Part shown: piece by piece, positions 1 to 64,000 of the stretch | Numbering within the stretch: the first letter of the stretch is position 1 | Layout of the letters: each line of letters begins with the position of its first letter | Assembly: GCF_040419245.1 (NCBI RefSeq) | Contig: NZ_JAZHOH010000001.1 | Location: 1,550,001-1,614,000 of the forward strand | Origin: Ewingella sp. CoE-038-23 | GTDB taxonomy: Bacteria > Pseudomonadota > Gammaproteobacteria > Enterobacterales > Enterobacteriaceae | Direction: 5' to 3' | DNA: 64,000 nt | The notes under the pieces: model-generated | Told to the model about the DNA's origin: nothing | The model's database searches: none | Seen by the model: the letters and a program-made list of their open reading frames with translations, nothing else | Made by a program: the position numbers and the translations under genes

Positions 1-2724
1 GGCTTTCCAGTCATCAGGCTGCATTCCTTCCTGATACAGGGTGTCGAACAGTTTCAGGTTGTCTTCGCTGCCGCTCAGCATTTTGGTGAGTTTCCCGAGG
101 CCCGATAAATCCATTTTCGCCATCGCCACAAAAGGTCGGGTTTCACCCGCGCGTAACGGCGTTTTCAGGACCACCATAGAGCGCTCTCCCGGATCGAGGT
201 TTCTGACGATGTCGTACACGCTTTCCGGCACTTTCATCTTTTCCACGTAATCCGCCCGGCTGGCCTTCGGGTTGGCGAGAAATATCTGCGTGCTGCACTG
301 CTCGATAATCGCCGGGGCAATCGGGTGCTTGACGATTTCGTCAGGCGACTGCGTGGCGGGGATGAAGATGCCGTTCAGCTTGCGGATCACTTTCAGCATA
401 TTGAGCGAGAAGCGGGAAAATTCGACATCGGCCAGCCATTTCCAGAACTCGTCCATGAACATCACCAGCCGGCGACCGTCCAGCAGGCTGGTGACGCGGT
501 ACAGCAGATAAAACGTGACGGGGCCGCGAATATCGTCATCATCGAGAAATTCCGTACCGTCGATACCCACGTTATCAATGTTGCTGATGTTGAAGGTGTC
601 CTCCTCATTGTCGAATACCCAGCCGAACTCGCCGCCCTGCGCCCACTGTTTAAGGCGGATACGCAGCCCGTTGATGCGGGCGTCGGGGGTTGGCGGCTCC
701 GGCAGGACTTCCAGCAGTCGGGTGATACCGAACTTGCGGTATTCCGAGGGGTAGTCGAGCATAATGGTATCCACGGCGGCACTGATCCGCTCCTCATCGC
801 GCGGATCGAGCGGCTTGCCGTTGCGGCCGCACAGCATGCGCACCAGTTGTTTGATAAAGCTGATATTCCGCCGGGTTGGGGCCAGCGAAAACGGGTTAAA
901 CCCGGTGGGAGTGCCGGTGCGGATACGGAAGTAGCGTCCGCCCATCTGGCGTATTGCCATCTCCGCCGCCCGGTCCTTGTCGAAATACACCGTGGTGAAC
1001 CGCTGGATTGTGGCTGAGGCGGAGAACGTCGCCGGATTGCGGTACTTCTGCATCAGTTGCTGCATGACGGTCATCAGCATCGTTTTCCCGGAGCCGGTTT
1101 TACCTATAATCGCTGTATTACCCGGCGTTTTTTCGTTGAAGTCATCCCGCCCGCTCTGGCTGTCGTGCAGGTTCAGGTAATACCCGCCGCCGCCAGGGGA
1201 TTTGAGTATCCCGATGGCGTCACCCCAGGGATTGCCGCTCCGCTTGTGGGAATGAAAGTTGTGCAGGCTCGCCAGATCGGCAAAGTTCTGGCTGCTGACG
1301 GCCACCAGACGGGGGCGCAACGTATACACCCCCGGCAGTTGCGCCAGGTACGCGGCGGGCAGCGACAGCGTGGACAGCGTCGTCATGATGCCGAGGTCGG
1401 CGAAAGGCTGCGCCAGCGCGTTGGTGTCCTTCACCACCTGCTCGGCGCTGTCTGAGGATACCAGCAGGGAGAAGTGGTATTTCCCGCAGGACACATGCCC
1501 GGACTGGAGCAGGTCACGCAGGACAATCAGCTCTTCGCGCTGTGAAATGGCGTCGTCGTCCGCCGAATTCAGGCGCTTTTCCGCCAGGCGAATATGCTTC
1601 TGCGCCTCATCGCGGGCCATGCAGGTGAAGGACTGCGTCAGCACGTACTCGCTTTCGGCATACAGCAGCGCGTCCAGCAGGCCGGTCGCGGTTTCAGGCG
1701 AATAATCTTTGATTTCCAGACTGCGGAAAAAACGGGAGCCGCCGACGGTCTGGCACTCGGCGGTGTCGGTGGTAAAAAAGACATCCGGCGTGCTTAATGT
1801 TTCATAAAACGGCGCACGCGTGACCGCCACCTTTTGCCACTTGCCGGTGAGCAGGCGGTGATAAAAGGACAGCTGGGCGGAATACACCCGCCCGTTGCCT
1901 TCATACATCCCCAGTGGCGTCGCCGTATAGCGAGACAGCGCCGAAGCCAGCGCATCCCGGTGTTCCAGCATTACTTTCAGGGCATCATCCAGCACCGCTT
2001 TGCGTTTACCGGACGGCTGTCCCTTCATGGCCTTTTTCTCCAGCGGAGAGAAGGGCGCATAGCAGACGGTGAAAAACAGCCGGTGCCGCCAGAACGATTT
2101 TTCGCTGATCGGCTGGTAATACAGCCGGGTCACTTCATCAGAAAAGGGAATACCTGAATTTGCATCAAAGGCAGCGTGGTATTTTTCCCGGATACGGTGA
2201 AGATAGAAAGTGACCGGCAGGCCTTCATATGCACGAATCACGTTATTGAGATGCGTCGCCATTAACGTCAGGTGATGTTCGTCCTCGCATTCAAAAACGG
2301 TGCCCTCCAGCTCCCAGCTGGCAACCAAATCACCCTGGCGGTTTCTTATTACCTGGGGATGGATATGGGAGGAGTAGGGAATATGTTTATCCAGCGTAAC
2401 GCGCTCGTTTAACTTCATCTTTTCAATAAACTCCGAAACGTCGACAGCGTCATAGCGGTTTGCCAGCAGGGCATTAGCACCAAAATGTTTATTGGTGCCA
2501 AACCGGCCACGGGTTTTAAAGGCCAGCCAGAGCAGCCCGAAATAGTGAATATCGGTTCTGGCCTTTGCCTTCATCTCCAGCCAGGCGGGAATAAGCAGTA
2601 ATATCAGGTAATAGCTGACATAGACCGCCAGCAGGACGATGGCCCCGCTGACCATCACGAACGGCACGAGGGGAATACCGGCTATGGCGGCAGGTCGCGT
2701 CAGCGCTTTGTTCAGCGTAGCCAT
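1..2724 (-). CDS. virB4: VirB3-VirB4 fusion, conjugative type IV secretion ATPase (C-terminus cut by window edge)
   Basis: This is the ATPase that powers pilus assembly and substrate transfer by a P-type (VirB) conjugation apparatus at the inner membrane. The ATG at 2724 opens 908 uninterrupted codons to the edge. About the first 90 residues look like VirB3: a short basic start, then a hydrophobic pair of helices from roughly residue 12 to 45. The rest is VirB4, with a Walker A motif GKTGSGKT at about residue 541 (near 1084-1105) and a Walker B-type stretch VMFMDEFWKW (near 435-470). VirB3-VirB4 fusions are known from IncX plasmids and several ICEs. The last residues visible (DTLYQEGMQPDDWKA) suggest only a few codons are missing. 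It lies 11 bp after virB2 in the same operon. Confidence 0.9.
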   Translation of the reverse strand, partial: MATLNKALTRPAAIAGIPLVPFVMVSGAIVLLAVYVSYYLILLLIPAWLEMKAKARTDIHYFGLLWLAFKTRGRFGTNKHFGANALLANRYDAVDVSEFIEKMKLNERVTLDKHIPYSSHIHPQVIRNRQGDLVASWELEGTVFECEDEHHLTLMATHLNNVIRAYEGLPVTFYLHRIREKYHAAFDANSGIPFSDEVTRLYYQPISEKSFWRHRLFFTVCYAPFSPLEKKAMKGQPSGKRKAVLDDALKVMLEHRDALASALSRYTATPLGMYEGNGRVYSAQLSFYHRLLTGKWQKVAVTRAPFYETLSTPDVFFTTDTAECQTVGGSRFFRSLEIKDYSPETATGLLDALLYAESEYVLTQSFTCMARDEAQKHIRLAEKRLNSADDDAISQREELIVLRDLLQSGHVSCGKYHFSLLVSSDSAEQVVKDTNALAQPFADLGIMTTLSTLSLPAAYLAQLPGVYTLRPRLVAVSSQNFADLASLHNFHSHKRSGNPWGDAIGILKSPGGGGYYLNLHDSQSGRDDFNEKTPGNTAIIGKTGSGKTMLMTVMQQLMQKYRNPATFSASATIQRFTTVYFDKDRAAEMAIRQMGGRYFRIRTGTPTGFNPFSLAPTRRNISFIKQLVRMLCGRNGKPLDPRDEERISAAVDTIMLDYPSEYRKFGITRLLEVLPEPPTPDARINGLRIRLKQWAQGGEFGWVFDNEEDTFNISNIDNVGIDGTEFLDDDDIRGPVTFYLLYRVTSLLDGRRLVMFMDEFWKWLADVEFSRFSLNMLKVIRKLNGIFIPATQSPDEIVKHPIAPAIIEQCSTQIFLANPKASRADYVEKMKVPESVYDIVRNLDPGERSMVVLKTPLRAGETRPFVAMAKMDLSGLGKLTKMLSGSEDNLKLFDTLYQEGMQPDDWKA

Positions 2725-2735
2725 CGTTGCCTCCC

Positions 2736-3017
2736 TTATGACGCCCAGTAGGCACCGAAACCTGACGCACCGACGATGAGGATGGCGCCAATGATGACGT
2801 TGCGCATGTCATGCAGGCTCTTGCCGTCAAACAAGACTTTGTATCCCACCCACATGGTGGCCAGCGTGATTGTGACGGCGGCCAGTCCGAGCAGGCCGGT
2901 AGAGGTGTTGCTCAGCGTCTCATTGGCTTTATTAAACCCGCTGTCTGCTGCCAGCACCGGGCTTGCCATTAACAGGCAAGTGAGGACGGGCCAGTCAGTC
3001 TGTTTTCGTTTCATCAT
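2736..3017 (-). CDS. virB2: VirB2-type conjugative pilin precursor
   Basis: A 93-residue prepilin, the major subunit of the conjugative pilus. It has a basic start (MMKRK), a hydrophobic signal segment ending near ASPVLA-AD (about residue 24), and two membrane helices (about residues 42-60 and 74-91) separated by a short charged loop (FDGKSLHD). This is the typical layout of VirB2 pilins, which wait in the inner membrane before assembly. The start is an ATGATG pair just after AGGAGGAAGA and overlaps the virB1 stop, so translation is probably coupled. It is followed 11 bp later by the virB3-virB4 fusion. Confidence 0.85.
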   Translation of the reverse strand: MMKRKQTDWPVLTCLLMASPVLAADSGFNKANETLSNTSTGLLGLAAVTITLATMWVGYKVLFDGKSLHDMRNVIIGAILIVGASGFGAYWAS

Positions 3018-3661
3018 TCTTCCTCCTGGGGGCCGGGAATGGGTAACGCGCCGCGTATCACGGCATTGGGGTAGCGCAGGGATGCCAGTACTGGCGTGGC
3101 GTTATCGGTAAGCTCGCCACGCATGACGGCGGTGGGGTAATGGATTTCCGGCATGAGCTTTTCGGCGGGAGGTCGCTGCCGGTCTTCCCGCGTTGACGGT
3201 ACGGCGTAGCCGATGCGCTGGATGTAGCTGGTCTGGTTAAATGTGGATTCCGGCTGTTGGCCGGTCGTGAAATTTCCCGAGTAGTAGCAACTGAGCGCAC
3301 GCTTCAGGGAACCGCCGCGGTGGTAGCAGTCGGTGAGGATCTGCTCAAACACGGACAGGTTGGTACAGGGGTCAAGAAGGTCACGGGCGGTCACGCCGTA
3401 ATGACGGAAATTGGTGCTGGTGATTTGCATCAGCCCGACCGAATAACGTCGGCCCTGTGCCGCCAGCCGTCCGGTGAGACTGACGGCCTCATCCTTGCTT
3501 GTGGGGAAATGTGAAGTCACGCCTTTGCCACCGGGCAGAATTTCAGCGATGGCATACGGATTCAAACCGGATTCGACCCGTGCCACATCGAGTGCCGTAG
3601 ACGGGTGAACGCTGGCGGCGCACTGCATCGACAGCGTAAGAAAGGCTGTGGTGGATAGCAT
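3014..3661 (-). CDS. virB1: VirB1-type lytic transglycosylase
   Basis: A 215-residue enzyme predicted to cut peptidoglycan locally so the secretion channel can cross the wall. It has a hydrophobic N-terminal signal (LSTTAFLTLSMQCAASV), then the goose-lysozyme-type fold: catalytic Glu in ALDVARVESGLNPYA (about residue 31) and the GLMQITSTNFRHYGV motif (about residues 76-90). Later comes ALSCYYSGNF, the usual third motif. The C-terminus (PNAVIRGALPIP) is proline-rich, and two similar stretches (YPTAVMRGEL and YPNAVIRGAL) look like a short duplicated motif. The ATG at 3661 follows AGAGG at good spacing. It is the first gene of the visible virB operon. Confidence 0.87.
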   Translation of the reverse strand: MLSTTAFLTLSMQCAASVHPSTALDVARVESGLNPYAIAEILPGGKGVTSHFPTSKDEAVSLTGRLAAQGRRYSVGLMQITSTNFRHYGVTARDLLDPCTNLSVFEQILTDCYHRGGSLKRALSCYYSGNFTTGQQPESTFNQTSYIQRIGYAVPSTREDRQRPPAEKLMPEIHYPTAVMRGELTDNATPVLASLRYPNAVIRGALPIPGPQEEE

Positions 3662-3729
3662 GGTGGCCTCTTAACAGTCAGCCCGGCGGGTGTATACCAA
3701 GCCCCTGCCGGAGGAAGGTCAAAAGCGGA

Positions 3730-3951
3730 TTAAGCAGAGGCGGTATCCTGCGAAATGCCGCTATCTTCTCTGGGTTCAAGCAGCACCAGCTTGCCGGAGA
3801 CAGCAATACCGGGTGTCAGCATGATATTCAGGCCAGACTTACCGTTATGAGCAAACGCCACGCCAACCCTGGTCCAATACGTGTTTATTTCGCCCTGTGC
3901 ATCGGGTTGACTTTCCTGGGTGACAAATACTTGATAAATGGGTTTTCGCAT
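3730..3951 (-). CDS. small conjugative-element protein (WxxxGxAxxHxxGxG family)
   Basis: A 73-residue protein starting at an ATG right behind GAGGAGGCCTC. It shows the pattern YQVFVTQES..W.RVGVAFAHNGKSGLNIML..GIAVSGKLVLLEP. I recognise this as a widespread family of short, uncharacterised proteins carried by plasmids and ICEs, compact and all-beta in appearance. It has no signal peptide or membrane segment. It sits 68 bp upstream of virB1 on the same strand, so it may be the first gene of the transfer operon. Function unknown. Confidence 0.7.
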   Translation of the reverse strand: MRKPIYQVFVTQESQPDAQGEINTYWTRVGVAFAHNGKSGLNIMLTPGIAVSGKLVLLEPREDSGISQDTASA

Positions 3952-4347
3952 GAGGCCTCCTCTACTAAAAACAACGATGAGTTAAATAAATGTCACATCC
4001 CAATTCTGCATTCCGGTTTTAACGGGTCAGCGAGAACATTCAGCGGCACCCTGAATTGTGGTTTCATGACAGCCCGAACCTTATTTTTAAAGAGCAACGC
4101 CTGATTCAGGCGAATTAACGTCAATACGGGTAACTATTATGTAATGACGCTTTCAGGATCAGATATCCGGGGCGGTATATAAACGATAAATTCAAAGTTA
4201 AAATGAGAGAGATAAATTAGCGGTAGAAGGGGATAAGCTTTGGGGTAAATAAAAGGAAGTGAAATATCTAATAAAGACGACTGTGGATTTATAGTTAATG
4301 ATAGAGACATGCAGGGGAAATATTCCTGCATGTCTCTGTGACCATTA
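3952..4347. other. 396-bp gap without a convincing gene
   Basis: AT-rich spacer between the TraR-like gene and the small transfer protein. It contains a perfect 13-bp inverted repeat at 4303-4337 and should hold the promoter of the leftward virB operon near 3960-4100. An oriT could lie here, but I see nothing that proves one. Confidence 0.5.
4303..4337 (-). terminator. inverted repeat after the TraR-like gene, possible terminator
   Basis: Arms AGAGACATGCAGG and CCTGCATGTCTCT pair perfectly around a 9-base loop, 11 bp after the TraR-like stop codon. There is no long U-tract after the stem, so a role other than termination, such as a protein-binding site, is possible. Confidence 0.5.
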
Positions 4348-4557
4348 TTAACGTCTTCGGCGTTCAAGTTTTTCCTGACATTCCGTGCAGGTGGTTATGC
4401 CCGGAAGTGCCTGCCGTCGCTTTTCAGGAATGAGCTTACCGCATACACGACAATGGAATAATGATGGCGTAGACCCTGGCTTAAAACGGCTCTGTTCAAT
4501 CATCTCTTCCAGTCGTTGCTCATTAAATTCCTGATCGCGGTCGATCTCATCCGGCAT
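4348..4557 (-). CDS. TraR/DksA-type C4 zinc-finger protein
   Basis: A 69-residue protein with a coiled N-terminal part (EIDRDQEFNEQRLEEMIEQSR) and a four-cysteine zinc finger CRVCGKLIPEKRRQALPGITTCTEC, i.e. CxxC-x17-CxxC. This is the short TraR form of the DksA family, which binds the secondary channel of RNA polymerase and changes promoter choice without needing ppGpp. Such genes are standard in conjugative plasmids, ICEs and phages. It overlaps the end of the upstream DUF2857 gene by 11 bp, so the two are co-translated. Confidence 0.85.
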   Translation of the reverse strand: MPDEIDRDQEFNEQRLEEMIEQSRFKPGSTPSLFHCRVCGKLIPEKRRQALPGITTCTECQEKLERRRR

Positions 4558-5134
4558 GGGCGGCCCTCCGGTCTGACGCCTCCCGTTCGCAAAGTGCGAT
4601 ACGCTTCCAGACGATGGTCAGTGACAACCCTTCGACTTTCGGCAGCAGGGTTTGCGTTACCTGCATCATGGCGGCCAGTGCATCGGTCGATTCCAGGTTG
4701 GCCACCCGGCATTGTTGCCATTGCCGCCAGATGGCCGCATCCGTATCTTCGTCCGGCTCTGGCGTCCGGCCATAAGGCACACGGATGCCCAGCAACCGGC
4801 GGCGAAGGCAAACTTCGTTGGAGGTGAGGCCAAAATACTTGTTGAGTAGCGCAATTGACCCGCCGAGCCGGATGGCGTGGTTGATACGTTGCTGCTGCAG
4901 AACCTCCTCACGTGATTTCGCCAGAAGCAGGTGTAATGCGTCGTGATGAACCGTCACAGCCAAAAACTGCGCAGACTCCCGACTGATGATAAACAGCTCG
5001 TCTAGTGATAATTGGTTGAGGGCATTCATTTCGTCGAAAGTGAATCCTAGCGATTCACAGTGACGAATATTGCCATCCTTCAATGCATGCAGGGCATCGG
5101 TTAAAACGGCGTAGTTCAGTGACGGGATAATCAT
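4547..5134 (-). CDS. DUF2857-type ICE protein
   Basis: A 195-residue soluble protein with no signal peptide or membrane helix. From its sequence and position beside AlpA and TraR genes I match it to the DUF2857 family, found almost only in ICEs and genomic islands. Helical throughout; a stretch QRINHAIRLGGSIALLNKYFGLTSNEVCLRRRLLGI (about residues 80-115) resembles a helix-turn-helix, so a DNA-binding regulatory role is plausible but unproven. The ATG follows AAGGGAGAAACACC. It sits 13 bp after the AlpA-type gene and overlaps the TraR-like gene. Confidence 0.65.
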   Translation of the reverse strand: MIIPSLNYAVLTDALHALKDGNIRHCESLGFTFDEMNALNQLSLDELFIISRESAQFLAVTVHHDALHLLLAKSREEVLQQQRINHAIRLGGSIALLNKYFGLTSNEVCLRRRLLGIRVPYGRTPEPDEDTDAAIWRQWQQCRVANLESTDALAAMMQVTQTLLPKVEGLSLTIVWKRIALCEREASDRRAAHAG

Positions 5135-5147
5135 GGTGTTTCTCCCT

Positions 5148-5342
5148 TCAGCTTATTGAGCGGCGGACTAATTTAATATTGATCCATTCGTCAATTTCCG
5201 ATTCGAGCCAGGCGACACTGGCCGGGCCAATCTTGATTGAGCGGGGGAAGGTGCCGTCTTTCATATACAGATAGATTTGAGAGCGCTTCAGGCCAGTTTT
5301 TTCTTCAACCTGTTTCAGACGTAATAACTGATGAGATGTCAC
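5148..5342 (-). CDS. AlpA-family excisionase/transcriptional regulator
   Basis: A 64-residue protein with the AlpA/MerR-like winged helix: LLRLKQVEEKTGLKRSQIYLYMKDGTFPRSIKIG..SVAWLESEIDEWI. AlpA proteins of P4-type islands control the integrase gene or act as excision factors. I chose the GTG at 5342 because AGGAG lies about 7 bases ahead; a longer reading frame from 5396 lacks a ribosome site. It begins a tight leftward cluster with the DUF2857 and TraR-like genes. Unlike in many islands, it lies far (22 kb) from the integrase. Confidence 0.85.
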   Translation of the reverse strand: MTSHQLLRLKQVEEKTGLKRSQIYLYMKDGTFPRSIKIGPASVAWLESEIDEWINIKLVRRSIS

Positions 5343-5421
5343 GGTATTCTCCTGTGGCAGATATAGCGCTAGCCGGGAGATAACACGACAACACAAAATA
5401 GTGGTGTGGAGAAAGGTGATG

Positions 5422-5459
5422 AACCCGTATTACGGAAAATCCAATCCTTAATACGGGTT
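5422..5459. repeat. 11-bp perfect inverted repeat, possible terminator
   Basis: AACCCGTATTA and TAATACGGGTT pair around a 16-base loop, between the stop codon at 5481 and the AlpA-type gene. It may terminate the upstream leftward gene or serve as an operator for the AlpA-type gene. Confidence 0.5.
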
Positions 5460-5480
5460 TTCATAGCGAAGGGCATCATC

Positions 5481-6407
5481 TTACTTTTGTGTTGGTAGGG
5501 AAGGGGGCGAGCCGCGCTCAAGCGCAGTCTTGAGCGTGTCGCCACTGAATCGATCGGTAATGCCTTCCTCAGATGCCCATTGTTCAAAAATGGACAATAG
5601 TTTATACGGTTGCATGATTAACGGACTGATAGTTTCATTATTTTTGCAGGCAAGCCAGAAGAGGCGTGATAGAGGGGTGGATATACGAGTTGGAGACGGT
5701 TGAAGTATTTCTTTTTCGATCGGTTTGTTGATCAGTTTCTCAAGTTCACTTTTTCTGAGGACAAAGCAGGCATCACTCGGTAATTCATGCATAGGAAAAT
5801 AATATTTATGCGAATCTTTCTTTGTAGCGTTTAGTATTATATCTTCGTAATCATCTGATGAAATATCTTTAGGTAGCCTTTTTACGTGTCGTTCGATTCT
5901 TTCATGCCATGTCATCTTTTCGAAAAGTTGAAACGTTTCCCCAAATAAACAAACGGTAATGCCATAATTATCCGACTTTGCTCCTGTTACAGGTGATGGT
6001 ATCTTTAATGAATGTGCAAGTAAACGCTGTATAAGGACATATTCATATCCGAGCAATGTTGTGTCAATGACTCTTTGTACAGGGTGGATATATCTTCCTT
6101 CAGTACTGAAAGTTAAATTGTTTTCGCTGACAAAGGAAATTTCGGCAAGCATGAATGATTTCATCGGTGACGAACTTTTTAATGGTCTTAGCTTTAATTT
6201 ATGATTTCGTGATTTAATTTTCCTCAATATTATTGGGGATTGAAAATATATTGAAAACCGAATTTTCCCTTGCAGAGCAAATCGATAAAAATCACTTTTT
6301 CTTATTTTACACCCATTCAATCCATTGAGAAGTCTTACCGCCTCCCTGATAGTTATCCAGTCTGGAATTCCATCTCTAATGTTTAGGTAAGTTGGATTGT
6401 CTGACAT
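5481..6407 (-). CDS. ICE-associated protein of unknown function
   Basis: A 308-residue soluble protein. The first 45 residues (IPDWITIREAVRLLNGLNGCKIRKSDFYRFALQGKIRFSIYF) look like a DNA-binding or excisionase-like winged helix that selects a site by a 'ladder' of helices. The rest has no motif I recognise; the C-terminus (ITDRFSGDTLKTALERGSPP) is a common ending of uncharacterised proteins placed beside AlpA in enterobacterial islands. I chose the ATG at 6407, which follows AAGGAGATGTATT. It is AT-rich compared with the transfer genes. A regulatory role is inferred from the N-terminus and position only. Confidence 0.6.
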   Translation of the reverse strand: MSDNPTYLNIRDGIPDWITIREAVRLLNGLNGCKIRKSDFYRFALQGKIRFSIYFQSPIILRKIKSRNHKLKLRPLKSSSPMKSFMLAEISFVSENNLTFSTEGRYIHPVQRVIDTTLLGYEYVLIQRLLAHSLKIPSPVTGAKSDNYGITVCLFGETFQLFEKMTWHERIERHVKRLPKDISSDDYEDIILNATKKDSHKYYFPMHELPSDACFVLRKSELEKLINKPIEKEILQPSPTRISTPLSRLFWLACKNNETISPLIMQPYKLLSIFEQWASEEGITDRFSGDTLKTALERGSPPSLPTQK

Positions 6408-6570
6408 AATACATCTCCTTTCACACAATGATATTGCTGATGAATTTCGCTGTGTTTTTGAAAGATGTTTAAAATTCTGATTGATATGAAATAGATCAGA
6501 ATGATATAGGATTATTTTATAAAATAAAAAAACCTATGTTTGGTTGGGACATTTTTCAAAGAGGTAAAAT

Positions 6571-6608
6571 AAAATGGCTCAGTGATTTGGTGTTCACTGA
6601 GCCATTTT
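6571..6608. terminator. strong hairpin after the MFS gene (bidirectional-looking)
   Basis: A perfect 15-bp stem, AAAATGGCTCAGTGA with its complement, around an 8-base loop. A and T runs at both feet make it a typical intrinsic terminator for the leftward MFS gene that ends at 6626. Confidence 0.85.
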
Positions 6609-6625
6609 AAATACTATGTGTACTA

Positions 6626-7819
6626 TCATGAGTAATCGGAGGTGGTGCGTCTTTTATTCGAATTTATTTGTAATAACATCCACAAAATACCAACGATTAC
6701 CACTCCGCCTCCAACCCAAGTAGGGCTTGTAAGACCAGTAACATCCAGTGCTACACCCCCCAATAGCGACCCTAATGCAATTCCTCCGTTAAAACCGGCA
6801 ATATTCAGTCCTGCTGCCACAGCTGGAGCTTCAGGTGCATGTATGTGAGCTAGCCCTATCACTCTTGCTTGCATTGAGGGGACCGCTGCGTATGTCAATG
6901 CTCCAAGCAAACCAATAAACAGTGCCATTAACATTAAGGATGAGACAGAGAACCACATAGCAAAGAGGACGATCGCCAGACCAATAAGAATTGTCATCAC
7001 GGCATGGTCTGCACCTTGCTTGTCAGTCAGGCGACCACCCCAGACATTCCCGATAGCGGCCATCACGCCGTAGACCAACATAAGCAAACTACTCGTACGC
7101 TCGTCTACATGCGTTACCTGAAGTAGAATTGGGGAAATATATGTATACAGGGCAAAAGATCCTGCATAGGCCAAAACTGTAATTCCTGCTCCCGCAAGCA
7201 GTAGTGGGTTGAACATGGCTTTTAAACCGTCCATGGCATTTGCTTGCAAGGAGGGATCATTTTGATCCGTGGGCATCAGCATTGCCAATCCAATAAAACC
7301 GATCGCTCCACTTGCCGTTACTGCCATGAATATAGACTGCCAACTCAACAGACTACCGATGTAGGTACCAAGTGGTACGCCTAATGCCAACGCAATTGTA
7401 AGACCGCCAAAAACGACCGAAACAGCGGCGCCAGCACGATGTCGCCCAGCCAGTTGGGTTGCCACACTTGAAGCAACAGCAAGAAACACTCCGTGCCCTA
7501 AACCGGAAGCAAATCGTGCAATCAACATCGGCGTTAGGGACTCAGACGCACCGACGATACCATTGCCAACTGTAAACAGGCCCATAGCAACAAGTAATAA
7601 TCTTTTACGAGGCCATCGTGTTGCCAACGCAGTTAATCCCGGAGCACCAATTACGGCACCGAGGGCGTAGGCTGTCACCGCTGTACCTACATGACTGACA
7701 CTGACGTTTAGATCAGCTGATATCCTGGAAACTAAGCCGATCGTGACAAATTCAGTGAATCCCAAAGCAAAAGCGCAGAGTGCAAAGACATATATAACAA
7801 AAGGCATGCGTTCTTTCAT
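6626..7819 (-). CDS. MFS efflux transporter, DHA1/AraJ-like
   Basis: A 397-residue inner-membrane drug/sugar:proton antiporter with 12 predicted helices. The N-terminus FALGFTEFVTIGLVSRISADLNVS is the hallmark of the AraJ/YdhP (arabinose efflux permease) group, and the DHA1 motif RWPRKRLLL follows in the first cytoplasmic loop. LARFASGLGHGVFLAVASSVA is the helix 4-5 motif. It begins 3 bp after the DJ-1/PfpI stop, so the two genes are one operon. Divergent from a LysR gene, it looks like a regulated resistance or export unit. The substrate cannot be told. Confidence 0.85.
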   Translation of the reverse strand: MKERMPFVIYVFALCAFALGFTEFVTIGLVSRISADLNVSVSHVGTAVTAYALGAVIGAPGLTALATRWPRKRLLLVAMGLFTVGNGIVGASESLTPMLIARFASGLGHGVFLAVASSVATQLAGRHRAGAAVSVVFGGLTIALALGVPLGTYIGSLLSWQSIFMAVTASGAIGFIGLAMLMPTDQNDPSLQANAMDGLKAMFNPLLLAGAGITVLAYAGSFALYTYISPILLQVTHVDERTSSLLMLVYGVMAAIGNVWGGRLTDKQGADHAVMTILIGLAIVLFAMWFSVSSLMLMALFIGLLGALTYAAVPSMQARVIGLAHIHAPEAPAVAAGLNIAGFNGGIALGSLLGGVALDVTGLTSPTWVGGGVVIVGILWMLLQINSNKRRTTSDYS

Positions 7820-7822
7820 AAC

Positions 7823-8527
7823 TCAGGCTCTTCTATTTTCAATAGAAGCCAACAAAGGCAGCATTGCCTCAGCGACTCCTTTTGCGGAAGCGGGATTCTG
7901 TCCGGTCACTAATCTCTCGCTGACAATCACCTGTGGCTGAAAATTTGCGGCTGCAAGATGCTCAGCACCTCTTTGCTTCAGCGTGTCTTCAAGTAAGAAT
8001 GGAACAATGTCGTACAACCCTACAGCACGTTCTTCATCGTTGGTAAAAGCTGACACCTTTTTGCCCGCAACCAGATATTCATTATCGGAAAGCCGAATAT
8101 TCACCAATCCGGCGGGGCCATGACAAACCGCAGCGACAACGCCACCCTTTTCATAAATTCGTGATGAAACACCCGCCAACTCTATATTGTCAGGGAGATC
8201 CCACATCGTCGCATGCCCTCCTGCATAGAAGACGGCGTCATAGACGTCAGGATCAATCTGGGAGGGTTTTAATGTGGTTTTAGTTGCCTCGCGTAAGGAA
8301 TCATTATTCCAAAAGGAGGCGTTAACCGGATCGCTGAGGTCTAAACCGTCAACATGTGTCTTGCCCCCCTTGGGACTCACGAAATCAATTTCATAACCTT
8401 CTTTTGTGAGTACATCGTAGGGGTGAGACACCTCAGAAAGATAGAAACCACTGGGTGCGGCATCTTTACTCTCGGCTTGACCTTTACGGTCATGGCTGGT
8501 CAATACAAACAGGATACGTTTAGGCAT
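7823..8527 (-). CDS. DJ-1/PfpI family protein (type 1 glutamine amidotransferase-like, Hsp31-like)
   Basis: A 234-residue cytoplasmic protein. The nucleophile elbow AAVCHGPAGL (Cys about residue 135) follows strand FYAGGHATMWDLPD, the pattern of Hsp31-type glyoxalase III/deglycase proteins. The N-terminus (RILFVLTSHD...GFYLSEVSHPYDVL) fits the same group, including the usual Glu in LSEVSHP. Family members remove methylglyoxal or repair glycated molecules; which applies here is unknown. The ATG follows AGAGGAAG. First gene of a two-gene operon with an MFS transporter, divergent from a LysR gene 142 bp away. Confidence 0.85.
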   Translation of the reverse strand: MPKRILFVLTSHDRKGQAESKDAAPSGFYLSEVSHPYDVLTKEGYEIDFVSPKGGKTHVDGLDLSDPVNASFWNNDSLREATKTTLKPSQIDPDVYDAVFYAGGHATMWDLPDNIELAGVSSRIYEKGGVVAAVCHGPAGLVNIRLSDNEYLVAGKKVSAFTNDEERAVGLYDIVPFLLEDTLKQRGAEHLAAANFQPQVIVSERLVTGQNPASAKGVAEAMLPLLASIENRRA

Positions 8528-8669
8528 TTTAACTTCCTCTATATGGGGGGACTTAAAGCAAAATTCTTCTGACTACATGCGACATAACAGACTTGTCATA
8601 TTGAGTCTTATTGTGGAACAATCTATTTATCCTTTAAATAGACCTAAACGGACAAACACTTACCCCAAA

Positions 8670-9587
8670 ATGAACAAAATAAACTTGAGAAATGACGACC
8701 TTGAAGTGTTTTTACACGTCGTCGACAGAAACAATTTCTCTGCCGCAGCACGAGACCTACAGATACTCCCCAAGATGGTGAGCAAGCAGATAGCCAGGCT
8801 GGAAACTGCACTTGGCACTACACTTTTTGAAAGAAACACCCGTAATCTACGTATTACAGACGAGGGCAGAGCTATAGCTGAGAGGGCTCGCGTAGCGTTG
8901 GCCGTTCTGGATGAGATGAAGGAACTTTCCCGAGGGGAAAGTGAGGAGTTAAGCGGAAATATTCGTTTGACTGCGCCCGCACCGTTTGGCCGAAAATATG
9001 TTGCTCCTGCTATCGCTGCATTCTGCCAAGTACATCCGAGGGTGGGCTTTGATTTAAGGTTATCTGACCAAATCCAGGATCTTTACAGTGGTGATTTCGA
9101 TCTGGCTATTCGTATGGGGGATCTGGCTGATTCTCGCCTTCTGGCCAGAAAAATAGCAAATAATAGACGTATTCTCATCGCATCGTCCGAATATCTGAAT
9201 AATCATCCACCCATTGAGCGACCAGAAGATCTTTTAAATCACAACTGCTTAGTATTCGCTTACCCGGGTTTTTTACACAATTCATGGACGTTACGTAAAG
9301 CCGGTCATGAAAGAAGCATCAGTGTTACTGGCAACCTTATCAGTGACAACGGAGACGTATTGCATGCCTGGAGTTTGGCGGGGCTTGGCATATCTCTTCG
9401 AGAAACTTGGGATATTCATGATGAATTGAGAGCTGGGAAACTTTGCCGAGTTCTGCCTGATTGGGAAGCAAACACATCTCAGATCAGTGTTGTCCGGGCG
9501 CGGCGAGAACCAATACCCCGTAGGCTAAGTGTATTTATTGATTTCATCACTGAAAAATGGAAACGTGCACCATGGGATGATGATTAA
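8670..9587 (+). CDS. LysR-family transcriptional regulator (divergent to DJ-1/MFS operon)
   Basis: A 305-residue regulator. Residues 5-65 form the winged helix: LEVFLHVVDRNNFSAAARDLQILPKMVSKQIARLETALGTTLFERNTRNLRITDEG. The rest is the periplasmic-binding-like effector domain (LTAPAPFGRKYVAPAIAAF...GDFDLAIRMG.L.DS.L.AR). This resembles the CrgA/DsdC-like LysR clade often set opposite an operon it controls. I prefer the ATG at 8670 because the conserved domain begins there; a frame open from 8577 adds 31 residues unlike the family. The shared 142-bp gap with the DJ-1 gene is probably the operator region. Ligand unknown. Confidence 0.88.
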   Translation: MNKINLRNDDLEVFLHVVDRNNFSAAARDLQILPKMVSKQIARLETALGTTLFERNTRNLRITDEGRAIAERARVALAVLDEMKELSRGESEELSGNIRLTAPAPFGRKYVAPAIAAFCQVHPRVGFDLRLSDQIQDLYSGDFDLAIRMGDLADSRLLARKIANNRRILIASSEYLNNHPPIERPEDLLNHNCLVFAYPGFLHNSWTLRKAGHERSISVTGNLISDNGDVLHAWSLAGLGISLRETWDIHDELRAGKLCRVLPDWEANTSQISVVRARREPIPRRLSVFIDFITEKWKRAPWDDD

Positions 9588-10013
9588 TGTTCCGAGAGGT
9601 AGTCCGAACCGGTCTAAAAGAAGCTAACCGCTTCGCTGACCAACGGAATTTGTGATAACTCGATTTGAGTTGAGGTTGTCAACGTTAATAGATAAAAATA
9701 CATTGATTGTTTAGCCAATTTAAAGGGTTAGCGGCTATCACTCCCCAGAGTATGTAATAGAAGACAACACGCCAATCCGAATCTCATGGCATGCCTGAAA
9801 CCTTAATGCCAACCAGGTGTAACGCACGTAAAATATAGTTATATCAATGGGTTATCTTGATATATTCTATCATTACCCTATAAAATCCTTTAATTGTTAA
9901 AATAAGTTAATATGTATAGAAGCATTAACGGAACATGTTTATAACATTATACTGTGCAGGCTTTCGATTTTATGTCGTAATCGGAGAGCTTCAGGCTCTT
10001 AAGGATGCGCAGT
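9588..10013. other. 426-bp gap, no gene seen
   Basis: AT-rich stretch between two rightward LysR genes. I see no reading frame with a ribosome site and no clear RNA gene. The promoter of the second LysR gene probably lies in 9850-9990. Confidence 0.5.
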
Positions 10014-10916
10014 ATGAGCTATCTGGTTCAGTTACGAAGTTTTGTTGAAGTATACAAAGCTGGTTCGATTTCAAAAGCGGCAATGCGGTTGGGCATAAGC
10101 CAGCCTGCAATGTCTGCCCACATTCATTCACTTGAGGCTTTTACCGGGTGTGTTCTCTTTACTCGTCGTTCACATGGTGTGGTGGCTACAGTGGATGGGG
10201 AGGAATTGGCGAGATTGGTGGCTTCAGATTTAGAAACGATTGAACTGAAGTTGTCGATGCTTAGATCACGTACAAGGAAGTCCTCGGGGACAGTATCTTT
10301 CATCGGGCCAGCAGAATTAATGTGGTCAAAATTACCGTACTTGGTGAAAATATTATTCAATGAAGGTATTAAATTTAAAGTTTTGACAGGAAATAGGAAG
10401 CGCATATACAGCTGTCTTCTGGACGGAAGTTGTCAACTAGGTTTCACAACTTCTATGCCGGATAAACAAAAATTTGGATATGCTGAAATTGGAATGGAAA
10501 AGTTAATAGTTGTGGTAGCGTCACTCATAGCAGACAACTTCAAAGAAAACGAGGACGTGATTGATACGCTGTTGAAGCTTCCTCTAATAGCTTACGATGA
10601 ACAGTTACCCTTGATAAGGGAAGTTTTCCAGGATTCTTCGCGATTTTTTGCACTGCTTCGTCCGTCTATTACTGTACCGGATTTGCGGATTTTAGAAAGA
10701 ATGATCCGAGAAAATATTGGTTGGACTGTGATGCCTGAGTATTTATGCGCCCAAAGCATAGCAGGAGGTCAGATCGTTGAAGTGAATGTCCATGAGAGAC
10801 TCCCTATAAATTCAATCTATTTGGTATGGATTGATAGCTCATTACGTAACCCACTCGTTTCAGGAATCAGAGACAGAATTCTCGAACTATCAAAAAATAG
10901 CGGATTTATGGTTTGA
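10014..10916 (+). CDS. LysR-family transcriptional regulator (second)
   Basis: A 300-residue LysR protein. The HTH is LRSFVEVYKAGSISKAAMRLGISQPAMSAHIHSLEAFTGCVLFTRRSHGVVAT; the effector domain begins near residue 90 (GTVSFIGPAELMWSKLPYLV). I chose the second ATG (10014), since AAGGA lies 8 bases before it and touches the first one. It converges on the cupin-PfpI-HAD-deacetylase operon and shares a hairpin with it. Target and ligand are unknown; the neighbouring operon is the obvious candidate although the pair is convergent, not divergent. Confidence 0.85.
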   Translation: MSYLVQLRSFVEVYKAGSISKAAMRLGISQPAMSAHIHSLEAFTGCVLFTRRSHGVVATVDGEELARLVASDLETIELKLSMLRSRTRKSSGTVSFIGPAELMWSKLPYLVKILFNEGIKFKVLTGNRKRIYSCLLDGSCQLGFTTSMPDKQKFGYAEIGMEKLIVVVASLIADNFKENEDVIDTLLKLPLIAYDEQLPLIREVFQDSSRFFALLRPSITVPDLRILERMIRENIGWTVMPEYLCAQSIAGGQIVEVNVHERLPINSIYLVWIDSSLRNPLVSGIRDRILELSKNSGFMV

Positions 10917-10929
10917 AATACATAAAACA

Positions 10930-10948
10930 GGCAGCCTTATCGGCTGCC
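10930..10948. terminator. shared hairpin between convergent genes
   Basis: GGCAGCC-TTATC-GGCTGCC hairpin with T-rich sequence to its right and A-rich sequence to its left. It lies in the 38-bp gap between the LysR stop and the deacetylase stop and probably terminates both. Confidence 0.75.
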
Positions 10949-10954
10949 GTGTCA

Positions 10955-11836
10955 TTATTTTGTCCGTGGAGATCGCTTGGCAAAGTCATCTGCAATGTCA
11001 TTCAATTTTAGGAATTTCACCCCTGGGTGACCGAGCATATGTGTTAAGAGGCGTTCGAGCATCATTAATACGTGCGGGCGACCAGATACGTCCGGGTGAA
11101 TCGTAAAAGTAAAGATCGCATATTCATGCTCACGGTAGACCCAATCGAATTGATCCCTCCACAACTGTTCGATGTCCCTGGGATTCATGAAACCTTGGCT
11201 GTTGGGTTTTGTTTTCATGAACATGAAAGGAGGAATATCGTCGATTGTCCAACTGGCGGGTAATTCAATAAGGTCCGTCTCTTCTCCGCGTACCAGCGGT
11301 TTCATCCATTCGGTCGGTGTCTTGGAATAATCTATCTTGGTCCAGGAATCACCTTTCCTGACATAATAAGGCTGATGATCATGATGCATTAGTGAATGGT
11401 CATATTTGATGCCATTTTCTAATAGAAGATCTGTGGTTACAGGAGAAAATTCCCACCATGGAGCGACATACCCAGTAGGTCTCTCCCCTGTTAATTTTGT
11501 GACCATGTCAATGCCTTTTAGAAGGACTTCTCTTTCTTGGTCAGGCGACATAGATATTGGGTTTTCATGACTGTAATTATGAACCCCTACCTCATGTCCA
11601 GCATTGACAACTGCTTCCATTTGCCGAGGAAAGGTTTCAATGGAATGACCAGGCATAAACCAGGTGGTGGGGATATTAAACTGGTCAAATAGATTCAGAA
11701 GACGTGGAGTTCCTACTTCGCCAGCGAACATACCGCGAGATATATCGCTTGGAGAATCTTCTCCCCCATAAGAAGATAGCCAGCCTGCAACGGCATCTAC
11801 ACCCACTCCAAAACCACATAGTATTTCTTTCGCCAT
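10955..11836 (-). CDS. polysaccharide deacetylase family protein (HpPgdA/PuuE-like)
   Basis: A 293-residue NodB-fold carbohydrate esterase or amide hydrolase. It carries [11 protein letters not shown] (metal-binding Asp near residue 14), the HxxxH-type motif [14 protein letters not shown] (about residues 79-92), [11 protein letters not shown] and [13 protein letters not shown]. The layout matches the cyclic-amidase-like deacetylases (HP0310/PuuE type) rather than chitin deacetylases, so the substrate may be a small amide or cyclic imide. No signal peptide, so it acts in the cytoplasm. The ATG follows GAGGAG. Last gene of a four-gene leftward operon. Confidence 0.8.
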
Positions 11837-11878
11837 GAGTTATTACTCCTCATACAGAAATATTGAAATAATATCGCG

Positions 11879-12610
11879 TTAAGAGGGTTTCTTGACTAAT
11901 TTCAAGAGAGCCTCGGTATCTAATTCATTAATTCCTTTTTGAAGGGCCATTAATTTATGATCAGGGATGTTGTATCCCCAATTAGCCCAAAATGATTGAA
12001 TGCCATGATCTAATGCATCAATAACATTTTGGATATTGTCATCAATAAATAGAATCTCCTCATTTTTATCGAAGGCTATTGATTTTAGCAAGGTAAGAGT
12101 CTTGTTTTTGTCGGCCATCCTCCCATATATTTTATTCGAGGATAAGTTTAAACCATATTTACTTAGAATGAATGATATAGACTCTTCATCCTTTCCTGAT
12201 ACAATATAGATATCATTAGATGTTTCAAATAAATTTGAAACATCTAATAGCGGACGGTGTAGTTCAGCCCAAAAACCAGGGTAGATACTTCTTGCCAGCT
12301 TCCTATACTGGATGAACTTATCCCTGAATATTTTCTTATCTTCAGTTGGAATTGATTCATATATAGCAGTGAATCTGTCATTATCTATAGCTTCATTACC
12401 AAATTCAGTGAATGAGGCAATAAAGTGACCGTCATGGCGTACAAAATTCCTTAATTTCCTGAACCGTTTAGCCATCAGGCGTGGGATGTTTTGAAGTACA
12501 TCTTGGTTAAAATCACTGAGAGGTCTGTCATGTAATACATTCCATGTAATTAGCATGCATTCGTCTACTCCATCAACCACGACCCCGTCGAAATCCATTG
12601 CTATTAACAT
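11879..12610 (-). CDS. HAD-superfamily hydrolase
   Basis: A 243-residue cytoplasmic hydrolase, probably a phosphatase. Motif I is MDFDGVVVDG (nucleophile Asp6, acid Asp8), motif II lies in IYIVSGKDEES (Ser about 151), and motif IV is ILFIDDNIQNV (about residues 198-208). A helical cap lies between motifs I and II. It starts 4 bp after the PfpI stop, so it is in the same operon. A sugar- or nucleotide-phosphate substrate would fit the cupin and deacetylase neighbours, but this is inference. The region is AT-rich compared with the chromosome. Confidence 0.8.
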   Translation of the reverse strand: MLIAMDFDGVVVDGVDECMLITWNVLHDRPLSDFNQDVLQNIPRLMAKRFRKLRNFVRHDGHFIASFTEFGNEAIDNDRFTAIYESIPTEDKKIFRDKFIQYRKLARSIYPGFWAELHRPLLDVSNLFETSNDIYIVSGKDEESISFILSKYGLNLSSNKIYGRMADKNKTLTLLKSIAFDKNEEILFIDDNIQNVIDALDHGIQSFWANWGYNIPDHKLMALQKGINELDTEALLKLVKKPS

Positions 12611-12614
12611 CGAA

Positions 12615-13190
12615 TTATACCACCAGCGGTTCTTTAAGAGTTTCGCCGCGCTTCCATCTATCTATTGCATCGAATGTCTGACGCATAAATTCTCCACATT
12701 CGGCATAATAGGAGCAAGTAATGATATTCCCGTCGACAACTACATCTGCTTCAATTACATTGGCGCCGGAATTAACCATATCGTCTTTCAGACCAACATA
12801 AGCGCAGGCGAGTTTGTCTCTTAGAATACCGGCAGAAATCATAATCCAGGGACCATGGCAGAGCCCAGCTACAACTTTCCCCTGTGTTACCATCTGCTTT
12901 AGAAAATCTTTAACTCTCTGATCTTGGCGAACTCTATCAGGCGCTTCATGACCGCCAGTGAGAATAACAGCATCAAAATCAGTGGCGTTGAGTTGATCGA
13001 AATTAATATTGTCTTTGGATCTTTTATCCATAGGAACAGTGATGCCATATTTTCCTGTCACTGCACTTCCATCCTTTGTTGCAATAGATATATCGTATCC
13101 TTCCTCTTTAGAACGATAGTAAGTATAAACTACATCGTGATCCTGAAAACCTGGACCAGTGATTATCACTACTCGTGTCGGATTAGACAT
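12615..13190 (-). CDS. DJ-1/PfpI family protein (PfpI-like)
   Basis: A 191-residue cytoplasmic protein with the PfpI protease/deglycase signature: ILTGGHEAPDRVRQDQRVKDFL followed by the nucleophile elbow AGLCHGPWIMISAG (Cys about residue 104). Related proteins hydrolyse, hydrate or deglycate small carbonyl compounds, and several act on isocyanide- or nitrile-like metabolites. The ATG follows AAGGA. It lies between the cupin gene (21 bp upstream) and the HAD gene in one operon. This is the second DJ-1-type gene of the cargo; the other (7823-8527) belongs to a different subgroup. Confidence 0.85.
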   Translation of the reverse strand: MSNPTRVVIITGPGFQDHDVVYTYYRSKEEGYDISIATKDGSAVTGKYGITVPMDKRSKDNINFDQLNATDFDAVILTGGHEAPDRVRQDQRVKDFLKQMVTQGKVVAGLCHGPWIMISAGILRDKLACAYVGLKDDMVNSGANVIEADVVVDGNIITCSYYAECGEFMRQTFDAIDRWKRGETLKEPLVV

Positions 13191-13211
13191 GTTATTTTCC
13201 TTCTTATTGCG

Positions 13212-13931
13212 TTACGGGACATTAATTAAAAATACATTCTGACCACAGTACATTTCTGAGATGGCATCTTTAGCTCGTAGTATATGAATCTTTCCCATTA
13301 GATGGCTCTTTACATCTAATGAAATAAAAATAAAATCATACTCGTCATTCAACATTTTTCTATCAAGATTTTTGACGGAAAAGTATGCTAATTTGTGTAG
13401 ATCATGTTCTCTGATCAATGTGCCTGCAGCTATCTGTTGCAAAGGAGGTAAAAGATCATGTTCCTGTGATTTCTTTTCATATCCCATATTTTTTCGGCCA
13501 TAATTATCTTTAAGTCTGAGTAAGTCGAATTTGTTTCTTGGATTTTCAACTTCAATTAATTCGATACCTGATTTCCCCGAAATAGTCTGATGGAATACAC
13601 CTTTTGCAATATATATGCTGTCGCCAGATTTTAACGCCTGATGTGTACCATCAAGAAATCTGGTCTCGCCATCACCATGTAGGCATATAAGGACGGTGTC
13701 TTTCAGTATATGACAATGCATTGAAGTGGATTGATTCTTTGATATATGAAGGCGCCATACATCAAAAATAGAATCACAATAAACTCTATACTCATATCCC
13801 CATGGTTTTTCTATGAATCCATTGAGATGTAAGTCTTTCTCAAATGACTCACCATTATTTGAAGTTGAAAGTAGGATTTTGTTTATTTCAAGCAAGTCAT
13901 ATACATTTGGAGTCCGGTTGTGGATTTCCAT
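13212..13931 (-). CDS. cupin-domain protein, first gene of the PfpI/HAD/deacetylase operon
   Basis: A 239-residue protein. Residues 38-130 form a type II phosphomannose-isomerase-like cupin: EKPWGYEYRVYCDSIFDVWRLHI..NQSTSMHCHILKDTVLICLHGDGETRF..GDSIYIAKGVFHQTISG. The likely metal ligands are MHCH and the later GVFHQ histidine. The C-terminal 100 residues look like a second, degenerate domain. Homologous cupins occur in nucleotide-sugar and capsule pathways. The ATG follows GGGGGAG. As the leading gene it probably carries the operon promoter in 13932-14060. Exact reaction unknown. Confidence 0.7.
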   Translation of the reverse strand: MEIHNRTPNVYDLLEINKILLSTSNNGESFEKDLHLNGFIEKPWGYEYRVYCDSIFDVWRLHISKNQSTSMHCHILKDTVLICLHGDGETRFLDGTHQALKSGDSIYIAKGVFHQTISGKSGIELIEVENPRNKFDLLRLKDNYGRKNMGYEKKSQEHDLLPPLQQIAAGTLIREHDLHKLAYFSVKNLDRKMLNDEYDFIFISLDVKSHLMGKIHILRAKDAISEMYCGQNVFLINVP

Positions 13932-15220
13932 ATGGTCGCTCCCCCGCTAATTGAATTGCTGAATGTTGATTTCACTTCGGTCAATCGTTCTGTGATTTCA
14001 GTCTATAACGGTTATTTAGTACGAGAGAAATAACTTTTATGATGATTACCTATATTGTTTCTTTTGATCAGTCCTTCATACTCAATAATTACTGAAAACT
14101 ATGCTCCTATACTTGGGTACTGTTAAAGATGCTTAGTAAGATGCCGAACTCGGACGTCAACACGATACAGCCCATGATATATGTATCCGATTTTTACCAG
14201 AGGCCGCTTTATGTGAACCGGTAGGGACAGGTCAGTAAACCAGCCTATCTCCATCAGTAGCATGCATGCCAAACCTGGGGAAATTGTGGGGATCGATACC
14301 AGCGCAGTGGTGATTGTCCTATGCGCAAAAGCTGAAGATGTCGCCAAAGTCTTTCATGAGATCGAGAAAACGAAATCGCGGATAAGTGCATTGGACAATG
14401 AAGGTACCAGAGCGAATACGGAAAACCTGACGCTCCTTTTATGCCAGCTCAATGCAAGGTGCTTAAAGGATTTTCCTGGGGTGTGGGTAGTATGTTCTGG
14501 TCAATAGCTTAAGTATGCCATCACGTTGATGCCGGGCGTCAGCCAGAGAAACATCGGAATAAGCGCTTAAGGCTCCGGAGCATGAAAAGCAAGAAGCCCG
14601 TTTACTACACGTGCTTCTGAAATTTGGCCTCACTGATCGGGATCATCTTTGACAGTAACTGGCTAATAAGTAAGCTAAAACTGAGTTTCCTTTCTGTTAA
14701 GACCACGAATTGTTGCGGGTAACATAAATCTGGGTTGAGCAATCCCTGGCATGTGTTGATCGTTTCTATCGTGTTCCTTGAAAAGGAAGCGTAGCTAGAG
14801 CGAACATTGAAGAGTCTGTTCTAAGATAAAATGTGTCCATAGAGGTTTGACTGTCTGCTCCGTGCCAAAAGCAGACATTGATAACATTGAGATATGTTAA
14901 TGTATGGGGAGTAAGTCAACGCTGTAAACCTGTCACCAAATTAATGATGCACAAAGGCTCATTGGATCGGGTACATTCAGCAGAACCAACACCATGTAGC
15001 TGATGCGATTCGTTAATTCAACACTCTCAATAGCTGAGGAGTGAAATCGAGCTAAATCAAGAGATTATGTTGTCTTTTAGATTATCAAACAAGAACAGAC
15101 TGCTAGATGTGAAATGATAATAACGCCGAAAAATTAACCATTGTGCTTCTTTAATCTTGCGACCCCTTACTAGCGCAGAAAGCACTTATTCGACACACAA
15201 GCATTATGATGGAGGTTGCA
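13932..15220. other. 1.29-kb region without a convincing gene; probably decayed DNA
   Basis: No reading frame with family resemblance on either strand. The longest (14262-14507, 81 codons, beginning MHAKPGEIVGIDTS) could be the eroded start of a DEDD-type transposase, but the match is too weak to call. A short inverted repeat (TGTCTGCT / AGCAGACA) lies at 14852-14877. Promoters for the leftward cupin operon and the rightward ubiquitin-like operon must lie at the two ends. Confidence 0.5.
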
Positions 15221-15837
15221 TTGATCATTCCTCTTCAAAAACAAACCGAGGGTGGAAAGCTGTACACACGCATTCCTGAGATTGAAGCCAGGTTGACAGA
15301 ATTAGTCACCCTCACGGATGAAAATCTGATTCAGTTGTGTAAGCAGAGCAATACACATCCGCAATATGTGCCCAGTGAATGTCTTCTTTACTTCGTCCGG
15401 CGCAGCGCATTGACTAACCAAACTCTTTTTGATCCCCTCTTCAGGATCCTCTCAGAACGCATTTTCAGGAAGCTTCCTCGAGCCGCTAATCCTGGTGGAA
15501 GTTCTGTATCAATGCTGAACAGCGACATTCAGGAGAGCGTTTTTGACCGTTTTGTTGAAATGCTCATGCTCGATAAAGCGGGTTATGATGCACGACTGGA
15601 CATGTTTGAAATCCGTTTTGACAAAGCCGTTTTAAGTCTAAAAAACGATGCCCTGCAGAAGTCTTATCGGTCTGAGAAAAGAAATACTGAGCTGGAGTAC
15701 GATGATTCAGAGGACATTACTTCAGAGGTTGAAACTGCTTCTGAAGGTTTTAATCCTTTTGAACAAACAGATTTCAATCATTTTCATTACCGTCGTGAGC
15801 TTGATGCGGCGATTGAGACTGAATAGACCCTAGTTTC

Positions 15838-16689
15838 CTAGACTGTTCCGTGCCTCATGAACCAGGCACTTTCATAAACTGCAGGGGCTTGATCCTCACA
15901 GGCACTGTGGCGGCGTTTAGCATTATAAAACATCTCGACATAATCGAAGATATCCGCCTTCGCTTCTTCCCTATTTTTATAGATCCGTTTCTTTATGCGT
16001 TCCCGTTTTAGCAACTGGAAAAAGCTTTCTGCCACTGCGTTGTCATGGCAATTACCCCGACGACTCATGCTGCTTTTTAAATTGTGAGCTGTCATAAAAT
16101 GCTGACATCTTTCGCTCGTATATTGAGAGCCCTGATCTGAATGGATTAATACTTCTGCCGTTGGTTTACGTCGCCATACCGCCATCAATAATGCATCCAT
16201 TACTAACTCAGCGGTCATTCGTCCGCCCATGCTCCAGCCGATAACCCTGCGTGAGAAGAGATCAAGAACAACAGCCAGATACAGCCAACCCTCATGCGTC
16301 CTTATATAAGTCATGTCACTCACCCAATGCGTATTTGGGGTTGGGACAACGAACTGGCGTTCAAGGTAATTTGGACTGGCAAAAGAAGGCTTTCCGCCAC
16401 CGTAATAGCGTCGTTTTCGGTATCCAGTCTGAGATGCTAGTTCAGCGAGCCTCATCAGGCGCGCGATCCTGTTACGTCCGACGCATTCACCCAGATCTTT
16501 CATATCGAGCCAGATTTTTCGATAGCCGTAAACCGTACCGCTTTCAAGCCACAGTTGTTTAATCAAGCCTGTTTGCCGTTCATCTTGCCGGGTACGCAAA
16601 GATTTAGGCCGCTTTAGCCACTGGTAATAACCGCTGTGATGGAGGCCAAGAACCAGGCATAACCTGCGTACAGCATAAAAGGACGACAT
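15838..16689 (-). CDS. IS3-family transposase OrfB (catalytic domain)
   Basis: A 283-residue integrase-type (rve) catalytic subunit made as part of an OrfAB fusion by frameshifting. It has an HTH_21 region (QDERQTGLIKQLWLESGTVYGYRKIWLDM), then the DDE triad: WVSDMTYIRTHEGWLYL (first Asp), VLIHSDQGSQYTS (second Asp) and NCHDNAVAESFFQLLKRE (Glu). This is a complete, apparently functional catalytic core. The reading frame continues upstream of the ATG at 16689 without a stop to the slippery site, as expected for a fused product. Confidence 0.93.
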   Translation of the reverse strand: MSSFYAVRRLCLVLGLHHSGYYQWLKRPKSLRTRQDERQTGLIKQLWLESGTVYGYRKIWLDMKDLGECVGRNRIARLMRLAELASQTGYRKRRYYGGGKPSFASPNYLERQFVVPTPNTHWVSDMTYIRTHEGWLYLAVVLDLFSRRVIGWSMGGRMTAELVMDALLMAVWRRKPTAEVLIHSDQGSQYTSERCQHFMTAHNLKSSMSRRGNCHDNAVAESFFQLLKRERIKKRIYKNREEAKADIFDYVEMFYNAKRRHSACEDQAPAVYESAWFMRHGTV

Positions 16690-16709
16690 TTTTTTAATGA
16701 AGGCGTACT

Positions 16710-16988
16710 TCAGCCTGACGTTCTTGCAAAGTACGCGGCGGCCTTTTTTAAGATATCCCGCTCTTCAGTTACTCGCTTAAGTTCTTGCCTGAGGCGCTTT
16801 ACTTCATGCTGAAGTGCATCGTCCTGCTTACGCTGCGGCTCGGGCTTCTGGTAGCGCTTAACCCAGGCGTAAAGACTATTAGTGGATACACCAAGTCGAG
16901 AGGAGACCTCAGATACAGGGTACCCCTGCTCAGTGATCTGTTTTACGGCTTCAATTTTGAATTCTTCAGTGAACGTTTTGACTGACAT
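16710..16988 (-). CDS. IS3-family transposase OrfA (DNA-binding)
   Basis: A 92-residue HTH protein (FTEEFKIEAVKQITEQGYPVSEVSSRLGVSTNSLYAWVKRY) with a leucine-zipper-like coiled coil (ALQHEVKRLRQELKRVTEERDILKKAAAYFA). It recognises the inverted repeats and dimerises the transposase. I chose the ATG at 16988, which follows AAGGAGTGTTT. It overlaps the -1 frame leading into orfB. Confidence 0.93.
   Translation of the reverse strand: MSVKTFTEEFKIEAVKQITEQGYPVSEVSSRLGVSTNSLYAWVKRYQKPEPQRKQDDALQHEVKRLRQELKRVTEERDILKKAAAYFARTSG
16743..16751 (-). promoter_or_regulatory. programmed -1 frameshift site of the IS
   Basis: The orfA codons TTA-AAA-AAG contain the A AAA AAG slippery heptamer. A -1 shift here leads into the open frame that continues to orfB, the standard way IS3-family elements make OrfAB. 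Confidence 0.85.
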
Positions 16989-17230
16989 AAACACTCCTTC
17001 ATTAGGCCTCCATTATGAGGCAAAAAAGTGTCTACGAAACCCGGGTCTATTCAGACTTTACCCGATCTACAGAAGCGAATCATTGAGATGATCCGATTAG
17101 ATTTTCCAATAGACTCCATCGACCCTCAAGAGATGACAATTTCTAAGGCTCTTAACAAGTCTGAAAAAACCATCCATAATCAGAAAAACAGGGCGTTTGC
17201 ACGTCTGAAAAAATTGCTTGAAGGGGGCAT

Positions 17231-17809
17231 ATGATGACCGGACTTTCACCTCAGGCATCCCTGGAAGAGGTGCTGGAGTCATTTTCCATAGAGCATGATG
17301 TGGGAAAAGCGACTCTGCAAAAGTACCTCACAGCCTTCCCAGAATTTGCCAATGACCTCATAGATTTATCTCGAGAGATAGCTAGATCATCAATTGAGCA
17401 TGATGCACCACTCTCTGAGTCCCAGCGCCGCTTAATCAATTCGGCTGTCACTCGCATCCAGACGTCACCGGGGAAAACAACAGGTGACCCCTTCGCCAAT
17501 ATTCCGGCTAAGGAAATGCGTCATCTCGCTAAATCGCTTAATCTCCCCCGGCAGGTTGTTATGGCATTTAAAGAACGAAACGTAATTGCCGAGTCTGTTC
17601 CCCGGAAGGTTATGATCAGCTTTGCTGAAAAACTTCAGACAAGCGTTCAGCACCTGTTTACATCCCTCAAACAGCCACACATGGAGGTTGCAGGGAGCTA
17701 TAAGTCCAACACTAAACCGGGTGATGCAGAAAAGATTACTTTTGAACAACTGCTGCGGGATGCTGACTGGCCTGAGCACGATATCAGTCACTTAATGGAA
17801 GAGGATTGA
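17231..17809 (+). CDS. small HTH-like protein in the ubiquitin-like operon
   Basis: A 192-residue soluble protein. The stretch IPAKEMRHLAKSLNLPRQVVMAFKERNVIAESVPRKVMISFAEKLQTSVQHLF (about residues 94-145) resembles a lambda-repressor-type HTH with a following helix, as in antitoxins and phage repressors. The N-terminal 90 residues are helical. It overlaps the sigma-like stop codon (ATATGATG), and the next gene starts 4 bp after it, so the genes form one tight unit. It may be an antitoxin- or repressor-like partner of the ImmA/IrrE domain encoded next, since ImmA-type peptidases often cleave such regulators. That link is inference. Confidence 0.65.
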   Translation: MMTGLSPQASLEEVLESFSIEHDVGKATLQKYLTAFPEFANDLIDLSREIARSSIEHDAPLSESQRRLINSAVTRIQTSPGKTTGDPFANIPAKEMRHLAKSLNLPRQVVMAFKERNVIAESVPRKVMISFAEKLQTSVQHLFTSLKQPHMEVAGSYKSNTKPGDAEKITFEQLLRDADWPEHDISHLMEED

Positions 17810-17813
17810 TAAC

Positions 17814-20800
17814 GTGCAAGCCGTGGAACTGGCTCGCAAGGCCGCTGCTGCTCTACATGACCAAGCCGTTGCTTCAGGACATAATCCATGGGCACCCTAT
17901 GAGTTTGCTGTTGCAGAAGCAAAACGGCGAGGCCTTGATGTGGAGAGAACCAGTAAAGGATCTCCTAATCTGAGGGGCGCACGGGCTCGCTTTATTCCAG
18001 AGGAGATGTTTATCCTCCACGAAAAATGTGCAACTCTTTTTGAACAGGCATTCCTCGTCGCTCATGAAATTGGTCATGCTGAACTTGGAGATGATGTCGA
18101 AGAGGATGAGAAGAGTTATACGATAGATCCCACCAGGACATCGGAATCCTCGCCTTTGGGAGTTGAACGAGTCGTTGATTACAGCCGCAGACAGCGAAGA
18201 GAGGTCCAGATGGATCTATTTGCGCGCGAGTTTTTGCTGCCGAGGCATTTTGTCAGCACGCTTTATCTGGAAGGCCAAAGTGCTTCAAGTATTGCCGAAA
18301 GGCTTGGCGCGCCGTTTGACGTCGTTGCCCTGCAACTTTTTGATGCACTACTGTTGCCCCCGACATTGCCTGAAAATCAAAAGCCAGCAATTGAATTTCC
18401 CCTAAACGATGAACAGGCAGAAGCCGCTGCTCATCGTGGCGCTGCCTTTCTGCTTGAAGCCGGACCCGGCACAGGAAAAACACAGACATTGGTAGGCCGT
18501 GTTAAAGGACTGCTTAATGAAGGGGTTGATCCCCGTAAAATTCTCCTGCTGACTTTTTCAAATAAAGCCGCTGGAGAAATGGCTGAAAGGATTGCGCGAG
18601 TTGATAGCGCTGCTGCGGCTGCGATGTGGATCGGTACCTTCCACTCATTCGGCCTCGATTTGGTTCGCCGGTTTCACGATAAGCTGAATCTGCCGCAAGC
18701 TCCCCGAATGCTGGACCGTACAGAAGCAGTAGAACTGCTGGAGCATGAGTTCCCTAAATTAGGCTTGGTTCATTACCTCAATCTTTATGATCCAAGCCGA
18801 ATTATCGCTGACTTTCTCACCGGCATATCACGCGCTAAAGATGAGGTAGTCGATGCAAGCACTTACCTTGGACTGGCGCAGGCCATGCGCGATAGCGCTG
18901 TTGAGACTGATGCCATCCTTGAAGCAGAGAAAGCGATTGAAGTCGCCAGGGTGTACGCAGCTTATGAAAGCCTCAAGCAACAGTCTGAATGTATAGACTT
19001 TGGGGACCTGGTTTCACTACCTGTAAAGCTGCTTGAAGAAAATGAAGCTATTCGCTCTCATATTCAGTCTACCTATGAACATGTTTTGGTGGACGAATAC
19101 CAGGACGTCAACCACAGCAGCGTGCGACTGCTGAAAGCCATATGTGGTGAGGGTGAGAACCTGTGGGCAGTTGGGGATGCTAAGCAGTCAATCTATCGTT
19201 TCAGAGGTGCCTCTTCATTTAACATGACGCGCTTTGGAAATGAAGATTTTCCAGGCGGGATGCGATATCGGTTAAAAACGAACTATCGGTCGGTACCTGA
19301 AATAGTTTCAGCATTTTCGAGATTTGCGGTGGGCATGGCTGTGGGGGATGCTGAAAGCGGGCTACACCCGAACCGGGAGAGTAATGCCTGCAAACCCGAG
19401 CTTCGCTTTGTGGGACAAGGCGTCCAGCAGTCACCTGCTCTTGCAGACGCGATACAGGAAATGCTGGATGCCGGATATCCATATCGTGATCAGGCCGTTC
19501 TCTGCACAGGCAATGAAAAACTCTCAGAAATCGGGCAACAGCTCGAGCGCTTAGGCATCCCTGTTCTATTCCTAGGCAGTGTTTTCGAGCGTCCCGAGAT
19601 TAAGGATTGCCTGTCGCTGCTTTCCCTTTTGGTGGATCGCCGCGCAATGGGCCTGGTGCGAATGGCTTGCCTGCCAGAATTTACAATGTCGCTGGAAGAT
19701 GTCGGCAATATACTTGCCTGCCTGCGTGAACAAGATGACAGAGGGGACTGGAGAGAAAAAACAGATCAGTTCCAAATCTCTGAGAATGGCCATGCGGTCA
19801 TAAAGCGACTGATTAAAGCACTGGATGGTTATAACGGAGCGACTTCACCCTGGACTGTGCTGGCAACTGTGCTTTTAGACAGGACACGCATAGTCGCCCG
19901 CATGGCAATGTCTCCAGCTAGCAGTAACCGCTCCCAATGTATTGCAACCTGGCAGTTACTTAATTTCTTGCGAGTCCAGCCCTCAACTGGCGAAGGATTA
20001 TTTATCACCCGCACATTAGATCGCATCCGTCGTTTAGTCCGACTCGGGGACGATCGTGACCTCCGGCAACTCCCGGTAGCAGCACAAAGCATTGACGCTG
20101 TTCGCCTCATGACCATTCATGGTGCGAAAGGGCTGGAATTTCCTGTAGTTCATATACCAGGCATGAATGCAGATACCTTACCTGGTTTTACACAAAAGCA
20201 ACCCTGCCCGCCACCCGATGGAATGATCGCCGGTAGAAAGTTTAATAACAAAGAGCAGCTCAGTCAGGAGCACAAGGCGGAGAGAGAATGCTTATTCTAC
20301 GTTGCATTGTCGAGAGCGAAGGAACAGCTATTTCTCTATGCTGCACTGCGAAACGCTGCAGGTAGTGCACGAAGGAAATCCGAGTATCTGGACCGTATTG
20401 AGCCTGATCTGGTTCAAATGAACACAGAACCCCATCATCCGGTCATTGAGCCCCCCGAATCGTTACCAATAGACTGGGCTGTGGATGGAGACCTCAAGCT
20501 CAGTGGCGATCAGGTATCACTCTATGAGTCATGTCCGCGACGATTCTTCTATACTCACGTCCTTCAGATTGGGGGAAGGCGGACGCCCACTCCATTCTCA
20601 AAAATGCACGATGCTGTCCGAAATGTGTTCAGAGATATGATCGAGGCGGAGTCGACAATATCAACAAATATGGAAGGCAGCGTTGAGCAGGCCCTCGAAG
20701 CTGAAGGTCTGGCTGAGCACGGATATGCCCCTGAGTTTAAATCTCTGGCAATAGACATGGTGAGCTATTTCAGTTCAATTCGCGAAGGCCATTCACCTGA

Positions 20801-21206
20801 AACACCCAGTGTACTCACGATTAAGCTTGGGAATATTCCTGTCACCGTACAACCTGACGATGTGCTGATTCACTCAGATGGCCGACGTACGTTTCGCCGG
20901 GTCAGAACCGGACATAAAAGAGATAAAGAAGAATCGGACCTTAGCGCTGCCGCTTTTGTACTCGCAGCAAGGAGAGCCTTTCCTGACGCGATAGTTGAGT
21001 TAGTTCATGTTTCTGATAAGACTGTAACGCCGGTTGAACTGACCACTAAGGTGCTGCATAACCGGCAGGAAAAGCTTCTTGATGCCCTGAACTCTATAGG
21101 TCGGGGGGTATTTCCCGCCGAATCATCATCCCGTGTTTGTCCCTCCTGCCCGGCATTTTTCGTCTGCGGATTGACACCGCCAGGCGTGCTTCAAAAAAAA
21201 TTCTAA
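17814..21206 (+). CDS. ImmA/IrrE metallopeptidase - UvrD-like helicase - PD-(D/E)xK-like nuclease fusion
   Basis: A 1130-residue protein. Residues 1-175 form an ImmA/IrrE zinc peptidase (HEIGHAE at 84-90, later EVQMDLFAREFLLP). Residues 195-870 form a superfamily 1 helicase: GPGTGKT near 217, DEYQD, GDAKQSIYRFRG, TNYRS, MTIHGAKGLEFP and FYVALSRAKEQL. The C-terminal third resembles the AddB/RecB iron-sulfur nuclease: YESCPRRFF near 907, with CPSCPAFFVC (CxxCx5C) near 1110 giving the four cysteines. The usual D-x-K catalytic strand appears as FRRVRTGHK, so nuclease activity is doubtful. It starts at GTG 17814 after GAGG. I expect a DNA-end processing and signalling role in defence or damage response. 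Confidence 0.88.
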   Translation: MQAVELARKAAAALHDQAVASGHNPWAPYEFAVAEAKRRGLDVERTSKGSPNLRGARARFIPEEMFILHEKCATLFEQAFLVAHEIGHAELGDDVEEDEKSYTIDPTRTSESSPLGVERVVDYSRRQRREVQMDLFAREFLLPRHFVSTLYLEGQSASSIAERLGAPFDVVALQLFDALLLPPTLPENQKPAIEFPLNDEQAEAAAHRGAAFLLEAGPGTGKTQTLVGRVKGLLNEGVDPRKILLLTFSNKAAGEMAERIARVDSAAAAAMWIGTFHSFGLDLVRRFHDKLNLPQAPRMLDRTEAVELLEHEFPKLGLVHYLNLYDPSRIIADFLTGISRAKDEVVDASTYLGLAQAMRDSAVETDAILEAEKAIEVARVYAAYESLKQQSECIDFGDLVSLPVKLLEENEAIRSHIQSTYEHVLVDEYQDVNHSSVRLLKAICGEGENLWAVGDAKQSIYRFRGASSFNMTRFGNEDFPGGMRYRLKTNYRSVPEIVSAFSRFAVGMAVGDAESGLHPNRESNACKPELRFVGQGVQQSPALADAIQEMLDAGYPYRDQAVLCTGNEKLSEIGQQLERLGIPVLFLGSVFERPEIKDCLSLLSLLVDRRAMGLVRMACLPEFTMSLEDVGNILACLREQDDRGDWREKTDQFQISENGHAVIKRLIKALDGYNGATSPWTVLATVLLDRTRIVARMAMSPASSNRSQCIATWQLLNFLRVQPSTGEGLFITRTLDRIRRLVRLGDDRDLRQLPVAAQSIDAVRLMTIHGAKGLEFPVVHIPGMNADTLPGFTQKQPCPPPDGMIAGRKFNNKEQLSQEHKAERECLFYVALSRAKEQLFLYAALRNAAGSARRKSEYLDRIEPDLVQMNTEPHHPVIEPPESLPIDWAVDGDLKLSGDQVSLYESCPRRFFYTHVLQIGGRRTPTPFSKMHDAVRNVFRDMIEAESTISTNMEGSVEQALEAEGLAEHGYAPEFKSLAIDMVSYFSSIREGHSPETPSVLTIKLGNIPVTVQPDDVLIHSDGRRTFRRVRTGHKRDKEESDLSAAAFVLAARRAFPDAIVELVHVSDKTVTPVELTTKVLHNRQEKLLDALNSIGRGVFPAESSSRVCPSCPAFFVCGLTPPGVLQKKF

Positions 21207-21289
21207 AATAATTTACCGCTTTGGTAGCGCTGCATCGATTGAGTATTAGAGCCAGACACCGTCTGGCCAAACTCAAGGACATGCACAAG

Positions 21290-22045
21290 ATGAACAGCCA
21301 AAATATTAACAATATCGACGATGTCGGAGAAGCGATTCGCGAAGGCCGCGAACTGCGTCCGGCAAATGCCTACCGCATCCTGTTTGCGCAGGAAAACCTG
21401 GATTTTCACGCAATTGAGATCAATGACCCAGTTCCACTGGGGCGTCAGATTCTGATTGCCGCAGGCCTGCGTGTAAATGATGGTTACAGCCTCTTCGCTA
21501 TTCTTCAGACGGGCGACTTTGAAGATCTGCGACTTGATGAACTTTTCGATTTACGCGGTCGTGGCGCTGAACGGTTCGTGGCCTTCCAGACCGATCGTGA
21601 TTTCAAACTTACCGTAAACCACAGCCAGGTATCGTGGGGAAAACCTGCAATTTCGGGAGCAGCACTTTATGAGCTGGCAAAACCAGCCGATGGCGATGCT
21701 GTATTTATGGTTGTCCGTGGCGGTGATGATCGCCAGATTGAACCGAATGAGGCGGTGGATCTTACGACGCCGGGCATTGAACACTTTGTAACGGCGCCAA
21801 AGCGTAAACCAAAGATTGATATCGTCGTTAACGGGCGTGAAGTTCAGGTCAGCGATAGTCATCAAACTTTCGAGCAATTTGTGGCTATCGCATATCCAGG
21901 CGAAGCCCCAACTGCAGAGATCGTTTATTCAATCACATATCGTGGAGCGGACTCAAAACCACACAGTGGTGAGTTAGCTGCGGGTGCCTATATCAACGTG
22001 AAAAACGGGAGCGTGATCAATGTCGGCCGCACTATTCAATCTTAA
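21290..22045 (+). CDS. multi-ubiquitin-like protein (three beta-grasp repeats)
   Basis: A 251-residue protein made of three ubiquitin-like beta-grasp units in tandem. They span roughly residues 18-95 (YRILFAQENLDFHAIEINDPVPLGRQILIAAGL to GAERFVAF), 96-170 (FKLTVNHSQVSWGKPAISGAALYELA to GIEHFVTA) and 175-251 (KIDIVVNGREVQV...TFEQFVAIAY). It matches the Multi_ubiq type that sits beside E1/E2-like genes. The C-terminus ends RTIQS, not with a Gly-Gly, so a protease cut or another linkage chemistry would be needed for conjugation. I chose the ATG at 21290 behind AAGGA; upstream residues are unlike the family. Its end overlaps the E1 gene by 26 bp, so expression is coupled. Confidence 0.88.
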   Translation: MNSQNINNIDDVGEAIREGRELRPANAYRILFAQENLDFHAIEINDPVPLGRQILIAAGLRVNDGYSLFAILQTGDFEDLRLDELFDLRGRGAERFVAFQTDRDFKLTVNHSQVSWGKPAISGAALYELAKPADGDAVFMVVRGGDDRQIEPNEAVDLTTPGIEHFVTAPKRKPKIDIVVNGREVQVSDSHQTFEQFVAIAYPGEAPTAEIVYSITYRGADSKPHSGELAAGAYINVKNGSVINVGRTIQS

Positions 22046-23195
22046 TAGCGATCTGAAGCGCTTGCGCGAAGAAGGTTATCACGTACAAATTGTGGGTGGC
22101 TTTCTGGTCATGCGTGACGTTCCGTACGTTAACGCGCAACGGGAAGTTAAAACCGGCACGCTCATATCGAGTCTTTGCCTGTCTGGAGACGCTACTCAAA
22201 AACCGGAACCACACACTATTCACTTTGATGGAGAATTTCCATGCACTTCCCAGGGGGGGCGCATCCAGGCTATTTTTCATCAGAGTGAAGCGGTAAATCT
22301 TGGGCATGGACTGTCTGCTCAGCACTTATTCTCCAGTAAGCCTGGGCCTGAAGGTTACAGTGACTACCATCAGAAGATGTCCACCTATGCGACGATCATC
22401 TCTGGCCACGCCGCAACCCTCAAACCTGGCGTTAGCCCACGTGTTTTTAAAACCCCTGATGAGGAGGAAGGGGGCGTCTTTAACTATCTTGAAACTGCAT
22501 CTGATCGGGTCGGGATCGGGGCATTAACTGCACGGCTTGAAGGTCAGCATATTGCCATCATCGGTGTCGGTGGTACAGGTTCCTATATACTGGACCAGAT
22601 AGCTAAAACACCAGTCAGTGAGATACGTCTCATCGATGGTGATGATTTTCTTCAGCACAACGCTTTTCGCGCCCCCGGCGCCCCGTCGATTAACACTCTC
22701 AGGGAAGTGCCGAAGAAAGTGGATTACCTGGCGGGAATTTACGGTCAGATGCACCGTCGTATCGTGACGTATGCAGTACAGATAAGCCAGGATAGTCTTA
22801 CTCTCTTGGACGGAATTACCTTTGCCTTCCTTTGTATGGACGCAGGAGAGCCAAAACGCTTAGCGATGCAGAAGCTGGAAGACATGGGCGTGTCATTCAT
22901 AGACGTGGGAATGGGGCTCGAGCTGGTGGACGGATCGCTGGGTGGCATCCTGAGGGTGACGACCAGTACTCCAGAGAAACGAGATCACATTCGCACACGT
23001 GTGTCTTTTAAGGAGAGTGGCGCAGAAAACGTTTACGCTTCAAATATTCAAGTCGCCGAGTTAAACATGTTGAATGCGGCACTTGCCGTCATCAAATGGA
23101 AGAAACTACTCGGATTTTATCGTGATCTTGAAAATGAACGTAACTGTTCATATACGACTGACGGGAATATGTTACTGAATGGTGACTTACTATGA
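22020..23195 (+). CDS. E2-like/E1-like ThiF-family adenylyltransferase
   Basis: A 391-residue protein predicted to activate the neighbouring ubiquitin-like protein. Residues 1-145 resemble the E2-like DUF6791 domain (HTIHFDGEFPCTSQGG..., GYSDYHQKMSTYATIISGHA); the Cys in EFPC near 77 is a candidate thioester site. Residues 165-391 are the ThiF/E1 domain: IAIIGVGGTGSYILDQIAKTPVSEIRLIDGDDF binds ATP, and FLCMDAGEPKRL follows. It begins inside the ubiquitin-like gene and overlaps the DUF6527 gene by 4 bp (ATGA). The E2-before-E1 fusion is a known bacterial arrangement in ubiquitin-like operons. Substrate unknown. Confidence 0.85.
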   Translation: MSAALFNLNSDLKRLREEGYHVQIVGGFLVMRDVPYVNAQREVKTGTLISSLCLSGDATQKPEPHTIHFDGEFPCTSQGGRIQAIFHQSEAVNLGHGLSAQHLFSSKPGPEGYSDYHQKMSTYATIISGHAATLKPGVSPRVFKTPDEEEGGVFNYLETASDRVGIGALTARLEGQHIAIIGVGGTGSYILDQIAKTPVSEIRLIDGDDFLQHNAFRAPGAPSINTLREVPKKVDYLAGIYGQMHRRIVTYAVQISQDSLTLLDGITFAFLCMDAGEPKRLAMQKLEDMGVSFIDVGMGLELVDGSLGGILRVTTSTPEKRDHIRTRVSFKESGAENVYASNIQVAELNMLNAALAVIKWKKLLGFYRDLENERNCSYTTDGNMLLNGDLL

Positions 23196-23650
23196 TACGC
23201 CATAACCAACTGACCCCGTGTTTCGTTAAAGGGATTCCGCGAGAAATTGAACCAAGTATCCTGTATGTTTCCATGGAGTATGGCACAGTGATTCACAATT
23301 GCTGTTGTGGTTGCGGGCATGAGGTTGTAACGCCTCTGACCCCAACTGACTGGAAGCTGACTTTCGATGGCGAGACCGTGTCGCTGTGGCCATCAGTGGG
23401 AAACTGGAATTTACCCTGTCGATCTCACTATGTAATCCAGTGTAACCGCGTACTGAAAGCACCTCCTTGGGATAAAGCCAGAATCGATGCAGAGATGCGT
23501 CGAGATAAAGCGGCTAAGAAGCGTTATTACGCGCAGACTAATGCGATGGTAGCATCTGAAGAGCTGAAACAGGAGCCAACTGAGGAGCCGTCTGGGATGA
23601 GAACCGAGCCATTATCTCTTTGGAATAAGATAAGGAAGTGGCTGAGTTAG
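23192..23650 (+). CDS. DUF6527 protein (zinc-binding, ubiquitin-like operon partner)
   Basis: A 152-residue protein. The core is ILYVSMEYGTVIHNCCCGCGHEVVTPLTPTDWKLTFDGETVSLWPSVGNWNLPCRSHYVI, which I recognise as DUF6527. Four clustered cysteines (CCCGC) with CRSH could bind zinc. Families of this type accompany multi-ubiquitin and E1/E2 genes and have been proposed as processing peptidases or accessory factors. The C-terminal 50 residues are charged and low complexity (KAAKKRYYAQ..EELKQEPTEEP). Its start overlaps the E1 stop codon. It is the last gene of the operon; only a small frame of doubtful reality follows. Confidence 0.8.
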   Translation: MIRHNQLTPCFVKGIPREIEPSILYVSMEYGTVIHNCCCGCGHEVVTPLTPTDWKLTFDGETVSLWPSVGNWNLPCRSHYVIQCNRVLKAPPWDKARIDAEMRRDKAAKKRYYAQTNAMVASEELKQEPTEEPSGMRTEPLSLWNKIRKWLS

Positions 23651-24053
23651 GGCAATGGCTTTAACAGTGCTCAAAACTATCAGACCTGAAAAGCATGACT
23701 CTGGACAGGTTACATTCAACTTGTTCTACAGGCGAGTTCATCGGTCTGGCTATGGACCGGTATGCTGGAATGTCATAAAAGCATACCGGTACAAACCACA
23801 GATAATGTTTTTAACGTGATCTGCTCTCCACTGCTTAATACCCCAAGATATGAGTTATCCAGTCATTAGATTTGGGAACAAAGGCAGCTACGGCCATAAT
23901 GACAAGCAATTTTAGCGCATTTAACAATGGCAGCTTAGTGCCAACAGCGGACATTATTGCCAACCAAATCATCTAGAATAATAGCTCCTAAGGCACTGAT
24001 AGTCTCTACATCTCTACCAGCAGCTTACTAAGATTTACTTTTCACTCAAATGA
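23651..24053. other. 403-bp gap, no convincing gene
   Basis: A 54-codon frame from the ATG at 23655 (MALTVLKTIRPEKHDSGQV) has no ribosome site and no family I know. The rest is AT-rich and noncoding between the operon end and the convergent GT25 gene. Confidence 0.45.
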
Positions 24054-26255
24054 CTAACCAGCTACCACTGACTGTTCGTCTAATTTTGGATTATTAATAT
24101 CCATTGTTGCATCAATACATATTTTCCTAACATAAGTGATACCTGGTAAAGAGCGTGTGTGAAGACGCCCTGCCAATTCTTTTGAACGAGTTGGCCACAT
24201 GTTAGCATGAAGGGTCATGGGCAAATTAGGTATAGGCGTAGGCCCCCAAATTCCCCTCCGATAAACCATAACTCCATCCACAAACCATTTAATCTCATCA
24301 GGCCCCCATTCAATCATGTAATCATGAAACTCTTCTGAAGCATCAAACCCTAAAGGAATAAAAGTTGGTGTGCCACGATACCCATAATCAAATTTTGCTC
24401 CTTCATCACCAGGATTATAAAAAACATTGACCAGCATATGGTCAGGCCTATTCCCAACAAACTCAATATCGATTTCTTGACGAGGTGAATCTCTATGTAA
24501 AAAGAAGCCAGTTACTATCCCTGGGATTTTTGCCGCCCGTAAGGACACCTCGAATCTACCATATAGAAATCTCATCCTACTTGAAATCGCTGCGGCACTA
24601 AACTCTCTAACTCCTAACTGTTCCGCTTTGACAACAAGATCTAATCCACTAATATCATTTTGAATCACATTTTGAGGTCGAAACAGCCCAAGATTCCCAG
24701 GAAAAGTATCATCGCGAACCTCCCAATATTCATTATTAATATTTTGCAGTGAATCAATGATGGAGAAGTTAACAAGGTCTTTTTTAATTCGCTTCGGATC
24801 GGGTTTTATAAAAAAACCATTCCCTGACAAATTTTTTCTTTCTAATATCCAAGGGGAATTGTCATGTGTCATGCTAATTTCTGAATTATTAAATTTTTCT
24901 TTGACGTTATCTTCTATAATCTGCCTGGAAACAATATCATCTATTTCTGGGTACATTGAGATGGGCGGAGGGCATTGAAGGTATTCACATATAACCTTCC
25001 ATTTGTTTTTTTCACCTAAATGCAGTATCACACAGTCAGTATCACTAAGATCTTTAATTATATTGGAGGTCAACTCATCGATTTTCTTTGAATCACTAAT
25101 GGTAACTATAAATTTTGCTTGTGGATATTCTTTTTTTAATAAAACGATATTCCTACTGAGGCACCCGACATTTACATAAGCGTTGAATTTACCCCCCCCT
25201 GAATTATCCAATAGTTTTTTTAAGTCTTCATCGGGAAGTCGATCAATATCACTGCAACACTTATAACCAAGCATGGATAGTGCCATACCCAAAGAAGAAA
25301 TGCCTGAACCGTTTGCGCCAAATGAAAAAACAGGCCAATGTACTGGAAGCTCATTAAAGTTTGAAGCTTTTTCATTGTCAATAATGCCAACCTTCACTAG
25401 GGTAGGTAATATTGAATAGGAATTGGATGAGTTAAAATCCAATCTCTGCGCAATGATCGATTTATGCACTGCTCTCACATCGAGTTTTTCATATTGATGA
25501 TTTATCCATAAGTCAATTGGTCCATAGGTTGGTAGGAGCGAGAGAATTTTATTTGCTCCTTTTTTAGATAATACATATCCTGAAAAATACCATAATCCTC
25601 GTTCTGGTTTAAATATATGTTCAGAAATTATTTTCTTTTTCGCACCATTCATAACCTCTTTAAACGACAAATATAAGATATCAAATTTAGGTGAAGATCT
25701 ATCAGCCTGAATCATTTCAAACCAAGCGGCATCTAAGATTTTGGCGAAATCTCTTTCGAAATACACGTCATCTTCAAGAACTAAAGCATACTCATCAGAG
25801 CCTTCTGCAATTAGTCTGATAACATTTATGTGCGATAATGCTACAGCAATTTCTGCCTTACTCATTTTTATTGGTACATCGAGATCAAATTTATCAGGTA
25901 AAATTCTTGGCTGAGGATCAACATATAATTGGTCTGCTAAAGTATAATAAGGGATAACTTCTTCCTCATTGAGGGCACCTGACATTTCCCTAGCATTTAT
26001 AGCGGAGAATCTGGTTAATTGCCCAGTTAATTTTTTATTGGATTTATCTCGTACTTTATCCAACTCTTTATTTAAATCTAGCCATCTGACTGTTTCACGA
26101 TCTAAGTTTATAGCGTAAATCCTACTAATACCCTCCCCGCTTTGATCTAAAGTGTTAAATGTTGATGATTTTTGTGCTGGGAAAAATAACCGAGAGCGCA
26201 AATAAAAAGAGTAAAGAAAACGGTTGATGCCTTTTAGATGTTTATTAATATTCAT
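24054..26255 (-). CDS. three-domain glycan enzyme: GT25 glycosyltransferase, sulfotransferase-like, GH16
   Basis: A 733-residue protein with no signal peptide. About residues 45-290 match glycosyltransferase family 25 (IYAINLDRETVRW, LVLEDDVYFERDF). Residues 305-450 look like a PAPS sulfotransferase: VFSFGANGSGISSLGMALSMLGYKC for the P-loop, KKEYPQAKFIVTISD for the PAPS-binding strand, and WKVICEYLQCPPP. Residues 530-725 are a glycoside hydrolase 16 domain with the catalytic motif EIDIEF near 593. The combination suggests building and modifying or trimming one glycan. It is markedly AT-rich, a sign of transfer, and lies 15 bp after a GT32 gene. The joint role is inferred. Confidence 0.78.
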   Translation of the reverse strand: MNINKHLKGINRFLYSFYLRSRLFFPAQKSSTFNTLDQSGEGISRIYAINLDRETVRWLDLNKELDKVRDKSNKKLTGQLTRFSAINAREMSGALNEEEVIPYYTLADQLYVDPQPRILPDKFDLDVPIKMSKAEIAVALSHINVIRLIAEGSDEYALVLEDDVYFERDFAKILDAAWFEMIQADRSSPKFDILYLSFKEVMNGAKKKIISEHIFKPERGLWYFSGYVLSKKGANKILSLLPTYGPIDLWINHQYEKLDVRAVHKSIIAQRLDFNSSNSYSILPTLVKVGIIDNEKASNFNELPVHWPVFSFGANGSGISSLGMALSMLGYKCCSDIDRLPDEDLKKLLDNSGGGKFNAYVNVGCLSRNIVLLKKEYPQAKFIVTISDSKKIDELTSNIIKDLSDTDCVILHLGEKNKWKVICEYLQCPPPISMYPEIDDIVSRQIIEDNVKEKFNNSEISMTHDNSPWILERKNLSGNGFFIKPDPKRIKKDLVNFSIIDSLQNINNEYWEVRDDTFPGNLGLFRPQNVIQNDISGLDLVVKAEQLGVREFSAAAISSRMRFLYGRFEVSLRAAKIPGIVTGFFLHRDSPRQEIDIEFVGNRPDHMLVNVFYNPGDEGAKFDYGYRGTPTFIPLGFDASEEFHDYMIEWGPDEIKWFVDGVMVYRRGIWGPTPIPNLPMTLHANMWPTRSKELAGRLHTRSLPGITYVRKICIDATMDINNPKLDEQSVVAG

Positions 26256-26270
26256 AAATAAAAGTTCCTT

Positions 26271-27080
26271 TTAATTCATCATGCGCCAATTTCTATAATC
26301 AGATCTATATTCTAATTCCCACTTGGTTTCTGCAATGCTTTCCCAGTTTGATATAATCGTGATTTTGGATGATAAATCTATTTCTTTACGACATGAAAAT
26401 ATAGATTTAGATAAATTACCTGGGCCAGTTATTGACTGAATGTCTGTAGGGGGGAGGCTTGAATTATTAAGTAAGCATGTTGATTGCTCCAGTGCTTTAT
26501 CAACTATAATATGATGAGGTGGAGCAATTAACGGATTGTTATTGAAATAAAAAATCCAAGATTCTTCATAAGTGTTTCCTTCAGTGAATATCACCGGGGG
26601 AATCATAGAGTCAGTGGTTATATCGTAGCATAGAGGTTGTATTTTTAATTTATCATCCCTAAAAAAAACATCTATATCACTACCTAGATAAACATCATCA
26701 GTATCAACATACCCCCCCCCCTTTACCGAGATGTAACATAATCGGAAATAATCTGATTGCATAGCAGGATGAGTGCATTTGGCAAAAGCTTCGCTGTGTG
26801 CTTTGTCTAAATTATGCTCAATGAATTTTTTAGCACTTACACAGTCATATAAATAATATTCATACCCAAAAGACTCTAGAACATTCCATGATTTCATGCA
26901 ATGTATGACATCATTAGGGATATTATTGGGTGAGTCCCAAAATTGAATGATTTTTTTTGGTATAGTGCATGAAGAAATGGGGTGTGGGTAAATCTCGTCA
27001 ACAGGCTGTTGAATGAGTTTTCTGATAAACTCCGAACGCTGTTGATAGTTCTCTTCTTTAGCTTCATCTGATTCCATCAT
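26271..27080 (-). CDS. GT32-type (DXD) glycosyltransferase
   Basis: A 269-residue cytoplasmic glycosyltransferase of the 'sugar-binding DXD' family, common in capsule and O-antigen clusters. The core is IPKKIIQFWDSPNNIPNDVIHCMKSW (about 40-65) and SDYFRLCYISVKGGGYVDTDDVYLGSDID (about 120-150), where YVDTDD holds the metal- and sugar-nucleotide-binding DXD. The acceptor and donor are unknown. I chose the ATG at 27080, close behind AAGGA. It is AT-rich and forms a two-gene operon with the GT25/sulfotransferase/GH16 gene. Confidence 0.82.
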   Translation of the reverse strand: MMESDEAKEENYQQRSEFIRKLIQQPVDEIYPHPISSCTIPKKIIQFWDSPNNIPNDVIHCMKSWNVLESFGYEYYLYDCVSAKKFIEHNLDKAHSEAFAKCTHPAMQSDYFRLCYISVKGGGYVDTDDVYLGSDIDVFFRDDKLKIQPLCYDITTDSMIPPVIFTEGNTYEESWIFYFNNNPLIAPPHHIIVDKALEQSTCLLNNSSLPPTDIQSITGPGNLSKSIFSCRKEIDLSSKITIISNWESIAETKWELEYRSDYRNWRMMN

Positions 27081-27499
27081 AGGTTCCTTCAAAAACTAAT
27101 GTTTAAAAAAGATAAAATATAAGGACGAAAACAAGTAATTAACTATAGTATTCTAAACCAGCTTGGATTTTTATCAATGTGGATTTTTACTTTCATGAGA
27201 CATATTTTTATAATGTATTTTGCCAAAGCTCGTAGGCCAGCCAGAACTCAATTTGATAAGAAAACCAGTCTTGGATGGCGCAAAGATCATAGTCCGCTCC
27301 TCGCTCATAACTGACCTAATCCGTTTCCGTAGATAGTTCTAAATGATAAGTGGAACTCACACTTTCGATTCACGCAGGTCAATTCGGTTGAAGATGCTCA
27401 TAAACGGTTTAACAATTTCTTCGAGTTGAAGCCAGAAAAATGCCGTACCAGTACAGACTGATACGGCTATCTCTGTGGTTTATTTTGTCAGAAGGGTTA
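27081..27499. other. 419-bp gap between GT32 and integrase, no gene seen
   Basis: AT-rich upstream part should hold the promoter of the leftward GT genes. The rest (27200-27500), GC-neutral, shows no family-like reading frame. A decayed remnant is possible. Confidence 0.45.
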
Positions 27500-28765
27500 T
27501 CACATTGTGTAACTGATTTCCTTCCCACAAATATAAGGTGGGGCATACGCTTTCCGGCACATATCCAGATAATCCGACCACCACTGCATCATCGCTTTAC
27601 GGGCATCGAGATATTCTGCTTTATGGATGTATGCCGCTCGAACGCTATTACGTTCCTGATGGCTCATTTGACGCTCAACGGCATCCTGTGACCATAGACC
27701 TGATTCCATAAGGGCACTACAGGCCATTGCCCGAAACCCATGGCCGCAGATTTCATCTTTTGTGTCATAGCCCATCAGGCGTAGCGCCTTGTTGACCGTG
27801 TTTTCACACATCGGTTTATAAGGATTGTGATCGCCGGGAAATACCAGCACCTGATGACCGGATATTTCCCGTATCTGTTTCAGAATAGCAATAGACTGAC
27901 AGGAGAGTGGAACGATATGTGGAGTACGCATTTTTGCACCACGCCCAGAGTAGCGGACACCTGGGATGGACTCGCGAGTGGCAGGAATGGTCCAGATTCT
28001 ATTTTTGAAATCGATCTCAGACCAACGGGCGAAACGCAGTTCGCTGGAACGGATGAATAGGTGCAGGGTGAGTAATACGGCCAGGCGGGTTAACTCTCGT
28101 CCTTGCTTGTAGTCCTCAATGCGAGCCAACAGTTCCGGCAGTCGCTCCAGCGGAAGGGCAGGGTAGTGGCGTTTAACGGGAGGGGCGATGATACCGTCCA
28201 GATTTGCTGCCGGATTGTGTTCTATCAACTCCTGATGTACGGCATGACGCATGATGTTGCACATATGCTGCCGGGTACGTGCTGCGACTTCCAGCAAACC
28301 TTTTGTCTCGATGCCCTTCAGCAGGTCAATAAAGTGACGAGGTTTCAGTTCAGTTACCGGCAGGTGTCCAATCACAGGAAATATATGATTGTTCATGCTG
28401 GCAAGCAGACGGGTTGCGTGGTTCTCTGACCATGTACGGTTGCTTTTATGCCACTCCAGTGCCACATACTTGAAAGTTTTTTCTGGCGAGGAAGTGGCTC
28501 TTTCAGTAGAGCGCTGTTGTGCTGGATTGATATTATGCGCCAGCAATTTACGGATACCATCACGCTGTTGACGAGCATCAGCCAAAGATACGTCGGGATA
28601 GGCACCCAAGCCGAGACGGGATTCTTTTCCATTGATACGATATTTGAGATACCAGAGACGTGAACCGCCTGGATTGACTAAAAGGTATAGGCCGTGAGAA
28701 TCGGAAACTTTAAAGGGTTTTGGGGATGGTTTTAAGTTGCGGATTTTTGAGTCGTTAAGAGACAT
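27500..28765 (-). CDS. int: HPI/P4-type tyrosine integrase
   Basis: A 421-residue site-specific recombinase that inserts and excises the element at the Asn tRNA. It has the DUF4102 arm-binding start (MSLNDSKIRNLKPSPKPFKVSDSHGLYLLVNPGGSRLWYLKYR), then the core-binding and catalytic domains with RSSELRFARWSEID (catalytic Arg), HGFRAMACSALMESG (HxxR) and the active-site tyrosine in MSHQERNSVRAAYIHKAEYL. The sequence is very close in my memory to the Yersinia HPI integrase. It starts 162 bp from the tRNA end and reads away from it, as in HPI. Confidence 0.93.
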   Translation of the reverse strand: MSLNDSKIRNLKPSPKPFKVSDSHGLYLLVNPGGSRLWYLKYRINGKESRLGLGAYPDVSLADARQQRDGIRKLLAHNINPAQQRSTERATSSPEKTFKYVALEWHKSNRTWSENHATRLLASMNNHIFPVIGHLPVTELKPRHFIDLLKGIETKGLLEVAARTRQHMCNIMRHAVHQELIEHNPAANLDGIIAPPVKRHYPALPLERLPELLARIEDYKQGRELTRLAVLLTLHLFIRSSELRFARWSEIDFKNRIWTIPATRESIPGVRYSGRGAKMRTPHIVPLSCQSIAILKQIREISGHQVLVFPGDHNPYKPMCENTVNKALRLMGYDTKDEICGHGFRAMACSALMESGLWSQDAVERQMSHQERNSVRAAYIHKAEYLDARKAMMQWWSDYLDMCRKAYAPPYICGKEISYTM

Positions 28766-28925
28766 TTGGGGGTCACTCCGTCATCGAACGAACTTGACCC
28801 CAAATCTGACCACCAAATTCTCCCGATGCGGAGGGAAAACTGAAAATGCATCGGGAAGACTTTTCACGCTAACTCATTGAATTCGAATCATATAGGGATT
28901 CGCAAAGTGGCATGAAAATAAGAAT

Positions 28926-28942
28926 TTGGCTCCTCTGACTGG
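28926..28942 (-). repeat. attachment site core (17 bp) in the tRNA 3' end
   Basis: Read on the minus strand this is CCAGTCAGAGGAGCCAA, the core used by HPI-type elements in Asn tRNA genes. It marks the right junction. The matching copy should lie left of this window. Confidence 0.8.
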
Positions 28943-29002
28943 ACTCGAACCAGTGACATACGGATTAACAGTCCGCCGTTCTACCGACTGAACTACAGAG
29001 GA
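28927..29002 (-). tRNA. asnT: tRNA-Asn (anticodon GTT)
   Basis: Read on the minus strand, the 76-nt gene begins TCCTCTGTAGTTCAG, has anticodon GTT in CTGTTAATC, the T-loop GGTTCGAGTCC, and ends CAGAGGA-G-CCA with an encoded CCA. The acceptor stem is TCCTCTG/CAGAGGA. The element integrated at its 3' end and kept the tRNA complete. mtfA lies beyond its 5' end, as in E. coli, where mtfA is next to asnT. Confidence 0.96.
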
Positions 29003-29146
29003 ATCGTGTGAACGGGGCGCATGATATCTAGAGCCCCGCGAGGTGTCAACGGCAAAATGGCGCTATTTGACTGACTGTTCAGCAACTGAGCAAAAAGGCC
29101 CGAAAAGTGCAAAAAAGGTGCGGCGAGGTCACAGTTTTTAGGTTGA

Positions 29147-29923
29147 TTAAGCGTCGCACGGCTGGTTGCGCAGCAGCCTTGCCAGCGGGTCTTGTTTGTA
29201 AAAACGGCTAAAATGGCCGTAAACCAGCGGGAAGCGGCTCGAAAGCAGTTCTGGCGCACTGAAGAAGTACTCGGAAAGCACCGCGAAGCACTCTGCCGGG
29301 TCACTGGCGGCATAAGCGTCCATGCTGGCGGCCTCTTCACCCACCATATCGATCTCATCCTGCAAATTTTCCATCGCGGCGTGCAGGTCATGTTCCCAGG
29401 CCACCACGTCGCGCAGCGGAATAGGGGGAATGCCGCTGACTTCGCCGCCGTTGCGCAGGTCGAGCTTATGCGCGGCTTCGTGGATGATTAGGTTAAAGCC
29501 CGAGGTGTCGAAAGAGTCCTCGATATCCTGCCAGTTCAGCACAATCGGCCCCTGATCCCAGCTCTGGCCGGAGTGCACCTGCGAACCCGCGTGAACCAGA
29601 CCATTGTCATCCTGCCACGGGGTGTCCACCACAAAAGGCTCTGGGTAGAGCAAAATCTCGTGGAAGCCGTCGAGCCACTCCGCGCCAAGCTCCATCACCG
29701 GCAGGGCGAACAGCAGGGCGATGCGCGCCTGCATCTGCTCGTTCAGCTCGATGCCTTGCAGCGGCACCAGCCGTTTTTGGCTCAACAGTTGACCGGCGAC
29801 TTTCACCAGACGCTGGCGCTCTGGCTCGTCTAGCGAGGCAAACAGCGGAATATCCAGCGCGTCTTGCCACTGTTGCCACTTGTCGGTCTGAAGCTCATTC
29901 GATTTCCACGGCCACTTGATCAT
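29147..29923 (-). CDS. mtfA: MtfA, Mlc titration factor (zinc peptidase)
   Basis: A 258-residue cytoplasmic protein that binds and sequesters Mlc, the repressor of ptsG, and has zinc aminopeptidase activity in E. coli. The metal site is [15 protein letters not shown] (HExxH at 148-152), with an acidic third ligand expected in [21 protein letters not shown]. The length fits the family (about 265). I chose the ATG at 29923, giving MIKWPWK, the usual family start; a longer frame from 29977 adds 18 unlike residues. It flanks the Asn tRNA. Confidence 0.95.
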
Positions 29924-30025
29924 CGTCTTGCTCGCAAAGTGAACATTTAAATTCATACCCAATTTCAGTCTGTCCACCGAGTATTCAATCAGTTACGGCG
30001 GCAAATGTCTGTGACTAAAACCACG

Positions 30026-31609
30026 TTACGCCTTGCCAAGAGTTATCGGCGCGGGAGAATCGGACTGCAACCACTGCTTGGAGAACTCTTCTGGTGTCAC
30101 GGGTTTACCGAAGAAGTAGCCTTGGAAGAACTCCAAATGATACGGCGTTAAGTAATCGACCTGCTCCTGCGTCTCAATGCCTTCCGCCACTATCACCATA
30201 TCTAGCCTTTTGGCTAAATCAATCACGTTATCGACGATATGCCCGGAAAGCGCGTCAGTGCCGATACGGCCGATGAAACTCTGGTCAATCTTCAAAAAGT
30301 CGATATGGAATTTTTGTAAGTAGGTCAGGCTGGAGTGGCCGGTGCCGAAATCGTCAAGTGCGATAGACACGCCGAGGCGACGCAGGGCTTTGAACAGGCT
30401 GTCGGTGATGTCGCTCGGCTCAATCAGCTCGCGCTCGGTCAGCTCCAGCACCAGATTGATTTTTTTGCCTTTAAAGGCGTCGAGGAAGGTTTTGCAATCT
30501 TCAATCAGGCTCAAATCTTTGAAATGGCTGGCACAGATATTAAAGCCGAAATGGAAACCGTCCGGCAGGGTCGACAGCCGAGGGGCGAAATACTCGTGAG
30601 TCTGGGTCATCAGTTGGCGCGTCATCTCGACAATCATCCCGCTCTCTTCCGCCAGCGGAATAAACTGGTAAGGCGGCACCAGCCCGGCCTGCGGATGCTG
30701 CCAGCGCATCAACACTTCACAACCCGTCAACTGATAATGGGTGCCATCCACCACCGGCTGGAAGTAGGGCACAAACTCGCGGTTGGCGACGCTGGCTTTT
30801 AAAATCGCCAGAGGCGTGCCGACGCGTCCCAGCAGCATATAGGTCATCAACCCCATGAATACGCCGAGCAGCGGGAACAGCAGCAGGCTGAATGGCGAGT
30901 AGTCGAGCACGTAGCGCCAATGGTTGACGTGTTGAACTAACAGGGCGATTTGATAGGGATAGCGGGTGGAATCCAGACGCAGGCGCGTGCCTTTGAGGTT
31001 GTCTGCTCCTAAATGCACTTTGCCCTGATGGTCCATCCACTGGTCGCCAATGCGAATGATCAGTGACGAGTGGGTGCTGAGCAGGTCGAGGATGTTATGC
31101 ATGTAATAGCCATCCACGCCAATCAGTACGCTGTTATCGCCGTGCTGCTGGCGGTAGGCGATCAGCGGATGCTGCGGCGTCACGGCGTTGCCGGTCATCA
31201 GGTACAGCTTGCCGCCGACATACTGCCGGTCATTGATCGCGCCCTCTTGCGGGCCAAACAGCGCGGTGCAGTAGATGGTGTCACCGGTCGCCAGATTCAC
31301 CGTGCGTACGTTGGGGACAATGGCAATTTGCCGCCGCATCTCCAGCACCACGTCGCGACTACAGGATTGCCCGAGGTAGGGCTGCAAGGCGGTGGCGGCC
31401 TGGTCGGCATTATCAAACATCTTATCAATCTGCTTCACCGCCTGCTCTAAACGCTGCTGGCCGTCATGTTGCAGCCCTTGCATGGTTTGCCAGGAAACGG
31501 AGGCCACGCCAAGCCCGACGATCAGCAGGAAAACCAAGGCTGACGCGGTGATGCGGATATAAGGTCGAATGATTTTGGCTCTTAGCAAAATGAAGAGTCC
31601 CGAGGTCAT
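30026..31609 (-). CDS. CSS-motif EAL-domain c-di-GMP phosphodiesterase
   Basis: A 527-residue inner-membrane enzyme. Helix 1 (about residues 18-40) is followed by a periplasmic CSS-motif sensor (GQSCSRDVVLEMRR near 80, IYCTALFG near 112). A second helix (about 245-265) precedes a cytoplasmic EAL domain: CEVLMRWQHP (EVL variant of EAL near 293), NICASHFKDLS, LELTERELI, LDDFGTGHSSLTYL, LKIDQSFI and VAEGIETQEQ are present, so activity is likely. The CSS Cys pair is a thiol-redox sensor in known members, with activity controlled by disulfide formation. Monocistronic; 216 bp precede it. Confidence 0.93.
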   Translation of the reverse strand: MTSGLFILLRAKIIRPYIRITASALVFLLIVGLGVASVSWQTMQGLQHDGQQRLEQAVKQIDKMFDNADQAATALQPYLGQSCSRDVVLEMRRQIAIVPNVRTVNLATGDTIYCTALFGPQEGAINDRQYVGGKLYLMTGNAVTPQHPLIAYRQQHGDNSVLIGVDGYYMHNILDLLSTHSSLIIRIGDQWMDHQGKVHLGADNLKGTRLRLDSTRYPYQIALLVQHVNHWRYVLDYSPFSLLLFPLLGVFMGLMTYMLLGRVGTPLAILKASVANREFVPYFQPVVDGTHYQLTGCEVLMRWQHPQAGLVPPYQFIPLAEESGMIVEMTRQLMTQTHEYFAPRLSTLPDGFHFGFNICASHFKDLSLIEDCKTFLDAFKGKKINLVLELTERELIEPSDITDSLFKALRRLGVSIALDDFGTGHSSLTYLQKFHIDFLKIDQSFIGRIGTDALSGHIVDNVIDLAKRLDMVIVAEGIETQEQVDYLTPYHLEFFQGYFFGKPVTPEEFSKQWLQSDSPAPITLGKA

Positions 31610-31825
31610 AATTGAGAGGCGAAGTAATAGGCTAAATATAACCTATTACTGTTAAAACTGTTTTTAAAAACAGGCGAATATGATGTTTCTGAGCGTATCA
31701 TCTGGCTTAGATCAATACTCTTATACACGGGGGTTTACATTCTTAGGATTTCTTTGATGGCTTATACTTTGTAGGATTTGTTTTTTAGGCGGTCAGTTGG
31801 CCGCGATGATTTTAAGGATTGAGCG

Positions 31826-32836
31826 ATGCCCTCCCCACTGAAATTTCTGCTTCCCGCCGCCTTGTGTTCCCTGCTGTTAAGCCCCCTGGCGATGGCCGAT
31901 ACTCCCTCTTATGGCCCGCAGCTTGAGGGGTTTACTTATCCTTATCCGCAAAAGCACTTCTCCTTTAACTCTCAGGGCGAAACTCTGCAAATGGGGTATA
32001 TGGATGTCGCGCCGGTCGGCCATAAAAATGGTCAGACGGTGGTGCTGATGCATGGCAAGAATTTCTGCGGCGCGACCTGGGGCGACACCATCAAGGCGCT
32101 GGCGGGCAAGGGCTACAGGGTGATTGCGCCAGACCAGATTGGTTTTTGTAGCTCGACCAAGCCGGGCGACTACCAGTACAGCTTCCAGCAGCTGGCGACC
32201 AATACCCATGAGTTGCTGAAAAGTCTGAATATTAAGAAAGCGGTGATTGTCGGGCACTCTACCGGCGGCATGCTGGCGACGCGCTACAGCCTGATGTTCC
32301 CCAATGAAGTCTCAAAGCTGGTGATGGTCAACCCTATCGGGCTGGAGGATTGGAAAGCCAAGGGCGTGCCTTATCGCACGGTAGATCAGTGGTATGACCG
32401 CGAGCTGAAACTCTCGGCTGATAGTATTCGTCAGTACGAATTGAAGACTTACTACGTCAATAAATGGAAGCCGGAGTACGATCGCTGGGTAGACATGCTG
32501 GCGGGACTGAATAACGGGCCGGGGCATAAGCTGGTGGCGTGGAACTCGGCGCTGATTTACGACATGATTTTCACCCAGCCGGTGGTCTACGAGTTTAAAG
32601 ACCTTAAGGTGCCGACCACGCTGATGATTGGGACTTCTGACACCACGGCGATTGGCAGCGACATCGCGCCGCCGGCGGTGAAAGCCAAGCTCGGCCATTA
32701 CAATGTGCTGGGCAAGCAGACCGCCAAGCTCATTCCCCACGCCAAGCTGATCGAATTTAAAGGGCTGGGCCACGCGCCGCAGATGGAAGAGCCGGAGAAA
32801 TTTAACGCCGCGCTGCTGAAAACCCTCGCGCAATAA
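31826..32836 (+). CDS. exported alpha/beta-hydrolase
   Basis: A 336-residue hydrolase with a signal peptide (FLLPAALCSLLLSPLAMA-D, cut near residue 24), so periplasmic. The lid and core follow the alpha/beta fold: VVLMHGKNFCGATWGDTIKAL (oxyanion loop), IVGHSTGGMLATRYSLMFP (nucleophile Ser near 141), MIGTSDTTAIGSD (acid) and FKGLGHAPQMEEPEKF (His near 315). Similar exported hydrolases may act on esters or lactones, but no substrate is known. The ATG at 31826 follows GATTTTAAGGATTGAGCG. Monocistronic; converges on eptA. Confidence 0.85.
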   Translation: MPSPLKFLLPAALCSLLLSPLAMADTPSYGPQLEGFTYPYPQKHFSFNSQGETLQMGYMDVAPVGHKNGQTVVLMHGKNFCGATWGDTIKALAGKGYRVIAPDQIGFCSSTKPGDYQYSFQQLATNTHELLKSLNIKKAVIVGHSTGGMLATRYSLMFPNEVSKLVMVNPIGLEDWKAKGVPYRTVDQWYDRELKLSADSIRQYELKTYYVNKWKPEYDRWVDMLAGLNNGPGHKLVAWNSALIYDMIFTQPVVYEFKDLKVPTTLMIGTSDTTAIGSDIAPPAVKAKLGHYNVLGKQTAKLIPHAKLIEFKGLGHAPQMEEPEKFNAALLKTLAQ

Positions 32837-32898
32837 CAGCATCCGCGCGGCGAACATGAGGGGCACGCCGCGCGGATTCACTCTCTTAACTCGCTGCC

Positions 32899-34542
32899 TT
32901 AATTGGCCGTTTTACATTCGCGTAGAATATCCAACTGCGGGTCCAGCTCGTGGGTCTGCACGTTCATGGCATCCAGAACGGTGTGGAATAAATTATCCTG
33001 CGACACCTCGGCATTTTTGCCTTCCCCGTGTAAACACGACAGGTTGACGCCATTGGCACTGGCGTAGCCTGGCGACAGCCAAAACAGCATCGGCACGTGA
33101 GTCTGTTCCGCCGGCGCCACGCTGTAAGGCGTGCCGTGCAAATACAGGCCATTTTCCCCCAGCGACTCACCGTGATCCGACAGGTAAATCACCGCCACGT
33201 TATAGCTGTCCTGATACTGTTTGGCTTTCTCAATCACCTGAGATACCACGTAATCGGTGTAGCGCAGCGTGTTGTCATAGGTGTTGATCAGCTGCTCGCG
33301 CGAGCAGTTTTCAATATCGCTGCGCGGGCAGTCCGGTTTGAAAACGGCAAACTCCGGCGGATAGCGTTTGAAGTAGGTCGGCCCGTGGCTGCCAATCAGG
33401 TGCAGGCCAATCAGCCGGTTTTTACCGTCGCGTTTGATGTCGGCGTCGAGATTATCTAGAAGCGCCATGTCATAGCAGGTGTTGCCGTCGCACTGTTTGT
33501 TGTCTTTGGCGGTGCTGATGATGACGTTTGGCACTCTGTCGCACACGCCCTTACAGCCTTCGTCATTATCTTTCCACGACACGGATACCCCGGCGCGTTG
33601 CAGAATATCCAGCAATCCCTCGCTATTGCGCGCTTTATTGTTGTTGAAGTCGACGCGCTTCATATTGGAGAACATGCAAGGCACCGAAACTGCCGTGGCG
33701 GTGCCGCAGGAGCGGGTGTGGTTGAAGTAAACCACGTCCGGTATTTTCTGGGTGAAGGCGTTGGTGGGCTGGCTATAGCCGCCGGAAGATTGATTCTGCT
33801 CGCGCGCCGTCTCGCCAATAACCAAAAACATCAGGGTTGGTTTTTGCGCCGGTGACTGCACCAGCTTGGCATCTTCGCCAATTTTCTCGAACGGCCCGTC
33901 GTGGGTGAAGTAGCGATGGTTGTAATACTGGAAGGCGCTGTAGAGATAGTTGGTCGGCACAATTTCCAGATTTAGCGTGCGATTGCTGCGGCCCACCGAG
34001 GCGTAGTCTTTGTAATACACCCCGGCCACGGCGGCGACCACCAGCAGTGAGAGCAGCATGGAGAGCAGGCGCACGCCAAGGCGGCGCAGTGCCGATTTCG
34101 GGTAGCTGACCTGAGTGAAGAACAGCAGCACGGCAGGCAGCAGGCCGGTGAACAGCACCCACAGCACCACGGAGAGGTTGAGGTAAGAAGAGGCTTCGCT
34201 CTGCTGGGTCTCAACAACGTTTTCAATCATTCCACGGTCAAACACCACCTGATATTTAAGCATGGCATAGCTGACCAGGGCGCTTATCGGCAGAATGATA
34301 ATGAAGAAGGGTTTAAGTAACGGCCGAAAGCTGAACGGTGTGAAGACGAAATTCAGCGCGACAAACAGCACCAGCGGAATGGTGAGAGCAAAGCCCAGAT
34401 TGTAGGCCGGCAGCGCGTTAAGGATCCGATAGAAGTGCAATAAAATGGGGAAGTTAACGACAAAGGTAAAGTAAAGACTCAACAGTAAAGTCAGCCAAAG
34501 GTAGCTGACTTTCGGAATAAAATTACGCAAGAAATGCTCCAA
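32899..34542 (-). CDS. eptA: EptA-like lipid A phosphoethanolamine transferase
   Basis: A 547-residue inner-membrane enzyme that moves phosphoethanolamine from phosphatidylethanolamine to lipid A phosphates and so raises resistance to polymyxin. Five N-terminal helices (about 15-185) precede a periplasmic sulfatase-fold domain: VIGETAREQNQS, nucleophile Thr in SCGTATAVSVPCMFS, then HLIGSHGPTYFKRYP and SDHGESLGENGLYLHG. Paired cysteines such as GCKGVCDRV and CDGNTC match known EptA disulfides. A PmrA-box match lies about 70 bp upstream. Monocistronic and complete. Confidence 0.93.
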   Translation of the reverse strand: MEHFLRNFIPKVSYLWLTLLLSLYFTFVVNFPILLHFYRILNALPAYNLGFALTIPLVLFVALNFVFTPFSFRPLLKPFFIIILPISALVSYAMLKYQVVFDRGMIENVVETQQSEASSYLNLSVVLWVLFTGLLPAVLLFFTQVSYPKSALRRLGVRLLSMLLSLLVVAAVAGVYYKDYASVGRSNRTLNLEIVPTNYLYSAFQYYNHRYFTHDGPFEKIGEDAKLVQSPAQKPTLMFLVIGETAREQNQSSGGYSQPTNAFTQKIPDVVYFNHTRSCGTATAVSVPCMFSNMKRVDFNNNKARNSEGLLDILQRAGVSVSWKDNDEGCKGVCDRVPNVIISTAKDNKQCDGNTCYDMALLDNLDADIKRDGKNRLIGLHLIGSHGPTYFKRYPPEFAVFKPDCPRSDIENCSREQLINTYDNTLRYTDYVVSQVIEKAKQYQDSYNVAVIYLSDHGESLGENGLYLHGTPYSVAPAEQTHVPMLFWLSPGYASANGVNLSCLHGEGKNAEVSQDNLFHTVLDAMNVQTHELDPQLDILRECKTAN

Positions 34543-34873
34543 CGAAAAGGGTCAATACCGGGGAAATTCTGAAGCTGAATGTCTCAACCTGACGCCACTT
34601 TAGCGATGCAAGCTTAAGAAAGCCTTAACCTGCGTTTGCAGACAGTTTATGGGCCTAAAGTTCATAAAATAAATAAAATATATAACCGTCTTTTGGCGGC
34701 GCAACGCCGTATGCTGGGTAACTCGCACGGCCTGGAAATTTCAGGCGTGGTGCTCTCTCCGTGCTTTCTGAATGCCTTCTGTTTTTTCAGCGCGACCTCG
34801 AATTTTGTCCGTTTTCTTCTTATAGAAAGCTTGTCTCAGAGACTGATTTAATCGGGTTCTGGAGGGTTTAGCG
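34543..34873. other. divergent promoter region between eptA and LpxA-like gene
   Basis: 331 bp. It holds the PmrA-box match (34613-34629) on the eptA side. A 71-codon frame at 34636-34851 has no family resemblance and is probably not a gene. Confidence 0.6.
34613..34629 (-). promoter_or_regulatory. PmrA (BasR) box upstream of eptA
   Basis: The plus strand reads CTTAAG-AAAGC-CTTAAC, matching the YTTAAK-N5-YTTAAK half-site pattern bound by PmrA; TTAA is repeated with 7 bases between. Its distance of about 70 bp to the eptA start suits activation of eptA. On the minus strand a TAAAGT -10-like hexamer follows toward the gene. Confidence 0.7.
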
Positions 34874-35662
34874 TTGATCTCAAATTCTGCCACGGTGGCA
34901 ACTCAGGCAATTATTTCTCCCGGCGCGATTATCGGCGCGGGGGTGCAGATTGGCCCATTCTGCCTAATTGGCGAGCACGTCGAGATAGGTGAGGGGACGG
35001 TGATTGCCTCCCACTCGGTGATCAACGGCCACACGCGTATTGGCCGCAATAACAACATTGGTCGCTTCTGCTCGATTGGCGAAGTGAATCAGGACTTAAA
35101 ATATCGCGGCGAGCCAACTCGAGTTGAGATTGGCGACAATAACCAGATTGGCCGCAACGCTACCATCCATCGCGGCACCCAGCAGGGCGCGCAGACGACT
35201 ATTATCGGTCATCGAAATCGGCTGTTGTCCAATGTTCACGTTGGCCACGACTGCCTGATTGGCAGCAGCACCGAGATCGGCAATAACACTGCTCTGGCGG
35301 GGCACGTGGTGTTGCGGGACTTTGCGCAGGTCGGCTCAATGTGCGCGATTCACCAGTTTTGCATCATCGGCTTCTCGGCGCTGATTGCGGAGCAATCCTG
35401 CGTGGTTCAGGACATTCCGCCGTTCGTCCGTGCCAGCGGCAACCGCGCCGTGCCGCAGGGGTTTAACCTGTTGGCAGAAGCTTACCTCTCTATCGATAAG
35501 CAGCAGCAGGCCGTGATGCGCCGAGTGTATGAGCAAATCTATCATTGCGGAATGGCGATTGAAGCCTTGAAAGTAGAGGTGCAGCGCCTGAGTAAAGCAC
35601 ACCCCGCGCTGCGCTGTTTTGAGGATTTCTTTGCTTTATCCACTCGCGGCATCATTCGCTGA
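34874..35662 (+). CDS. LpxA-like UDP-GlcNAc acyltransferase paralogue
   Basis: A 262-residue left-handed beta-helix acyltransferase, with the hexapeptide repeats at about 8-190 and the C-terminal helices ending FFALSTRGIIR, as in LpxA. It keeps the LpxA residues Lys in QDLKYRGEPT, His pair in VHVGHDC (E. coli 122 and 125), AGH and IHQFC. The hydrocarbon-ruler position matching E. coli Gly173 is Glu here. It stands alone, not in the lpxD-fabZ-lpxA-lpxB cluster, so it is a second copy with a probably different acyl group. TTG start at 34874 with GGAGGG 7 bases ahead. Confidence 0.85.
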   Translation: MISNSATVATQAIISPGAIIGAGVQIGPFCLIGEHVEIGEGTVIASHSVINGHTRIGRNNNIGRFCSIGEVNQDLKYRGEPTRVEIGDNNQIGRNATIHRGTQQGAQTTIIGHRNRLLSNVHVGHDCLIGSSTEIGNNTALAGHVVLRDFAQVGSMCAIHQFCIIGFSALIAEQSCVVQDIPPFVRASGNRAVPQGFNLLAEAYLSIDKQQQAVMRRVYEQIYHCGMAIEALKVEVQRLSKAHPALRCFEDFFALSTRGIIR

Positions 35663-35684
35663 TGCCGCGAGTGGCGGGGGATTA

Positions 35685-36695
35685 TCAGGCTTCCAGCGCC
35701 AGCAGGGCGAAGGTTGCCAGCCAGTGTTGGCCCATATAATCCGTGTCGAGGTGGTCCAGCGCGCTGTCTAAATGCTGCTGGGCGCTGTCACGCAGCGGGG
35801 CGACGCGCGGGTCGTCTGTCGGCAGGGCCGCCGCCAGCGAACGCTGACACCATGCGCGGCTGAGATTCAACCCATCCAAATGACCAATCTTGCCGTCAGT
35901 TCGGTCCGTGACCGTGGCGGGCACAAACAGCGTTTGCGGCTGGCGCCGGGCCAGATCCGGCAAGAAGTTACTAAACCACTGGGAAAACTCGGCCTGCGGC
36001 AACACGCGGCGCATCAATTCGGCTTCCATCAAAGACGGGGATAAAAACTCATCGCCGCCCGGTTCCCACGCCTGACAATTCACATCATGCAGATGCCAGC
36101 GTTTGGCAGCCTCTTCGATTTGCGCGGTTAAGGCGTCATTCGCCACGCTGCGCGAATACTCTAAAGCCAGCGACAGGGCAAACGCGGTGTTGAAGTGGCT
36201 CCCTACCCGCAGCGGATAGGTGGCTTTCGGCAGAAATTCACAAAATGCCTGCTCGAAGAACTGGCTCATCGGCGCCAGCGTTTTCGCCCAACCGGCGGCC
36301 TGCGGCAGCTTCATGGCGTTTAACTGTTGCACCAGTCGCAGGAACCACGCCCAGCCGTAAGGCCGCTCGAACCCTTTATGCTGCGGCTGCTGTAAATAGG
36401 CCATCTCCCCGGCAACGTTTTCCGCCGTGAAGTGCTGCTCAACAATGGCAATAATCTGCTCGGCCTGCGGCAGTTGCGGGTATTTGTCGATTAAGCGCAG
36501 CAGCAGCCAGTAGCCGTGAACGCAGGAGTGCCAGTCATAACTGCCGTAAAAAATCGGGTGCAGCGCGCGCGGCGTTAGGGCGTCTTCTGGCCCGCTCATG
36601 GCATGCATCAGCTTATTGGGAAACTCGCGGTTCAGGTGATCCAGCGCCATCAGGGCAAAGCGGGACGCCATTTCTGGCGTCAGTTGCATCGTCAT
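35685..36695 (-). CDS. DUF2891 domain-containing protein
   Basis: A 336-residue cytoplasmic, mainly helical protein. Its start TPEMASRFALMALDHLNREFPNKLMH and the run ALHPIFYGSYDWHSCVHGYWLLLRL near residue 45-70 are the DUF2891 signature; the alpha-barrel look resembles glycan-processing enzymes of the six-hairpin type. The ATG at 36695 follows GGGAGAGA; the open frame from a TTG at 36701 is less likely. It follows DUF979 and DUF969 genes in one operon (24 bp gap), so its product probably acts on the compound they carry. No reaction is established that I know. Confidence 0.8.
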   Translation of the reverse strand: MTMQLTPEMASRFALMALDHLNREFPNKLMHAMSGPEDALTPRALHPIFYGSYDWHSCVHGYWLLLRLIDKYPQLPQAEQIIAIVEQHFTAENVAGEMAYLQQPQHKGFERPYGWAWFLRLVQQLNAMKLPQAAGWAKTLAPMSQFFEQAFCEFLPKATYPLRVGSHFNTAFALSLALEYSRSVANDALTAQIEEAAKRWHLHDVNCQAWEPGGDEFLSPSLMEAELMRRVLPQAEFSQWFSNFLPDLARRQPQTLFVPATVTDRTDGKIGHLDGLNLSRAWCQRSLAAALPTDDPRVAPLRDSAQQHLDSALDHLDTDYMGQHWLATFALLALEA

Positions 36696-36719
36696 TTTCA
36701 ATCTCTCCCGAGTTGGCGG

Positions 36720-37670
36720 TTAGAAGCGGAACACGAATAAATACATCAGCGCGGTGTTCACCAGCAGTAACAGGGCGCCGGTCAGCCATTGCGCCTTGAT
36801 GACACCGTTTTTATCCTGAAGCTCGAGCAGCGCGGCGGGCACGATGTTGAAGTTGGCGGCCATTGGCGTCATTAGCGTGCCGCAGAAGCCGGACAGCATA
36901 CCGATAGCGCCCATAATCGCCGGATTTCCGCCCAGCTGGTTGACGATCAGCGGCAGGCCGATACCCGCGGTCATCACCGGGAAAGCGGCAAAACCGTTAC
37001 CCATGATCATGGTAAACAGCGCCATGCCGAAAGTGTAAGCCACGATAATCGCCAGCGGCGAACCCAGTGGAATGATGCTTTTCACCAAGTCGGCCACCAC
37101 GCCACCGACGCCTGCCAGAGCAAAGAGCGCGCCCAGCGCGGCGAGCATCTGCGGCAAAATTGCCGCCCAGCCCACGGTATCCATGGTCTGCCCGCCTGCC
37201 TTGATGGCCTTCAGCGGCGAGTCGCGCAGCATCACCAGCGCCACGATAAAGGCAACCAGCGTGCCTAGCACCAGTGAGATCAGCGTGACGTTTTTGGCTT
37301 CCACCAGACCGGTATTTTTTAGGGTCAGGGTACCGACCAAGGTCACGATAGGGATCAGCAGGGCCGGAATAAACAGCTTGTTGCCAAAGCGCTTGGCGCC
37401 GGCTTCACGTCTGGCGGTGGCTTCCGGCTGGTCGTTATCCGACTTGCCTTTGCCCAGTTTGCCGGTCCCGGCAATCACCGCCAACAGGATAGCCATACAG
37501 CCCGTCACGAAGTGCGGCAGCTCGCCGCCAAGCAGGAAGGTCACGCCATACACTCCCCAGAACAGGGCGTTAACCAGACGGCGGTTGTTGGTTTTGTCAT
37601 ACAGATTGAAAATGGCGTAGGCGCAGAACATCAGGCCCGCGAGGATATAAACCGATTCTAAGCTGATCAT
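36720..37670 (-). CDS. DUF979 membrane protein
   Basis: A 316-residue inner-membrane protein with about nine helices and a loop after helix 3 (KLGKGKSDNDQPEATARRE). Helices such as GNGFAAFPVMTAGIGLPLIVN and MGAIGMLSGFCGTLMTPMAANFNIVPAALLEL resemble permease pores of the ion transporter superfamily. DUF979 always pairs with DUF969; in other bacteria they sit by pyroglutamyl peptidase genes, so a 5-oxoproline-related substrate has been suggested. Here no pcp gene is adjacent. Starts inside the DUF969 stop (ATGA overlap). Confidence 0.85.
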   Translation of the reverse strand: MISLESVYILAGLMFCAYAIFNLYDKTNNRRLVNALFWGVYGVTFLLGGELPHFVTGCMAILLAVIAGTGKLGKGKSDNDQPEATARREAGAKRFGNKLFIPALLIPIVTLVGTLTLKNTGLVEAKNVTLISLVLGTLVAFIVALVMLRDSPLKAIKAGGQTMDTVGWAAILPQMLAALGALFALAGVGGVVADLVKSIIPLGSPLAIIVAYTFGMALFTMIMGNGFAAFPVMTAGIGLPLIVNQLGGNPAIMGAIGMLSGFCGTLMTPMAANFNIVPAALLELQDKNGVIKAQWLTGALLLLVNTALMYLFVFRF

Positions 37671-38356
37671 TTGGCAATGCCTCCATGCTGAGCATCAAAA
37701 CGCTTGGCCAGCGAGCGATCCAGCAGCCACAGGCGAATAAAGTGAATAATAAGCGCGGCAATGGCGGTGGGGATGGCCCAAACGGAGAGGTGTAGTGGCT
37801 CGACGGAGATCCCGTTTTGCTCCAGGAAGCCTTTGATCAGCAAGATAGATTGCACGGCGATAAAAATATCTTCACCGAAGAACACCGCGATGTTATCGAC
37901 GGCGGCGGCATTAGCGCGAATTTTCTGGCGAACGTCATTAGGCAAATCGCCATACTTAGTGACCGCCGCGGCTTCCGCCATTGGGGCAATCAGCGGGCGC
38001 ACCATCTGCGCATGGCCGCCCAGCGAGTTCAGCCCCAGCGCGGCGGTGACTTGGCGCAGGAAGAAGTAGAGCATCAGCACGCGCCCGGTAGTGGCGGCGT
38101 GGATCTTAGAGATCAGGTCGCGCGCGCGCTCTTTCAGGCCGCTGCGCTCGAGGATGGCAATAACCGGCAGCGTCAGCCAAATCAGTCCCATATAGCGGTT
38201 CTCGGTAAAGGCTTTACCGAAGGCGCTGATGATATCCACCGTGTGCATGCCGCCCGCCGCGCCGGTAGCGATACCGGCAATGGTGACGACTAAAAGTGGA
38301 TTAAACCGCAGCGCAAAGCCCAGCACCACGATCGGGATGCCTATTAATACCCACAT
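37667..38356 (-). CDS. DUF969 membrane protein
   Basis: A 229-residue inner-membrane protein with about five or six helices (IGIPIVVLGFALRFNPLLVVTIAGIATG at the N-terminus, LHLSVWAIPTAIAALIIHFIRLWLL near the C-terminus). It contains SLGGHAQMVRPLIAPMAEAAA, a conserved loop of the family and possibly part of a substrate path. It is the first gene of the DUF969-DUF979-DUF2891 operon; translation of DUF979 is coupled by overlap. The substrate is unproven. Confidence 0.85.
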   Translation of the reverse strand: MWVLIGIPIVVLGFALRFNPLLVVTIAGIATGAAGGMHTVDIISAFGKAFTENRYMGLIWLTLPVIAILERSGLKERARDLISKIHAATTGRVLMLYFFLRQVTAALGLNSLGGHAQMVRPLIAPMAEAAAVTKYGDLPNDVRQKIRANAAAVDNIAVFFGEDIFIAVQSILLIKGFLEQNGISVEPLHLSVWAIPTAIAALIIHFIRLWLLDRSLAKRFDAQHGGIAK

Positions 38357-38718
38357 ATTTCTTACCCCTGTTGTCTGTAATCTGTGAATGAACTCAACGT
38401 CCTGTCTTTATATTTTTTAAGCTGCGCGTTGCTCGCTAATAACCACAAAATAACCTTGAGTTATAAAGTAGACGAGTGAGGAATAACGCTCAGCTTTGTT
38501 CGGAAAGTACCAAGCAGTTCGGTGCAGCGCAAGACTGTGAATTGATAAGTGGCAGGACAAGAGGGAGGAAAATAAGCGAGTCTAAGATAAAGCTCAGGCT
38601 AATTAACTGGGTGTTTTATTTAGCGTGGAATATTGTGCGGGGCGATAAGTTTAGATTAGTGAATTAACCCCGCGAGACAGGTTGCGGGGTTAATGAACAA
38701 TAAGGCGATGGTTAAAGC
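38357..38718. other. 362-bp gap; promoter of the DUF969 operon and a terminator
   Basis: No believable gene. The frame at 38476-38667 (63 codons) has no ribosome site. A hairpin at 38664-38693 ends the queH transcript. Confidence 0.6.
38664..38693 (-). terminator. terminator after queH
   Basis: TTAACCCCGC and GCGGGGTTAA pair perfectly around a 10-base loop, 25 bp after the queH stop; the TTAA foot supplies a short U-run on the minus strand. Confidence 0.75.
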
Positions 38719-39378
38719 TTATTCGTCGTCTTCGTCGCCGTAATATTTTACGCCGAGCTTAATCAGGTCGCGGCCTTGAGCTTTGCGGTGCAAATTGCTG
38801 TCGCGCAGGGAATAAACGCAGCCGCAATACTCTTGCTGGTAGAAGCGTTCGCGCTTGCTGATTTCAATCATGCGCGCCGAACCGCCTTTCTTGCGCCAGT
38901 TATAGTCCCAATAGACCATGCCCGGATAAGGCGCCGCCGCACGGTCGCCGCAGCCGTTAATCTGTTTCATGTCTTTCCAGCGGGAAATACCCAGCGAGCT
39001 GGAAATGGCGCTGAAACCGTGTTCATAAGCGTACAGCGCGGTGCGCTCGAAACGCATATCAAAACACATAGTGCAGCGAATGCCGCGTTCAGGCTCGTTT
39101 TCCATGCCGCGCGCGCGTTCAAACCAATTATCGGTGTCGTAGTCGGCATCAATAAATGGAATGCCGTGCTGTTCGGCAAAGCGCATATTCTCTTCTTTGC
39201 GCAGGGTATATTCTTTTTGCGGGTGAATATTCGGGTTGTAGAAGAAAATGGTGTATTCAATGCCCGAGGCTTGAATCGCTTCCATGACCTCGCCGGAGCA
39301 GGGTGCGCAACAGGAGTGAAGCAGTAATTTATCATGCCCGTTAGGCAGGGACAGTTTTTCTCGGATCAGTTCGGACAT
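38719..39378 (-). CDS. queH: QueH-type epoxyqueuosine reductase
   Basis: A 219-residue iron-sulfur enzyme of the DUF208/QueH family, which makes the last step of queuosine in tRNA, converting epoxyqueuosine to queuosine, as an alternative to QueG. It has [15 protein letters not shown] (CC..C, residues 22-26), [36 protein letters not shown] (CxxC) and [13 protein letters not shown]. These Cys bind the 4Fe-4S cluster and metal. The acidic tail (YYGDEDDE) is not unusual. ATG at 39378, monocistronic. Confidence 0.92.
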
Positions 39379-39589
39379 CTTCTTCGCCTGTTACTAAGAT
39401 TTTCTTTATCAAAATAGAATCATCATGATGGTTGATGCCTATGATAAAAGACAGTGCGCCACTGTCAAAAATTTCTTATTGATCTCCTGAATGACAACTT
39501 GGGCAATAATCAACAATGTTATGCTAACGACCGGGATGTTGGCCGAGCACGGCGCAATGCCCAGCAATTGAATGTTAAGGACGCAGACA

Positions 39590-40600
39590 ATGCAGTTAAT
39601 GAAATCGCACCATATCCGCTGGCTGAGTTTATTTATCGTGATGGGGGGGCTACTGTTGGTGCTGCCTCTGCACCTGTTGGCATGCTTTATCGCCGGATTC
39701 GTGGTGTTCGAGCTGGTTAATGGATTAACACCGCATTTCCAAAAAATCATCAGTGGCGATCGCGCCCGCTGGCTGGTGGTGGCGCTCATCAGCACCGTAG
39801 TAGTGAGCGTGCTGATTCTGGCGATTGCCGGGATTATCGACTTCCTGATGGATGATATTAAGAACCCGGTGGCCTTCAACGCCATGGTTTCTCGCTTGCT
39901 GAGTGACGCACAGGGGCGCATTTCGCCAGTCATGTTGCACTATCTGCCCGCCAATATTGAAGAGCTACAGCGCCAGTTCCTGCAATGGGTGCGCGAACAC
40001 GTCGCCATGATTCAAACCGTGGGCAAAAACGCGGCCCACGCCTTTGTCACCATGCTGATTGGTATGATTCTGGGCGCGATTATCTCTTTGCAGCGCCCAG
40101 ACAAAGAGAGTCAGGATGCCCCGCTGAAAAACGAACTGTTGCAGCGCGTGCGCCTGCTGGCTCAGGCATTTCGTAATGTAGTTTTTGCCCAGTTCCAAAT
40201 CTCACTGATTAACACCGTGCTCTCCGGTGTGTTTCTGTTCGGCATTCTGCCGCTGTTTGGTATTCACCTGCCGTTGGCCAAAACGCTGGTGGCTTTTACC
40301 TTCATCTGCGGGCTGCTGCCGGTGATTGGCAATCTGATCTCCAATACGGTGATCTTCATTGTCGGCCTCTCCCTGTCACTGTGGGTGGGCGTCGGGGTGC
40401 TGGCGTACCTGATTGTCATTCATAAGGTGGAGTACTTCCTCAATGCGCGCATTGTCGGCACGCGCATTAATGCCAAGTCGTGGGAAGTGCTGCTGGCGAT
40501 GCTTATCTTCGAATCAGCCTTCGGATTGCCGGGCGTGGTGGCCGCGCCGATTTACTACGCCTATCTGAAGAGCGAATTGAAACAAGCTGAGCTGATTTAA
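39590..40600 (+). CDS. AI-2E (TqsA/PerM) family transporter
   Basis: A 336-residue inner-membrane protein. Two helices at the N-terminus (IRWLSLFIVMGGLLLVLPLHLLACFIAGFVVFELV) are followed by a third, a long periplasmic or cytoplasmic helical loop (about 100-150), then helices near 150-170, and four more C-terminally. IGNLISNTVIFIVGLSLSLWVGVGVLAYLIVIHKVEYFLNARIVGTRINAKSWEVLLAMLIFESAFGLPGVVAAPIYYAYLKSEL carries the conserved family end. Members export quorum signals, sodium ions or other molecules; the substrate here is unknown. I chose the ATG at 39590 behind AAGGA. Confidence 0.85.
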   Translation: MQLMKSHHIRWLSLFIVMGGLLLVLPLHLLACFIAGFVVFELVNGLTPHFQKIISGDRARWLVVALISTVVVSVLILAIAGIIDFLMDDIKNPVAFNAMVSRLLSDAQGRISPVMLHYLPANIEELQRQFLQWVREHVAMIQTVGKNAAHAFVTMLIGMILGAIISLQRPDKESQDAPLKNELLQRVRLLAQAFRNVVFAQFQISLINTVLSGVFLFGILPLFGIHLPLAKTLVAFTFICGLLPVIGNLISNTVIFIVGLSLSLWVGVGVLAYLIVIHKVEYFLNARIVGTRINAKSWEVLLAMLIFESAFGLPGVVAAPIYYAYLKSELKQAELI

Positions 40601-40834
40601 CCTTTACCCTAGGTTCCCTTCTTGAAGTAAAACTCGTCATATTTCCCCCGGAGGTGCGGTGTTAATGCCGCACCTCTTGGGATACCGCGTCAAAAATCCT
40701 GAGAAAAACAGATTCGGGCAAGTAATCGCGAGGATCGTTATACGAAATCCTACTTCCCAAGGGGCATACTTAATATCGTTAGCGCAGGTTGCGCTGGCAT
40801 TTTTGTCTAACGATAACCCCTCAGGAGAGAACTC

Positions 40835-41893
40835 ATGACACTTAACGTCCGAGGTTTTGCTGCTACGTCAGCCACTGCGCCATTGGCACCCCACAATTTT
40901 GAACGTCGCTCACCGCGTGATACTGACGTAGTTATCGACATTATGTATTGCGGCGTATGTCACTCAGATATCCACCAGGCACGTAATGAATGGCACCAGA
41001 GCATCTATCCGCTGGTTCCGGGACACGAAATCATTGGCCGCATTACTCAGGTAGGCGCCAAAGTTAAGGGCTTCAGCGTCGGTGATACTGTCGGCGTGGG
41101 CTGTATGGTCGATTCTTGTCAGCACTGTGATTCCTGCGCCGAGAGCCTGGAACAGTACTGTGAAGAAGGCGCAACCATGACCTACAACAGCTACGATCGT
41201 CATGACAACATGATGACCTACGGCGGTTATTCAGAGCAGATCGTCGTCTCTGAAAAGTTTGTGCTGCGCGTGTCTGAAAAGCTGGATATTAAGTCTGCAG
41301 CGCCACTGCTGTGTGCCGGTATCACCACCTATTCCCCGCTGCGTCACTGGAAAGTCGGCAAAGGCCATAAAGTGGCGGTTGTCGGTCTGGGCGGTTTGGG
41401 CCACATGGGGCTGAAATTTGCTAAAGCGCTGGGCGCCGACGTCACGCTGTTCACCCGTTCCGCCGGTAAAGAGCAGGAAGCTTACCGTCTGGGTGCTGAC
41501 CACGTGGTGATTTCTACGGATGAAAAGCAGATGGACGCGGTGAAAAACCACTTCGACTTCATCCTTGATACCGTGCCAAACCAGCATGATCTCAACCCGT
41601 ACCTGAACACGCTGAAACGCGACGGTACCCATATTCTGGTCGGCCTGATCGAGCCAATCGAGCCTGCAATCCACAGCGGCAAGCTGGTGGGCGGGCGTAA
41701 AACCGTTGCGGGTTCACTGATTGGCGGTATCGCTGAAACTCAGGAAATGTTGGATTTCTGCGCCGAGCACAACATTGGTTGTGACGTCGAGATGATCGAT
41801 ATGCAGGACATTAACGGTGCCTATGAGCGTATGCTGAAAAGCGACGTGAAATACCGTTTCGTGGTGGATATGGCGTCTCTTAAAAACGCCTAA
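40835..41893 (+). CDS. zinc-dependent NAD(P) alcohol dehydrogenase, YahK-like
   Basis: A 352-residue medium-chain dehydrogenase/reductase of the cinnamyl alcohol dehydrogenase group (E. coli YahK type). Catalytic zinc ligands: YCGVCHSDIHQ and PGHEIIG; structural zinc ligands CQHCDSCAESLEQYC. The cofactor site is VVGLGGLGHMGLKFAKALGADVTLFTRSAGK, which with the Ser/Arg ending of the second strand suggests NADP preference. Probably detoxifies or reduces aldehydes. The ATG follows CAGGAGAGAACTC. Monocistronic with a terminator behind it. Confidence 0.93.
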   Translation: MTLNVRGFAATSATAPLAPHNFERRSPRDTDVVIDIMYCGVCHSDIHQARNEWHQSIYPLVPGHEIIGRITQVGAKVKGFSVGDTVGVGCMVDSCQHCDSCAESLEQYCEEGATMTYNSYDRHDNMMTYGGYSEQIVVSEKFVLRVSEKLDIKSAAPLLCAGITTYSPLRHWKVGKGHKVAVVGLGGLGHMGLKFAKALGADVTLFTRSAGKEQEAYRLGADHVVISTDEKQMDAVKNHFDFILDTVPNQHDLNPYLNTLKRDGTHILVGLIEPIEPAIHSGKLVGGRKTVAGSLIGGIAETQEMLDFCAEHNIGCDVEMIDMQDINGAYERMLKSDVKYRFVVDMASLKNA

Positions 41894-41929
41894 TCTTCGG
41901 CGATTTGCCTGATAGTCGTCTAACTCATG

Positions 41930-41962
41930 CGCCTGCAAACTTCGATTTGTGGGCGTTTTTTT
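41930..41962 (+). terminator. terminator after the alcohol dehydrogenase
   Basis: A GCGCCTGCAAA / TTTGTGGGCGT hairpin (with G-U pairs) followed by a seven-base T-run (GCGTTTTTTT). Confidence 0.7.
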
Positions 41963-42094
41963 ATGGTCATTCTGAGCAAAAAGGGGCGGGATGAAATCAT
42001 TGCGTGCTGAAATTTCACCTTTCACCACTTCGCTGACTTCTCGCTTTGTGACGGCGGTGGTATTCTTCGGCTTTCGCCGAGCGAAGGAAAATCA

Positions 42095-42439
42095 GTGGCA
42101 AAGAATTTTGATGAATTAATCAGAGATATTGATCTGATGATTGAACACGTGGACGGTCTGAAAAACCTTCCACCGCGCGCAAAAATTGTAGATGCAGTGC
42201 CCGCTGATAAGCCTGCCTACGACTCTTTTTGTGAAATCTATGCGTTAAAAGCGGTGATGCGGGCCTTTATTTCCTCGGTCGATACCATCGTAAAAGTTCA
42301 GATTGCTAAAAAAGTCGAACAGGATATTGGCCATCTGGAAAATACCGTGCGTTCCATTGGCGGCGGCAATGCTGACCCCGAGGATTTGGCACAAATTACC
42401 GCCTACGTGCGCCATGCCGTGTCGGAATTAATGGACTAA
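42095..42439 (+). CDS. conserved hypothetical protein
   Basis: A 114-residue, soluble and helical protein (MAKNFDELIRDIDLMIEHVDGL..., LKAVMRAFISSVDTIVKVQIAKKVEQDIGHLENTVRSIGG). The N-terminal heptads suggest a coiled coil. No motif tells its function. The GTG at 42095 follows GAAGGAAA at a good distance, and a terminator follows, so it looks like a real monocistronic gene. Confidence 0.65.
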   Translation: MAKNFDELIRDIDLMIEHVDGLKNLPPRAKIVDAVPADKPAYDSFCEIYALKAVMRAFISSVDTIVKVQIAKKVEQDIGHLENTVRSIGGGNADPEDLAQITAYVRHAVSELMD

Positions 42440-42478
42440 TCAGTTTATGGTCTGAATACAGAACATGGCCTGAAAATA

Positions 42479-42518
42479 AAAACGTCGTTTATCTATTGGG
42501 ATAATCGGCGTTTTTTTA
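42479..42518 (+). terminator. terminator after the hypothetical gene
   Basis: AACGTCG and CGGCGTT pair around an 18-base spacer, and a seven-base T-run follows (CGTTTTTTT). Confidence 0.65.
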
Positions 42519-42620
42519 TATCTGAATTTGGCTAAATAAGCCGGGAAGGGCGCGAGAATAGGTTTTCTAGCCAGAAAATAGCTATTCTTGAGCCATTATC
42601 TTCTCAGGATGAGCATTGTT

Positions 42621-43535
42621 ATGGCACATCGGTTTCGTTCTATCGCGTTGCTGCGCAGGCGCTGCTACCAGCTGCTGTTTGATAACTATACGCGCAGCGG
42701 GCGGCGCATGGAGGCGTTCTGGGTTCTGACCGCCATCCTCAGCGTCATTGCGCTGTTCTTTGAATCCAGCGCGCACACTCTTTTCCCCCATACGCCCAAC
42801 ATCATGCAGTTCTTCGGTCTGATCGAGCTGGGCTTTACCGCGATTTTTACCGTGGAATATGTGTTGCGCATTTTTGCCACTCCGAGCAAAGAGCGCTACC
42901 CGCTGAGCTTCTTCGGGCTGGTGGATCTGTTGACCATTCTGCCGCTCTATATTCTCTGGCTATTCCCGTCGCTGGTGAGTACCGGCGATATGGTGGTGCT
43001 GATTCGCCTGCTGCGAATATTGCGCGTGCTGAGGGTGCTCAAGCTGCTGCGCTATATGAATGAGGCGGGTGTGCTGTGGCGCAGTTTGATGCGCGCGCGA
43101 CATAAGCTGACCCTATTCTTCGGCTTCGTGGCGATCATTCTCTGCCTGTTCGGCGGGTTAATGTTTGCTATAGAAGGAGGGCGCGACGGCTTCACCTCGC
43201 TGGGGACCTCGGTCTACTGGGCGGTGGTGACCCTGACCACGGTAGGGTATGGCGATATTACGCCGCACACGCCGCTCGGACGGGTACTGGCTTCCGTTTT
43301 GATTTTGCTGGGCTATTCGATAATCGCGGTACCTACGGGGATCTTGACGGCCTATATGTCGCAAGAACTGCAAAAAGGGCGTGAGCAGCGTTCTTGCCGC
43401 CACTGTCATCACATCGGCCATGAATTAGATGCACGTTTTTGCGACCATTGTGGCACCCGATTGCCGGCGCTTAGATCTCAACTTATTGATAAAAAACCAA
43501 ATAATCGTACGCTTAACGAGCGCATTGATGATTAA
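42621..43535 (+). CDS. voltage-gated potassium channel with C-terminal zinc ribbon
   Basis: A 304-residue six-helix Kv-type channel. S1 to S3 lie in about 35-120; S4 is the arginine ladder VLIRLLRILRVLRVLKLLRYM near 130-150. The pore loop VYWAVVTLTTVGYGDITP near 210 contains the K+ filter TVGYGD. The C-terminus has a zinc ribbon, SCRHCHHIGHELDARFCDHCGTRL (CxxC...CxxC). I chose the ATG at 42621 (MAHRFRSIALL); ATG 42609 and TTG 42588 are alternatives with similar support. Probably controls membrane potential under stress. Function in the cell not established. Confidence 0.88.
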   Translation: MAHRFRSIALLRRRCYQLLFDNYTRSGRRMEAFWVLTAILSVIALFFESSAHTLFPHTPNIMQFFGLIELGFTAIFTVEYVLRIFATPSKERYPLSFFGLVDLLTILPLYILWLFPSLVSTGDMVVLIRLLRILRVLRVLKLLRYMNEAGVLWRSLMRARHKLTLFFGFVAIILCLFGGLMFAIEGGRDGFTSLGTSVYWAVVTLTTVGYGDITPHTPLGRVLASVLILLGYSIIAVPTGILTAYMSQELQKGREQRSCRHCHHIGHELDARFCDHCGTRLPALRSQLIDKKPNNRTLNERIDD

Positions 43536-43598
43536 TGCGCCATTTTCGTTACTTTAGGCAGGTTATTAGATAAAAAGAGTTGCTATTAGGAGGCAGTC

Positions 43599-43673
43599 AT
43601 GAGTAAATACGTTCCGGCCTGTGGTACAGACCTATTTATGCACGACATCCTGAGTAAAGTGGTTCAAATTTAA
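43599..43673 (+). CDS. 24-codon small protein upstream of cspC (yobF-like position)
   Basis: ATG at 43599 stands 6 bases behind AGGAGG, a near-perfect ribosome site. It encodes MSKYVPACGTDLFMHDILSK plus VVQI. In E. coli a small gene, yobF, lies in the same place before cspC, but the sequences do not look alike. The ideal ribosome site and position 121 bp upstream of the cold-shock gene suggest a genuine leader or stress peptide. Possible but unproven. Confidence 0.5.
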   Translation: MSKYVPACGTDLFMHDILSKVVQI

Positions 43674-43794
43674 AGCGTTATCCTCGATAACCCTGATCTG
43701 ACGAATTTCCTTCTTAGTGCCTCCATAAGTAACGACTGAAATCCGGCTATAACATGCCCATGGTGGCTAAATTTATTTTTTAAAGGTAATTCCT

Positions 43795-44004
43795 ATGTCT
43801 ATGATGAAAGGTCAGGTTAAGTGGTTTAACGAGTCTAAAGGCTTTGGCTTCATCACTCCTGCTGATGGCAGCAAAGACGTGTTCGTACACTTCTCTGCAA
43901 TCCAGGATCAAGGTTTCAAGACCCTGGCTGAAGGCCAGAATGTACAGTTCTCTATCGAGAACGGTGCTAAAGGTCCGTCTGCGGCTAACGTTACCGCTAT
44001 CTAA
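43795..44004 (+). CDS. cspC: cold-shock-like RNA chaperone CspC/CspE
   Basis: A 69-residue single cold-shock domain that melts RNA secondary structure. RNA-binding motifs RNP1 (KGFGFITP) and RNP2 (VFVHFSAI) are intact. The stretches [20 protein letters not shown] and NVTAI are those of E. coli CspC rather than CspE, although the middle ([30 protein letters not shown]) is shared. It is followed by a strong terminator, and a small frame precedes it. CspC and CspE are constitutive antiterminator-like members that affect RpoS levels. Confidence 0.9.
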
Positions 44005-44045
44005 TCTCGCTTTTGCGCTGTTTACAGCACATTAACGAAGATTAC

Positions 44046-44071
44046 AAAAACCCGCATATGCGGGTTTTTTT
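44046..44071 (+). terminator. terminator after cspC
   Basis: AAAACCCGCA and TGCGGGTTTT pair around a 2-base core, followed by a T-run. Confidence 0.9.
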
Positions 44072-44205
44072 ACGTCTGGATTTTGCCAAAGCCTTTATCT
44101 AATGCACGGTATTTCTCGCTAAACGCGTTGCCAAAGTCTAAGCCGCATGCCTTTTAAGGCGCACTGTACTACAATCAACAACATGGATAATAACGGGGTA
44201 ACTCG

Positions 44206-44406
44206 ATGAAAGTTAACGATCTGGTGACAGTTAAGACCGACGGCGGCCCGCGCCGTGAAGGCAAGGTTCTGGAAATTGAAGAGTTTTACGAAGGCGTGAT
44301 GTATCTGGTTTCTCTGGAAGATTACCCGGCCGGGATCTGGTTCTTTAACGAAGTCGACAGCAAAGACGGCACCTTCGTCGAGCCTCGCGTGGCCAGCAGA
44401 GACTAA
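44206..44406 (+). CDS. dsrB: DsrB small protein
   Basis: A 66-residue soluble protein whose start ([19 protein letters not shown]) and centre ([30 protein letters not shown]) match E. coli DsrB, a short protein of unknown function linked to RcsA and the DsrA RNA locus. It appears beta-rich, like an SH3 barrel. ATG at 44206 with a GGGGTAACTCG leader; a terminator follows. Monocistronic here, and rcsA and dsrA are not adjacent. Confidence 0.9.
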
Positions 44407-44432
44407 CCGCTTTGGCTTTTCGCTAAAACTAA

Positions 44433-44468
44433 AAAACACCGGAGCAGGAGACTGCATCCGGTGTTTTT
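44433..44468 (+). terminator. terminator after dsrB
   Basis: AAAACACCGG and CCGGTGTTTT hairpin with a T-run after the stem. Confidence 0.85.
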
Positions 44469-44494
44469 GTTTATGGGGCTAACAGCACTGGAGG

Positions 44495-46204
44495 TTAGAA
44501 GGTTTCCCAGTTCTGGTTATCGGTCGCCAGTTTGTTCTCTTTCAGTGGCTCAACTAATGCCAACGTCGGGCGGCGGGGCGCAGTGGTGATTACTTTGCTA
44601 TCAAGGCGGAACACCGCGACGGCCTGCGTCAGGCGCTCTGCCTGCTCCTCCAGCGATGCCGCCGCCGCAGAGGCTTGCTGCACCAGTGAAGCATTCTGCT
44701 GGGTGACGCCGTCCATCTCCGATACCGCCTGACTTACCTGACTGATGCCCCGGCTCTGTTCATCTGACGCCGAGGCGATTTCGTCCATAATGTCGGTCAC
44801 ATGGCTGACGGCAGTGACGATTTCATACATGGTGTCGCCCGCGTCGCCGACCAGCAGGCTGCCTTCGCCCACGTGATCTACCGACTCTTCAATCAGCTGT
44901 TCAATCTCTTTAGCGGCCTGCGCGCTGCGCTGCGCCAGATTTCTCACTTCACTTGCCACCACCGCAAAGCCGCGACCCTGCTCACCGGCGCGGGCTGCCT
45001 CAACGGCGGCGTTCAGCGCCAGAATGTTGGTTTGGAAGGCAATGCTATTAATAACGTTGGTGATTTCGGCAATTTTGGTCGAACTGCGCGAGATGTTTTC
45101 CATAGTGCTCACCACGCTGGCGACGATATCTCCGCCTTTCTGCGCTTTCTCGGAGGCGTCGGCGGCCAGTTTGCTGGCATGATGGGCATTTTCCGAATTG
45201 AGTTTTACCGTGGCGGTGAGCTGTTCCATGCTGGCGGCGGTCTGCTCCAAGGCTGCGGCCTGCTGCTCGGTGCGCGAGGAGAGGTCAGTGTTGCCGCTGG
45301 CAATCTCGGTGGAGCCTTGGTAAATCGAGGTCGCACCTTCGCGCACGGTCAGCACGGTACTGGCGAGTGAACTCTGCATATGGTCAACGTTAGTGCTCAG
45401 CACGCCAATCTCATTGCGACCCGCGATGTCGGAAGGCTGGGTGAGATCTCCCTGCGCGATGTGCTGAATGCGCTTCACCAGACGGTTAATCGGGGTGATG
45501 ATCACTTTGCGCATAATGAAATAGGTGATAACCGTCAGCAGCAGCGCCAGAGCAAAGGCGCCTGCCATCAGGGCGTAGCCCAGTTTGGCATCGGCGTGGG
45601 CACGCTGGTTAATCTGATTGGCGGTATCGGTGCGATAAGTAATGGCTGCCAGCAGCGGCGCGTTGTTGGCCTGATCCAGCCCGCGCAGGGTTTCGGCTTC
45701 CTGCGAAATGACTTCTTCAAAATGGGACTGGCGGGCAGACTCCAGCATCGGCGCCATGCCTTGCTTGAGATAATTGTCATATGACTTTTTCAGCGGCTCG
45801 TCGAGAGCATGGTCAGTCTCGGTTTGATGCGGACGGTCGATGTACTGCTTGAAGGCATCTTGCGACTGCTTAATGCGCTTTTGCGCCTCAGTAATGTTCT
45901 TCTCAAAGGTATCCTGATCGCTGACGCGCGCGGCGGCGGCGGCCTGAATCAACAGCAAACGCGCGGTGCGCAGATGGTTTGAACTGTTGGAAAGGGCCAG
46001 GCGAATCTGCAGCTCCTGCGTGGCGCTTTCCAACGCATCGTTACTCTGCTTGAGGAAGAAACTCGACGTACCGATGGAGAGGGCAAACAGAATGAGGATC
46101 CCGGCGAGAATGGTGCTGATCAAGGTGATCAGGCGAATATTGCTGATAAAAGAGGTGGCTGGCTTCTCGGTTGCACCGGGAATGGCCGTGGTAAAGGTGT
46201 CCAT
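44495..46204 (-). CDS. methyl-accepting chemotaxis protein
   Basis: A 569-residue Tar/Tsr-type receptor. A first helix (about residues 22-44), a four-helix periplasmic ligand domain (to about 205), a second helix and HAMP domain ([25 protein letters not shown] near 230), then the signalling rod with the hairpin tip [41 protein letters not shown] near 400. It ends NWETF, the pentapeptide that tethers CheR and CheB. I chose the ATG at 46204 ([10 protein letters not shown]); a longer frame to 46297 is unlikely. Ligand unknown. Confidence 0.95.
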
Positions 46205-46471
46205 ATTATTCCGCTCTGTTAGTCCTGCATGTGCGACAACTCTGGGCGCATAGGGTACAGGCCACGCACGCGAGGTTTTCTTTGCACACTTCAACAATCA
46301 GGGGTTGCCAGCGGGCTAACCCTGCCGTGACGAAAAACGCCATCTATAGTCATCGGCATTTGGCGGAGGAGGTTGAATTTATAAGTGAGATCCGGCTCGC
46401 ATTTTTGTAATAAGAGCGGGGGACTGCCAGAAGTCAGGCGGCCGCAGCCGCCTTGAGGTATTGCGCAGAGT

Positions 46472-47662
46472 TTACCAGTAGGGTTTCCAGCACTGCGTCA
46501 GGCGTACCAGCGCCTCAACATAGAAGTAGTCGCCCCAGCTAGAGCACTGATCCACCCCTTTGCCGCTCGCCATGTGGTAGACGGAATGCTTGAGCAAGCC
46601 GTCGCAATCTTCGTCATCGGCCGCCAGATAATTGGCGGTCAGCGACGCCATAATGCGCAGCGCCATCTCCTCATAGTAGGCGCGTGTTTCATCCGTGGCG
46701 GGCAGGGCTTGAGTCAAATCCAGCAGGCCGCACACGGCGATGGCGGCGGCCGAGCTGTCGCGCGGCTGGTCGGTGCCGAGCAGGGCCAGATCCCAGTGGC
46801 AGACGTCATCTTCCGGCAGGCGATTGAGGAAGTAGTGAGCCAGTCGCCGCGATAACTCCACCATCTCCTTGTCGCCGGTATAGCGGTAACTGAGCAGGAA
46901 GCCGTAAATCCCCCAAGCCTGCCCGCGCGACCAGCATGAATCGTCGGCATAGCCTTGGTGAGTATTGCCAAAGCGCGGCTCGCCGGTCACCGTATCCATA
47001 TAGTAGGTGTGGAAGGTCGAGGCGTCAGGCCTGACAATATAGTTGGCGGCCTGCTGAGCATGGCGGCGCGCGGCCTCGGCGTAGCGCGGTTCCCCGGTTT
47101 GCTCAGTGGCCCAATAGAGCAGCGGCAGGTTCATATTGCAGTCAATGATCATCCGGCCAGCCTGTTCCGGGTCACTCAAATTGCCCCACGCCTGAATAAT
47201 CCCCGACTGCGGGTTAAAGCGTTCCATGAGGGCATCCGCCGCCAGCAGGGCAAAGCCTCGCGCCTCGCGATTGCCGGTGAGTCGCCACGCGCTGACGCAG
47301 GAGAGGGTATAGAGGAAGCCCAAGTCGTGAGTGGCGGTGTCGATGCGATTAGCAATTCTGTTGCCGAAGGAGAGGATGTGCTGCTCCGCCGCCAGCCGGT
47401 ATTTGTCCTCGCCGGTCATCTCCCACGCCAGCCACAGCTGCCCGCTCCAGAAGCTGGTGGTCCACTCGACATTTTCGGTTAACGCAAAGTAGTTGTTTTC
47501 ACAGGTTTCAGCCGGGAATTTCCCCTCGAATTTGACCCTGTTGCGGTCGATTTTCTTTAGCACCCGCTGGCGGGCTTCGGCCAACTGCTGGCGAAGAGCA
47601 ATTTTGTCCAATTGGTTTAGCTCAACCGGCAGCAGCTTCTCTTTGGTTATGGTCACGGTCAT
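46472..47662 (-). CDS. GH88 unsaturated glucuronyl hydrolase
   Basis: A 396-residue cytoplasmic enzyme of glycoside hydrolase family 88, which hydrates 4,5-unsaturated uronic acids at the end of oligosaccharides left by polysaccharide lyases. It is an (alpha/alpha)6 barrel: TTSFWSGQLWLAWEMTGEDKYRLAAE, TATHDLGFLY (catalytic Asp near 118), LIAWGNLSDPEQAGRMIIDCNMNLPLLYWATE (second Asp) and YADDSCWSRGQAWGIYGFLLSYRYTGD. RBS GGGAG before the ATG. It ends an operon with an MFS transporter and DUF2264 protein. The donor may be chondroitin/hyaluronan or pectin disaccharide; not resolved. Confidence 0.9.
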   Translation of the reverse strand: MTVTITKEKLLPVELNQLDKIALRQQLAEARQRVLKKIDRNRVKFEGKFPAETCENNYFALTENVEWTTSFWSGQLWLAWEMTGEDKYRLAAEQHILSFGNRIANRIDTATHDLGFLYTLSCVSAWRLTGNREARGFALLAADALMERFNPQSGIIQAWGNLSDPEQAGRMIIDCNMNLPLLYWATEQTGEPRYAEAARRHAQQAANYIVRPDASTFHTYYMDTVTGEPRFGNTHQGYADDSCWSRGQAWGIYGFLLSYRYTGDKEMVELSRRLAHYFLNRLPEDDVCHWDLALLGTDQPRDSSAAAIAVCGLLDLTQALPATDETRAYYEEMALRIMASLTANYLAADDEDCDGLLKHSVYHMASGKGVDQCSSWGDYFYVEALVRLTQCWKPYW

Positions 47663-47691
47663 TATTTCTCCCTTAGCAATCGAGTCGCAAA

Positions 47692-48984
47692 TTAGTGTTT
47701 TACGGGGGTTAAAGGCGCGGCGGCGTTAACCTCTGGGGGCGTCGGGGCCTGAACCACGCCATGGCGGCGGCTGTGGCAGGCTGACAGGGTAAAGGCGGAA
47801 ATCAGGGTGAAGCACAGCGCGATGCCACCCATGATCAGGTAGGTATGGGCAAAGCCGATGCGGTCATAAAAGTAGCCAGCGGGCGGGGCGACCACAATGG
47901 AGCCGACATAAATCATCGCCTGATAGCCCAGCAGGTACATGGTGGCATTGACGCGTTTATGGAAATGCTCGGCGATATATTTGAAAACCGACACCAGAAT
48001 CAGGGCAATTTCCAGACCATAGAAGGGTTTGATGATCGAGATAATCAGCGGGTCATTGGTCAACCCAGAGGCAATCAGCCGCACGCCGACCACCACCCCA
48101 ACCAGCAACAAGCCCTTTTTAGCACCGAAATAGTTCACCAAGAAAGGGATCACCATCATCATCAGGAACTCGGTGCCAGACTGCACGGTGCTGAGGTAGC
48201 CGTACATGGCGTTGCCTTGCTCTTTGGTCGGGAAGAAGGTGACGAAATAGCGCGAAAACTGCTGTTCGGCGACAAACATCACCCAGGCAACACCGGCGAC
48301 GTACAGGGAAAACATCCAGAATTTGCGATTCTTCAGCAGCAGAATGACATCGCTAAAAACAATTTTGTCTTGCGAAATCACATTGTTATTGCGCATTTCG
48401 GCTTCGCCAATTTTTAGCGACAGCAGCACGCCGAGCATCAGCAGCGAACTCAGGCTACTCAGACTGAAGTTCCACGCCGGAGAGAGGTTAAACAGCAGGC
48501 CGGAAAACGACGCCGCCACCGCCCAGCCGAGCGAGCCCCACATGCGAATCTGGCCGAACTCCATGCTGTATAGGCGGCTAAAGCGATCGGCATAGGATTC
48601 CGACGCCGCGACGCCCGCGTACCAGCCCAGGCTTAAATAGAGCGCGCCGATAATAATGCCGATCATTAAATGGGTTTCCAGCAGGGGCTGGTAAACATAA
48701 ATAAAGAAGGGGGCCATCATGGCGGAGACGATCACCACGAAATAAAGCAGGCTTTTACTCATGCCTATTTTATCCATGATATAGCCATAGACCGGTTTCA
48801 TGACCACGGCGAAAACGCCGTTAATCGCAAATACCGCGCCGATATCCATACTGTCTAATCCGGCCTTTTGTCCCAGCCATAACGCATATAAGCCGAAGCT
48901 GGAAGACCAAGTGAAGAAATAGAGGAAGATGAAACTGCTCATTTTATAATAAGCAGACTTACTGGCTGTTTTTATTGTTTTCAT
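47692..48984 (-). CDS. MFS oligosaccharide:H+ symporter (LacY-like family)
   Basis: A 430-residue, 12-helix inner-membrane symporter of the OHS (LacY/RafB) family: YKMSSFIFLYFFTWSSSFGLYALWLGQKAGLDSMDIGAVFAINGVFAVVMKPVYGYIMDKIGM. VWGSLGWAVAASFSGLLF-like and EFGQIRMWGSLGWA segments match the family's helix 4-5. Its C-terminal loop is short. It imports the disaccharide that the GH88 enzyme then cleaves. I chose the ATG at 48984 behind AGGAGTCAGT. It is 23 bp behind the DUF2264 gene and 29 bp ahead of GH88. Confidence 0.87.
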   Translation of the reverse strand: MKTIKTASKSAYYKMSSFIFLYFFTWSSSFGLYALWLGQKAGLDSMDIGAVFAINGVFAVVMKPVYGYIMDKIGMSKSLLYFVVIVSAMMAPFFIYVYQPLLETHLMIGIIIGALYLSLGWYAGVAASESYADRFSRLYSMEFGQIRMWGSLGWAVAASFSGLLFNLSPAWNFSLSSLSSLLMLGVLLSLKIGEAEMRNNNVISQDKIVFSDVILLLKNRKFWMFSLYVAGVAWVMFVAEQQFSRYFVTFFPTKEQGNAMYGYLSTVQSGTEFLMMMVIPFLVNYFGAKKGLLLVGVVVGVRLIASGLTNDPLIISIIKPFYGLEIALILVSVFKYIAEHFHKRVNATMYLLGYQAMIYVGSIVVAPPAGYFYDRIGFAHTYLIMGGIALCFTLISAFTLSACHSRRHGVVQAPTPPEVNAAAPLTPVKH

Positions 48985-49007
48985 ACTGACTCCTGACAAC
49001 CGAATAA

Positions 49008-50843
49008 TTAAAGGATGACGGTCCAGTGACGGCCCTGATAGTGGATCTCTATCTCGCTTTCACCGCGAATAACGCGGGGTAAGATTTTTGGCATAGCTGA
49101 TACATCGGCAGAGGCGAACACGGCGGACATCAGCCAGTGCGAGCCGGGGGAAAGGGAGGTTTTGAGCAGCGGAATAGCCGCGGTTTCGGCGAACATAATG
49201 CTGCTATTGGGCGGCGTTACCACGCTCGCCGCCTCGCGCGGGGTAGCCTCGCCGACGTCGGCGATGTGGCTGTAGCCGTTGCAGGCGACTATCCGGCTCG
49301 AGGAGCTATTTTCATCTAGTTGCACCTGCGTCTGGCGGTCATGGATCACCGCGAAGCCGCCTTCGACGGCGTCGAGTGCGCGGGCGCTGGTCAGATGGTG
49401 CAAACGCAGATGGCCCTCGCCGCAGGGGAACAGCCAGCTTTTCACTTCCACATCGTGCCAGGGTTTCCAGCGCGAATAAATCACCTCTGGGCGCGTCACT
49501 GTCTCTTCGCAGCCACGGCGTCCACGGTAGTAGCCATCGCCTTCTGACAGCACCAGCATGGAGTCGCAGGCCGCGTGGTTGAGGCCAAACCGGCCGCGGT
49601 CGAGGGTGAAACCAAACTGGCTGGAGTAGGCAAACTTGGTGTATTTCGCCTCGGTATTGACGAAGTTATTCAGCTCCAGCTGGCCTGATGTCAGCATTAC
49701 CACGTGCCGTTGCGCCGCGTCGCGCAGCAGGATCTGGCTGGCGTGAGGAATGCAGTGCGGGCTGTTGAGGCGGGGCAAGGGCAGCTCTTGCGCCTGCCAG
49801 AAAGCATGGTTCTCGGGCAATGCCAGCACCAGAAACAGCTTGCAGGCCCAGTAAGGGGAGCCGGGCGCGTTGTAATCCTCGGCCATCACCAGATTCGGCG
49901 TGTGATAGCCAATGCTCAGCACGCCGTCGCGGTCAAAAATCGGCTGTTTCAGCCAGCTGCGCAGGTGGCGCAGGACAATGCCTTTAATGACGCCGGGGGA
50001 GTACACCTCCAACCCGCTAAACGCGGCGGCGCTCCAGAAGGCGGCTTCGGCGAAGCGATAGGTCATGCTGCGGCCAAAGGGCACGGCGGCCCCTTCGGCG
50101 GAAAACAGGCTGATGAAATCCCCGGCGAACTGCTGCGCGCGCTGGCGCAATTGGGCACAACGTTGGACATCGACATCCGCCATATAGTTGGCGTACAGCA
50201 GGCCGTAGTAGTGAAATGCCATCGACACATAGTAGTCGCGCGGGCGACCCGGCCCGTCGGAATACCAGCCGTCGCCGAGGTAATAGGCCTCCATCAGCGC
50301 GAAACGGGCCTCGACCGCCTCGCGGTCCCACGGCAAACCGGCCTGCTTGCAGCCCATCTGCACCATGATGGGGAAGTAATTCCAGTTGTTATTAGGGATG
50401 GTGGCGTCTTTGCCTTGGTTAAGCCAGTCAATCAGGTTGTGCTGCTCGGCGTCACTGAAATAGGCCAGCAGCCTTTTATCTAGCAGCGCCAGGCCGACGC
50501 CAAAAGCCGCCATTTCCACACAGCGCTGGTCAAAGTCGTGAATATCGCCCCAATATTCGGCGTGCTCGGGGTTGGTGCCGTTGCGGATCGCCGTGAGGTA
50601 AAACGACAGGTTTTCACACTCGTCGCCATTGGCGAGCAGGGGAAAGATGCCCCACAGCATGCGCGACAGAGCTTCCATCTTCGCTATCTTTTTACCGTAA
50701 TGGGTGGTGGAGTGGCCGAGGTCAATGCCGCTTTTGCCTTCTTCGGTATAGGGCGCGACGGCAGACAGCATATCGCCCAGCAGATCTTTCACCTGTTGGC
50801 GAGTGCGTAGCGGGTAATCACTCTTGATTTTCACCTGATTCAT
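49008..50843 (-). CDS. DUF2264 domain-containing protein
   Basis: A 611-residue cytoplasmic protein. The N-terminal 350 residues (RTRQQVKDLLGDMLSAVAPY, LDLGHSTTHYGKKIAKMEALSRMLWGIFPLLA, YWGDIHDFDQRCVEMAAFGVGLALLDKRLL) form an alpha/alpha-barrel of the DUF2264 kind; the C-terminal part is beta-rich, as in heparinase-like lyases. Such proteins occur with uronic-acid utilisation genes and are suspected lyases or hydrolases. I chose the ATG at 50843 behind AAGGAA. It leads the operon, divergent from the AraC gene. Confidence 0.82.
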   Translation of the reverse strand: MNQVKIKSDYPLRTRQQVKDLLGDMLSAVAPYTEEGKSGIDLGHSTTHYGKKIAKMEALSRMLWGIFPLLANGDECENLSFYLTAIRNGTNPEHAEYWGDIHDFDQRCVEMAAFGVGLALLDKRLLAYFSDAEQHNLIDWLNQGKDATIPNNNWNYFPIMVQMGCKQAGLPWDREAVEARFALMEAYYLGDGWYSDGPGRPRDYYVSMAFHYYGLLYANYMADVDVQRCAQLRQRAQQFAGDFISLFSAEGAAVPFGRSMTYRFAEAAFWSAAAFSGLEVYSPGVIKGIVLRHLRSWLKQPIFDRDGVLSIGYHTPNLVMAEDYNAPGSPYWACKLFLVLALPENHAFWQAQELPLPRLNSPHCIPHASQILLRDAAQRHVVMLTSGQLELNNFVNTEAKYTKFAYSSQFGFTLDRGRFGLNHAACDSMLVLSEGDGYYRGRRGCEETVTRPEVIYSRWKPWHDVEVKSWLFPCGEGHLRLHHLTSARALDAVEGGFAVIHDRQTQVQLDENSSSSRIVACNGYSHIADVGEATPREAASVVTPPNSSIMFAETAAIPLLKTSLSPGSHWLMSAVFASADVSAMPKILPRVIRGESEIEIHYQGRHWTVIL

Positions 50844-51113
50844 TCGATATTCCTTCCCCCGAAAGGGCTGAGAAAATAATGGCATTAAGTATGTGAAACA
50901 TTATTTCAATTCTATTTTTACGCTGTTTCATCAACTGCAACGAGTGTGTAACTTGCCATTGGAATATAGAGAATCTGTTTTGCCCGATTGTTATACGGGT
51001 CACATAACAGTGCATTTTTTTAAATTGCTATTGCCGATTGGAGCAGAAAAGAGCCTAAATTATAAAAAGTGATTTAAAAGTTTTAATTTCTTGTCATCGG
51101 GTGGGGGAGCTTT

Positions 51114-51965
51114 ATGGCGGTGACCGACTTTCTCGAACGCATTGCATTAAACGATCGGCAGATCTCGTTTAATCGCATGAGCAGGGGCAGCGCCAATTAT
51201 TTTCATTGGCACCAATGTTTAGAGATGCTGTTTATCAGTCAGGGGTACGGGATAGTGATTGTTGATAATCAACAGTACACGCTGCGCCCCGGCCGCCTGT
51301 TTGTCTTTCCGCCCTTTAAGTTGCACAAGGTGTTTGTCGAGCAGAGTGAGAAAAACCACTATGTCCGCACCACGGTGCATCTTGATCACCTGCTGCTGGA
51401 CGGCTTTTTGCACTGTTTCCCCCAGCGCCGGGCGCACTTCTCACACCTGTGGGGCGCGGAGAGCGATGCGCATATCTTTGATTTAGCAGATAACGCTCAA
51501 CATATCGAAACCATTCTCGAAAGCTTCCAGCGGCTACAGCTGGCCGCCACGCCGCAGTGGGAGGATATCGCCATGATGATATTGCAGCTGATGGAGTTCA
51601 TGCCCGAGCAGCAGGTGAAGCGCAAAACCGTCAGCCGCACCACGGCCTCCAAAGTGATGCAGTGGATAGAAGAGAATTACGTGATGAAGTTTTCGCTGGC
51701 CGAGTTATCGACGGCGATTGGACTGTCGCAAAGCTATATTTCGCGAGTTTTTAGCCAAGAAACGGGCGGCTCGGTGGTGGACTATTTGGCGACGCGGCGC
51801 ATCAAACGCGCCTGTGAGCTGCTGCGCTCCACCGATATGCGGATAGAAGAGGTGGCGAGTCAGTGCGGGTTTGCCGATACGCCCTATTTTATTACCTGTT
51901 TTCGTAAGTTGATTGGCCGCACCCCGCTGCAATATCGCAAAGCGGCGTTTCGGCTTGAGCTTTAA
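51114..51965 (+). CDS. AraC-family regulator of the GH88 operon
   Basis: A 283-residue regulator. An N-terminal cupin senses ligand (HWHQCLEMLFISQGYGIVIVDNQQYTLRPGRLFVFPPFKLHKVF). The C-terminal double HTH is SLAELSTAIGLSQSYISRVFSQETGGSVVDYLATRRIKRACELLRSTDMRIEEVASQCGFADTPYFITCFRKLIGRTPLQYR. It faces the DUF2264-MFS-GH88 operon across 270 bp and probably activates it when a uronide is bound. The GTG or ATG choice is not crucial; ATG at 51114 follows GGGGGAGCTTT. Confidence 0.92.
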   Translation: MAVTDFLERIALNDRQISFNRMSRGSANYFHWHQCLEMLFISQGYGIVIVDNQQYTLRPGRLFVFPPFKLHKVFVEQSEKNHYVRTTVHLDHLLLDGFLHCFPQRRAHFSHLWGAESDAHIFDLADNAQHIETILESFQRLQLAATPQWEDIAMMILQLMEFMPEQQVKRKTVSRTTASKVMQWIEENYVMKFSLAELSTAIGLSQSYISRVFSQETGGSVVDYLATRRIKRACELLRSTDMRIEEVASQCGFADTPYFITCFRKLIGRTPLQYRKAAFRLEL

Positions 51966-52333
51966 ACAATAATTCATTAATTCATAACGTTTTGTTAACT
52001 TGGGTGGTCACGGAATCCTCTTAAAAAACGGTTTTTTGCTGCTTTTATGAGCGCTCTTAATCGGCCGTTTCTTTAGCGATATCAAAATGGTTAAATTATC
52101 GCTCATCCCCCGTATGCCGGAGCTTTGGCATGCCGTAAGCCCGCGTTCTGTGCAAGCTATTTTTAGCTGAAAGCATTCAATTTTGTGGTACTCGCCATGG
52201 GAATTTTACGTTAGCCTTAGGGTCGTATTTTTACATCCCGCAGATGCCCTTGTGTGCCACTTTCGGCAACATGCCTTTCGGCGCTACGGCGTTGCGGATA
52301 ACTTGACTTGCCCGGCACAGGAAACCCTCTGGC
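51966..52333. other. 368-bp gap upstream of opgD, no gene seen
   Basis: No reading frame of note. A long leader (from about 52130 to 52333) is likely, as opgD starts far from any -10-like sequence I can see. Confidence 0.45.
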
Positions 52334-53989
52334 ATGGAACGAAGAGCATTTATTAAAGCGTCAATGGCGTTTGCCGCCTACTGCGGGGTGCCAGCAATGG
52401 CATCAGTGTTCACGCGATCTGCTGAGGCAGCGCAGGGGAATGTTGCAGACGGTGGTGCAACGTCTTTTGACTTCTCCGTGTTGCAAAAGATGGCCAGCTC
52501 CCTGGCGTCGAAGCCCTACGGTGGCGCGCCGCAGCCTCTGCCTAAAACGCTGGCAGAGCTAACACCGCAGGCGTACAACGCCATTGAATATGATCACGCC
52601 CACTCCCTGTGGCATGACCTGCCAAACCGCCAGCTGGACGTCGAGCTGTTCCACGTCGGCATGGGCTTTAAGCGCCGCGTGCAGATGTATTCCGTTGATG
52701 CCGACAAAAAACAGGCGCGTGAGATCCACTTCCGCCCTGAATTGTTCCAGTATCACAATGCCGGGGTCGACACCAAGCAGCTGGAGGGCATTACCAACCT
52801 CGGGTTCGCCGGTTTCAAAGTCAACAAAGCCCCTGAACTGACCCGCCGTGACGTGGTTTCTTTCCTGGGTGCGAGCTATTTCCGCGCCGTGGATGACACT
52901 TATCAGTATGGCTTATCTGCCCGTGGCGTGGCCGTCGACACCTTCGTCGGCCAGCCGGAAGAGTTCCCGGACTTCACCGCGTTCTGGTTTGAAACGCCAA
53001 AATCTGGCGACACCACCTTCACAGTTTACGCCCTGTTGGATGGCCCAAGCGTCACCGGCGCTTACCGTTTCATCATTCACTGCGAGCCAACGCGCGTAGT
53101 GATGGAAATCGAAAAGCACCTCAATGCGCGTCAGGACATCAAGCAGCTCGGCATCTCGCCAATGACCAGCATGTACAGCTGCGGTACCAGCGAGCGCGGA
53201 CGCTGCGACACCATTCACCCGCAAATTCATGACTCGGATCGCCTGGCCATGTGGCGCGGCAACGGCGAATGGGTTTGCCGCCCGCTGAATAACCCGCAAA
53301 AGTTGCAGTTCAACGCCTTTGCCGATGAAAACCCGAAAGGCTTTGGCCTGTTACAGCTCGACCACGACTTCAACAATTATCAGGACGTGATTGGCTGGTA
53401 CAACAAGCGCCCGAGCCTGTGGGTGGAGCCGGTCGGCAACTGGGGGAAAGGGGCGATTAACCTGCTGGAGATCCCAACCACCGGCGAGACGCTGGATAAC
53501 ATCGTCTGCTTCTGGCAGCCGGAGAAGCCGGTCAAGGCTGGGGATAATTTCACTTTCAGCTACAAGCTTTACTGGAGCAGCGAGCCGCCGGAGCGTAGCC
53601 CGTTATCCAACGTGCTGGCCACCCGCACCGGCATGGGCGGTTTCCCTGAGGGTTGGGCGCCGGGCGAACATTATCCTAACGTCTGGGCGCGCCGCTTCGC
53701 GGTCGATTTCATCGGCGGCGAACTGAAATCCTACGCCGATAAAGGCATCGAGCCGGTGATTAATGTTTCTGCCGGTAAGATTAAAAACATTGAAATCCTG
53801 TACGTGCAGCCGTTCGATGGTTATCGCATCCTGTTCGACTGGTACCCGGACAGCGATTCTGTCGCGCCGGTCGAGCTGCGCATGTTCCTGCGCTCGGGTA
53901 ACACCGCGCTGTCAGAAACCTGGCTGTACCAGTATTTCCCACCGGCCCCGGATAAGCGTAAGTACATTGATGACCGCCAGATGAGCTAA
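52334..53989 (+). CDS. opgD: OpgD (MdoD), periplasmic glucan biosynthesis protein D
   Basis: A 551-residue exported protein that shapes the backbone of osmoregulated periplasmic glucans. The Tat signal [21 protein letters not shown] (twin Arg at 3-4) ends near SAEAA-Q at about residue 35. The rest is an OpgG/OpgD-type domain, [17 protein letters not shown], then [12 protein letters not shown] and [27 protein letters not shown]. Length fits E. coli MdoD (551). A terminator follows. It is not next to opgGH. Confidence 0.94.
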
Positions 53990-54013
53990 TCTGCTGGCGA
54001 TGCAGAAATGAGA

Positions 54014-54047
54014 AAGCCCCGTCTCTTGCGAGCGGGGCTTCTTTTTA
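54014..54047 (+). terminator. terminator after opgD
   Basis: AAGCCCCG and CGGGGCTT hairpin followed by CTTTTTA. Confidence 0.85.
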
Positions 54048-54132
54048 CTTCTATTTTTTACTTCTATATTCGCAGGTGAATCAGAAGCTTATCTTGCTGG
54101 TTACCCGACACAGGAGACCCACGCAATGATTC

Positions 54133-54315
54133 TTAGAACGCTTTCACCAGAACTTCTCTTTGAGAAGGCTCTTGGCCGGTTCTCAGCAGGCTGTCGAAGG
54201 ATTTCTCCATCTTTTTAACTTGCTGCAAAAATTCTTGTGGCGAGAAATCGTGTGATTTGCCGCTCATGTAGGCGAGTGCCAATTCTTTAGCCTGGTAGCG
54301 CTGGAAGTTATACAT
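54133..54315 (-). CDS. small conserved hypothetical protein
   Basis: A 60-residue soluble protein (MYNFQRYQAKELALAYMSGK, then SPQEFLQQVKKMEKSFDSLL) that resembles short enterobacterial proteins of the YdiH kind, which share ELALxYxxxx..PxxFLxxxxxxExxFxxLL. Function unknown. I chose the ATG at 54315 with GGGGGA close ahead. It is convergent with opgD, with a terminator between, and its own gap of 380 bp upstream is intergenic. Confidence 0.7.
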   Translation of the reverse strand: MYNFQRYQAKELALAYMSGKSHDFSPQEFLQQVKKMEKSFDSLLRTGQEPSQREVLVKAF

Positions 54316-54697
54316 GTTATCCCCCAATTCCTGCATGTCTGGCGCAATGTCTCGATTGGCGCGCCAGCAAATTCGGAATTTATTAAATTTAAAATGAAAA
54401 GTTAAACAGGATGGCTAACAGCGAGCTGACCTTGTGCAACTGCTTACATCGTGCTGCCAATGCGATGCATTCTACGGCATTCATTGATAAGTGAAAGCCG
54501 CTTTAATTGATGGATTCGATAGTTGAAACTTTATAAAAAGAGTTGAAGCTGCCTCATTTCCCGTGTGCAAAAAAGACTCCGTTTTCTGCCTGAAATTCTT
54601 AGCTTCCCATGCGATCATTATTAGATTTAATAATGTGACTTTGGCGCAGAACAGACTAGGCTCAGGGTAGGTTTTTCAATGGAAAGAGGTTTTTATC
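54316..54697. other. 382-bp gap, divergent promoters
   Basis: Holds the promoters of the small protein (leftward) and of gldA (rightward). No gene or RNA I can identify. Confidence 0.5.
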
Positions 54698-55795
54698 ATG
54701 AGTAAATTTATCTTCTCTTCACCTCGAAAATACGTACAAGGCAGTGGCGTACTGGACGAACTCGGCGGCTATCTCCCGGCGCTGGGCGGAAAATCCTTCC
54801 TGATAGCTGATGATCTGGTTTGGGGACTGATAGGCGAGCGCGTTAAAAGCTCGTTGAAGCAGGCCGAAGTCGAATTTCACTTCGAAAAATTTAATGGCGA
54901 AGCTTCGGCGAATGAAATCAGCCGGCTGACCGCCATTGCCCGTAAAGCGGGCACTCAGGTGGTGGTCGGGCTGGGCGGCGGTAAAACGCTGGACACGGTC
55001 AAAGCCATTGCCGATGAGTTAAAGCAAAACGTGGTGATTGTGCCGACGGTGGCTTCTACCGATGCGCCGTGTAGCGCACTGTCGGTGATCTACACCGATG
55101 AAGGCGTGTTCGACACCTACCGTTTCTACAATAAGAACCCTGACCTGGTGCTGGTGGATACCCAAGTTTGCGCCCAGGCCCCGGTACGCCTGTTTGCGTC
55201 GGGCATTGCCGACGGCCTGGCGACCTTCGTCGAGGCGCAGGCCGTGCTGCGCTCCCACTCGCACTCAATGGTCGGCGGCGACCCGACGATTGCCGGTATG
55301 GCGATTGCAGAAGCCTGTGAGAAGACGCTGCTGACCTACGGCTACAGCGCTTATACGGCCGTCGAGCAGAAGCTGGTCACTCCGGCAGTAGAAGCCGTGG
55401 TGGAGGCCAACACCTTGCTGTCCGGGCTTGGTTTTGAAAACGCAGGGCTGGCGGGGGCTCACGCCATTCACAACGGCTTTACCGCGGTTTCTGGCGACAT
55501 TCACCACCTGACCCACGGTGAGAAAGTGGCCTACGGTACCCTGACCCAGATGGTGCTGGAGCAGCGCCCGGATGAAGAGATTGCCCGCTATATTCGCTTC
55601 TATCGCTCCATCAACATGCCGACCACGCTCAAAGAGATGCATCTTGAGAAAGAGTCTTACGAGAATCTGGTGAAAGTCGGCAAGCTGGCAGGAGGCGAGG
55701 GCGATACCCTCGGCAACCTGAATCGTAATCTGTCGGCGGAAGATGTGGCAAACGCCATTCTGGCAGTGGACGCCTTCAGCAAAACCGTGAAATAA
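54698..55795 (+). CDS. gldA: glycerol dehydrogenase
   Basis: A 365-residue iron-type (zinc in practice) alcohol dehydrogenase that oxidises glycerol to dihydroxyacetone with NAD, and also acts on 1,2-diols and methylglyoxal. It carries the NAD-binding GLGGGKTLDTVKAIAD near 93, VPTVASTDAPCSALSVIYTDEG near 115, ASGIADGLATFVEA (metal Asp near 170) and HAIHNGF...HLTHGEKVAYGTL (metal His residues near 253 and 271). The ATG follows AAGAGG. A terminator follows; monocistronic. Confidence 0.94.
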   Translation: MSKFIFSSPRKYVQGSGVLDELGGYLPALGGKSFLIADDLVWGLIGERVKSSLKQAEVEFHFEKFNGEASANEISRLTAIARKAGTQVVVGLGGGKTLDTVKAIADELKQNVVIVPTVASTDAPCSALSVIYTDEGVFDTYRFYNKNPDLVLVDTQVCAQAPVRLFASGIADGLATFVEAQAVLRSHSHSMVGGDPTIAGMAIAEACEKTLLTYGYSAYTAVEQKLVTPAVEAVVEANTLLSGLGFENAGLAGAHAIHNGFTAVSGDIHHLTHGEKVAYGTLTQMVLEQRPDEEIARYIRFYRSINMPTTLKEMHLEKESYENLVKVGKLAGGEGDTLGNLNRNLSAEDVANAILAVDAFSKTVK

Positions 55796-55803
55796 ATCGG
55801 CTC

Positions 55804-55829
55804 ACTCCCCCTGTTCAGGGGGAGTTTTT
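55804..55829 (+). terminator. terminator between gldA and yjiN
   Basis: ACTCCCCCTG and CAGGGGGAGT hairpin around two bases, then a T-run. It reaches the yjiN stop, and it is bidirectional because the genes converge. Confidence 0.85.
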
Positions 55830-57114
55830 ACAACCTCGCCAGCACCCACGGCATCACCAGCGGCAACTGCGACAGCAGGTAAAGTATCAGCCCGATAAAG
55901 GCGCCAACCAGCGTGCCGTTGATGCGAATAAACTGTAAATCCTTGCCGATATTCAGCTCAATCTGCCGCGACATATCTCGCGCATCCCAGCTTTTCACCG
56001 TGTCACTGATATGACGAGTAAGAAACTCTGCGAAGTCAGGCGCCATGCGCGCCGCCACGGTTTCCATCTGCAGATTCAGCGAGCCGCGCAGCTTTTCATC
56101 CTGCTCCAAAGCCTGCCCCAACCACTGTCCCGACTCAGTAATTTTCAGCCGCACCCGCGAGTTCGGGCTGTCTAAATCCTCTCTGAGCCAGCCGCGCATG
56201 TCGCTCCACAGCTGCATGACGTAATCATTCAGTTTTTCGTCATTCTTCAAATACTGCTTAATCTCTTCAGCTTTTTGCGCGGCGGCGGGGTCGGTTTGCA
56301 GCGTCCAGATGAATTTCTGCACTGAACGGTCAAAGCCTTTGCGGAACGCGTGGCTCTGGTCATTGCCCATATCATCCAGTACCGAGTTGACGGCGTTCGA
56401 CACCATATCCGCGCCGTTGCGCCCCAGCCAGCCGGTAGGCAGCAGCTTGGCGGTCAGCGGGTGTTCGCGCTTCATCCAGTTGACGATTTGGGTGGAGATA
56501 AAGCTGCGGGTGCTCTCCTTGGCGAGCAGGGCTTCCAGCTGATCCATCGCCTGATCCAGCAAGGCCTGATGCCGCCCGTCTTTGGTCAGGCTCTCTAAAA
56601 TCGTCGCCACCGACTGCGATAGGTCGATTTTGTCGATCACCCGAAACAGCGCGCGTTTTATCAATTGGGCTATACGCTGGTCGTCGGTGAACTCGAGAAA
56701 ACCGCGCATCATTTTCACTAGATAATGGGCGAAACGCGGGGCGTTTTCCGGGGCATTTAGCCAGTCAGAAATCATCCGCGCCGGGTCATGCTTGCGGATC
56801 AGCTCGACAATTGAGTCCGGTGTCAAAAACTTCTCTTGCACGAAAATTGCCAGATTGTCGGCGATTTTGTCTTTATTCTTGGGAATGATCGCCGTGTGTC
56901 CGGCAATAAAAGGCACCGGCACGCGGCGAAACAGCGCCACCACGGCAAACCAGTCGGCCAGCGCGCCGACCATCGCCGCCTCGGAAATGGCCTTCAGCCC
57001 CAAGATCCAAAAATTAGGCGGCAAAAAGAGGGTGACAACAAACAGGGCGGCGGCCGTCAGCAGCAACCCCAGCGCATTACGTTTACTTCGGCGAAGTTCA
57101 TGTTCTTTATCCAT
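55828..57114 (-). CDS. yjiN: DUF445 membrane protein YjiN
   Basis: A 428-residue inner-membrane protein. An N-terminal helix pair ([51 protein letters not shown]) and a C-terminal helix ([21 protein letters not shown]) flank a large cytoplasmic coiled helical domain. It matches E. coli YjiN almost throughout. Function unknown; DUF445 proteins are thought to act at the envelope. The ATG at 57114 is the only good start. Divergent from yojI. Confidence 0.92.
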
Positions 57115-57278
57115 TACAGAAGTTTAGGAACTGCACGCAGGGCTGTCAGCTTTTTTCTTTTTCTTCGAGGCTTGCTGGAATAATGAGAATTAATCTTGAT
57201 ATCGATTCACCGCTGATTAAACTGCCCAGCTATTCATATCTTTGCTGTATTTGTCGACTTTCTGGGAATCGAGATTTT

Positions 57279-58958
57279 ATGGAGTTGTTACGCGTAGTGT
57301 TTAAGCAGTATCGCTGGCCTTTTTTGGCAGTGATGGCCCTGAGCCTGGCCAGTGCGGCGCTAGGGATTGGCCTGATTGCCTTTATCAATCTTAAACTGAT
57401 TGAAACCACCGAAGCCTCTCTTGCCGTGCTGCCGGAATTCCTCGGTTTCTTACTGTTATTGATGGCGGTGACGCTCGGCTCCCAGCTGGCACTCACCACC
57501 CTCGGTCACCACTTTATCTATCGCCTGCGCGGGCAATTTATTAAGCGCATTCTGGATACCGACATCGAGCGCATTGAGCAGATTGGTAACGCCCAGCTGT
57601 TAGCCAGCCTGAGTAGCGATATTCGCGCCATTACGCTGGCCTTTGTACGCCTGCCGGAGCTGGTACAGGGCATTATTCTGACTCTCGGCTGCGCCGCCTA
57701 TCTGGCGTTTCTGTCGCCGAAAATGCTGCTGATTACCGTGGCGTGGCTGGTGGTGACCATTCTGGTTGGTTTCTCACTGGTGTCGCGGGTTTACCGCCAT
57801 TTGAATCACGTGCGCGAAGCGGAAGATCGCCTGCAAAAAGATTACCAGATGGTGATCGACGGCCGTAAAGAGTTGGCGCTGAATCGCGAACGCGCCCGCA
57901 AGCTGTATGACGAGGAGTATGTGCAGGACGCAACCAGCTACCGCCACCACATTGTTCGCGCCGACACTTTCCACCTCAGCGCGGTCAACTGGTCGAACAT
58001 TATGATGCTGGGCGCGATTGGGCTGGTGTTCTTTATGGCCAATACGCTGGGCTGGTCTGACACCAACGTGGCGGCGACATACTCGCTGACACTGCTGTTC
58101 CTGCGCACTCCGCTGCTACAGGCGGTTGGTGCGCTGCCGACCTTACTCAGCGCACAGGTGGCCTTCCGCAAGCTCAACGGCCTGCGCTTAACGCCTTACC
58201 AGCCTGAGTTTGCCGCCACGCCAAAAACCCAGAGCTGGCAGACGCTGGAGCTGCGTGACCTGACCTTCAACTATGGCGAGAAAGAGCAGGAGGCCGGGTT
58301 TGGCGTGGGTCCACTGAACCTGACCATTAAGCGCGGAGAGCTGGTGTTCCTGATTGGCGGCAACGGCAGCGGGAAATCGACCATGGCAATGCTGCTGACC
58401 GGGCTGTATCAGCCGCGCTCGGGGCAAATCCTGCTTGACGGTGTGCCAGTCAGTGAGCCGGAGCAATACCGCCAGCTGTTTTCCGCCGTATTTACCGATT
58501 TCCACCTGTTTGGTCGCCTGATGGCCGCTGAGGGCCAGACACCCGCTCCCGAGCTGGTGGAAGTGTGGTTGCAGCGCCTGAATATGAAAGAGAAGCTACA
58601 ATTTGACGGCGACAGAGTCACAAATTTGCAGCTGTCTCAGGGACAGCGCAAACGCGTTGCGCTGCTGCTGGCGGCCTGTGAGGGGCGCGACTTCTTGCTG
58701 CTCGACGAATGGGCGGCGGACCAAGACCCGCAGTTCCGCCGGACTTTCTATCGTGAGCTGCTGCCGTTCCTGCGCGACATGGGTAAAACCGTCCTGGCTA
58801 TTAGCCATGACGACCACTATTTTGAGCATGCCGATCGCCTGTTAGAAATGCGCGCGGGCAAATTGAGCGAATTACATGGCGAAGCCAGAGCAGACGCCAG
58901 CCGCGACGCCGTAGCGCAAATAGACCAAAAGAAGGAAATCGTTGATGAACTGGAATGA
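57279..58958 (+). CDS. yojI: YojI-like ABC exporter (microcin J25 / peptide efflux)
   Basis: A 559-residue fused membrane and ATPase exporter close to E. coli YojI, which needs TolC to expel microcin J25. Six helices (about 15-300) with [27 protein letters not shown] and [26 protein letters not shown]; the ATPase part has [23 protein letters not shown] (Walker A near 396), [32 protein letters not shown] (signature and Walker B) and ISHDDHYF (switch His). I chose the ATG at 57279 to match YojI. Its stop overlaps the next gene by 14 bp. Confidence 0.92.
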
Positions 58959-59763
58959 GGTGATGGTGTGGGGAGTGAGCGGGGTAGTGATTGCCGCGAT
59001 CCTCGCCATGCTGCACAAGAAAGGCAAGCTGGCTAAAACTCCCGCGGTGATCCTGTTTTTGGTGCTGGTGGTTGGCGGCAACGCCCTCTACGCGGGGCTG
59101 ATTAAACCGCGCATGCAGGCTTCCAGCCAGACGGCGGAGATTGACCATGCGCTGGCCGAACTGCCTATTTTCAAGACCATCAATGAACAAGAGCCAGAGC
59201 TGTACCAGCAGATCCGCAGTAACATTCTGCGCCTGAGGGAAGAGGGGAAAACCCAGCAAGAGGCGATTGATACCGTCAAGCCTATGGTGTCGGCCTTAAT
59301 TTCTCAGCGTATGAACACCGCCCCCGATGCCAACGTGCTGGCGGCGATGCGTGTCAGTCTGCAAGAGATGCAGGAGCTACAGGCGCGCCATGACGGCACC
59401 TGCTTTAAGTTCTTGTATCCACACATCAGCGGCGGGGTGAACACGGCGCAGGTGCTGTCGCCAGAGTTGTTCAAAAAAGACCTCGACACCATGAACGACC
59501 TGCTGCAAGCCAGCGGCCGCGGGCAGAAAACCCAGCCTACCACCCTCAGTGCCGAGAAAGCTCAGGCGCTGATGGTGCCAGTAAGGGAGAAGTTGCATCA
59601 GGATTACGGCGACCAGTTGCAGATGTTTAATGATTTAGGCGCGGCGACCGTCGACCGTGCCAAGGTGTGTGACATTTCCATCAGCCTGTACTCCAATATT
59701 TTGGCCCTGCCGCAGGCTGACGCTATCGGCCTGCTGCGCCTGATGCTGGGCAAGCAGGGGTGA
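58945..59763 (+). CDS. conserved hypothetical membrane-anchored protein
   Basis: A 272-residue protein, with two N-terminal hydrophobic segments ([18 protein letters not shown] and [22 protein letters not shown], together about residues 5-53) and a helical extramembrane domain containing two Cys ([14 protein letters not shown] and RAKVCDISI). I do not recognise the family. It overlaps the yojI gene by 14 bp and has its own AAGGAAATCGTTG leader, so translational coupling suggests an accessory or regulator role for YojI. Unproven. Confidence 0.7.
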
Positions 59764-59944
59764 TCTGAACGCTCTCTGCCTCTGGCGTAGCAAACCGCTG
59801 GAGGCAGCTCTTTTTGCCATTCTGGGTGATTTTTCTTCCTTCCCGTTGCGATCCAGAAAAAACCTGATATTTTCCGCACCAATAATCGCTATTATCATCA
59901 TTCTGAAAAATAATAATTCCCCCGAGTGTCGGATAGATTCCTTT

Positions 59945-62383
59945 ATGCATAAATTCTTTAAAGCGCCCGTGGTGTGGGCACTCTTAGCCACACTGTTTAT
60001 GGCGCCAATGGCGACATGGGCTGCCACTAACAATGACTCGGCCCAGACCAACGCCCCTGCGGGCGATGCCAACGCGACTCCTGAGCCGGTAAAAATCAAC
60101 GTACCCGCCACGCTGACCGCGCTACAAAAACGCCTTGATACCACTAAACAACAAGTTTCGTCGGCGAAAACTGAAAAGAAGCTCAACGGCTTAAACGACG
60201 ATACGCTGAAGATTCTGGATGACACCGACAAGCTGATTGCGGCACTGGGGCCTATGCGTGCTCAGGTGCAGGCCCAGCTTGACGTCCTCGGCCCGGCTCC
60301 TGCGGCGGGGGCATTGCCTGAAACGGCCGAAGTGGTGCGCCAGCGCAATAAGCTTAATACCAGCAAAACTCAGCTCGATGCGCAAAATGAACAAGCCACG
60401 GCGATTCGCACCGGCGCGCAGAACCTCTCTACCCAAATTGGCGGGCTGCGACGCGACACCCTAAAAACCCAGATTGCCCTTAACTCAGGCAGTATTCTGG
60501 GCAAGAATTTCTGGATGGCGCTGTTTGAGCCGCAGGATAACGACCGCGCGCGTTTCGCTGATTTCGGTTCACAAATTAGCAGCGCCTGGGATCAGGCATG
60601 GCAGCCTGAATTCCGCGTGGGGTCGGCGCTTTACCTGCTGCTGGCATTAGCCGTTGGCCTGTTGGGGCGGCGTCTGCTGGACAAACCGTTGAACTGGATC
60701 CTCCAGCGCTGGCTGCCCGGCGGTCGTCTGCGCCGCAGCCTGCTGGCGACCATTGCGACGCTGGTGATTGTATTCACCCAATGGCTGAGCGTGAGTTTTT
60801 TCTGCCAGTTCTTCGTGCGCCTGCCGGATACCTCAGAAGCGCTGCTTGAGTTCGCTAACTCACTGATTGGCCTGACGGTCTTCTCTGCGCTGGTGGCCGG
60901 TTTAGGTTCGGCGCTGCTGTCGAACAAGCATCCTTCGTGGCGTCTGCCGGGGCTGGCGGATCCTATCGCCAAAACCTTGGCCTCCTTCCCGTTGATGCTG
61001 AGTGCCTTCATCCTGATTTTTGGCGTGGTGGAAGAGCTGAATAATCTGGTGGGGGCCAGCGTCTCTGCCACGCTATTCGGCAATGGCCTTTCTGCATTAC
61101 TGGTTGCGGTAAGCTGTCTGATTGCGCCGATGCGCGTAAACCGCGTGCGCCGCCGCCTGCTGGCACGCGGGGAGCAGCCCGAAGCCCGTTCGACGCTGGC
61201 CGGTTTGATTCACTTGGCTATCAGCATTACCGCCATTGCCATCACCGTGGCGCTGCTGATTGGTTATATCCCGCTGGCCCGCTTCCTGACCTATGAACTG
61301 GTGTGGGTGGGCTTGGTTCTGACCTGCCTGTACTTGATGATTCATCTGGTGGTGGATTTCAGCGAGAGCTTCTTCTCACCCACCACCACCAGCGGCAAGT
61401 TGCTTAAAAGCAGCTTGAGCCTCAATGAGCGCCATCTGTCGCTGGCCGCCACGCTGTTCGCCGCCGTCGGTAAGACCCTGCTGATTCTGTTCGCGGCCGT
61501 GGCGCTGCTCAATGGCACCTTCGGGACTACCACGCCGATTGAGCTGCTCAGCAAAGTGGTGGATATCTGGGGTGGAAAAGGGCTGGAAGGGATGAATATC
61601 ATTCCAGCTCACGCCGTTAACGCCTTCCTGTGTCTGGCGATTGGTCTGTATGTTCTGCGTTCGGCCAAACGCTGGCTGGATAACGACTTCCTGCCAAAAA
61701 CTGCCATGGATCGCGGCATGCGCGCCTCGCTGGTGACGCTGTTCACCAACGTCGGTTATGTGCTGATCATCCTGCTGACGCTTTCCACGCTGGGTATCGA
61801 GTGGAACCGTCTGGCATGGATTGTCAGCGCGCTGTCGGTAGGTATCGGTTTTGGCTTGCAGGAGATCGTGAAGAACTTTATTTCCGGTTTGATTTTGCTG
61901 ACCGAGCGTCCGGTGAAAGTAGGGGACTTGGTGACCATCAGCGGCGTTGAGGGGGATATTCGTCGCATCAACGTGCGCGCGACTGAGATCCAACTGAGCG
62001 ACCGTTCGACGGTGATTGTACCGAACTCACAGTTCATCTCGCAAAACGTACGTAACGCCACCATGGGCAATGCGCAGGGTGTAGCAACTATCGCACTGAC
62101 CTTCCCGCTGGACATCGACCCAGAGCAGGTGCGTTCGCTGCTGTTAGAGTGCTATGAGTTGCACGAGTCGATTCTCGAGACGCCTGCGCCTTCTGTCAGT
62201 TTCAAAGAGTTAGGCCCAAATGGCATTGTGCTGAGCGTCACCGGCTATGTCGCCAGCCCGCGCATGGTCAGCGGAACTAAGAGCGATTTGCTGTATGAGA
62301 TCCTCAAGGCACTGCGCAATGCGGATATTAGTCTGAGTCAGACGCAGACCATGGTGTTGGAGCAACCGGTCGAAAAACGGTGA
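59945..62383 (+). CDS. DUF3772/MscS-family mechanosensitive channel
   Basis: An 812-residue channel. A signal peptide (APVVWALLATLFMAPMATWA, cut near residue 25) precedes a periplasmic DUF3772 coiled region (LTALQKRLDTTKQQVSSAKTEKKLNGLNDDTLKILDD). About nine helices follow, and the MscS core: IVSALSVGIGFGLQEIVKNFISGLILLTERPVKVGDLVTISGVEGDIRRINVRATEIQLSDRSTVIVPNSQFISQNVRNAT. The pore glycine pattern (VGIGFGLQEIVKN) is normal. It probably releases osmolytes under hypo-osmotic shock; a large periplasmic sensor distinguishes it from MscS. I chose the ATG at 59945 in view of the signal peptide. Confidence 0.9.
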   Translation: MHKFFKAPVVWALLATLFMAPMATWAATNNDSAQTNAPAGDANATPEPVKINVPATLTALQKRLDTTKQQVSSAKTEKKLNGLNDDTLKILDDTDKLIAALGPMRAQVQAQLDVLGPAPAAGALPETAEVVRQRNKLNTSKTQLDAQNEQATAIRTGAQNLSTQIGGLRRDTLKTQIALNSGSILGKNFWMALFEPQDNDRARFADFGSQISSAWDQAWQPEFRVGSALYLLLALAVGLLGRRLLDKPLNWILQRWLPGGRLRRSLLATIATLVIVFTQWLSVSFFCQFFVRLPDTSEALLEFANSLIGLTVFSALVAGLGSALLSNKHPSWRLPGLADPIAKTLASFPLMLSAFILIFGVVEELNNLVGASVSATLFGNGLSALLVAVSCLIAPMRVNRVRRRLLARGEQPEARSTLAGLIHLAISITAIAITVALLIGYIPLARFLTYELVWVGLVLTCLYLMIHLVVDFSESFFSPTTTSGKLLKSSLSLNERHLSLAATLFAAVGKTLLILFAAVALLNGTFGTTTPIELLSKVVDIWGGKGLEGMNIIPAHAVNAFLCLAIGLYVLRSAKRWLDNDFLPKTAMDRGMRASLVTLFTNVGYVLIILLTLSTLGIEWNRLAWIVSALSVGIGFGLQEIVKNFISGLILLTERPVKVGDLVTISGVEGDIRRINVRATEIQLSDRSTVIVPNSQFISQNVRNATMGNAQGVATIALTFPLDIDPEQVRSLLLECYELHESILETPAPSVSFKELGPNGIVLSVTGYVASPRMVSGTKSDLLYEILKALRNADISLSQTQTMVLEQPVEKR

Positions 62384-62440
62384 TGTTTTTGCCTCGGCGG
62401 CAGGCCTGGACCTTGGGCCTGCCGCCCAAACCGGCTAACT

Positions 62441-62464
62441 TCAAATTCAAATTCAAATTCAAAA
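62441..62464. repeat. (TCAAAT)-type tandem repeat, four copies
   Basis: Four copies of a six-base unit just after the MscS-type gene. Likely slippage DNA without function. Confidence 0.85.
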
Positions 62465-62487
62465 CCGTGGGCGTCGGCCCACACCGA

Positions 62488-62517
62488 CCAAGGGAGGCGT
62501 AAACGCGCCTCCCTTGG
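62488..62517. terminator. 12-bp perfect hairpin after the channel gene
   Basis: CCAAGGGAGGCG and CGCCTCCCTTGG pair around a 6-base loop, 105 bp after the stop codon. No T-run follows, so it may instead be the outer stem of the repeat next to it. Confidence 0.55.
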
Positions 62518-63211
62518 AACCCTGCGTTTTTTATTGCTGTGAGATCGAGGCTTCGCAGGGTTGGAATGGACGTGTTCCAGCGGCCACGGTGTTCGCCGCG
62601 AAGTGCCGCCGCTTAGGCGGTTCCCTCAGTTCGGGATTACTCGGCCTCTGGCCTCGCCCTTCGGGTCGTTGCTTTGCAACGCTGTCTCGCTTCGCTCGGC
62701 TCGAGCCTTGGGTCTCGAACCACTCCCTCGGCGTCACTTCTGAACGCGGCCTACTGGCATTTACACCGAACCGTTCCATTGGGTTTTGGGTTTGTTTTAC
62801 TCCTCCCCCTGGTAAGGGGGAGGCTGGGAGGGGGTATTGCAGAAAACTCAGTGGCTTATGTGAGAAATACCCCACCCCAACCCTCCCCTAAATAGGGGAG
62901 GGAGCAGGTCAAAAACCATGAAACGGCACGGTTTAGATGCCTCAAAACCGCAGTCAAAAATGGCGCTGAGCGAATGGTTCGAGACCAAAGGCTCGAAGCC
63001 TGAAGCGAAGGCACCGCCTAAGCGGCGACATTTTGCGGTGAGGAACAGGTGTACCTGAAACACGTCCGCCCAACGAGCGAAGCGCGCAGTAAAGAGCCGG
63101 GGATTCTCAAGGGGTGCGGCGATAGGCGCCCCTTGAGGCCGGTGTGGCGGCAGCGCACGGTTTGGACCTTAAGGCCAGTTTGGGTGGCAACCCAATGTTT
63201 TAAAGCTGCCC

Positions 63212-64000
63212 TTAAAGCCAGCCCGCTTTCTTCAACCGCCAGTAAAGCAACCCACATCCCACCACGGTTATTCCCAGCGTCAGCGGATACCCCCACCAGT
63301 CTTCCAGTTCGGGCATGTTTTTGAAGTTCATGCCGTACAGGCTAAAGACCACGGTGGGAATGGCGAGGATCGCACCCCAGCCAGCGAGGCGTTGGACCAC
63401 TTCGTTTTGATGCACGGACACCAGTGCGAGGTTGACGTGCATGGCGTTGGCCAGCATCTCGCGCATGTCGTCGGTGACGGTGATCACCTGATGGGCGTGG
63501 TCCTGCACGTCACGGATATAGGCGCGCAGGCCCTTAGGGATCAGATCTTCGAAATGGTGGCTGAGCTGATTACAAATATCTTCGGCAGGGACGGCGGCGT
63601 TGCGCAGCGAGAGCAGCTCGCGGCGCAGTTTATACACGTCCTGCACTGCGTTCTGGTCAAAGTCCGACTTAAACATCTTCTGCTCAATGTGGTCGAACTG
63701 CTTGGTGTACTCGCTGACAATCGCCAAATAGTTATCCACCACCATGTCGAGCACGCAGTACAGCGCGTAGCCTGGGCCTTTGGCCAGCATGTCCGGGCAC
63801 TCTTCGGCGTGGGCGCGGATCTGCTTATAGCTCGACGACGCGCCGTGGCGCACGGTGATCAAAAAGTTTTTGCCCAGAAACAGGTGCGTTTCGCCATATT
63901 CAATCTTGCCATCGACCAACTGGGCGGTGTGAATGACGATAAACAGCGACTCGCCGTACTGCTCGATTTTCGGGCGCTGATGGGCGGTGAGGGCATCTTC
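63212..64000 (-). CDS. CorA-family divalent metal transporter (N-terminus beyond window)
   Basis: 263 codons are visible, open through the right edge (EDALTAHQRPKIEQYGESLF at the edge). The soluble part ends in the long stalk helix, then two C-terminal helices: LAGWGAILAIPTVVFSLYGMNFKNMPELEDWWGYPLTLGITVVGCGLLYWRLKKAGWL. The selectivity motif YGMNF is intact. This is the CorA/ZntB-type Mg2+, Co2+ or Zn2+ channel; which ion cannot be read from this part. It converges on the repeat region. Confidence 0.9.
   Translation of the reverse strand, partial: EDALTAHQRPKIEQYGESLFIVIHTAQLVDGKIEYGETHLFLGKNFLITVRHGASSSYKQIRAHAEECPDMLAKGPGYALYCVLDMVVDNYLAIVSEYTKQFDHIEQKMFKSDFDQNAVQDVYKLRRELLSLRNAAVPAEDICNQLSHHFEDLIPKGLRAYIRDVQDHAHQVITVTDDMREMLANAMHVNLALVSVHQNEVVQRLAGWGAILAIPTVVFSLYGMNFKNMPELEDWWGYPLTLGITVVGCGLLYWRLKKAGWL

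What the first reader, a model, noticed from the sequence alone, without database searches (positions are those of the whole stretch)
15221..23650. Ubiquitin-like conjugation operon linked to a helicase-nuclease and a sigma-like regulator
Six tightly packed genes on one strand encode a sigma-70-like protein, an HTH-like protein, an ImmA/IrrE-UvrD fusion, a three-repeat ubiquitin-like protein, an E2/E1-like ThiF protein and DUF6527. Overlaps (4 to 26 bp) and short gaps say they act together. Ubiquitin-like, E1 and E2 parts resemble known bacterial conjugation systems in antiviral defence. The added helicase with a metallopeptidase and its own sigma-like gene suggests that DNA or phage sensing is coupled to protein modification.
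Basis: partly seen in the sequence, partly recalled or inferred. Interest (0 to 1): 0.95.

Follow-up and report, generated by a model that had tools for sequence, protein, structure and literature searches.

The report
Sigma switch on bacterial ubiquitin-like operon
A bacterial operon for a ubiquitin-like protein-tagging system carries three extra genes that likely act as its DNA-damage-triggered on-switch, with a dedicated sigma factor predicted to start transcription at two conserved promoter-like sites (here the sigma gene is cut by a mobile element); it matters because the same three genes also sit in front of Bil operons, a known phage defence.

Summary
The last three genes (multi-ubiquitin, DUF6791-ThiF, DUF6527) fit class 6e, described in 2006. 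New here is the upstream trio: sigma factor-like, HTH-like, ImmA-UvrD. All three lie upstream of the core in 61 of 67 loci with enough flank. The trio also precedes two other ubiquitin-like cores, including BilABCD. In four relatives CapK+CapS, DNA-damage-responsive regulators, take its place. A two-block sequence, TT[A/T]CCG-17 nt-CGAT, lies between UvrD and the core in 61 of 62 gaps and in 0 of 6 loci lacking the trio. A second copy lies inside 56 of 60 sigma genes, is kept at synonymous sites and co-varies with the first. I read the trio as a transcription switch for the core, likely gated by DNA damage; the damage step and the defence role are untested. The PD-(D/E)XK catalytic motif is absent in all 68 close sequences. 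In this genome the switch is probably broken.

The parts
15221..15819 (+). sigma factor-like gene, N-terminal part (sigma-2-like region); TTG start with GGAGG before it, frame also open from ATG 15206
   Evidence: ORF; intact relatives of about 260 aa; fold of an intact Shewanella relative
15787..15815 (+). internal promoter-like site P1: TTACCG-N17-CGATTG inside the sigma gene
   Evidence: 56 of 60 intact sigma genes carry it, synonymous-site conservation, co-variation with P2
15820..17053 (-). IS3-family insertion element interrupting the sigma gene, 4 bases past P1; target duplication GAC at 15817-15819 and 17054-17056
17057..17234 (+). sigma factor-like gene, C-terminal part (sigma region 4 helix-turn-helix)
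   Evidence: Sigma70_r4 E=1.2e-4, below the curated cut-off, on the open frame from 17028; same ending as intact relatives
17231..17809 (+). HTH-like protein, 192 aa; predicted partner or substrate of the M78 peptidase
   Evidence: full-length homologues kept from 69 loci; HTH only weakly supported: CI-type E=0.028 in the window protein, sporadic HTH families in relatives
17814..21206 (+). M78 (ImmA/IrrE) metallopeptidase - UvrD SF1 helicase - pseudo-PD-(D/E)XK domain with four cysteines (1130 aa)
   Evidence: HExxH+E130, key helicase residues and 4 Cys in 81 of 81; no D/E at the (D/E)xK place in 68 of 68 close sequences
21213..21241 (+). promoter-like site P2: TTACCG-N17-CGATTG between UvrD and multi-ubiquitin
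   Evidence: 61 of 62 gaps; 0 of 6 loci lacking the trio
21290..22045 (+). multi-ubiquitin protein, three beta-grasp repeats, C-terminus ...NVGRTIQS, no Gly-Gly
   Evidence: PF14452 E=9.4e-51, 3 stretches; alignment
22020..23195 (+). DUF6791-ThiF: E1-like adenylation domain with an N-terminal domain holding the only invariant Cys (C75)
23192..23650 (+). DUF6527 protein, invariant C37, C39, C41, C76, S78, H79; predicted metal-binding
   Evidence: PF20137 E=1.3e-23; 26-row alignment

Best explanation
The operon joins a three-gene ubiquitin-like conjugation core to a three-gene upstream module (sigma factor-like, HTH-like, ImmA-UvrD) that is likely its DNA-damage-gated transcription switch, the sigma factor being predicted to start transcription at two conserved promoter-like sites, one inside its own gene and one in front of the core, while in this genome an IS3 element cuts the sigma gene. 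Shown: gene order, conservation, the two sites, the module's recurrence on three core types, its replacement by CapK+CapS in four loci, intact peptidase and helicase motifs, and the lost nuclease motif. Inferred: (1) at rest the HTH-like protein holds the sigma factor or its promoters inactive; (2) UvrD binds damaged or phage DNA and switches on the fused M78 peptidase; (3) the peptidase cleaves the HTH-like protein, as ImmA, IrrE and CapP do to their HTH partners (recalled); (4) freed sigma factor fires P1 (HTH + ImmA-UvrD) and P2 (multi-ubiquitin, E1, DUF6527); (5) the core tags proteins with the multi-ubiquitin. Because of the IS3, the core here is probably not inducible by this route.
Confidence: 0.66

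Rival explanations
1. ImmA-UvrD is a working part of the pathway (a DNA-bound effector or the target that brings the ubiquitin-like tag to phage or damaged DNA), not a regulator.
For: It is large, highly conserved, goes with three different conjugation cores, and its helicase and peptidase motifs are intact in 81 of 81.
Against: Cores with CapK+CapS instead, or neither (L070), lack it; it travels with sigma-like and HTH-like genes and the two sites; its nuclease motif is lost.
Confidence: 0.2
2. The TT[A/T]CCG-N17-CGAT sites are operators bound by the HTH-like protein, and transcription uses the housekeeping sigma factor.
For: Sites lie before both gene blocks and are absent in 6 of 6 loci without the trio.
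Against: Two unlike blocks at a fixed 17-base spacing (61 of 62) look like -35/-10 elements; the whole site is not a repeat of one half-site; variants in the first block co-vary between copies, as one sigma factor would require.
Confidence: 0.17
3. The system is a general DNA-damage or stress response, not phage defence.
For: [quoted passage not shown]
Against: Same trio before BilABCD, which that paper cites as an anti-phage pathway with works so titled; mobile islands and plasmids.
Confidence: 0.3
4. In this genome the operon is a decaying relic: the IS3 removes the sigma factor and parts P1 from its genes, so the intact core ORFs are not induced.
For: IS3 with intact duplication in the sigma gene, 4 bases past P1; two E. 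coli copies have IS1 cutting UvrD; the Lonsdalea copy has broken multi-ubiquitin and ThiF.
Against: HTH, UvrD, multi-ubiquitin, ThiF and DUF6527 frames remain open, as after a recent insertion; transcription from the IS end is possible.
Confidence: 0.6

Closest known systems
Class 6e polyubiquitin-like operons (Iyer et al. 2006, PMC1779556; passages read)
   Same: Tandem ubiquitin-like protein, E1 with a distinct N-terminal domain in place of JAB, small metal-binding protein; listed from proteobacteria, actinobacteria, cyanobacteria
   Different: That table row names no sigma, HTH or ImmA-UvrD genes; 'UvrD' and 'sigma factor' occur 0 times in the text
Bub (bacterial ubiquitination-like) operons, Citrobacter BubA/BubB/BubCD (seen through PDB entries; Gong 2025 and Ye 2026 not held)
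   Different: N-terminal half and DUF6527 show no sequence match to Bub chains; multi-ubiquitin matches a BubA fragment only at E=0.35
Bil (BilABCD)
   Same: Ubiquitin-like conjugation; in 8 of the 14 plasmid loci opened the same trio precedes BilABCD-like genes (PADLOC models in the two tested)
   Different: No Bil model among the PADLOC hits shown for the window proteins and no JAB protease by Pfam
CapH+CapP, CapW and CapK+CapS controllers of immune operons (PMC13373217, passages and one section read)
   Same: Upstream regulatory genes of Bub, Bil and CBASS operons; CapH+CapP is an HTH and peptidase pair (that CapP is ImmA-type is recalled)
   Different: Here the peptidase is fused to a UvrD helicase and a dedicated sigma factor with its own sites is present; the passages read do not mention such a module
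Gabija GajB / PcrA-type UvrD helicases
   Same: UvrD core scores with GajB, Rep and PcrA models
   Different: N-terminal M78 peptidase and C-terminal pseudo-nuclease; no GajA model among the PADLOC hits shown for the operon's proteins

Membership tests
Class 6e polyUbl operon (Iyer 2006) | protein with two or three ubiquitin-like repeats | tested here: met
   PF14452, three stretches, E=9.4e-51
Class 6e polyUbl operon (Iyer 2006) | E1 domain fused to JAB or to a distinct domain X | tested here: met
Class 6e polyUbl operon (Iyer 2006) | metal-binding protein Y | tested here: inconclusive
   DUF6527 has four invariant Cys; identity with Y is inferred
Class 6e polyUbl operon (Iyer 2006) | inactive E2/RWD-like domain | tested here: inconclusive
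   no separate E2 in the window; DUF6791 has an E2-like strand order and invariant C75 but no match
Bub | E2-E1 fusion related to BubCD | tested here: inconclusive
Bub | BubB-type partner | tested here: inconclusive
   DUF6527 profile finds no PDB chain at E<=5
Bil | BilA, BilB, BilC and BilD | tested here: not met
   no Bil model among the hits shown for seven window proteins; L103 and L106 do match
Sigma-70 family factor | region 4 helix-turn-helix | tested here: met
   Sigma70_r4_2 in 34 of 41 relatives at E<=0.05, the window's part below the curated cut-off; region-4 rows align 61-68 residues at 1.4-3.7 A
Sigma-70 family factor | region 2 | tested here: inconclusive
   top PDB matches are two-domain sigma factors spanning about residues 45-262, large rmsd
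Active PD-(D/E)XK nuclease | (D/E)xK catalytic motif | tested here: not met
   R/C/K/T/H at residue 1029 in 68 of 68, R/F/S/N in 13 of 13 distant ones as aligned
M78 metallopeptidase with HTH partner (CapP/CapH, ImmA/ImmR type) | HExxH zinc motif | tested here: met
   81 of 81
M78 metallopeptidase with HTH partner (CapP/CapH, ImmA/ImmR type) | adjacent HTH protein cleaved on DNA damage | not testable with these tools
   adjacent protein conserved; HTH weak; cleavage needs an experiment

The most novel reading that the evidence does not exclude
A portable sigma-factor switch drives bacterial ubiquitin-like immunity: UvrD feels damaged or invading DNA, its fused peptidase frees a dedicated sigma factor, and that factor fires one promoter nested inside its own coding sequence and one before whatever conjugation core it has been joined to (multi-ubiquitin, multi-ubiquitin-E2 or Bil).
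Probability: 0.42. Interest if true: 0.87.

Novelty: new variant of a known kind. Interest (0 to 1): 0.76.

Why it matters
Bacterial ubiquitin-like systems are studied as relatives of eukaryotic ubiquitination and as phage defence, but what turns them on is mostly open. A module shared by three kinds of conjugation core, exchangeable with CapK+CapS, with a dedicated sigma factor and two readable promoter-like sites makes the trigger directly testable with a reporter. A promoter kept at synonymous sites inside the coding sequence of its own sigma factor would be an unusual circuit. The module is also a search handle: TT[A/T]CCG-N17-CGAT before an unknown operon next to this UvrD would point to new ubiquitin-like systems.

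Tried and rejected
Viral contigs: the two patterns used gave 58 stretches, none confirmed as ImmA-UvrD, so I do not call it phage-borne. Wider regulon: 4 exact TTACCG-N17-CGATT matches in the 5.16-Mb genome, 2 of them in this operon, against 2 for the backward control; no regulon claimed. A looser site (one mismatch per block, spacer 14-19) is near chance over the whole window: 34 and 38 hits on the two strands against a shuffled mean of 28.3. In the type-A loci outside the gaps the TT[A/T]CCG-N17-CGAT pattern has 63 further hits in 2.3 Mb of both strands, most of them the copy inside the sigma gene. DUF6791 against the E2-bearing proteins of the two other cores by profile comparison: no similarity. 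DUF6527 against PDB: none. Same site before the sigma gene: 0 of 60. Leader hairpin after P2: stems of 6 or more in 11 of 61 against 8 of 305 shuffled, not general, not pursued. sigma70-type promoter and terminator scans: no excess. CapK of L058 gave no PDB match at E<=1 and no convincing Pfam domain; calling it CapK rests on its place before CapS and on the paper's description.

Literature: none of the papers listed was seen to describe the trio, but some lists were cut (15 of 31; 25 of 34; 15 of 21,137, unspecific terms) and only four papers were opened. Chambers 2024, Gong 2025 and Ye 2026 were looked up and are not held; Millman 2022 and Hor 2024 were not looked up. So absence from print is not shown. 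Seen: passages of PMC1779556, PMC11354881, PMC12687455 and PMC13373217, plus one section of the last. Recalled, from no call: that ImmA, IrrE and CapP cleave HTH partners; ECF promoter spacing and start distance; the PD-(D/E)XK and iron-sulphur cysteine motifs; E2 fold order.

Dropped rows: gaps outside 30-200 bases and sequences off the median length, with stops or N, were left out before the counts of 62 gaps and 60 sigma genes; 'trio present' means a tblastn match to each gene, not an intact frame (L049's UvrD looks broken); the UvrD tree used 44 of 81 rows; 80 of 136 confirmed core loci were returned; plasmid tables list 60 of 92 or 93 UvrD records.
Full report
What is in the window. Pfam gives M78 peptidase, UvrD helicase and PD-(D/E)XK in one 1130-aa protein, a three-repeat Multi_ubiq protein, DUF6791+ThiF and DUF6527. 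The sigma-like gene is not intact: an IS3-family element fills 15820-17053 on the other strand, with matching inverted ends, a GAC duplication, one full copy in the assembly and 99.7% identity to Pantoea plasmid copies. The part before the IS3 has no Pfam match at E<=1; the part after it carries sigma region 4 (E=1.2e-4, below the cut-off). Intact homologues of about 260 aa exist in a Klebsiella plasmid, E. coli CP61 and others.

Setting. The operon sits in a stretch of lower GC that ends near a phage-type integrase at 27500-28765 beside tRNA-Asn. Relatives lie on plasmids (116 of 72,556 plasmid records match the E1 protein), beside Tn7-like genes and, in E. coli, in 3 of 5,426 genomes (H31-H33; a fourth record matched only 41 bases), next to an integrase and tRNA-Leu.

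The association is real. A scan of one genome per species gave 80 loci encoding the DUF6791-ThiF protein (of 136 confirmed). tblastn with all six proteins and a tally: 67 loci hold at least 6.5 kb upstream; 61 show all three trio genes, 2 only a partial UvrD (L036, L038), 4 none (L058, L064, L065, L070). Of 13 with shorter flanks, 5 show all three, 5 a partial UvrD, 3 none (L033, L042, L060). The trio genes are packed (median gaps 2 and 4 bases), the core genes overlap or nearly touch, and between UvrD and multi-ubiquitin there is a conserved gap, median 85 bases by tblastn ends. Hosts include Pseudomonadota, Acidobacteriota, Verrucomicrobiota, one archaeal metagenome bin and a cyanobacterial plasmid.

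The trio is not tied to one core. In plasmids, UvrD relatives at E<=1e-100 occur in 92 of 72,556 records. I opened 14 of the less similar ones (L093-L106). Five have a multi-ubiquitin protein with an E2 part (Prok-E2_E seen by Pfam in L094; the others by tblastn, L096 a longer variant), a JAB-ThiF protein and DUF6527 (L094-L098); in L096 the trio is divergent. Eight have matches to BilA, BilB, BilC and BilD in order (L093, L100-L106), confirmed by PADLOC models in the two tested, L103 and L106 (E 1.4e-45 to 6.5e-175). L099 has an IS66 gene after UvrD and a multi-ubiquitin-E2 match further on. Sigma or HTH queries missed L096 (sigma), L103 (HTH) and L104 (both), where genes of like size stand in place. 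A UvrD tree of 44 of 81 rows needs 4 changes among the three core types (5 with L099 as its own label); it warns of long branches (L104, L103, L098, L099). So the trio has moved between cores.

The trio can be replaced by known regulators. In L058, L060, L064 and L065 the slot holds two genes. The second one of L058 matches solved CapS of Enterobacter roggenkampii (9Z71, E=1.5e-52) and Vibrio cholerae (9Z72, 7.7e-45; identities stated in PMC13373217); the other three loci match L058 in both genes. The first gene fits the CapK description but has no domain match of its own. That paper shows that CapK and CapS turn on the next immune operon after DNA damage, and names Bub, Bil and CBASS among those they precede. 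No locus of L004-L092 showed both modules.

Two promoter-like sites. In the UvrD to multi-ubiquitin gap, word pairs such as TTAC..CGAT with a fixed spacer occur in 25 of 30 non-redundant gaps (20 letter shuffles: at most 3). TT[A/T]CCG-N17-CGAT is in 61 of 62 gaps; L019 has an 18-base spacer (read). It is exact in L093, L094, L095, L097 and L098 (read), off by one or two in L101 and L100, and not found at this spacing in L102-L106. It is absent from the 160 bases before multi-ubiquitin in all 6 loci without the trio, one mismatch per block allowed (one of the six, L042, is a short contig). The same site occurs inside 56 of 60 intact sigma genes and in 0 of 60 upstream stretches of up to 300 bases; also in 6 of 14 of the less similar loci (L093, L094, L095, L097, L098, L099). 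In 37 of 41 non-redundant genes it lies in one frame, 208-217 bases before the stop; L019, L071, L079 and L081 lack it. Codons there are TAC (31 of 31 Tyr), GCG (35 of 35 Ala) and ATT (36 of 36 Ile), with T before, against background 54% TAC, 33% GCG, 21% T at third places; where Ala is replaced the codons are TCG and ACG (counted among rows holding the site, so biased upward). A group of mostly sphingomonad loci has TTTCCGG in both copies, with Phe instead of Tyr; over 32 non-redundant loci the seventh base agrees as G or not G in 32 of 32 (P=5e-6) and the third base in 31 of 32 (P=3e-5), without correction for relatedness. I read the sites as -35/-10 elements of the operon's own sigma factor. 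In the window P1 lies at 15787-15815 and P2 at 21213-21241; the IS3 begins 4 bases past P1.

Mechanism. The trio looks like a controller: it lies upstream or divergent, is exchangeable with CapK+CapS, carries its own sigma factor and sites, and some cores do without it. By analogy with peptidase-HTH pairs (recalled) the M78 domain would cleave the HTH-like protein when UvrD meets damaged DNA, freeing the sigma factor to fire P1 and P2. Steps of sensing and cleavage are inferred, and the HTH itself is weak.

Known and new. The core is class 6e of Iyer 2006 and a relative of Bub. I found no text describing the trio in the searches listed under Tried and rejected, but the main Bub and Bil papers were not readable here.

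Noticed in passing
window 27500-29002: A phage-type integrase (PF00589, PF13356) beside tRNA-Asn marks one end of a lower-GC island that holds the operon.
   Followed up: partly
L005 and L006 (E. coli STEC383 and ES2): IS1 elements lie at the cut end of a truncated UvrD gene, sigma and HTH genes are not found, while multi-ubiquitin, ThiF and P2 stay intact; IS damage may strike the regulatory half repeatedly.
   Followed up: partly
L067 1-2750 (Lonsdalea britannica, Pectobacteriaceae): A copy 99% identical in its E1 segment, with multi-ubiquitin and ThiF frames broken and the upstream part beyond the contig end.
   Followed up: no
window 21251-21267: Perfect hairpin GCCAGAC-ACC-GTCTGGC in the multi-ubiquitin leader; the Klebsiella copy has a compensating A-T to G-C change, but many relatives lack a long stem.
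   Followed up: partly
200 bases upstream of sigma genes in relatives: Words such as ATGATC and TGATCGAG recur in 7-11 of 43 non-redundant upstream stretches, slightly above 20 letter shuffles; possibly a separate control site for the sigma gene.
   Followed up: no
L058, L060, L064, L065 before multi-ubiquitin: TTTAA/TTAA repeats in place of P2, fitting the TTAA half-sites reported for CapS.
   Followed up: no
L042 15-2026: A separate M78 peptidase and HTH pair with a GNAT-like and a small DNA-binding-type gene, divergent from a core without the trio on a short contig; possibly a CapH+CapP-like controller.
   Followed up: no
window 24054-27092: Protein with GT25 and GH16 domains and a DXD glycosyltransferase next to the operon, with much lower GC.
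   Followed up: no
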